Positions 1 to 27,439 of a stretch of 27,439 nucleotides of DNA are shown piece after piece. Origin of the DNA: a virus; the IMG/VR virus record IMGVR_UViG_3300033148_003861, positions 1 to 27,439 of that record; one strand, written 5' to 3'. The notes below the pieces were generated by a model. The model searched no databases. It was given only the letters and a program-made list of their open reading frames with translations, and was not told the origin of the DNA. The position numbers were made by a program, and so were the translations under genes. The first letter of the stretch is position 1; each line of letters starts with the position of its first letter.

Positions 1-540
1 ACTTTTATTTTGTGAGCTTGAGTAAATCGCATACGTGGCCTCCATATAGAATCTAGTGTAGAGAAACGCAGATCTCGAATGTGTGTTTATCGGAGTACTG
101 CGTTTGGGAGCTAGTAGTCAGATGGTGTGCATGATCAAGATTGCATTTCATAAGATCCTCCACTTCCAGGGTATCATAATAGGTAGATGATACGCCTAAG
201 ATTGTTCCTATATGTTTGAACTATGGTAGGAGAGGTATACTCTACAGAATAATTGATCTGAAACTTTAAATATCAGTTGTATTTTATCTACTACAGAATA
301 ATCTTAGGTAATCTTAGGGAAACTACGTGGAACTATCTCGCAGAGCAAAAACGGTGATGCCGTTTAAACATGCATAGATGCGTTCTAAGGCATTCTCACT
401 GCAAAAAGGTATTAAGTATCCACTGTCTCTGTATAGTGAGTTTGGCTATAGACTTGCTTATGAGTCTCGTATAGTCATTAGTAAACGTTGACTAACTACC
501 ATTCGTCTACTAGATCTCTTGCGCATACTAGCAGCTTTTG

Positions 541-790
541 AGAGTTTAATATCTTGATACCCGTAACAAGCTTTGTTGTAAAACACATGCAAAAGAGTAT
601 TAATAGCTTAAGGTATAGAGAGTTTAAGGTATGAAATACTTGAGAGTTTAAACTCTGTAACTAGTGCGAGGAAAAGAGTAAGAGCTTTTAAGGTCTTAAG
701 AGAAAAAGAGTTTAAGTTAAAGAAGTCTTAAGCTATTAGTACCCGGTACTCCCCAACAGGTACCTTCAGAGTCTAATTATAGTCTTAAGG
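541..790. repeat. Cluster of short palindromes and direct repeats
   Basis: The 8-mer GAGTTTAA occurs at 542-549, 620-627, 644-651 and 708-715. The third copy lies inside a perfect 14-bp palindrome AGAGTTTAAACTCT at 643-656. The palindrome CTTAAG occurs four times, at 607-612, 695-700, 727-732 and 784-789. AGGTACCT (758-765) is another palindrome, and GGTAC (745-749) can pair with GTACC (760-764). Short palindromes repeated at this density are typical of protein-binding sites in phage regulatory or replication regions; the protein is unknown. Confidence 0.6.
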
Positions 791-803
791 GCCTCTCTCG
801 TAC

Positions 804-890
804 AATTTATCTTTATTTTATTCTTAAATTATTTATAATTTATTATTTTTTTTTAAATAATTTTGATATTTTATTATTTTATTATTTTAT
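804..890. other. A/T-only tract, possible DNA-unwinding element
   Basis: Across 87 bases only three are G or C (811, 823, 865). The end of the tract (869-890) is nearly three copies of the 8-mer TTTTATTA. It lies directly after the palindrome cluster and before a GC-rich hairpin, an arrangement seen at some replication origins. It could equally be an UP-element-rich promoter region or a bendable spacer. Confidence 0.45.
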
Positions 891-911
891 CCTCGTAGCG
901 CGGCGCACCGC

Positions 912-941
912 AGCCGGGTAAACTGCTGAAAAGGCTCGGCT
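912..941 (+). other. GC-rich hairpin before the first gene
   Basis: AGCCGGG (912-918) pairs with CTCGGCT (935-941), with one G-U pair, and can extend by another U-G pair, leaving a loop of about 14 bases. The surrounding 891-940 is much more GC-rich than anything nearby. No U-tract follows, so it is not a standard intrinsic terminator. It may be a regulatory or packaging-related structure. Confidence 0.35.
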
Positions 942-969
942 TAAACATGCTCGAAATTTTGGCGATGCG

Positions 970-978
970 TGGTATAAT
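970..978 (+). promoter_or_regulatory. Extended -10 promoter
   Basis: TGGTATAAT matches the TGnTATAAT extended -10 consensus of sigma-70-type promoters. There is no good -35 box, which an extended -10 does not need. Transcription would start near 985, about 40 bases before the ATG at 1025. This is the best promoter I can see in the window and could drive the whole + strand gene block. Confidence 0.5.
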
Positions 979-1024
979 AGGCCAAAGTGGAGAAGTACCT
1001 TTTCGGACACAACTAGTCTCTACT

Positions 1025-1294
1025 ATGTCCAGCGAGATAATAAAAGACATTCTCCAATTTTTCGATGTTGTAGCGTTAATTTCAATTATATTTTTAACAG
1101 GAGCTGCATTTCAGCGACTTCGTAATGTTGAGGCGTTTATTAAGAACCATAAAATTTTTCATGACAAGGTAGTACAACTAGAGATAGAGTATGATAACCT
1201 CACAGAAAGAGTCACTCATGTTAAAGCAGACATTAGAGAGATTAGGAAGCGATGTTTTGAACTTCACAGCGAAAAACATACTTCCAGATCTTGA
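1025..1294 (+). CDS. Small single-pass membrane protein with coiled coil
   Basis: The protein is 89 residues from ATG 1025. A hydrophobic segment near residues 14-28 (VVALISIIFLTGAAF) is followed by a charged helical region, rich in heptad-like Leu/Val/Ile with Glu/Lys, that should form a coiled coil. This shape fits an inner-membrane spanin-like protein or a single-pass holin, and a holin and an endolysin are encoded downstream; the function is inference. An in-frame ATG at 947 is upstream of the extended -10 box, so I prefer 1025, although neither start has a strong Shine-Dalgarno. It overlaps another ORF in a different frame from 1218. Confidence 0.6.
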   Translation: MSSEIIKDILQFFDVVALISIIFLTGAAFQRLRNVEAFIKNHKIFHDKVVQLEIEYDNLTERVTHVKADIREIRKRCFELHSEKHTSRS

Positions 1295-1385
1295 TATTTT
1301 TGATTACAACTATGCGCGAAAGCGATTAGAGAACTCTCCTTTATGCCTAGAGTCAAAAACAAGCTGCGAGAAAATCGAAAAGTAG
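1218..1385 (+). CDS. Possible small overlapping ORF, unknown function
   Basis: This 55-residue frame (upstream in-frame ATG at 1191) overlaps the end of the membrane protein gene and the start of the next gene, and fills the 48-base gap between them. ATG 1218 has an AAAGAG-like ribosome site seven bases upstream. The product is charged, without a membrane segment, and has two cysteines near its end. It has no lipobox, so it is not an Rz1-type outer spanin. It could be a real overlapping gene or chance. Confidence 0.3.
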   Translation: MLKQTLERLGSDVLNFTAKNILPDLDIFDYNYARKRLENSPLCLESKTSCEKIEK

Positions 1386-1675
1386 GAATAGATCGGATAG
1401 CAAATAAACTGGAGGAGAATTTTCCTGATCTAGTATCTCCAACAGAGGTGCGTGAAATTCTTAATGAGAATGGTGCGAGTGTTTCCGATGTAACTGAGCG
1501 TTTAGTACAAGTTTTTCAGACATCAGAGCAAGACAAAACTATCCATGATATTGGCAAAACTTTTTTACAAATGCATGGAGTTTTAAAAGATGCAGAAAAT
1601 CAAGGGACTGCAATTAATCTAGTAATTCAGTCTGATGATGCGAAAGTTCTTAATATTTTGAATCCCGAAAGATGA
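1343..1675 (+). CDS. Helical protein, possible small terminase-like subunit
   Basis: The product has 110 residues. The N-terminal half is predicted helical (IANKLEENFPDLVSPTEVRE). The C-terminus ends in a pattern, INLVIQSDDAKVLNILNPER, that resembles the end of some phage small terminase-type packaging proteins. That resemblance is from memory, not a search. If correct, it would recognise phage DNA and partner with TerL encoded at 4277, though the lysis genes lie between them. ATG 1343 has only a weak ribosome site. Another helical DNA-binding protein is possible. Confidence 0.45.
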   Translation: MPRVKNKLRENRKVGIDRIANKLEENFPDLVSPTEVREILNENGASVSDVTERLVQVFQTSEQDKTIHDIGKTFLQMHGVLKDAENQGTAINLVIQSDDAKVLNILNPER

Positions 1676-1732
1676 TATGGGACCAAGCAGCAAATTGTTT
1701 AATTTTCTCCTATTAGGTGACAATATACAAAG

Positions 1733-1936
1733 TTGCCTCTGGTCCCTCCCGCAATGATATATAGATGTTACTTTAAACCATTTGCTTTAGATATAACTTT
1801 GAAAGGCACCGAGTATCATTTTGATTTACAAGGCAAACATTATGTTCTTACCGAAAAACAATTCAAATTTTTATTTGAAATCTACGATACTATAAAGGAA
1901 CCAAATGACAATTCCAACACTGCAAAAAGCGCCTGA
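1733..1936 (+). CDS. Hypothetical protein, 67 residues
   Basis: I do not recognise the family. The centre looks like alternating strands (ITLKGTEYHFDLQGKHYVLT) followed by a helix (EKQFKFLFEIYDTI). TTG 1733 has AGGTGA 12 bases upstream, a longish spacing. ATG 1754, seven codons in, has no ribosome site, so the start is uncertain. The 3' end overlaps the next gene by 32 bases, suggesting translational coupling. Confidence 0.5.
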   Translation: MPLVPPAMIYRCYFKPFALDITLKGTEYHFDLQGKHYVLTEKQFKFLFEIYDTIKEPNDNSNTAKSA

Positions 1937-2228
1937 TAATGAAATTTTTGTATTTCATTATAGACCTCGTTTTCGTCCTGTGGAAGACTTTGTGCGAGGA
2001 CCAGATTTAAAAACAGTTAAACAGAAATGTATTGAATATTGTAATAAACATGGAATTACATTCATTTCTGTTAGACCTTTTTTCCTAGATCTAGAGAAAC
2101 CGTTGCGAGATAAGCGTATGTTACAGCCAGGGACGGTAGTAGAGGAAATTTCTGTATCAGAAACTCCTTCGACTAGTCCGCCTACACCTGTAGGAGCTAC
2201 TACGGAAATCAAAAAACTTCAGGAGTAG
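1905..2228 (+). CDS. Hypothetical protein, 107 residues
   Basis: It starts at ATG 1905 with a good AAGGA site about five bases upstream. The first 75 residues appear mixed alpha/beta (FVFHYRPRFRPVEDF, then a helix ending KHG). The last 30 residues are Ser/Thr/Pro-rich and probably disordered (ETPSTSPPTPVG). No known motif is visible. Its position suggests the lysis/packaging operon but not a function. Confidence 0.6.
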   Translation: MTIPTLQKAPDNEIFVFHYRPRFRPVEDFVRGPDLKTVKQKCIEYCNKHGITFISVRPFFLDLEKPLRDKRMLQPGTVVEEISVSETPSTSPPTPVGATTEIKKLQE

Positions 2229-2276
2229 CAACCAAATAGTTAACTAACATTCTCTTTAGCATTGAAGTAAGAATTG

Positions 2277-2547
2277 ATGACTCAGTTGAAATTAAAAAAT
2301 AAACTCTATTATAGTAATCCCTACGTTGTATCAGTGTTTGGGGATATCAGTAGTAGAGGGTGGTTCTGCATCAAGATGAGTAGCATGGTTCTATGATTTT
2401 TCTAAAGTACAAATAGCTATTATTGGAGCATTAGCTACATCATTAGTTTCTATTAGACATCTCTTACTAGTAGTATATGATGAAAATGGAGATCTTGTGA
2501 TTCTTGCAGTAACTCCACTACCTGAAGATTGGACGCCAGTGGAATGA
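2277..2547 (+). pseudogene. Frameshifted remnant of a small membrane protein
   Basis: Two reading frames lie end to end. ATG 2277 opens a 39-residue frame ending at TGA 2394-2396. In the next frame an open stretch of 55 codons runs from 2380 to the stop TGA at 2545-2547, with no ATG, GTG or TTG at its beginning. That second part contains a hydrophobic segment (IAIIGALATSLVSI) and an ordered tail ending PLPEDWTPVE. Its stop overlaps the next gene's ATG as ATGA, the standard junction here, which argues that it was coding. A one-base shift near 2377-2396 would join both parts into a protein of about 90 residues. A sequencing indel or genuine decay are both possible. Confidence 0.5.
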
Positions 2548-2840
2548 AAAAAATTATTTTTTGGCTATTTTTGAAAGTTTTTGGAGTGAAGAAGTTAGTA
2601 AAACAATTAACAGGAGGTAAAGTGTCTGGAACTTTGAATATCGTACTACAAGTTCTTGCAATTGTAGTACAACTTGGGAATGCTTTTGCTGGTATTGTCC
2701 CTGATGAATGGAAAGGAATTATTGTAGCAGTTGTTGCAATACTTCAGGCTATTCTTGCAAAAATTGGGATTAACAGAAATCCTGATGGGCAGCCAGTTAC
2801 AATGGCTTATGACTCTGCAACTAATAGGAGTATTGGTTAA
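2544..2840 (+). CDS. Holin-like membrane protein
   Basis: The product is 98 residues from ATG 2544; TTG at 2529 is an in-frame alternative. A basic N-terminus (MKKIIFWLFLKVFGVKKLVK) is followed by two hydrophobic segments near residues 31-51 (LNIVLQVLAIVVQLGNAFAG) and 58-75 (GIIVAVVAILQAILA), separated by a short PDEW turn. The tail is hydrophilic. Size, topology and closeness to the endolysin fit a two-pass holin that makes the membrane lesion releasing endolysin. The start overlaps the preceding stop as ATGA. Confidence 0.65.
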   Translation: MKKIIFWLFLKVFGVKKLVKQLTGGKVSGTLNIVLQVLAIVVQLGNAFAGIVPDEWKGIIVAVVAILQAILAKIGINRNPDGQPVTMAYDSATNRSIG

Positions 2841-3292
2841 TGGACAATAAGAATAAAGGTGCAACTGATTCAAGTAATGTGGGTAGGAATATTGGACAAG
2901 ATTTAGGTCAAACGCATACTTCCTATACCTCTAATGATGATGTTGGGACGGGTGAACGTTACAATGTAGCGAGCGCGGACCATCAAGGAATTCTGTTTAG
3001 TAACGATAAACTCACATTCGACCTAACGCGCGAAGCGGAAATGAATGGGATTCACAGGCGTAGTGATCTAGCCGAGAAACTCGATAATATTTCTGTTCAG
3101 GCTTTGCAAAATGCTGTTGAAACTTCTAATATGGTTGGTAAACAGGCAGTTCGTCATGGTGATCTTGCAATTGATCGTCAGTGGAATATTGACGAGCAGG
3201 CTGCTTTTGTTAAGGAAATTATTAACGATCCAGCCATTGAAGATGCAATCAAGGTTAAGATTATCGAAGCGATTGGAAGTTCACAAAAGTGA
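2840..3292 (+). CDS. Hypothetical hydrophilic protein between holin and endolysin
   Basis: The protein has 150 residues. The first 45 are rich in Asn, Gly, Ser, Asp and Thr and probably disordered. The remainder is predicted helical, with acidic and basic residues alternating through about residue 145. There is no signal peptide, membrane segment or catalytic motif I recognise. It is locked between holin and endolysin by TAATG and GTGA overlaps, so coexpression with the lysis genes is likely; a minor structural role is the other possibility. Confidence 0.6.
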   Translation: MDNKNKGATDSSNVGRNIGQDLGQTHTSYTSNDDVGTGERYNVASADHQGILFSNDKLTFDLTREAEMNGIHRRSDLAEKLDNISVQALQNAVETSNMVGKQAVRHGDLAIDRQWNIDEQAAFVKEIINDPAIEDAIKVKIIEAIGSSQK

Positions 3293-3762
3293 TAGATTTT
3301 GATTCTGCAGTAACTAGACTATTCAAGTTGGAGGGTGGTTATGCGCAAAAAGATAGTACTGCGGGATCAGTTAATTTTGGAATCACTGAGAGGTTTTTGG
3401 ATACAATCAATTACCCAGTTAAACCGATAGATCTAACAAAGAAAGAAGCCAAAGAACTTTACCGAGTTTACTTTTGGAACAAGCTTAAGTTAGACAACAT
3501 CAGACATGAAAATCTTGCACAGCTTATCTTTATCTGTGCTGTAAATGTTGGTACTAATAGAGCAATTCAGCTATTACAGCGAATTGTAGGAGTTAGAACC
3601 GACGGAATAATAGGTCCAATGACTCTCAAAGCTGTAAATCAATGCAGTGAGGGACTGTTATTGGACCTATTTCGTTTACAGATGGAATGTTTTTACATGC
3701 AACTTGCAAAACAAAAGAAGTATAAGAAGTACCTTAAAACTTGGTTAGAGAGATTAAAGTGA
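3289..3762 (+). CDS. Endolysin, GH108-type N-acetylmuramidase
   Basis: The protein has 157 residues. The family has a catalytic Glu in an EGGY motif; here EGGY is at residues 15-18, followed by DSTAGSVNFGIT, a variant of the usual DxGGxTNxGIT. YRVYFWNKLKLDNI matches the family's YxxYYW-type region. The C-terminal part (AVNVGTNRAIQLLQ, then DGIIGPMTL and WLERLK) matches the peptidoglycan-binding region usual in this family. It would cleave the glycan backbone of peptidoglycan. There is no signal peptide, so export depends on the holin. The start is GTG 3289, overlapping the preceding stop as GTGA, with GGAAG about ten bases upstream. Confidence 0.85.
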   Translation: MIDFDSAVTRLFKLEGGYAQKDSTAGSVNFGITERFLDTINYPVKPIDLTKKEAKELYRVYFWNKLKLDNIRHENLAQLIFICAVNVGTNRAIQLLQRIVGVRTDGIIGPMTLKAVNQCSEGLLLDLFRLQMECFYMQLAKQKKYKKYLKTWLERLK

Positions 3763-3981
3763 AACTAGAAGTTATTGACAAATATTCCTTCGACTTCTGG
3801 AGTGCAGATAAAGGAACTTGGATTTGGGAAAGTACTGATAATCCAGGTATTATGAAATTTCCAGATGAGAAAACTCTTTTGGAGTACTCTCAAACCCATG
3901 AGGGATCATTTCAAATGATTGGAATTGACAAATACTCAAAAGAAGTCATTGTAAGGAGATTAAAATGAAACTAGAAATTAT
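3750..3981 (+). repeat. Duplicated gene-junction sequence, two copies
   Basis: The 26 bases at 3750-3775 and 3956-3981 match at 24 positions. Each copy covers the last codons of the upstream gene (RLK-stop), the ribosome site, and the first codons of the downstream gene (KLE). One copy has GTG as start, the other ATG. The copies are 206 bases apart. Confidence 0.75.
3759..3968 (+). CDS. Small hypothetical protein, duplicated-start family
   Basis: The product has 69 residues. I take GTG 3759, with AGAGAG upstream and a GTGA overlap with the endolysin stop, over TTG 3741. The protein begins MKLEVIDKYSFDFW and contains a second IDKYS near its end (GIDKYSKEV). No known domain is visible. Its start region (3750-3775) is repeated at the start of the next gene (3956-3981), and the 24-residue ORF at 4189 starts MEIIDKYAVTF, so this looks like a small local family produced by tandem duplication. 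Confidence 0.55.
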   Translation: MKLEVIDKYSFDFWSADKGTWIWESTDNPGIMKFPDEKTLLEYSQTHEGSFQMIGIDKYSKEVIVRRLK

Positions 3982-4189
3982 ACAAAGTGAGTCAACTAAA
4001 CGTATCAAAGAAGAGAAACATACAAGAAGGGACAGAATCAACTTGAAGCCATTAATGGAGAAAGTTGATCCTGTTTTGGATGCAACCTCTCTGAGTTACT
4101 GTACAACAATTTCTCAATGTAACTTTTGTACCTATGAGATAGATTCAAGTGTTGATTATGGACCGAGATTTGAGGGAGACTTCTACTAA
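3965..4189 (+). CDS. Small hypothetical protein with three cysteines
   Basis: This 74-residue protein starts at ATG 3965 (GGAG upstream, ATGA overlap). The N-terminus is basic and likely helical. The C-terminal half contains SYCTTISQCNFCTYEID, with three cysteines in a C-x6-C-x2-C spacing. That could bind a metal, but the fourth ligand is not obvious. Only the first six or seven residues match the preceding gene. Confidence 0.55.
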   Translation: MKLEIIQSESTKRIKEEKHTRRDRINLKPLMEKVDPVLDATSLSYCTTISQCNFCTYEIDSSVDYGPRFEGDFY

Positions 4190-4263
4190 TGGAAATAATT
4201 GATAAGTATGCTGTTACTTTCATAGATTGTGAAAAAATAAGTATGTTGATACAATTATTGTAA
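4189..4263 (+). CDS. Tiny ORF, possible truncated copy of the 3759 gene
   Basis: ATG 4189 overlaps the previous stop as TAATG and opens a 24-residue frame ending at TAA 4261-4263. Its start MEIIDKYAVTF resembles KLEVIDKYSFDF at the start of the 3759 gene. It may be a real tiny gene, a truncated duplicate or just leader sequence for terL, which begins 13 bases after it and lacks a clear ribosome site of its own. Confidence 0.35.
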   Translation: MEIIDKYAVTFIDCEKISMLIQLL

Positions 4264-4276
4264 ACCAAAGTATTTA

Positions 4277-5809
4277 ATGAACATTCCAATCAATTTTATT
4301 AATAAGCCTACTCGAAACTTTTATGAGTCCACAGGTAGGCATACTTGTATTTGTGGGGGCTTTGGTTCTGGTAAGACATATGTAATGTGTAACAAAGCCA
4401 TTACACTTTTAACTCAATTCGATCAATATAAGTTTTTATTTGGACGGTATCGTTATAAAACTCTCAAGGAAACTACCATGAAGACATTTTATAAAATCTG
4501 TCCAACTGAATTATATGATCCAAAACTAGGGGGTCGTAGATCAGATATTGATGGCTATTGCCGACTAATAAATGGCTCTGAAATACTATTCGTTCACTTG
4601 GATGACTTTGATGAAGATATGCTGCGCGGCATTGAATTAAATGGTGCGTGCCTAGATCAAGCCGAAGAACTTAGTGAGGGAATAGTAGATGTATTAGATA
4701 CTAGACTAGGTCGCTGGGATATTGCACGACCTGGCAAAGATTTGCTGCGAATAAATCCTGATTGGCCTACTAATGAATTAGGAAGGTTTCGCATACCCGC
4801 ATATTTGATGCTTACTTGCAATCCTGAGGATGAGACTCATTGGATTTGGCGCAAGTATCATCCCGAATCATTAGAGCATCGTAATCACTATCCTGAATAT
4901 CAATACTTTGAAGTCTCTACGCTGGAAAATCCGCATTTACCTGCGGAGACGGTAAAAGTAATGCTTTCCCGTGATCCTTCCTGGGTAAATAGATTTGTCA
5001 AGGGACTCTGGGGAATTTCTCAAGCTACAGTCCATAAAGTATTATCCGAGTCTATTATCCAGCCTTCGCAAGCGTGGATAGAAAATCTCAAAAAGAAAGC
5101 AGTTTTGGTGCGAAGTTTTGATCACGGAGACACTTCGCCTAGTTGTTGCCTTTGGTGGGCATCTTACCAAGGTCAGTATTTTTGTTATCGCGAATACTAT
5201 GAACCTGACCTCCCAATTTCTAAGCATCGACAAAACATAACGGATCTGTCTGGGGACGAGTCCTATAGTTACTCCGTGGCAGATCCCGCTATCTTTAAAG
5301 TAGAGCAAAAATCTAGAGGAGGTTTCTGGAGTGTTGCTGATGAATATACAGATACCTCTCTAGGAGCACCTTCAATTCCTTTTATTGCAGGGGATAACAA
5401 TGAACTTGCAACCAGAAATCGGATTAATGAGTATTTGAAATTAGATGAGAATTTAAAGCATCCTATCACAGGAGAAAGTCCTGCACCGCGTCTTTACTTT
5501 GTGGAGCGCACGCCAGAGTATCCCCAAGGTTGTGCGAAAACTATTATAGAGTTACGGTCACAACGACGAGTAAAGTTAGGTTCCTTGAATGGTAGAGATG
5601 TTTACGGGGAAGAACGGCAAAAGGGTATTGATGACCATGCCTATGATGCAATGCGTTACTATGTTGCTTCCCATGCAGGATTTAAAGGTGAAATAAGAAA
5701 AGTCGCACCTCCCAGGAGTTTTCATGCTGAGAGGATTAGACTAAAAGCACTGAAAAACGCAGGGGCTTACAATAGAATGGGATTCATCCCTAGGGCGACA
5801 TTAAGATAA
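4277..5809 (+). CDS. terL: Terminase large subunit
   Basis: The 510-residue protein is the ATP-driven motor that packages DNA into the prohead and cuts it. The N-terminal ATPase has Walker A GGFGSGKT at residues 27-34 and a Walker B-like GACLDQAEE ending near 131, with the catalytic Glu in the DQAEE stretch. A coupling-type TCNPEDE motif follows. The C-terminal RNase H-like nuclease is marked by SFDHGDTSP and by DDHAYDAMRYY (452-462), which supply acidic metal ligands. Length is normal for the family. The start ATG 4277 has no clear Shine-Dalgarno. It overlaps the portal gene as TAATG. Confidence 0.95.
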   Translation: MNIPINFINKPTRNFYESTGRHTCICGGFGSGKTYVMCNKAITLLTQFDQYKFLFGRYRYKTLKETTMKTFYKICPTELYDPKLGGRRSDIDGYCRLINGSEILFVHLDDFDEDMLRGIELNGACLDQAEELSEGIVDVLDTRLGRWDIARPGKDLLRINPDWPTNELGRFRIPAYLMLTCNPEDETHWIWRKYHPESLEHRNHYPEYQYFEVSTLENPHLPAETVKVMLSRDPSWVNRFVKGLWGISQATVHKVLSESIIQPSQAWIENLKKKAVLVRSFDHGDTSPSCCLWWASYQGQYFCYREYYEPDLPISKHRQNITDLSGDESYSYSVADPAIFKVEQKSRGGFWSVADEYTDTSLGAPSIPFIAGDNNELATRNRINEYLKLDENLKHPITGESPAPRLYFVERTPEYPQGCAKTIIELRSQRRVKLGSLNGRDVYGEERQKGIDDHAYDAMRYYVASHAGFKGEIRKVAPPRSFHAERIRLKALKNAGAYNRMGFIPRATLR

Positions 5810-7638
5810 TGGCTGATAAAGATCTTGCACAAGTTTGGGCTGAGAAGATCCGTGAAGCTGATGAATTCATGCGTGCATGGGAGAAAAAGTTTAAAGTAAA
5901 GGATCTCGAAGAATATGAAGAGGGTTTCCAGCTTGCTGATAATGTTGATGCGTATATTCTAAATTTGTTTTACGCAACGCTCGAAGTGAAAACTCCATCG
6001 CTTCGATTCACCAAACCGATATATCATCTTAAACCTTCTCCCAAGTCAGTGACTGAATTAGGAGAAGAATCTTATGCAATCGGGCAAAATATTGAGGATA
6101 CCATTAACACCTATGTCTTGGACGAAAGAAACAACTTCCATCAAGAAATCATATCGGCTATCAGTGATTCTTGGTCTAGGTTTGGTATTATCGAAAGTGG
6201 CTATGATGCTACTTGGATAAATAATCCAAAGATTCGCGCACCGAAGGTAAGTTCCGACTATATCCCGGGAGTTGATAAACGAAGGCAACGGGTAAAAAGA
6301 ACTGAACCTGAATTAATTCCAGAACAGGAGAGAATTTATGTCACTAACATCCCTGCTTCACGTTTTAGGGTTTCGGCGAATGATGCGGCGGAACTATGGC
6401 AGTGCGATTGGTGCGGATACTACGACTACCTCAGAATCGAAGATATCCTCGCAATTCCCGGGATCAAAAATAAAGAAGAACTCCGGCAAAAGGCATCCCT
6501 TGAAACGTCTATGGATGAAACTTCGCGGGAAGAAAAAGACAGGCTAGATCAAGCCTCCTCACTAGATTTGGTTAAAGTCTGGAAGATCTGGGATACTAGA
6601 GCACAGCGTAAGTATTGTTTTAGTGGTGAAGTTCTTTTCTATGACAAGCCTTACGATATATTTCCTTTTGAAGATTTGAGATTTCAGCGAAGGAAGAAGG
6701 ATAAAGGTTATTACCCACTTCCAGTAACTTTTAATTGGTTATCTCCTCAAAATGAAATCAATGAAGTTAGAAATGCGCATCGCAATCATCGAAGGCGATT
6801 TAAGCGAATTTACACCGCTAATAAGATGGCTTTTGATGACCAGACACAAGAAGAAATTCAAAACGCTTTGTTAAATGGGGAAGATGGTACAGTACTCTTT
6901 GCTAGTAGAGACACTCCTATTCAACCTGTAGACAATGCTAACTTGGGTTCTTCAGCAAATATTTCTATGCAAGTAACTCTTGATGACTTTAATCGTATTA
7001 CAGGAACAACTTCTGAGATGCGAGGGGAGTCTGATAGAACTACCGCTACGCAAGCAGCTCTTACGAATGAACGTGCGCGTGTGCGAGAAAGCAAGGAACG
7101 TGAACAGGTAGCAGATTTTATTCAAAGGGTTGGTAAAAAGTTAATTACGTTACACCAATCCAAATTAGTAAATCTACTTTCTGTGCAAAGCCCCTCGGGT
7201 GAAGGAGAATTGTTAGATAATTTTGATCCTCAGCCGAAGGTACGAGAAATAGATCCTCTCATAGATCTAGGAGATAGTCGCTATGATTATAGTTTATTAG
7301 TGCAAGTGTCTTCTATTTCTATCATAGCTGCTGATGAAGAGAAAAATGCAATGATAGAGTTTTTAACATTATTAAATCAATTTCCTCAGTTTGGTCTTTC
7401 ACCTACTTTGATTAGAGAACTGGCTTATAAAACAGGTTATCACAATGAAAAGATTTTGCAAGAGTTCCAGCAAATAGCTCAACTTCAAATGGTAGGGTTA
7501 ATGGGACAATTGCAAGGGTCTATTGCTGGACCCTCTGGTGGACCAGGAAGTCAGCAACAATTAGCGCAAATGACTCCTCCAGATCAGGAGCAGATACGCA
7601 ACCAAATACAAGGACAAGGAGTACCAATAAATGGCTGA
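5809..7638 (+). CDS. Portal protein
   Basis: The protein has 609 residues and lies directly after TerL and before scaffold. Portal-like features are a long alpha-helical core with the region FNRITGTTSEMRGESDRT followed by an Ala/Glu/Arg-rich helix (ATQAALTNERARVRESKERE), the usual pattern in large podovirus-type portals. The end is Gln/Gly/Pro-rich and likely disordered. It would form the dodecameric ring through which DNA enters and leaves. The TAATG overlap with terL couples the two. The role is assigned from position, size and pattern. Confidence 0.85.
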   Translation: MADKDLAQVWAEKIREADEFMRAWEKKFKVKDLEEYEEGFQLADNVDAYILNLFYATLEVKTPSLRFTKPIYHLKPSPKSVTELGEESYAIGQNIEDTINTYVLDERNNFHQEIISAISDSWSRFGIIESGYDATWINNPKIRAPKVSSDYIPGVDKRRQRVKRTEPELIPEQERIYVTNIPASRFRVSANDAAELWQCDWCGYYDYLRIEDILAIPGIKNKEELRQKASLETSMDETSREEKDRLDQASSLDLVKVWKIWDTRAQRKYCFSGEVLFYDKPYDIFPFEDLRFQRRKKDKGYYPLPVTFNWLSPQNEINEVRNAHRNHRRRFKRIYTANKMAFDDQTQEEIQNALLNGEDGTVLFASRDTPIQPVDNANLGSSANISMQVTLDDFNRITGTTSEMRGESDRTTATQAALTNERARVRESKEREQVADFIQRVGKKLITLHQSKLVNLLSVQSPSGEGELLDNFDPQPKVREIDPLIDLGDSRYDYSLLVQVSSISIIAADEEKNAMIEFLTLLNQFPQFGLSPTLIRELAYKTGYHNEKILQEFQQIAQLQMVGLMGQLQGSIAGPSGGPGSQQQLAQMTPPDQEQIRNQIQGQGVPING

Positions 7639-8404
7639 AGAAGAGAAAACAATTACAACTACAGAAGAGAACTTTACTACTCCTAAAGAAGAAACTACTT
7701 CGGGAGAAAGTACACCAGTAGAGAATATTCCAAGTGAAGAAAAGACAATTGGAGATTCTGAACAAGAACTTCGTGCAAAGCAAGGAATACAGTTACTAGA
7801 AGCATTGCAAGATCCGAATACCTCACACATGGTTATTCAACAACTTGCACAGCAGGCTGGATTGAAATTAGTTCAGCCAGGGCAGCAACAAGAAACGAAG
7901 GCTCCCGGGACTATACAAGAAGAACTTGCAGAAGCTCTTGGGCCTGACTGGAAGTTTTTAGCAGATCAAATTGGTCCAGTACTTGCTAAGCGACTACAAG
8001 CTATCGAGGAAAGGGCTGAAAATCGAGTAGAGGAACTTCAGAATAATACTCGCAAACTTTCATTGAAAGCAGCAGAACAGCAATTCTTTAAAGAAAATCC
8101 GCAAGCACGTCGATTCTTTAAAGGGATGAAATCTTTGGCATACGACTATCCGCCACCTGAGAATAAAGACTATATCCAGTATTTTAATGATCTCCATAAT
8201 ATGGCGTCCGCTGGAAAAGGATCTATCTCAGAGTCAGTAGAAAGTAAGCGGAATAAACGATCAAAGAGGAATCTTGAAGAAGCTGACGTGAAAAATTCTG
8301 GTCGAGGCAATGAAATGCCAAAGCCTTCTGGCAATAAACATTTTAGTATAAAAGAAGCAGTTGCTTATGCTAAACAAACAATTAAGAACACAAAGGATGA
8401 TTAA
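7631..8404 (+). CDS. Capsid scaffolding protein
   Basis: The protein has 257 residues. The first 50 are acidic and Thr/Glu-rich, the middle (about 100-165) is Gln/Glu/Leu-rich and predicted coiled coil, and the end is basic (SKRNKRSKRN, then AKQTIKNTKDD). This acidic start, coiled coil and basic helical end are usual for scaffolding proteins, which guide capsid assembly and then leave. It overlaps the portal gene by eight bases, with AAGGAG nine bases before ATG 7631, and lies immediately before the capsid gene. No protease motif is visible. Confidence 0.8.
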   Translation: MAEEEKTITTTEENFTTPKEETTSGESTPVENIPSEEKTIGDSEQELRAKQGIQLLEALQDPNTSHMVIQQLAQQAGLKLVQPGQQQETKAPGTIQEELAEALGPDWKFLADQIGPVLAKRLQAIEERAENRVEELQNNTRKLSLKAAEQQFFKENPQARRFFKGMKSLAYDYPPPENKDYIQYFNDLHNMASAGKGSISESVESKRNKRSKRNLEEADVKNSGRGNEMPKPSGNKHFSIKEAVAYAKQTIKNTKDD

Positions 8405-9471
8405 TGGCAACCTCAGTTGGTAATTCTGGAGCGCCCGCATCTTTAACCAAATATTTTGATGCTCTAGTATCAACTACACTTGAAGCCTACCGACCAGGAA
8501 TGGTCGATGCAATTTCTTCGTCTAACCCCTTTTATTATGAGCTGAAAAAAGCTGGTGCGTGGACCTCCCAAAGTGGTGGATTGCTCATTACTAAAGACCT
8601 GATGTATGAGTTGGGTGATTTTGACTCTTATGATGGTTATGATGAGCTTTCTGATACTCCTTCCGATGGAATCACTCAAGTAAACTATGAGTGGCGACAA
8701 GGTGGAGTTCCAATTACATATAGTGGAAAGGAACTCAAACAAAATAAACATCGGTTGGAGAACCTTGTGGAAGCGAAGATTAAACAAGCAGAGATGGGAG
8801 CTATTGAAAGTTTCAATAGAAACTTTTTGCTTGGTTCCATTGCTGGAGGTGGGACCAGTCTAACTGATCCTTATACTTCTACTGTTAATGGATCTTCGTT
8901 TGTTAACCCTCTCTTCCGTTTGGTTGCTTATGATCCTACTGCTAGTCTAGTAGTAGGTAATTTGAACCAAAGTACTTACACTTGGTGGAGAAATCATACT
9001 GATGAATCTGCTGCAACTACTTATGATGCTTTCCTTTTGGAAATGGATACAATGTATGATCTTTGCTCCCGTGGACCCGGAGGAGAACCTAACCTTATCT
9101 TTATGGATGAGACTTCTAAACGCTTACTGAATTTTGCATACTATCAACGGTATCGCGAAAATCTCAAGCGAGATGGAAATTATCCTTTTGATAATCTCAT
9201 GTTCCGAAAAGCACGTGTTATTTGGGATCAGTATATTCCTGATGTGTATACTGGTGTCGAATCCACAGCTACTTATGGAACAGCAGCTTTCCTCAATACT
9301 AAGTTCTTTGATGTAACTTATGAAGAGGATACTAATTTTGCTCGCACCGAATTCCAGAAACCCCCGAAGGGTGATAGTAGATTGGCACATATTTTGTGGA
9401 TGGGTCAAACTACTATGTTTAATCGGCGGAAGCAGGGTGTTATTGGCAAAATTGCTCGGTCTCTGACATAG
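8404..9471 (+). CDS. Major capsid protein
   Basis: The protein has 355 residues, standard for an HK97-fold capsid protein. Supporting signs are an N-terminal helical arm, a Gly/Tyr/Asp-rich loop (YELGDFDSYDGYDELSD), a long helix (KQNKHRLENLVEAKIKQAE) comparable to the spine helix, and a mixed C-terminal domain with the region FMDETSKRLLNFAYYQRY. The C-terminus is basic. The gene follows scaffold with a TAATG overlap and an AAAGGA site. It resembles capsid proteins of SU10/phiEco32-type podoviruses; this is recognition from memory. Confidence 0.88.
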   Translation: MATSVGNSGAPASLTKYFDALVSTTLEAYRPGMVDAISSSNPFYYELKKAGAWTSQSGGLLITKDLMYELGDFDSYDGYDELSDTPSDGITQVNYEWRQGGVPITYSGKELKQNKHRLENLVEAKIKQAEMGAIESFNRNFLLGSIAGGGTSLTDPYTSTVNGSSFVNPLFRLVAYDPTASLVVGNLNQSTYTWWRNHTDESAATTYDAFLLEMDTMYDLCSRGPGGEPNLIFMDETSKRLLNFAYYQRYRENLKRDGNYPFDNLMFRKARVIWDQYIPDVYTGVESTATYGTAAFLNTKFFDVTYEEDTNFARTEFQKPPKGDSRLAHILWMGQTTMFNRRKQGVIGKIARSLT

Positions 9472-9480
9472 AAAGGAGGT
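9472..9480 (+). promoter_or_regulatory. Consensus-strength ribosome binding site
   Basis: AAAGGAGGT is a near-perfect anti-16S match, eight bases before ATG 9489. It is the strongest ribosome site in the window and fits a decoration protein made in amounts similar to the capsid protein. The site starts right after the capsid stop. Confidence 0.8.
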
Positions 9481-9488
9481 AAAAACAG

Positions 9489-10007
9489 ATGAAATTTCAA
9501 ACTCTGGGGGATAAAGCCCCTTTTATTGATGATTTCGTTAAAAATTCGGAATCATCTACCTTAGTTGCTGGAACTCCAGTTACTATGAACGTAGATGGAA
9601 CTAAAGATGGACTTTCTGTTGAACTTCCTTCTAGCGGTTCCGCAACTCTCTCGCGACTTTTTCCAGCAGGAATTGTAGCTGATTCTATCACTGCGGGTAG
9701 TATTGGTACTGTAAGAAAGTATGGATTTATCGACGCGACGTATATTGTTCGTACCCGCGCTGCTACTTCTGACTCTTTCTCAACCGTTGCAGCTTTAACT
9801 ATTGGGCAGGTTTTGTCCATCGAAACTGTAATGGATGCACTTGATTTGCAGGCGGAGACAGTAGCTACTAATACAGCTGTTACTCTCTCTGAACCTCGCT
9901 TTGTTGTTGGAGAAGCTGTAGCATCTGCGGTAGGTGTAGCAACTGCAACATCATTAACACTGACGTACTCTACTGGACAGGCGAAGGTTTTCGTAAGGAT
10001 TCTCTAA
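9489..10007 (+). CDS. Probable capsid decoration/stabilisation protein
   Basis: This 172-residue protein is rich in Ala, Val, Thr, Ser and Gly, with few charged residues, and appears almost wholly beta. Composition, position directly after the major capsid gene and the very strong ribosome site fit a head-decoration protein that locks onto the outside of capsomers. No membrane segment or enzyme motif is visible. A capsid fibre or head-tail joining role is less likely. Confidence 0.65.
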   Translation: MKFQTLGDKAPFIDDFVKNSESSTLVAGTPVTMNVDGTKDGLSVELPSSGSATLSRLFPAGIVADSITAGSIGTVRKYGFIDATYIVRTRAATSDSFSTVAALTIGQVLSIETVMDALDLQAETVATNTAVTLSEPRFVVGEAVASAVGVATATSLTLTYSTGQAKVFVRIL

Positions 10008-10009
10008 AA

Positions 10010-10774
10010 ATGAAAGTACTTCTTGCAATTAATACTTTAACTTTGATAGACAATTTTGTCTATAGTAACCATGCCCAACTATATTATAGACTAGGAAAGG
10101 GACTGAAACAGGAAGATGACGTAATACTGTTTCACCCTTTCCGGATGTCTATTGATCGCATGAGAAATATGGCGGTCAAGACTGCGCTAGATAATGAATG
10201 TGATTGGCTTTTCTTTGTGGACGATGATGTACAAGTTCCCCGTGATGCGTTTTTCCGACTTGCATCACATGACAAAGATATCGTAGCGGGTGTTACCTAT
10301 ATTCGTGGTTATCCATTTCATCCTATGATCTTTCGTAATAAACCGGAAAGCGAAGGCATGGATTACTTGGATGATTACACTAGCCATGTGCAAGACGATG
10401 GTCTTATAGAATGTGATGCAGTCGGATTTTCCTGTGTACTTATTAAAATAGATTTAATTCGCAAGATGTCTTCACCATACTGTATAACAGGTGCGAATCA
10501 CACTGAGGATATTTACTTTTGTCAGAAAGCTATTGCAGAAGTGCCTGGAACAAAGATTTATGTAGATCCAGCAGTACAAACTGCGCATAAGTTAGGTGTT
10601 GAGTTTATAGAAAAATCTAATATTGAACCTATGAAAACTTACATGGAAGCATTGGATACTAAACCTGAAGAATCTGAAGAAGGCAACCGCAAAGATCGTT
10701 CGGAGAAGTATTTAGATGAAAATAAAATCAACCTTGAAAGCCTTGAATCTCGGCTGCGGATTGACAAAATTTGA
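10010..10774 (+). CDS. GT-A-type glycosyltransferase
   Basis: The protein has 254 residues. The pattern RMSIDRMRNMAVKTAL (45-60) followed by DWLFFVDDDVQVP, with DDD at 71-73, is the nucleotide-sugar and metal-binding DxD region of GT-A enzymes. TEDIYF (165-170) supplies the probable catalytic acidic residues and AHKLG (192-196) a likely C-terminal metal-binding His. It should transfer a sugar from a nucleotide sugar to an unknown acceptor. The last 45 residues are charged and probably flexible. Its 3' end overlaps the methyltransferase gene by 59 bases in another frame. The same two activities are fused in the protein at 12114. Confidence 0.8.
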   Translation: MKVLLAINTLTLIDNFVYSNHAQLYYRLGKGLKQEDDVILFHPFRMSIDRMRNMAVKTALDNECDWLFFVDDDVQVPRDAFFRLASHDKDIVAGVTYIRGYPFHPMIFRNKPESEGMDYLDDYTSHVQDDGLIECDAVGFSCVLIKIDLIRKMSSPYCITGANHTEDIYFCQKAIAEVPGTKIYVDPAVQTAHKLGVEFIEKSNIEPMKTYMEALDTKPEESEEGNRKDRSEKYLDENKINLESLESRLRIDKI

Positions 10775-11303
10775 AAGCAGCGAAGATACAGAATTTATTA
10801 ATGTAGACATCGATCCAAAGATGAATCCTGATGTTCTTCATGATATAACTAAAATTCCATTTCCTTTTGATAAAAATAGTATAGATGTTGTATATCTATT
10901 ACATACTATTGAGCATCTTAACAATGAAATTCAGATCAAAGTGCTTAATGAAATTAGGAGAGTTCTAAAGGATAATGGAATTTTAGTAGTTTCTTATCCC
11001 GAATTTATTAAGGTAGCCCAAAACTATATTGATAATAAAAATGGGAATAGATATTTCTGGAAAGCAACAATTTATGGAAGGCAATTGAGTCCTTTTGATT
11101 ATCATGTATCGCTGATGGATACTAGGTATTTTGTACAATTACTGAATGCCCTAAAATTTGATGTTGTTACAACTAGACCGGAACACAAACAAGTGTTCAA
11201 TACTCTGGTAATTGCGCGGAAAAGTAATGCGCTGTTAACTAGAGAGCAAGTGATTAACGACGAAATTTTTGGAGGCAATGATGGAAGTGCAAGAGCAGAT
11301 TAA
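10716..11303 (+). CDS. SAM-dependent methyltransferase (class I)
   Basis: The protein has 195 residues. Motif I is ALNLGCG (9-15), the acidic residue after strand 2 is in NVDID (29-33), and the methyltransferase signature LLHTIEHL lies at 61-68. RRVLKDNGILVVSYPEF is the usual strand 5 region. This is the Methyltransf_11-like small-molecule/sugar type, not a DNA methylase: no DPPY or NPPY is present. ATG 10716 has GGAGAAG seven bases upstream, inside the glycosyltransferase gene. The pair probably acts on the same product. Confidence 0.82.
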   Translation: MKIKSTLKALNLGCGLTKFESSEDTEFINVDIDPKMNPDVLHDITKIPFPFDKNSIDVVYLLHTIEHLNNEIQIKVLNEIRRVLKDNGILVVSYPEFIKVAQNYIDNKNGNRYFWKATIYGRQLSPFDYHVSLMDTRYFVQLLNALKFDVVTTRPEHKQVFNTLVIARKSNALLTREQVINDEIFGGNDGSARAD

Positions 11304-11745
11304 ACTTCGAGGGCATTTAGAATTGTTCTTGAGGGATCTCAAAGGTAATCTTGTAGATAAGCGCTCTATCCATAATGTAGTTGTTACTAATGGCCGTGTG
11401 TTTGTACTAGAGCAAATCGCTTCTAGTGAAATAGACACTGACCGCGCAATCTCGCATCTTGCTGTGGGGACTGATACTACAGCTGCGGCGACTAGTGACA
11501 CTGCACTGGGGAGTGAAACAACGCGTAAAGCAATAGGAACTTTTACTACATCAAATTTAACTTCTAATCCTCCGAGTTGGAGAGCAGAGGTTAATTTTGC
11601 AACTAATGAAGGTAACACAACTCTTGGAGAAGCTGGTCTGTTTAATAGTAGTGCTGCAGGGACACTTTTTAATCATGCGATCTTTACTACTCTTGACAAG
11701 ACTACTAGCAATACTTTGACTGTTAGGTTTACTGTTTCAAATTAG
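11281..11745 (+). CDS. Virion appendage/tail-fibre-like structural protein
   Basis: The protein has 154 residues. Of several in-frame starts, ATG 11281 lies five bases after a GGAGG (11271-11275), so it is preferred. Beta-rich pattern with HLAVGTDTTAAATSDTALG near the middle and WRAEVNFATNEGNTTLGEAG then SNTLTVRFTVS at the end. This layout is common in small phage virion proteins and tail-fibre domains: a first strand set, a Thr/Ala-rich hairpin, then 'GEAGLFN' and a last LTVRF strand. It sits between two sugar-modification modules, which makes it a candidate substrate; that is inference. Confidence 0.6.
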   Translation: MEVQEQIKLRGHLELFLRDLKGNLVDKRSIHNVVVTNGRVFVLEQIASSEIDTDRAISHLAVGTDTTAAATSDTALGSETTRKAIGTFTTSNLTSNPPSWRAEVNFATNEGNTTLGEAGLFNSSAAGTLFNHAIFTTLDKTTSNTLTVRFTVSN

Positions 11746-11756
11746 AAAGGACTTCG

Positions 11757-11921
11757 ATGGATTTAAAAGCATACACTTTAGCCTATGTTGCATATGGTGT
11801 ATATCGAGCGTACACTGTAGAGAAATTACCAGCTTTCGAGGATTTAACTGAAGAAGATCAAGAATTCTGGAAACAAGCTGTAATGGCTACGGAAAAGTAT
11901 ATAGAGAAAGGTAAAAAATAA
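11757..11921 (+). CDS. Small RyR-like phage protein
   Basis: ATG 11757 follows AAAGGA by five or so bases. The 54-residue product contains AYVAYGVYRAY, then LPAFEDLTEEDQEFWKQAV. The pattern of aromatic helix, 'LPxFEDL' and 'EFWKxAV' is common in small phage proteins related to the RyR domain, a small helical fold of uncertain role in phages. Family placement is from pattern memory. Confidence 0.6.
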   Translation: MDLKAYTLAYVAYGVYRAYTVEKLPAFEDLTEEDQEFWKQAVMATEKYIEKGKK

Positions 11922-11949
11922 ATTACTTGAAGACTGGAGAATATAACTT

Positions 11950-12111
11950 ATGCAAGAACAGAACTATGAAGAAATGGATGATGACTTAAAAAAGCTTTTG
12001 AAGAAAGATTATGACCAGGTGAAGAAACAAGTTAAGGAACTTCCTTCAGAAGATTATATAAGATTGTTTACACCTAAAAAAAGAGATAAATTTAAGGAGA
12101 TTAAAAAATAA
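11950..12111 (+). CDS. Tiny highly charged protein
   Basis: ATG 11950, with TGGAG ten bases upstream, opens a 53-residue frame ending at TAA 12109-12111. The product is Lys/Asp/Glu-rich (DDDLKKLLKKDYDQVKKQ) and predicted helical. No known motif. Its stop is two bases before the next gene's ATG, and its last codons carry an AAGGAG that may serve that gene. I have no function for it. Confidence 0.5.
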   Translation: MQEQNYEEMDDDLKKLLKKDYDQVKKQVKELPSEDYIRLFTPKKRDKFKEIKK

Positions 12112-12113
12112 AA

Positions 12114-13304
12114 ATGAAGCGCAAAGTTACAACTGGACCTGGAATTATGATTGTAATTCCGACATTAGGTCGGCCTGTCCCACTAAAATGGGCTGTACAC
12201 TTTAAATCTATAAATCCTCCAATCAACTTTAACACTGAACATTTTATTATTGAGAATAAGCCAATAGCTGAAGCTCGAAATGCTGCGTGCAAAGCTGCAC
12301 TAGAAAAAGGCTGCAAATACCTTTTCTTTTGGGGAGACGATGTAGTTCCTCATTCGCTCAATACTTTGAAGCAATTAATTTTTCGCATGGAAACTGTGAA
12401 AGACTGTGGGGTAGTAGGAGGGATTTATTGTAGTAAAACTGATCCTGCAGCCCCGTTGATATTCAAGGGAAATGGGCGTGGAAGCTACTGGAATTGGAAG
12501 ATTGGGGAGTTTCTTGATGTAACTGGTATTGGGATGGACTGTACTTTAATTCGTCTTGATATTCTAAAAGACATCAAAGAACCCTGGTTTAAAACTGTTG
12601 AGGAAGATACATTCGATGAGGGCATTAACAAAGCTGATCAATGGACTGAAGATCTATATTTCTGTAAGAAAGTTGTTGAAGAAACTGATTGGAAAGTTTA
12701 TGCAGATTGTTCATTGCTTTGTGGGCACTTGGATGTATATGAAGGACGCGAGTATAACTTGCCCACAGATTGCCCTCCAGTAACAGGACAGCCTATTGAT
12801 GGAACTAAAACTAAGAAAATTGTAGATCTTGGTTGTGGAGAGATTGATAGGTCTACAGATTTTAAAGATTATAACTTGGTGCGAGTAGATATTAGAGAAG
12901 AGTGTAATCCAGATTATAGATGTGACTTGCATTCATTACCGTTTGCCAATGAAGAGTTCGATATAGTATTTTCCAGTCACGTGCTTGAACATTTCTCGCG
13001 GGGGGAATGGGAAACTGTATTGCGAGAATGGATTAGAGTTCTTAAAATAGATGGACGCTTGCACTTGATTCTCCCAAATCTGGAATGGGCATTGGATAAT
13101 TTTGATACAAATAAGATTATTCTCACGCAACCAGATGCATATAATGTGATCTATGGAGGTCAAACTAATGATTTTGACTATCATAAAGTTGGTTTTACTC
13201 CTTCAATCATTAATGCACATTTGAAAGCGCTGGGATTTAAAGAAATTACAATTGAAAAGGAAGGTTATAATATGCTAATTAATGCTACAAAAACAGGGAG
13301 TTAA
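12114..13304 (+). CDS. Fused glycosyltransferase-methyltransferase
   Basis: The protein has 396 residues. The N-terminal half is a GT-A-type glycosyltransferase: IVIPTLGRP (13-21), IAEARNAACKAALEKG, then FFWGDDVVP with GDD at 74-76, TEDLYF (178-183) and a GH pair at 204-205. After a short linker near 220-234 comes a class I methyltransferase: IVDLGCG (236-242), RVDI (257-260), SSHVLEHF (287-294) and WIRVLKIDGRLHLILPN. The domain order is the same as the two separate genes at 10010 and 10716. It probably adds and methylates a sugar. ATG 12147 is an alternative start; ATG 12114 has AAGGAG about 14 bases upstream. Confidence 0.8.
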   Translation: MKRKVTTGPGIMIVIPTLGRPVPLKWAVHFKSINPPINFNTEHFIIENKPIAEARNAACKAALEKGCKYLFFWGDDVVPHSLNTLKQLIFRMETVKDCGVVGGIYCSKTDPAAPLIFKGNGRGSYWNWKIGEFLDVTGIGMDCTLIRLDILKDIKEPWFKTVEEDTFDEGINKADQWTEDLYFCKKVVEETDWKVYADCSLLCGHLDVYEGREYNLPTDCPPVTGQPIDGTKTKKIVDLGCGEIDRSTDFKDYNLVRVDIREECNPDYRCDLHSLPFANEEFDIVFSSHVLEHFSRGEWETVLREWIRVLKIDGRLHLILPNLEWALDNFDTNKIILTQPDAYNVIYGGQTNDFDYHKVGFTPSIINAHLKALGFKEITIEKEGYNMLINATKTGS

Positions 13305-13305
13305 C

Positions 13306-14262
13306 ATGTCATTATTGTTTCTAGAAAACTTTGCTTGGGGAAATGAAACTGATATAAACTCAAGATATGTAGGTTCACCAAATTGGACACTTATTGAAGG
13401 TGGAGGCCCTGATGGACAAGATTGTGGAAGAACACCTATTCTATTACGTCCAGAAACTTTTGAGGTGGATCAAACTATCTATGTTGGGATGCGTTATAAA
13501 TTTACCTCCCATGAACGGTCAATTCTAAAATTCTATGATGATACTATTACTTATCATATGGAACTTAGACTTGATACAGATAAATACCTTCAATTGAAAC
13601 GGGGAGGATCTACTTCTCTTTGGACAGACTCTACTCAAATAGATTATAATACTTGGTATTACCTTGAAATAATGATGAAAATAGGTAATGCTGACGGAGC
13701 TTATGAAGTTCGTTTAGATGGAGTGAATAGAGGTTCTGCATCAGGAGTAGATACACAAAACGGGGGAAATAATAATATAAATCGTGTTTACTTTTCAAAT
13801 GATTGGATGGACCTTTATACAGATATCTATATTTGTAACAGTAATGACACTGGAGACGGTTGGACGGGTTTTCAAGGTGAGATGGACTTGGAATGGATAC
13901 AAGGTCAAACTGCCGGAGATAGCACACAATTTACACCCTCAGCAGGCAGTAACTATGAGAACATAGACGAAAATCCCTGTGATGATGATACTACTTACAA
14001 TGAGAGTAGTACTAGTGGTCACAAAGATCTATTTAATATGGGGGCTGCTTCATTATCAGGAAATATTATTGGGATGCAAGTTTTAACCACTGCAAAATAT
14101 CAAACAGCTGCTGCATCAGTGAAAACGGTTGTAAAAATTGACGATGAAGAATCTGATGGAGATGAGACGGCTTTAGATTCTTCTTATGGTATAGTTCAAG
14201 ATTGTTTTGCAATAGATAACACGGATTTTGCAACAGTTCAAGTAGGTTATGAGGTCGTATAA
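13306..14262 (+). CDS. Concanavalin A-like lectin appendage protein
   Basis: The protein has 318 residues from ATG 13306, chosen over ATG 13282 because GGGAG lies five bases upstream and the preceding gene ends just before it. The first 210 residues look like a LamG/concanavalin A-like jelly roll: IYVGMRYKF, HMELRLDTDKYLQLKRG, TWYYLEIMMKI (117-127) and GAYEVRLDG (131-139). The last 110 residues form a second Thr/Ser/Asp-rich domain. It is probably a virion appendage that binds host or surface polysaccharide. It overlaps the next gene as TAATG. Confidence 0.7.
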   Translation: MSLLFLENFAWGNETDINSRYVGSPNWTLIEGGGPDGQDCGRTPILLRPETFEVDQTIYVGMRYKFTSHERSILKFYDDTITYHMELRLDTDKYLQLKRGGSTSLWTDSTQIDYNTWYYLEIMMKIGNADGAYEVRLDGVNRGSASGVDTQNGGNNNINRVYFSNDWMDLYTDIYICNSNDTGDGWTGFQGEMDLEWIQGQTAGDSTQFTPSAGSNYENIDENPCDDDTTYNESSTSGHKDLFNMGAASLSGNIIGMQVLTTAKYQTAAASVKTVVKIDDEESDGDETALDSSYGIVQDCFAIDNTDFATVQVGYEVV

Positions 14263-15026
14263 TGGCTGTAAGAGTTTCACAGCAAGGTGTTATAATTGCT
14301 GTAATACCTTTGTCTGATTTAGAAGAAAACTTAACGGAAACTCTCAATAACTGGTCTGATTTACTTGAAACTAATTTAGCTACATTATTAACGCAAGATG
14401 TAGCTGATACACTTGATGCTTGGTCGGACACGACTAGTTATACTATGTTTGAGATAGCTGAAGATCTTGTGCAAGATCTTGAAGAAGATCTAAATACGAT
14501 TCCTGGAAAAGGAAATCCACATAGTTGGAAACAATCTTGGCAGGACGGTTTAGAAGTATTTCTTTTGGGAGCTGATGTCCATTATACAATTGACTTAGAT
14601 TCTTTATTTGCATTTACAGATGATGAGATAGAGGTTATCTTAGAAGATAGCCCTGACGTACATATAGTACAGGATTGCTATGATAGTATATTCTATACTC
14701 TTACAGATACACTTGAAATTACTTTATACGGAGATACTAATCTAGCAGAAAGTATGGTTTTTCAAGACTCTCTCGCATTACAACTGAACACTTATCTTGC
14801 ATTGTCAGAGAGTTTTACGTTAACTGATCTCGCTTTAACTACAGGATCACATACTAGTGCATTAGCTGATTCGATGACAATGACTGATGCAATTTCTACC
14901 TTATTACAAACTGTTGGAGTCCAAGATTTGGCTGATGATTTAAATAATTGGGATGATTCATTAGTAGCAACAGATTTTGGAGGCGATGTCCTCTATATTC
15001 GCAGGCATCTGAATGATATCCGATGA
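14262..15026 (+). CDS. Very acidic repeat-containing virion protein
   Basis: The protein has 254 residues and is very rich in Asp, Leu, Thr and Ser with almost no Lys. A short motif repeats: LNNWSD (28-33), LDAWSD (51-56) and LNNWDD (227-232), with related 'SLTD/TLTD' segments between. The start MAVRVSQQGV resembles the N-termini of many phage tail or neck proteins. It is likely a structural protein of neck or tail appendages. It is coupled to the lectin-like gene upstream (TAATG) and the adaptor gene downstream (ATGA). Confidence 0.55.
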   Translation: MAVRVSQQGVIIAVIPLSDLEENLTETLNNWSDLLETNLATLLTQDVADTLDAWSDTTSYTMFEIAEDLVQDLEEDLNTIPGKGNPHSWKQSWQDGLEVFLLGADVHYTIDLDSLFAFTDDEIEVILEDSPDVHIVQDCYDSIFYTLTDTLEITLYGDTNLAESMVFQDSLALQLNTYLALSESFTLTDLALTTGSHTSALADSMTMTDAISTLLQTVGVQDLADDLNNWDDSLVATDFGGDVLYIRRHLNDIR

Positions 15027-15664
15027 CTAAAATCGAAATACTAGATAAGGTGCGAGGAAATCTCTATGACACAGGCATGGTGCATTGGGAGAAATCGGAT
15101 TTAGATGATGCTATTCAAGATGGCTACAACGAAATTGCGCTTTTTACACAATGTATTGAGACTGTTGATACCCTTTCACTGGTAGGAAACCTCACTTACT
15201 ATAAGATGCAGGACTATTTCAGTGACTATTATCGTCCTATTGCAATGTGGAACAACCAAACTAATAAATGGTTGGAGCCTATTTCGATTATGGAATTAAA
15301 TGAATGGCATCCTCGTTGGGAAACACTAATTGGTGAGCCAATGTTTTTCAGTCCAATAGGGTTAGAATATGTTTCGATAGTTAAGAAACCTGCTACAACT
15401 GCGGGAAGCTTACTAGTATTTTATGCGTCAACTGCAAACACCCTAGCTGATGGAACTACCCCAACTATTCCTGAGGGTTCTCATAATGTTCTGGAAGATT
15501 ATGCAACTGCGATTTTGTTAGATCAAAACTTGGAGTATACCAAGGCCAAGAACTATTATGATGATTATGAGCAAAAGATCGGCGATATCGTGCGAAACTT
15601 AAATAAGCGCAGTATGCCTGACCGATTGATGACTTTGGCAAATGTTGTAGGAGTGGTGTCTTAA
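15023..15664 (+). CDS. Head-tail adaptor protein (SU10-type)
   Basis: The protein has 213 residues. It opens with a helix pair (KIEILDKVRGNLYDTGM, then SDLDDAIQDGYNEIALFTQ) followed by beta strands (TVDTLSLVGNLTYYKM) and 'EPISIMELNEWHPRW', and ends in a helical region (AKNYYDDYEQKIGDIVRNL). This is the pattern of adaptor proteins that bind below the portal in SU10-like podoviruses. Position between head genes and the nozzle-like protein agrees. Confidence 0.68.
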   Translation: MTKIEILDKVRGNLYDTGMVHWEKSDLDDAIQDGYNEIALFTQCIETVDTLSLVGNLTYYKMQDYFSDYYRPIAMWNNQTNKWLEPISIMELNEWHPRWETLIGEPMFFSPIGLEYVSIVKKPATTAGSLLVFYASTANTLADGTTPTIPEGSHNVLEDYATAILLDQNLEYTKAKNYYDDYEQKIGDIVRNLNKRSMPDRLMTLANVVGVVS

Positions 15665-16341
15665 TGTCGATTTTTTCAGATGAATATTTACAGTATTTGC
15701 TAGATCGCTCAGAGGTAGATTTCTCGCAGGCGATTCCTTGCATTTTCTATAGATTTTCACTATCGATAACACAAGGAACTTCGCAGTATACACTTCCTAC
15801 AGGAGTAATCAATATACTACGTGTGACCTGGAAAGGTGAGCGAGTATTTCCTTGGGAACACTCTGATACTAGACAGAGTAATTGGATGAAACCTCAGAAT
15901 CTATCATCCCAAGGCAAGCCAAAATTTTATCTTTCTAGGGAATATGGGTATGGACAAATAAAATTCCATCCAATTCCTAATGAGACAGTAGCTGCTGATG
16001 ACACTAATATATACGGTTCTGATATCGCTAATCGTGTTATTATTTCCGCATACCGGCTTGCTGATCCTACTGGGACTACTTATCGGCTACCGGAAGCTAT
16101 TAGAGAACGGATGGGCAAATACTATGCGATGTATAAGGCTTATCAGCGGGAAGGTAAGGGACAGGATTTAATAGCCGCGGCATATTTTGAACGAAAGCAT
16201 AAGTTGGCACTAAGTCAATTTAGAAAAATTATTATGAAGATTCCAGCAGCCATTCAATTACAGTTTGGGCCTACTGGAATGCATCGTGATAATAAACCTG
16301 CAAAACCATTAATGCCTTCGGATGGCGCATGGGGTTGGTAG
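15664..16341 (+). CDS. Second adaptor/tail-connector-like protein
   Basis: The protein has 225 residues. It shares the general pattern of the preceding adaptor: an N-terminal helix with beta strands (FSLSITQGTSQYTLP, VINILRVTWKGERVFPW), a 'YGQIKFHPIP' strand and a helical end (MGKYYAMYKAYQREGKGQ, AAAYFERKHKLALSQF). It is probably a second ring or completion protein of the head-tail connector. The TAATG overlap with the gene upstream supports joint translation. It could instead be a long tail-fibre adaptor. Confidence 0.6.
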   Translation: MSIFSDEYLQYLLDRSEVDFSQAIPCIFYRFSLSITQGTSQYTLPTGVINILRVTWKGERVFPWEHSDTRQSNWMKPQNLSSQGKPKFYLSREYGYGQIKFHPIPNETVAADDTNIYGSDIANRVIISAYRLADPTGTTYRLPEAIRERMGKYYAMYKAYQREGKGQDLIAAAYFERKHKLALSQFRKIIMKIPAAIQLQFGPTGMHRDNKPAKPLMPSDGAWGW

Positions 16342-17691
16342 ATGCCGATTATAGATGTAGTAAGATTGCAACGGAAGTTAAAAAATTTCCTAGTTGATAA
16401 GGGAATAGTATCTCCTCGTAGCTATCTAACTCTCGATAACTTGGATGCATTGGGGGAAGGAATTGAAGGGGCTACTAGAAGCATGCCTCCACAAGTAGGT
16501 ATCCCTGGTTTTTTGGCAAGTAAGGGAATGGGGGCAGCTGTAGACGTTGCCAAGAATGTTGACATTGATGCCTTGATGCGTGGGATAAAAGAGTATCAGG
16601 ATGTTTTTAATCTTTCAGTACTGCCTTTAGCTAAGCGTTCCGCAGTATCTTTGAAAAAACTTTCACATCAGTTAGAGATTCCAGATATTATGGAGTTTTT
16701 GGCAAAAAGATACCAACGCGAAGATGTAAATTTTCCTTTTAGTAGAGGAGGGCGGGAAGCTACTTATTTTAAAGCTGGACCTGCAAAATCTGGAGAAATA
16801 TATAGTCAATTTTCTGATAACTTAGTAGAAGGAGGCCCTGTAGCAGTTATCGTGAAGGCAAGGCCAAAAAATCCTCTAGTTCTTCATAAAAGAAGGATTT
16901 TTGATGATTCAGGACATACTCTAGAGAGACTCTTAGGAGAACGAGGGTTTAGAGAATTAAGTTCTTTTTTGAGTGGTGGACAAAAAGGCGTTTACAAAGG
17001 ACAATCCTCTCTGAATAAGTGGAAATCTATTACTACTTCTAAAGATGTAGATATTTTAATAGAAAGGCTCTCGAAGTTAACTGGAGAATCTAAGAATAAA
17101 TTGAAAGATCTAAAGGATGCACTTAACTTTCAGAGAACTCAAGCTACGTATCAGGGTGATCCTTATTTTCTTGTAAAAGACTTCCTGATGCACAACATTG
17201 CCAAGAAAAAAGGCTATGATTCTATTATTCGTAATACTTTTGGATCTGGAGAATTAGATTTTGAAACAATTGGCAAAGGCAATGCTTCTACTATCACTGA
17301 TGAAGCTCTAGCAATGTTTAAGGCTAAGAGGAAGGGAATTAAGAAATCAGTGGATAAGTTATTTAGTCAGGAGAGTATAGTAGAAGCATTGCCCCCAAAG
17401 AAAGCATCTTCTACTAGGGCAACAGAAAGTTCTCATACAAATTTACAAGCTTTGGATAAACCTAGAGTATCAATAACTCCTAAATGGAATATACCTCCTC
17501 CAAAAACAACGATACTTAACAATCTCCTAAGCATGAAAAAACCTAATAATCTTGGTTTTGTTGCAGCACAAAATCACCAATTAGGAAATAAACGTTATGA
17601 CTTTGATAATTCTATCTGGGCTAAGAAAGCTCTCTGGTTGTTAAATCAGGATTTGGATAATTTTGGGCTAAGAAAGCTCTCTGGTTGTTAA
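16342..17691 (+). CDS. Accessory virion-block protein, possible ADP-ribosyltransferase-like domain, C-terminus broken
   Basis: The annotated frame has 449 residues, but its last residues (after WLLNQDLDN, ending FGLRKLSGC) are the product of a 47-bp tandem duplication. With one copy removed the frame continues into the next ORF, giving 513 residues ending ELYKKVF at 17930. The centre contains FSRGGREATYFKAGPAKSGE, then VAVIVKARPKNPLVLHK (168-183) and KGYDSIIRNTFGSGELDF (290-307). The 'NPL' strand, later 'GYDSII' and acidic end resemble ART-PolyVal-type ADP-ribosyltransferases; this is a pattern match only and the canonical triad is not clear. The remainder is helical and basic. It starts directly after the adaptor stop. 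Confidence 0.5.
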   Translation: MPIIDVVRLQRKLKNFLVDKGIVSPRSYLTLDNLDALGEGIEGATRSMPPQVGIPGFLASKGMGAAVDVAKNVDIDALMRGIKEYQDVFNLSVLPLAKRSAVSLKKLSHQLEIPDIMEFLAKRYQREDVNFPFSRGGREATYFKAGPAKSGEIYSQFSDNLVEGGPVAVIVKARPKNPLVLHKRRIFDDSGHTLERLLGERGFRELSSFLSGGQKGVYKGQSSLNKWKSITTSKDVDILIERLSKLTGESKNKLKDLKDALNFQRTQATYQGDPYFLVKDFLMHNIAKKKGYDSIIRNTFGSGELDFETIGKGNASTITDEALAMFKAKRKGIKKSVDKLFSQESIVEALPPKKASSTRATESSHTNLQALDKPRVSITPKWNIPPPKTTILNNLLSMKKPNNLGFVAAQNHQLGNKRYDFDNSIWAKKALWLLNQDLDNFGLRKLSGC

Positions 17692-17710
17692 ATCAGGATT
17701 TGGATAATTT
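17617..17710 (+). repeat. Perfect 47-bp tandem duplication
   Basis: Bases 17617-17663 and 17664-17710 are identical over 47 bases, beginning TGGGCTAAGAAAGC and ending GGATAATTT. Forty-seven is not a multiple of three, so the duplication shifts the frame and creates a stop at 17689-17691. It may be a real mutation or an assembly artefact. Confidence 0.95.
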
Positions 17711-17930
17711 GGCAGATAAAATTAAAGATGTTCTCTATCCGTTTGTAAACAATAAAAGTATTACTAAAAAACAATATTCTGATACTGTAGCTACTGTAAA
17801 GAGTGTTACCAATCGCATGAAGGCACTAGAGTACGGTCCTTCAAAAGTGTTAGACAACCTTTCTCTCACTCTTGCAGACAAAGGTGTCCCTCCTATTATC
17901 ATTCAAGAACTTTACAAGAAGGTTTTTTAA
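17685..17930 (+). pseudogene. Displaced C-terminal part of the 16342 gene
   Basis: The frame opens inside the second copy of the duplicated sequence; TTG 17685 is the formal start and there is no ribosome site. It encodes about 81 residues, helical and basic (ADKIKDVLYPFVNNKSITKK) ending ELYKKVF. It is in frame with the 16342 gene once one 47-bp copy is removed. Its stop overlaps the nozzle gene start as TAATG, the usual junction here, so it is the natural end of the upstream gene. Confidence 0.7.
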
Positions 17931-20659
17931 TGGCAGATATCACAAGAAAAGATTGGGCGCGTGGTTATATTCCTTCACAGGATCGGACTAACGGTGATCC
18001 ACGTGGTTTACTGCGAATGGATAATCTGCATTTAGATGAGGATAATGTACTATCACTGACGCGAGGATCGGAAAGAATCAATACTACAGCTTTTGGTGGA
18101 ACAGTCCACACTTGTTATTCTAAGTATGTCCTTACTACAAAATGGTATTATGCAGCTCTTTCTGATGGTTCCGTTCGCCGTTCTTCTGATAATTTCACTT
18201 CTGAAACTATGGTAGTTAACCCTGGAGAAGGGAATTTAGGAAGAGCATCTTTTGGTTCTTCTCTTGGATGCATATTCACTTTCTCAGGGGGACAAAAAGG
18301 ACGAAAGCGCGAATATTTGAAGGATGGCACTTTACAGACCTTCAATTGTACTCCTGAAACTCCTACAGAAGCTCCTGTTATTAATGCGATTAATCAACCA
18401 GTCCAATGGGTATTTGAAGATCCTTGGATTGGAGGAGATTGGTCTATAGTAGAAAATGAAGGCTTAAATTTAACTGTAGGTACTACCTACGCACAATTTG
18501 ATACCGCAGATTCAGGATCAGGCACCCCGTCAGTGTATAAAGCTGTAATACTAAATACAAGTGAAATAGATACTCGGGTGGAAGGTAACTCCGAGTATTT
18601 ACAAGATGATGGGTTTAGTATTGCAGTTCGTATTCAAGATTCAGCACTGTTAAATAGAGTACGGATAGAATTTATTGCCGATGATATAGATGAAACGAAA
18701 AACTATTACTGGAAAGAGTGGGATAATCGAAGTAATTCTCCTTTCTTGATGGGTAAATCTGCGTGGACTACCCTTAAATGTAATCGTTGGGAGTTTATTC
18801 GTGAAGGTGTTGATAACGATTTTAATTGGAGCACAATTGTAGGAATGAAAGTTATAGTAGAGTCTACCTCTGCTATGCAAGGCAATGCTATTGCAGATGT
18901 TCGTTTTACAGGGGGTGAAGAAGGAAAGTTACATGGACTCTATGACTATATTCAAGTAAATGTCTCCAACAATGGTGTATATGTTGCCAAATCGGGAATG
19001 TCTCCTGCAAAAGAATCAGTATTTGTTTCAAAAGGTTATGTAACCCTAGATATTCAAGTTCCCACTGATGATGAATCTATCAATGAGATTTGGATCTTTA
19101 GACGGAGTTCGGATTATACTAAAGCAGAGATTATTCCAGAAGGATCTCGTCCTGAACTTGATGCCTACTATTTTGTTGCTAAATTAGAACAGGTTGGGGG
19201 AGTTTTTCCTCCTTCAGTGGAAGATAAGACATCTGATCTTGAAGCCCTTGGGGATAATCTAATCTATCGCACCAACTTTATTTCATTACTTGAATATCCC
19301 GATGATATCCTAGGTTTTATTCCTGAATATAACGGGCGTGCGATTTATTTGACTTTTAAGGAAGTCTTGTTTTCTGATTTGCGAGATCCTGGTCTTATTG
19401 ACAATTCTGCTACAATTAAACTTAGTGGTGATCCAACACAAAAGAATTTATGGATAGCTAAGACTCACCCTAGCCAATTCTATATAGGGGCTACGAATGA
19501 AATATATATCTTGAGAGGAAAGTTACAATACTTGCCCGATGGTTCTATGAATGTTCATGTGGATAGTCTGGGGATTGATACTTTACCTCTTGCAGCACAG
19601 GTAGATGAGAGCAAGGGTATCCTATATTTTATTGCCGCAGATGGAGTAAAGTATATTAATGGCTCAGAAATTGGGGATATTTCTGGTAATCTTAAGCTGT
19701 TATTTGAAGGTCATACACGCTATGAGATGCCTGGAATTAAAATCTATACTTATGACACTGCTGTATATCCAATTGCAATTGCTAAAGGAAAGCTCTGGAT
19801 TTCAGTTCCTCTAGTTGCAGGGGTCGAAGGAGGTGATGCACGTATCTTGTTTGTCTATGACATTGCTAAGCAATACTGGACAACAGTTTTTAACAATCCC
19901 GCATATTTGTTTACTGAAGAGGATGGTGGATTACTCTCTGGTTTTGGTGGCTACATGCGAGAATTGGATACCGGAACGCTATTGGATGGAGCTGTCGGAC
20001 AGCGAATCTTTTTTGAAACTATTGCTGATGATAATAATCAACCTCGCAATCGTAAGGATGTTTTTACCTTTAAGATTACCGCAGATAGTGGTAATGAACC
20101 CGTGCGGATTCTAATTGCAAAGGATGGCTCGGATTTATTCTATGAAATAGGAGAACAACGCTTTGATGGAAAGTCAGAAAAACTTGTTTCAATTGCAGAA
20201 ACAATTGGTCTTGGAAAGTCTTTTGCGGTTCGTTTAAGAGCTGATTCTCTTTCCGTCTTTAAACTATATCACTTCTCAATTGAATATGATGCCAGACCAG
20301 AACAACTTACTTATATCCGAATACCCAATACAAATTTGGGAACGCCTTCTCGAAAAAGATTTGTTAACTTTCCCTTTGTTATTGATACCCTTGACCATGA
20401 ATGTGAATTCTTTCCATTGATAGACAATGTAGTTGCGGGAAGTTCGTCATTAGTACAAACAGCTTCAAAACTAACACATATCCACTATTTTTATCCTACA
20501 ACTTTGACTGATCCTATGCAAGATGAGTTTGTTGGGACAGATATTGGGGGTATAATTTGTGGTTTTTTTGAATTTTATGGAGTAGATTTTGAGGAAATTG
20601 TAAGTGAAAAATTGCCAATTCCTGTCAAGAGTATGCTCATTCCTGGAAGTGATTATTGA
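17930..20659 (+). CDS. Tail nozzle-like protein, ends at an in-frame TGA
   Basis: The 909-residue product is a large beta-rich protein with short strands throughout (YYAALSDGSVRRSS, TFSGGQKGRKREYL, LYFIAADGVKYINGSEI), suggesting a propeller like the tail-nozzle proteins of podoviruses (T7 gp12 type). It probably forms the tube below the adaptor ring. The last 112 residues are the first of three related modules. TGA 20657-20659 ends this frame, but the same frame remains open to 21562, so the full protein may have 1210 codons before the stop. The TGA lies where the neighbouring modules have Gly (GGA). TAATG links it to the gene upstream. Confidence 0.72.
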   Translation: MADITRKDWARGYIPSQDRTNGDPRGLLRMDNLHLDEDNVLSLTRGSERINTTAFGGTVHTCYSKYVLTTKWYYAALSDGSVRRSSDNFTSETMVVNPGEGNLGRASFGSSLGCIFTFSGGQKGRKREYLKDGTLQTFNCTPETPTEAPVINAINQPVQWVFEDPWIGGDWSIVENEGLNLTVGTTYAQFDTADSGSGTPSVYKAVILNTSEIDTRVEGNSEYLQDDGFSIAVRIQDSALLNRVRIEFIADDIDETKNYYWKEWDNRSNSPFLMGKSAWTTLKCNRWEFIREGVDNDFNWSTIVGMKVIVESTSAMQGNAIADVRFTGGEEGKLHGLYDYIQVNVSNNGVYVAKSGMSPAKESVFVSKGYVTLDIQVPTDDESINEIWIFRRSSDYTKAEIIPEGSRPELDAYYFVAKLEQVGGVFPPSVEDKTSDLEALGDNLIYRTNFISLLEYPDDILGFIPEYNGRAIYLTFKEVLFSDLRDPGLIDNSATIKLSGDPTQKNLWIAKTHPSQFYIGATNEIYILRGKLQYLPDGSMNVHVDSLGIDTLPLAAQVDESKGILYFIAADGVKYINGSEIGDISGNLKLLFEGHTRYEMPGIKIYTYDTAVYPIAIAKGKLWISVPLVAGVEGGDARILFVYDIAKQYWTTVFNNPAYLFTEEDGGLLSGFGGYMRELDTGTLLDGAVGQRIFFETIADDNNQPRNRKDVFTFKITADSGNEPVRILIAKDGSDLFYEIGEQRFDGKSEKLVSIAETIGLGKSFAVRLRADSLSVFKLYHFSIEYDARPEQLTYIRIPNTNLGTPSRKRFVNFPFVIDTLDHECEFFPLIDNVVAGSSSLVQTASKLTHIHYFYPTTLTDPMQDEFVGTDIGGIICGFFEFYGVDFEEIVSEKLPIPVKSMLIPGSDY

Positions 20660-21232
20660 AATCCTAATAGAAAGCGGCACTCAAGTTATAAGTTTGTTAT
20701 TAACACGCGCGGGCAGCCAGTCCAATTTACTCCGCGCATTGACCAAACCTGGTATCCTACAGCTACATACACTACTAGTGAAAAGCAGACAGTAGAGTAT
20801 TTCTTTACTACTGATACAATTGGGATTGACATTGGTGGGCGTCTTGATTCGCTCGCTAGTACACCTTTTGAGTTTTATGGTAATATTGTTCCACAAACGA
20901 TAGAGATACTTCCCGATAGACTACGCGAGTTTAGAATTCCTGAAAATAACTACGGACATGCAGCTAAAAAACGTCTCCGCACGATGCCAATGACGATTAA
21001 CACCAATGGAGAGGATGTAACCTTTACACCTTATATAGACAATGTTGCGCAAACTCCGACAACTTTAAATACTCCAGTAAAGCAAACAACTTTTCATTAC
21101 TTTAGTACAGATGTGTTTGGCATTGATTACAGTGGAGAGCTAGTAGCTACTACGAATACACCCTTTGAATTTTATGGATTAGAGAAACCTGAAGGAGTAG
21201 AGGTACTTCCTGTAGCAAAGAAATTTGACCAA
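20321..21232 (+). repeat. Three tandem beta modules of about 100 residues
   Basis: The modules begin at linkers IPNTNLGTPSRKR, IPGSDY-TGA-NPNRKR and IPENNYGHAAKKR, with the Gly/TGA position at codons 804, 910 and 1009 of the gene. Each module contains 'FTPxID' or 'FFPLID', a 'THIHYF/VEYFF/TFHYF' strand, 'GTDIGG/GIDIGG/GIDYSG' and '(F)FEFYG'. The nucleotide sequences have diverged, so the duplication is old. Confidence 0.8.
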
Positions 21233-21562
21233 GTAAATCTTAAAGTAGATAGACTCGCAAAACTTCAGCGTTTGCGTCTTCGGGCAATAACGGAAGAAAA
21301 CGCAATTCAGTTAGTTATTAAAACTGAGGCTGAGGTTACTTTACCTAACATGACTGGTACTTCAGGTATCCATACTATAGACATTCCAACTACTCCAAAT
21401 ACCGACGATGTTTGGGAAATCATGTTACCAAAAGGTGTCTATGGAACCAGTTTTAGGTTTGAACTTGGGCCTACTAGTACTCCTTTCCATAGGTATGAAT
21501 TACAAGTACTAATGGTACAGAGTGGAGTACATGCAGATCCTAAATGGGTTAAATTAAAGTAA
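20660..21562 (+). CDS. In-frame C-terminal extension of the nozzle-like protein
   Basis: This 300-codon stretch is in the same frame as the nozzle gene and follows its TGA directly with no other stop. It holds modules two and three (FTPRIDQTW..., TPFEFYG at both module ends) and a C-terminal beta domain ending VHADPKWVKLK. ATG 20984 would give a 192-residue protein, but it starts inside module three and has no ribosome site, so an independent gene is unlikely. It could be made by readthrough of the UGA, or be untranslated if the TGA is a real nonsense mutation. TAATG joins it to the next gene. Confidence 0.6.
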   Translation, partial: NPNRKRHSSYKFVINTRGQPVQFTPRIDQTWYPTATYTTSEKQTVEYFFTTDTIGIDIGGRLDSLASTPFEFYGNIVPQTIEILPDRLREFRIPENNYGHAAKKRLRTMPMTINTNGEDVTFTPYIDNVAQTPTTLNTPVKQTTFHYFSTDVFGIDYSGELVATTNTPFEFYGLEKPEGVEVLPVAKKFDQVNLKVDRLAKLQRLRLRAITEENAIQLVIKTEAEVTLPNMTGTSGIHTIDIPTTPNTDDVWEIMLPKGVYGTSFRFELGPTSTPFHRYELQVLMVQSGVHADPKWVKLK

Positions 21563-23031
21563 TGGCATACTACTACGACGCACGAGAAACATATAGTATC
21601 ACTATCCCCGAGTACGATGTCGAGGAAGGTACCGAAACTTGGTTGGGAACTACTGATGATGCGTTTGTGCGCAATGATAAGATTTATTGGTTCGTTCAAG
21701 ACAATCAGGTAACTGATGATACTCCGTATTTGTTAGTACTTGATAAGGGTAGTACTATCTGGCGGCGTGTTTGGGAGGATACTTCTTATAGTTTAAGTAG
21801 CTATTGCTATAATCCAACTAATGATAGGTTTACTATTTGTTGTACTTACTGGGCAAGTCCTAATCTAACACAGTATTTTTATGAATTTGACTTTGTTGAA
21901 GAGACATTTTCTTTTATCACGAGTAGAGTTGATGTTATTATAAATTCTTTTGGTACTTTTGGCGCTCCGCAGCACGCTAATAGTGGAATAGACAAGTTGT
22001 ATACGGGACACCTAGGCTACTGTAATTATTACAATGGGAGTAGTTGGGAAGCTGATGTACTTATTGACCCTCTCGGTCTAGTTGATGTTAACTTAGAAGT
22101 CGTTAAAAATATTTTTGTAGACTCTAATGGTGATGTAATTATACTCCATCACCATTATGCTACTGCTGCTTATGATTCAGATACTACTTGGTATTTTGTC
22201 CATCTAGAAGCAGATTTATCTGCAATAACATACACTTTCATTGTATATGAACATTTTTCAACTGATGTTGAGTTTGAGGTTGATGAAGTTTGGCAGCCGA
22301 CTATAACAGAGTTTGGTAATAAAATTTTTATAGCAATGTCGGAGTCGATGCTTACACCTACCGGAAGTGGAAACTTTCAGAATGTAGTTTATGAGTTTAG
22401 TTCTTACACTGTAGAGCCAGCTACTAAAGTTCGCCATGTTGTGTTTGGATATGATACACCTCAGAATGCATACTATCACTATTCAGTACCTACTTTTCTT
22501 CTCAATGATTCTAACCAATTAGAAGTAGGCTGGGGAGGTTCTCCTTATAGTTCTGGACACCCTGAATGGTATGGCGAATGGCCGATTTTTTGGTCACGCA
22601 CGTATAATGGAGCTACTTTTGAAACTGCCATTGAGTTATTAGATGTCAATTTAGATCCTCCTTGGGCATTACGTAGTCAGTACTCTTCAACTAAGGTTTT
22701 TCTGATAAAAGCACTCTGGTCTGAGGGTACCTATGCTTTTACATATGGCCAATGGGATAAACCGGGTCTAGAAGATAATTATTCTTCAGCAATATTCCTT
22801 CGTCTAGAGCCTTCTTCAGCTGAGATAGTCATAGATTTCGCGGATTACTTTACTTTGGTAGATACAATTGATTTTCCCTCTGAAAGTATTGGAGAAACTT
22901 GCCATGAAGTAAAAGTAGGCTCTGCGTATTGTACATACTGGAAAGATAAAGACAATGGAGATGAACAAGACGTAAACTCTCCCTATTGTCAAGAATGGAA
23001 AACCATTACAAATACTTTCTGTACGAGTTAA
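21562..23031 (+). CDS. Beta-propeller-like tail protein
   Basis: The protein has 489 residues, rich in Tyr, Trp, Asp and Ser. Repeated short strand blocks with aromatic ends (DKIYWFVQDNQV, GNKIFIAMSES, PIFWSRTYNGATF, RSQYSSTKVFLIKALW) suggest a sialidase/BNR-like propeller, usual in tail or appendage proteins. There is no signal peptide. The end has four or five Cys. It is joined to the nozzle extension by TAATG. Whether it binds or hydrolyses a sugar cannot be told from the sequence. Confidence 0.55.
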   Translation: MAYYYDARETYSITIPEYDVEEGTETWLGTTDDAFVRNDKIYWFVQDNQVTDDTPYLLVLDKGSTIWRRVWEDTSYSLSSYCYNPTNDRFTICCTYWASPNLTQYFYEFDFVEETFSFITSRVDVIINSFGTFGAPQHANSGIDKLYTGHLGYCNYYNGSSWEADVLIDPLGLVDVNLEVVKNIFVDSNGDVIILHHHYATAAYDSDTTWYFVHLEADLSAITYTFIVYEHFSTDVEFEVDEVWQPTITEFGNKIFIAMSESMLTPTGSGNFQNVVYEFSSYTVEPATKVRHVVFGYDTPQNAYYHYSVPTFLLNDSNQLEVGWGGSPYSSGHPEWYGEWPIFWSRTYNGATFETAIELLDVNLDPPWALRSQYSSTKVFLIKALWSEGTYAFTYGQWDKPGLEDNYSSAIFLRLEPSSAEIVIDFADYFTLVDTIDFPSESIGETCHEVKVGSAYCTYWKDKDNGDEQDVNSPYCQEWKTITNTFCTS

Positions 23032-23033
23032 TT

Positions 23034-23285
23034 ATGTATAACATACAAAGATTGGAAGATGTTCAAGTCGCTATCAACGATTTGGATGAAAAGATTACAA
23101 ATATTGGTAATCGAATTTGGGACATCAAAGGTTATCGTATTACTAATGTCGGGGCATCTGTAACAGGCTCTGATGTTGTGATACGCAAAGAACTGATGGC
23201 AGTTCAAAAAGAGTTACGCGAAACTATTGAAGTAATTAAAAGTACCCTTGCTGCCCACAGTGCGCGGCTTGGGGCTTTAGAATAG
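23034..23285 (+). CDS. Small coiled-coil tail protein
   Basis: The protein has 83 residues. ATG 23034 is preferred over an upstream ATG at 22986, which lies inside the preceding gene. Two heptad-like regions (IQRLEDVQVAINDLDEKI; ELMAVQKELRETIEVIKSTL) flank a short Gly/Val-rich loop. It is probably a small structural or fibre-joining coiled coil. The next gene's ribosome site overlaps its stop. Confidence 0.6.
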   Translation: MYNIQRLEDVQVAINDLDEKITNIGNRIWDIKGYRITNVGASVTGSDVVIRKELMAVQKELRETIEVIKSTLAAHSARLGALE

Positions 23286-23293
23286 GAGTTATT

Positions 23294-24079
23294 ATGTTCG
23301 CTACGTTAATCCCCTTGCTTCTTGCAGGACTATCAGCAGGCGGAAATTATCTAGGTAGTAGAAAAAGTGCTCGCACGGGCACACAAGAAAGTATCACGGA
23401 CATGTTGGATACTACTAACATAGATCTAACAGACACTCCGCAGCTTAGTCCTCAATTGCAAAATTTACTGTCTATGCTCACAGGAAATCTCTCTGAGTAT
23501 ATGCAGAGTTCTACTGAGGACCAGTTTTTAACTTCTAGTATTCGTGCAGCTAATGAAGCTGGGCGGATACGTAAGAATAGAACTGAGAACTCTCTAGCAT
23601 CAAGAGGACTTAGTTACTCTCCTGCTGGTACGAGTGTAGTTGCAAGGGCAGACGAACAACGTATCCAGGATATTATCCAAGCGTATTTAAGTGCTCCAAT
23701 ACTAGCTCGACAGCAACAATTAGCTGGCATTGGCGCGGGAACTAATCTTGCACGGTCGATACCCTATGGTAATCGTAAGACAGGTACTACCACGACACGC
23801 CGACAAGGAACAACTTCTGGAACGTATACTCAGCCTGGTAGCGCGGCTGGTAGTGCTCTAGGTGGCTTTGCAGGGCTACTAGGGACGCTCTATGGACTAG
23901 CCCCTAATATCTTTGGTGAAGGGAATTCTACTGGACAACAAGGGCCTGCTACAGCTACGCAAGCACTGCCAATGGCAGGCCCAATTTCTCAGCAAGTTTA
24001 TCAAGGAACTTTCAATCCTCACATTCCTCCTGTACAGTTCTCTGATGATATTTATGGGCAAAAAGCAGGAGGGTACTAA
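23294..24079 (+). CDS. Ejection (internal virion) protein 1
   Basis: The protein has 261 residues. A hydrophobic Leu/Ala/Gly start (LIPLLLAGLSAGGNYLG), a helical core (SSIRAANEAGRIRKNRTENSLASRG) and a Gly/Ala-rich membrane-prone segment near 183-209 (AGSALGGFAGLLGTLYG) fit the smallest of the podovirus ejection proteins, such as T7 gp14, which enters the outer membrane during DNA entry. AGGAG precedes ATG 23294. The function follows from position before two longer internal proteins. Confidence 0.65.
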   Translation: MFATLIPLLLAGLSAGGNYLGSRKSARTGTQESITDMLDTTNIDLTDTPQLSPQLQNLLSMLTGNLSEYMQSSTEDQFLTSSIRAANEAGRIRKNRTENSLASRGLSYSPAGTSVVARADEQRIQDIIQAYLSAPILARQQQLAGIGAGTNLARSIPYGNRKTGTTTTRRQGTTSGTYTQPGSAAGSALGGFAGLLGTLYGLAPNIFGEGNSTGQQGPATATQALPMAGPISQQVYQGTFNPHIPPVQFSDDIYGQKAGGY

Positions 24080-24080
24080 A

Positions 24081-25475
24081 ATGCCTGTAGACCTCTCAAT
24101 ATCTAATAGTGTAATTCAAGCCTTTCTGCAAGGGCGTCAATTGCGACAACGGCAGGAAGAACAGCAAGTTGCACAAGCACAAAGACAGCAACAAATAGAC
24201 CTACAGCAGCAGAAGTTTGCGCAAGAACAAGATCGTTTAATCAAAGAAACTCAAGCTACTTCAAAATATAGAGAGTCTCTTTTAAATTTACAAAAAATGG
24301 GGCTTATTCCTAAAATAGAGGAAAGTCTAGTTACAGGAGCAATGACAGGACGTCGTCCTGTTACCTATGAAAATACTCTTGGAACTATTCTCAATGCGGG
24401 TATAGATAATCCCCAAGCTCTTGCAGAAATGCAAGGTTCTACACCTGTTCCAGAAATTTATCAAAAAGAACTTGGGATGCCTGAGGAGATTTCTTTTAGA
24501 TCTCCGGAATATGCAATGCAACAAGCAGCTAAATCTGCGGAAATGCTTTCAGAAGCTAAAGCTAGAGGTTCCTTTGATGTTAATCAAAAACTTGCTTTGA
24601 TTCGTTCTATGGTAGATATGAACGAATTTATCAAAAAAGCAAGAACAACTGCGGAAATTGAAGCAGAATATTCTGATGAGCGAGCTGCTGCTGAGGCTAC
24701 AAAAGCTGGTTTAATTGCAAAAGCAAAACAACCTACTGAATTAGAGAAAATTCGCGCACGCAACGAAGGGAGAGCACAAGCTAAAACTCTTAAGCCTGAA
24801 ATACTTCTTGCAAAATACAATCAGAGTAGAAAAGGTCTTTTACCTGAAAAAGCGAAGTTAGATGATGAACTTATTTTAATGCATGATCAAAACAATTCTG
24901 TACATATTCCATTTAAAATTACTGCTGATATAAGATCAGGAGCTTCTGATTTTGCGAATATGATGAATGACACTAAGCTACTTCTTAAAGTTTTGGGAGA
25001 GAATCGTTTGGGTATTTCTAACTGGATAGATACAATAAAACCTAATAGTCGTGCAAAAGCCTTACTTGGTTCTATTTTAAGTAAAGGACCAAAAGTTTCC
25101 AGAATGCAAGGTGAGAAAGGTACATTAGCCACTAAAGATATTGCACGTGCTGAAAAATCCTTCTTTAATATTCTTAGTGGGCCGAAGTTTGGTATTGAGA
25201 CCCTCACAAGATTTGATCGGGATGTAAGAGATAGTTATTGGATAGAAAAAATTGGATTTATTCCTACAACTTCTCAAAAAATTGAATTTTCTATTGCGCA
25301 AGGACTAAATCCCGAACAGGTATCTCCTGCCGTGCGAGATGCTAATAAAGAAATAATTTTAATTGAAGATAGCCAGGGAGGTATTTCTCTTCTACCTTCT
25401 GTAATGAAAAATCCTGAAACAGGTGTTTGGGAAGAGTACAATCCTGCTACAAAATTGTTTGAGGAGGTACAATAA
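24081..25475 (+). CDS. Ejection (internal virion) protein 2
   Basis: The protein has 464 residues from ATG 24081, chosen because GGAGGG lies seven bases upstream and the previous stop is at 24077-24079. The start is Gln/Arg-rich coiled coil (QGRQLRQRQEEQQVAQAQRQ), the centre is Ala/Glu/Lys-rich helix and the end is more compact. No enzyme motif is seen. This is typical of the middle ejection protein in podoviruses (T7 gp15 position), which forms part of the DNA channel across the periplasm. Confidence 0.6.
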   Translation: MPVDLSISNSVIQAFLQGRQLRQRQEEQQVAQAQRQQQIDLQQQKFAQEQDRLIKETQATSKYRESLLNLQKMGLIPKIEESLVTGAMTGRRPVTYENTLGTILNAGIDNPQALAEMQGSTPVPEIYQKELGMPEEISFRSPEYAMQQAAKSAEMLSEAKARGSFDVNQKLALIRSMVDMNEFIKKARTTAEIEAEYSDERAAAEATKAGLIAKAKQPTELEKIRARNEGRAQAKTLKPEILLAKYNQSRKGLLPEKAKLDDELILMHDQNNSVHIPFKITADIRSGASDFANMMNDTKLLLKVLGENRLGISNWIDTIKPNSRAKALLGSILSKGPKVSRMQGEKGTLATKDIARAEKSFFNILSGPKFGIETLTRFDRDVRDSYWIEKIGFIPTTSQKIEFSIAQGLNPEQVSPAVRDANKEIILIEDSQGGISLLPSVMKNPETGVWEEYNPATKLFEEVQ

Positions 25476-27382
25476 TGCCTGAAGGAAGAACTTTAGAAGA
25501 AGTAATTGCCTCTAGAGGTGACCGTTTTACTGGGGAAGATCCTACAATTGCAAGAAATCCTACTTTAAAAGATCTTATTAACATTGATCCAAGTATACGT
25601 CAAGAAGCTAATCGAAAATATATTTCTCCTATTATTCGAGGAACAATGGTAAATGCAGGTACTGTAGGTGGGGGCGCACTTGGATTACGTGGAGGAAGGC
25701 CACTAGTAGGAGCAGCTTTAGGTGGCACAGGAATGGATCAAATTTTTCAACAATTACAAAGATCTAATCCGCAACTACTGGGCACTCCTCCTAAATCAAT
25801 GCTTGAAAGTTTAGCATCTTCTGGTATGAATGCTTTGCTTGACATGAGTATGACAAAACTTTTAAGTCATGCAGAACCTAGCCTTTTATCAAAAATATTC
25901 CCCACTAGAGCAAGTAAAGAACAAATGGCAGGGATGTTAGAAGAAGGTCATGGATTACCTCTTGATGTACAAGATGTTACACAAGGTCCTCTCCCAGGAT
26001 TTTTAAAAGAAGTGTTTGGAGGGCGTCCAAAAGGGGAAGCAGAACTTAGACAACAAACGCATCTTAAAGGTCAAATTTATCGGTTAATTAATGATCTTGC
26101 AGATGTTTCAGGAGATATCACCGAAGGAAAGAGCAAAGAAATTGCGGAAAGATCCTATGGAAAAACGATTGCAATTTCTAATACCTATAAAGCAATGGAA
26201 AAGCGAGCTTGGGATCTTCTTGAAAAGAATCTGTTACCTATGCAAAAAGTAGCTGGATTTGAAGCTCCTATTTGGTTACGAACTACTGCTAAAGCGAGTG
26301 AGCAATTTAAAGCATACCTTGTTAAACAATCAAAAACATTAGATTTACCTGCTGATCTTAAAGGAGAAATTACAAAAACACTGAAGAATTTAGAGATGTT
26401 TGATTCAGCTAAATTCACGCATACTAATGGAGCACAAATTGTCAACTATGCTGAAGCTAAATTTCTTCGAGATAATCTTGCATCCTTTTCTACGATGGCA
26501 AAAGAACGGGGGGAATCTAAATTAGGGGATCAAATAGAAAAGTTTCTTGATGGTGCAATTAGGAAGGATATTAACACTTCAATTGCAAGTTATGGACCTC
26601 ATTTTAAAGCAGTGCATGAAACAGCTAAACAATTGACAAAAATTAACTATTCTCGTTACCTTAAGAAAGGAACTCCAGGACATGCAATGCTTGATGAAAG
26701 TACAGTAAAAGAAACTGTCTTGAATAATGCACTTAAAACTGCGGAACAAGCTACAGAATTCGTTAAGATGAGTGGATCAAATGAAGAGTTAGGAGAACAC
26801 TTTATTAGAAAGGTATTTAAAGATACCTATCAAGATGAGACAGGCTTTTTTCATCCTGAAACAGGTTTGAAATACCTAAGAGAAAACGATGAAGTAGCAA
26901 CAGTAGCATTGGGGCCTGAATTTAAAGCAAGGACAAAACATATTTTAGAGCGAATGTCTGCGGTTGACCCAAGACTTTCTAAAATGGGTAAAACAGCTTT
27001 TTATATTCGTGCGGGTTCTGCAATGGCAACAATCCCTGCTGGACTCTATTCTTTGGCAAATAGAGATGAAATTCCCCAAGGTTTACTTGTTGGAGGAGGA
27101 TTAGTTGCTGCTGTTCCTCTCACAATTCTGTTCACTCGTAAGATGATAATGAATCCACAGACAGGAAATGCTTTATTGAAAGTCTTTCAACAAGGTTCAA
27201 ATGCGGAAACTACTGCTGCAACAAAACTAATCCTTGCTGGTTTAACTGAGGCAAGAATATATGTGCAATATAACAATCAATCCTATCCTGCTACAGTTAA
27301 AGAAGGTAAAGTAGTCCTTGATCCTCCTACACCGCAAACGCAAAGTAAATGGGAACAACTTGCTAATCCAATTGGAATGTGA
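25475..27382 (+). CDS. Ejection (internal virion) protein 3
   Basis: The protein has 635 residues. There is a Gly/Ala-rich segment near 56-85 (GTVGGGALGLRGGRPLVGAA), a long helical centre and a hydrophobic region near 508-555 (AGSAMATIPAGLYSLA; LLVGGGLVAAVPLTILF) that could enter the inner membrane. No lytic transglycosylase motif is visible, unlike T7 gp16. Position as the last of three consecutive virion proteins supports an ejection role. It starts as TAATG and ends in TGA 27380-27382. Confidence 0.6.
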   Translation: MPEGRTLEEVIASRGDRFTGEDPTIARNPTLKDLINIDPSIRQEANRKYISPIIRGTMVNAGTVGGGALGLRGGRPLVGAALGGTGMDQIFQQLQRSNPQLLGTPPKSMLESLASSGMNALLDMSMTKLLSHAEPSLLSKIFPTRASKEQMAGMLEEGHGLPLDVQDVTQGPLPGFLKEVFGGRPKGEAELRQQTHLKGQIYRLINDLADVSGDITEGKSKEIAERSYGKTIAISNTYKAMEKRAWDLLEKNLLPMQKVAGFEAPIWLRTTAKASEQFKAYLVKQSKTLDLPADLKGEITKTLKNLEMFDSAKFTHTNGAQIVNYAEAKFLRDNLASFSTMAKERGESKLGDQIEKFLDGAIRKDINTSIASYGPHFKAVHETAKQLTKINYSRYLKKGTPGHAMLDESTVKETVLNNALKTAEQATEFVKMSGSNEELGEHFIRKVFKDTYQDETGFFHPETGLKYLRENDEVATVALGPEFKARTKHILERMSAVDPRLSKMGKTAFYIRAGSAMATIPAGLYSLANRDEIPQGLLVGGGLVAAVPLTILFTRKMIMNPQTGNALLKVFQQGSNAETTAATKLILAGLTEARIYVQYNNQSYPATVKEGKVVLDPPTPQTQSKWEQLANPIGM

Positions 27383-27439
27383 GTTTCTTTCTTAAGGTCA
27401 ACAAGTATACTAATTGGTCAATAGCTTCAGCAATCGCTT
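27383..27439. other. Non-coding end of the window
   Basis: The last 57 bases hold no gene start. A CTTAAGG occurs here, like the repeated CTTAAG of the leader region. No terminator hairpin is seen. Confidence 0.5.

Follow-up and report, generated by a model that had tools for sequence, protein, structure and literature searches.

Gene-inactivating tandem duplications are already known. In B. pertussis, a 30-bp tandem duplication inactivates BP3410, the gene for a Mn exporter, and is lost under selection (PMC8546581). In pneumococcal capsule genes, phase variation occurs by spontaneous sequence duplication (Waite et al. 2001, 2003, as described where they are cited in PMC4022640 and PMC4243769). 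In S. agalactiae, around 70% of the natural indels longer than 4 nt lie at repeats, with a median of 8 nt (PMC3637634).

The phage locus analyzed here shares with BP3410 a short perfect tandem duplication that inactivates a gene, and the B. pertussis gene is restored by the loss of one copy. In contrast, the B. pertussis duplication is 30 bp long, stays in frame, is present in ~98% of strains and has been seen to be lost experimentally (PMC8546581), whereas the phage duplication is 47 bp long, shifts the frame and is known from a single contig. As far as the citing papers describe the pneumococcal capsule genes, the likeness lies in a spontaneous tandem duplication within a coding region that turns the gene off and is reversible in principle; phase variation was reported there, whereas the phage is known from one allele. 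The RecA-independent indels of host-adapted S. agalactiae are likewise small, easily reversible and gene-breaking, but most of those longer than 4 nt occur at flanking repeats (median 8 nt), of which the phage junction has none (PMC3637634). In its anatomy, the phage case appears to resemble the known revertible gene-inactivating duplications, and we do not file it as phase variation. The duplication alone demonstrates no new mechanism; if real, it would be a snapshot of a type of frame-breaking duplication that is normally removed from phage genomes.

A frame-breaking 47-bp tandem duplication

The window, that is, the whole stretch of DNA analyzed, is an entire virus record from IMG/VR; it is 27,439 bp long, is listed as linear and has 38% GC. 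Using Tandem Repeats Finder and a repeat finder, we recovered the two adjoining exact 47-base copies that the first-pass annotation had reported (Table 1). They are arranged head-to-tail inside a coding region, are identical at 47/47 positions and form the sole exact tandem duplication with a unit of at least 12 in the window; the chance expectation for an exact 47-nt pair is ~2e-23. The C before copy 1 and the G after copy 2 mismatch their counterpart bases, and 0 bp are shared past the unit. Since the flanking bases mismatch on both sides, the unit is exactly 47 nt and its borders are unambiguous.

As a baseline, ~0.96 Mb of IMG/VR loci and 0.17 Mb of GenBank phage loci were scanned for units of at least 12, and a further 0.19 Mb of IMG/VR loci for units of at least 20. 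This gave 27 exact tandem arrays with a unit of 12-24, and every one of these units (27/27) was a multiple of three. Exact tandem duplications with a unit of at least 25 nt were absent from the total of ~1.32 Mb of other phage DNA, whose loci are partly redundant. A frame-breaking exact 47-bp duplication is rare, as expected if selection purges such events.

The ORF that starts at 16342, where a TAG/ATG junction joins it to the adaptor gene, encodes 449 aa, runs through copy 1 and terminates within copy 2. Beyond the copies, the coding remainder extends for 73 codons to a TAA at 17928-17930, which overlaps the ATG of the next gene. With codon usage trained on 15 other genes of the window, the part upstream of the copies scored +77 in the upstream frame, copy 1 scored +3.6 in the upstream register, copy 2 scored +3.6 in the downstream register and the remainder (17712-17927) scored +15; all other frames, on both strands, had negative scores and contained stops. 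Removal of one copy had been proposed to restore a single frame from 16342 to 17930, and it does: 1589 nt less 47 leaves 514 codons including the stop (513 aa). The locus is one 513-residue gene with a frame break, and the duplication alone breaks it. This second claim of the first-pass annotation is likewise upheld by the codon scores, by the stop-free frames on both sides and by a remainder without its own RBS: none of the candidate starts of the remainder (TTG 17685, 17700 and 17709) has a convincing Shine-Dalgarno, and the earliest ATG lies at 17817. The downstream gene at 17930 is preceded by its own AAGAAGG, so it would not need to rely on translation of the broken gene.

A programmed -1 frameshift rejoining both parts was also considered, and was rejected because the stretch 17617-17691 contains no canonical slippery heptamer X_XXY_YYZ in the ORF frame.

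Table 1 Features of the broken gene and its neighbors in the window.
Feature	Position	Strand	Remarks
SU10-type adaptor protein, upstream neighbor	15664..16341	+	Pfam PF24175, E 2e-8; homologues in relatives
Truncated accessory gene	16342..17691	+	440 native residues and 9 out-of-frame residues (FGLRKLSGC), then TAA
Copy 1 of the 47-bp unit	17617..17663	+	Upstream gene's frame; its sole open frame and sole positive codon score are in the upstream register
Novel junction AATTT/TGGGC	17663..17664	.	Microhomology absent
Copy 2 of the 47-bp unit	17664..17710	+	Register is that of the downstream coding remainder
Coding remainder of the same gene, shifted register	17712..17930	+	Ends in TAATG; only stop-free, positively scoring frame
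Nozzle-like virion gene, downstream neighbor	17930..21562	+	TGA 20657-20659 in frame; the single 1152-aa ORF of L123 aligns across 17930-21553

The broken gene and its neighborhood

Genes recognized in the window include those for a terminase (PHROG 2), an Mx8-like capsid protein (phrog_9953) and phrog_399. Relatives in IMG/VR are mostly 43-52% identical in the terminase and ~37-48% in the capsid protein, and a terminase profile search of genome_contigs for a host gave no match. Compared with relatives, the terminase, portal, scaffold-like, capsid, glycosyltransferase, methyltransferase, phrog_399 and adaptor genes are all intact. The downstream neighbor is labeled 'nozzle-like' because of its place in the gene order and because, in annotated relatives, stabilization/head-closure genes come after the adaptor gene. 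Related contigs differ in what separates these two genes: the interval extends from none at all (L127 and L128) up to ~6 kb (L123), its contents vary, and the broken gene is absent from every contig examined.

We searched for homologues of the broken gene with the whole protein, its middle part and its C-terminal remainder, and found no credible match in viral_contigs or GenBank phages; neither did the middle part find one in genome_contigs, nor tblastn and phmmer in ~130 loci. The gene matched no family in Pfam, PHROGs or NCBIfam. Across viral_contigs, phages, genome_contigs and related contigs, neither a one-copy allele nor a homologue was found, and the exact 47-nt unit, searched as a pattern in viral_contigs with the window's own record excluded, had 0 matches. 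Since its product matches no family and none of the relatives examined carries it, the broken gene is an accessory ORFan and not a core virion gene. Its earlier description as a virion-block gene is correct as regards its position. The 449-aa ORF gave an unusable single-sequence AlphaFold2 model (mean pLDDT 37). By eye, the string '...NPLVL...KKGYDSIIRN' had suggested an ADP-ribosyltransferase-like domain, which was dropped: the window has no match to Pfam ART-PolyVal (PF18760), and Pfam, PHROGs and NCBIfam gave no matches that would support it.

Elsewhere in the window (10010-13304) and in most relatives, the capsid gene and phrog_399 are separated by glycosyltransferase and methyltransferase genes. 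In L123, a 54% homologue of the fused glycosyltransferase-methyltransferase gene (12114-13304) sits on the far side of the adaptor gene, a cassette move. At the contig's left end, ~0.9 kb without an ORF of at least 60 aa holds an imperfect AT-rich tandem repeat (813-890; 31-nt period, 2.3 copies). In a related 46.5-kb contig, IMGVR_UViG_3300014839_000012, loci at the right end (L038) and left end (L039) encode a near-identical protein stretch with few differences, which suggests that this may be a circularly permuted genome, drawn from two strains, whose ends overlap.

Origin of the duplication and competing explanations

We consider it probable that the tandem duplication arose recently and without homology, that it cuts short a dispensable gene, of which 440/513 native residues are kept, and that it could be lost by recA-independent slippage; the allele's reality in the population, the gene's dispensability and this route of repeat loss are what we infer. 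The duplication would have arisen spontaneously, by illegitimate, essentially homology-free joining or by a replication template jump, and would have struck a lineage-specific accessory gene in the variable adaptor-to-nozzle-like interval of an uncultured podovirus-like phage. Because 47 is not divisible by three, ribosomes would lose the frame after residue 440, append nine wrong residues and terminate at 17691, leaving the final 73 codons untranslated or poorly translated via restart. The perfect repeat could then revert by recA-independent slippage. This explanation is supported by the clean borders of the exact repeat, by the codon scores, in which copy 1 is positive only in the upstream and copy 2 only in the downstream register, by the fact that a de Bruijn assembler needs reads spanning the junction to produce it, by the documented bacterial duplications of comparable effect, and by the gene being an ORFan in an interval of ~0-6 kb whose contents differ in relatives. 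The 'very recent' origin suggested by the first-pass annotation gains no more than moderate support, in that 0/47 differences bound the divergence between the copies below ~6%.

At the 17663/17664 junction, microhomology is 0 bp, as it is for 55% of random 47-bp units in the window. The short direct repeat at the junction that characterizes slippage-type events is lacking, and a duplication between the nearby 7-bp GATAATT pair (17605 and 17703) would have had a unit of 51 bp instead of 47. Thus, homology-free joining would explain the junction better than classic slippage. Two observations count against the duplication as a natural event of the kind we favor: its 0-bp junction, set against the ~70% of indels longer than 4 nt that are found at repeats in S. 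agalactiae (PMC3637634), and TGA 20657, which is a second lesion in the gene that follows. The 0-bp junction modestly shifts the odds toward an artefact.

Such an artefact of assembly, scaffolding or library preparation, in which contig ends overlapping by 47 bp were concatenated unmerged or a chimeric read was used, is the chief alternative, and we regard it as unlikely while taking it seriously. Blunt, homology-free borders of exact copies are what an unmerged overlap would leave, nothing similar was seen in ~1.32 Mb of other phage DNA, and the adjacent gene carries the second lesion; on the other side, the window contains no N bases, every homologous core gene from terminase to adaptor is intact, and a de Bruijn graph of one-copy reads cannot yield the junction k-mers at any k tested. 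For every k tested between 21 and 141, k-1 junction k-mers are missing from the one-copy allele, so a de Bruijn assembler needed junction-crossing reads; at k of at least 48, the two-copy allele is an unbranched path. To create the junction falsely would take a join made after assembly, a chimeric read or an unusual pipeline. To our knowledge, 47 is neither k nor k-1 of the common assembler defaults, and we know of no common default k of 46-48. The artefact option raised in the first-pass annotation keeps some probability, although de Bruijn assembly alone cannot create the junction. A decaying provirus, in which the duplication would be one of several inactivating mutations, could also account for the TGA that interrupts the nozzle-like frame 3 kb downstream; the same set of intact genes, from terminase and portal through scaffold-like, capsid, glycosyltransferase, methyltransferase and phrog_399 to adaptor, makes a degenerate or defective element very improbable.

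The first-pass annotation had also offered a reversible on/off switch, for which we found no positive evidence. High-frequency gain and loss of the duplication would toggle the accessory gene under selection, as reported for the pneumococcal capsule genes, and perfect adjoining repeats are indeed good substrates for recA-independent loss, with bacterial precedents (PMC8546581; and, as far as their citations of the capsule work go, PMC4022640 and PMC4243769). However, the 47-nt pattern search of viral_contigs revealed no second allele, there is no recurrent hotspot, the junction has 0 bp of microhomology, no homologous gene shows the same event, and selection cannot be shown from a single instance. 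As to recurrence, no relative examined carries the gene, and ~1.3 Mb of other phage DNA holds no comparable duplication. We consider such a contingency switch very improbable, and scarcely credible its extension in which a duplication-based switch on an accessory virion-block gene is perhaps combined with a leaky TGA 20657 that varies the number of nozzle-like C-terminal domains. The least probable reading is that the locus holds two real genes, one for a 449-aa protein and one for an 81-aa protein that starts from TTG 17685 and overlaps the stop. The TTG does adjoin the TAA (TTGTTAA), and the relative L126 has a natural split with a stop/start overlap, but in another gene; TTG 17685 itself lies inside copy 2 without a Shine-Dalgarno, and the nine residues that close the first ORF come from reading copy 2 in the wrong frame.

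An in-frame TGA in the nozzle-like gene

The nozzle-like ORF (909 codons) ends at the TGA at 20657-20659, and its frame stays open for 300 codons more, to 21562. In L123, the closest relative, the 1152-aa ORF is 46-49% identical and has GGA at the position of the TGA. The stretch past TGA 20657 is highly conserved, with no start codon before 20984, and the TGA falls where the first of three repeated C-terminal domains gives way to the second. Elsewhere in this phage TGA is a real stop, as the TGA of the portal gene matches the ends of its homologues. A nonsense mutation, an error in the sequence and a UGA readthrough signal are all possible explanations of TGA 20657.

Two lesions in adjacent genes raise doubt about the contig. 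Given these, together with the intact core genes from terminase to adaptor, read-level verification is needed before building on either lesion, and the same caution extends to 'broken genes' on single viral-metagenome contigs in general, which call for read-level checks.

The ~110-aa C-terminal domain of the nozzle-like protein varies in copy number among relatives (window 20300-21280; L123 12269-13105; L126 10087-11879). There are three copies in the window frame and in L123, around six in L126 and fewer in others, and in L126 the array is divided over two genes with a stop/GTG overlap.

Follow-up and report, generated by a model that had tools for sequence, protein, structure and literature searches.

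The putative tail nozzle gene of an uncultivated phage, as it stands in one metagenomic record, carries a TGA at codon 910. The TGA is very probably a recent change, private to this contig, of a conserved glycine codon, arising either as a true nonsense mutation or as a base error in the metagenome consensus, and without a programmed role. The original prediction had listed nonsense mutation, sequencing error, UGA readthrough and UGA decoded as glycine as explanations. The first two have the best support, given a TGA seen in this contig alone, relatives with an unbroken frame and another frame-breaking lesion close by. We find no programmed or functional feature at codon 910; the TGA itself is present in the given sequence.

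The nozzle gene and its interrupted frame

The window, by which we mean the entire stretch of DNA analysed, is one 27,439-base IMG/VR virus record that is classed as linear and is possibly a fragment. Its main genes share one orientation, and among them are those for a large terminase, a major head protein and a head-tail protein. The nozzle gene lies downstream of the terminase, portal-position, head and head-tail genes, in an order common to the relatives. For the predicted structure of residues 1–789 (mean pLDDT 80), the best Foldseek matches were the portal-tail/nozzle chains of A4, SU10, Pa223, T7 and P22 (E from 1e-10 to 2e-15, with modest TM-scores of 0.3–0.6), and searches of Pfam, PHROGs and PDB sequences gave no matches. 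Having both a nozzle fold and a place among structural genes, the gene is, on its predicted structure, a tail nozzle of the T7/SU10/P22 type from an uncultivated short-tailed phage.

Elsewhere in the window, glycosyltransferase-like and methyltransferase-like domains are fused in one gene (12114–13304). Such a pair is found as two separate genes at 10010–10774 and 10716–11303, and in most relatives. Two stretches, 1–946 and 11746–12113, contain no ORF of at least 60 amino acids on the + strand, and the former ends in an AT-rich low-complexity tract (about 813–890).

As originally described, the frame that begins at ATG 17930 is open up to the TGA, its sole interruption, and then for 300 further codons to TAA 21560–21562 (Table 1). 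When the 900 nt downstream were shuffled 2000 times by mononucleotide, the frame never stayed open. Three homologous modules of about 100 residues each (pairwise identities of 31/98, 41/102 and 35/100, or 31–41%) form an array in which codons 804, 910 and 1009, reading GGA, TGA and GGA, occupy equivalent positions. This equivalence had been predicted and stands, but the term linker is not quite exact: codon 910 falls near the start of module 2, in a turn that directly follows the first strand of this module (residue 171 of the model, flanked by strands 162–168 and 176–186). Fold searches with the module array returned generic beta-sandwich matches only, with TM-scores of at most about 0.25, and the modules are therefore given no function.

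Table 1 Features of the nozzle gene and its surroundings in the window.
Feature	Position	Strand	Basis
Tail nozzle gene, ancestral long frame, 1210 codons with one in-frame TGA	17930..21562	+	Frame, relatives' alignment, Foldseek nozzle fold
In-frame TGA, codon 910; glycine (GGN) in 18/18 relatives with module 2	20657..20659	+	
Module 1 of the C-terminal array	20282..20599 (approximate bounds)	+	Module comparison, structure model
Module 2, interrupted by the TGA	20600..20896 (approximate bounds)	+	Module comparison, structure model
Module 3	20897..21208 (approximate bounds)	+	Module comparison, structure model
C-terminal domain, kept by all complete homologues	21209..21559 (approximate bounds)	+	Homologue comparison
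Exact 47-nt tandem duplication, breaking the frame of the upstream gene 16342–17930	17617..17710	+	

Codon 910 in relatives and constraint downstream

Neither half of the nozzle gene retrieved a relative from IMG/VR or INPHARED in single-protein searches, and an exact-DNA scan around codon 910 found no near-identical contig. Relatives were found via terminase and head-protein searches followed by alignments, and stepwise searches yielded about 30 nozzle homologues. Eighteen records contain module 2 (17 viral contigs and one MAG contig, comprising about 15 distinct lineages, with four close kin). Every one of them has a single open frame with a glycine codon (GGA, GGG, GGT or GGC) in place of the TGA, and the motif around this glycine is [DN]YGxP[ND]RKRHxSYKF. 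Homologues that are more distant and have one or two modules likewise consist of a single frame and keep the C-terminal domain. Among the more distant homologues only one, L055 (IMGVR_UViG_3300037827_000273), is interrupted, elsewhere in its array.

The C-terminal domain is present in every complete homologue and would be lost from the short form of the window's protein. The original prediction held that homologues ending at codon 910 would mark the short form as normal; none ends there and, judged from the homologues, the short nozzle is not the normal form. The TGA is private to this contig and the long form is ancestral: since the relatives are uninterrupted, have glycine at this position and keep the C-terminal domain, the TGA stems from the window's own lineage or from the sequence record.

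Module number in the family ranges from one to six (window, L055, L056, L057, L059–L061, L063 and L079–L095), and the array is always followed by the same C-terminal domain, which looks like duplication and loss in a tail tip protein. One close relative, L095 (JAHFMX010000009.1), is located on a contig assigned to a bacterial MAG of 1.2 Mb (isolate nzgw467); if the binning is right, this MAG may lead to the host.

Branch lengths after and before the stop were compared on a fixed tree for the window and six relatives. The ratio of the two is 0.51 for the window, within the range of the relatives (0.42–0.71), and we thus see no relaxed constraint downstream of the TGA. With no decay in this part of the frame, the change should be recent, or not real, or tolerated through readthrough.

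A second lesion and the origin of the TGA

The 47-nt tandem duplication sits 2.95 kb upstream of the TGA, in the gene adjoining the nozzle gene, and splits that gene into ORFs of 449 and 81 amino acids. The two copies are read in one and the same frame in both ORFs, which is what the breakage of a single gene would produce. In 12 relatives the gene has no detectable homologue, and the duplication is either an assembly artefact or a true recent duplication. No exact tandem duplication with a unit of at least 20 nt was found in 96 other loci (1.09 Mb in all, some loci overlapping).

Across 47 loci, 319 ORFs supported by homologues were surveyed automatically, and no other nonsense or frameshift break was detected; the survey is not exhaustive, as it missed the split in L055, which was found by hand. 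The other core genes of the window align with those of relatives without breaks. Candidate breaks in L027, L013 and L089/L094 turned out to be an antisense frame and ordinary gene junctions, and the paired glycosyltransferase and methyltransferase genes, another candidate, represent natural fusion or separation. With two lesions within 3 kb of the contig, a consensus or assembly of poor local quality, or a genome at the start of decay, is a better reading than a programmed signal. Given the few breaks in relatives, a plain sequencing error is no better than one rare event among others.

In the reading that we favour, a conserved glycine codon (GGN in relatives) would have changed recently to TGA in this contig only, whether the sampled genome or population truly carries a nonsense mutation or the metagenome consensus has a base error. 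Read as written, the gene would give 909 residues, and the nozzle would lack module 3, the C-terminal domain and the greater part of module 2; the functional ancestral product would be the long form of 1210 residues. The uninterrupted GGN frames of all 18 module 2 records and the C-terminal domain of all complete homologues count for such a mutation or error. Counting against it are the leaky context of the UGA, which is followed by A at position +4, and the intact downstream frame, which readthrough also predicts. We infer that the change is non-functional.

Alternative readings and known systems

If UGA readthrough were functional here, a near-cognate tRNA, probably tRNA-Trp, would decode the codon in a few per cent of cases, so that short nozzle subunits would be many and long ones few. 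UGA with A at +4 is the leakiest sort of stop context, one that tRNA-Trp tends to misread in E. coli (PMC5289835), and the 300 downstream codons are open and constrained as in relatives. These properties agree with the minor long tail protein of the original prediction, but neither conservation nor RNA structure supports it. The stop is found at codon 910 in 0 of 18 relatives, the RNA after the TGA is less structured than 197 of 200 shuffles, and the short subunits would be devoid of a domain that all complete homologues keep. Furthermore, neither the window (a linear record, maybe a fragment) nor 15 loci of relatives contain a tRNA gene, including one for a suppressor with a UCA anticodon. 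We consider functional readthrough unlikely. It is a long shot that the TGA is genuine and leaky and that mostly short nozzles are made along with a few long ones, the extra modules of which alter host contact, with the split in L055 as a second solution to having two array forms; were readthrough true, this would be a DNA-phage tail case resembling that of Q-beta.

Gene fission, in which the 909-residue short nozzle would work and the remainder would be a relic or be made separately, is an equally doubtful reading. The possibility is suggested by L055, in which a six-module array (L055:9495–10484) is split after module 4 by a TAGTG stop/start overlap into two ORFs, the second comprising two modules and the C-terminal domain; this split is itself either a natural fission or a one-base error. 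Fission would also suit a family in which module number varies. In the window, however, the break is inside module 2 and not at a module boundary, and the separated downstream part shows no decay. The first in-frame ATG, GTG or TTG after the TGA is the ATG at 20984, already inside module 3, and the remainder therefore cannot restart as a complete module set.

Decoding of UGA as glycine (NCBI code 25) in a phage of a Gracilibacteria/Absconditabacteria-type host would account for the ancestral residue being exactly glycine. Clearly code-25 phages are dense with in-frame TGA, and certain phages predicted to infect code-25 hosts are compatible with code 11 and have hardly any (PMC10746230); the one TGA of the window could then mark an early stage. 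This reading is contradicted by all relatives and by the way in which stops are used in the window: (i) of the 28 other ORFs listed, 9 end with TGA (the list is mechanical and counts small ORFs too), in line with the original remark that other genes use it as a stop; (ii) a single in-frame TGA stands against the 563 glycine codons (GGN) of the window, where the probability of at most one TGA is 0.02 if 1% of glycines were encoded by TGA and about 1e-11 if 5% were; and (iii) the relatives contain no in-frame TGA. Because code-11-compatible phages of code-25 hosts are described (PMC10746230), we also compared back-up stops, which are no closer after TGA than after TAA or TAG (P = 0.18). The only MAG with a relative has a release-factor-2-like match, a weak point against code 25, since the match is below the curated cut-off and the MAG is of unverified binning. 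It is very unlikely that UGA encodes glycine in this phage. Selenocysteine does not fit, as the homologues have glycine and the structure after the UGA is weaker than in shuffles, with no hairpin.

The TGA matters little by itself. What looks temptingly like recoding in one metagenome contig vanishes on comparison with relatives, and the adjacent frame-breaking lesion is a useful warning. Of mild interest for how tails evolve is the nozzle family itself, with an array of one to six modules that one member has split into two overlapping genes.

Recent in-frame stops in prokaryotic genes are reported to be most frequent in phage and mobile genes and to be mostly short-lived (PMC7918605). They resemble a private change at codon 910 in being recent, lineage-private and flanked by conserved coding sequence on both sides; here, however, an error in base calling or assembly is no less plausible as the cause. 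Residues 1–789 of the window's protein share their predicted fold with phage tail nozzle proteins (T7 gp12, the SU10 nozzle, P22 gp10 and those of cyanophage A4 and Pa223), with a sequence identity of only about 8–12% over the aligned fold. Unlike these known nozzles, the window's family carries an extra array of beta modules and a C-terminal domain, to which no solved counterpart is assigned. The A1 protein of phage Q-beta is comparable in that, as in the window, a short structural protein is followed by an in-frame UGA and then by an extension that stays open. The Q-beta stop is conserved and functional, whereas the TGA of the nozzle gene is private to one contig and absent from its relatives.
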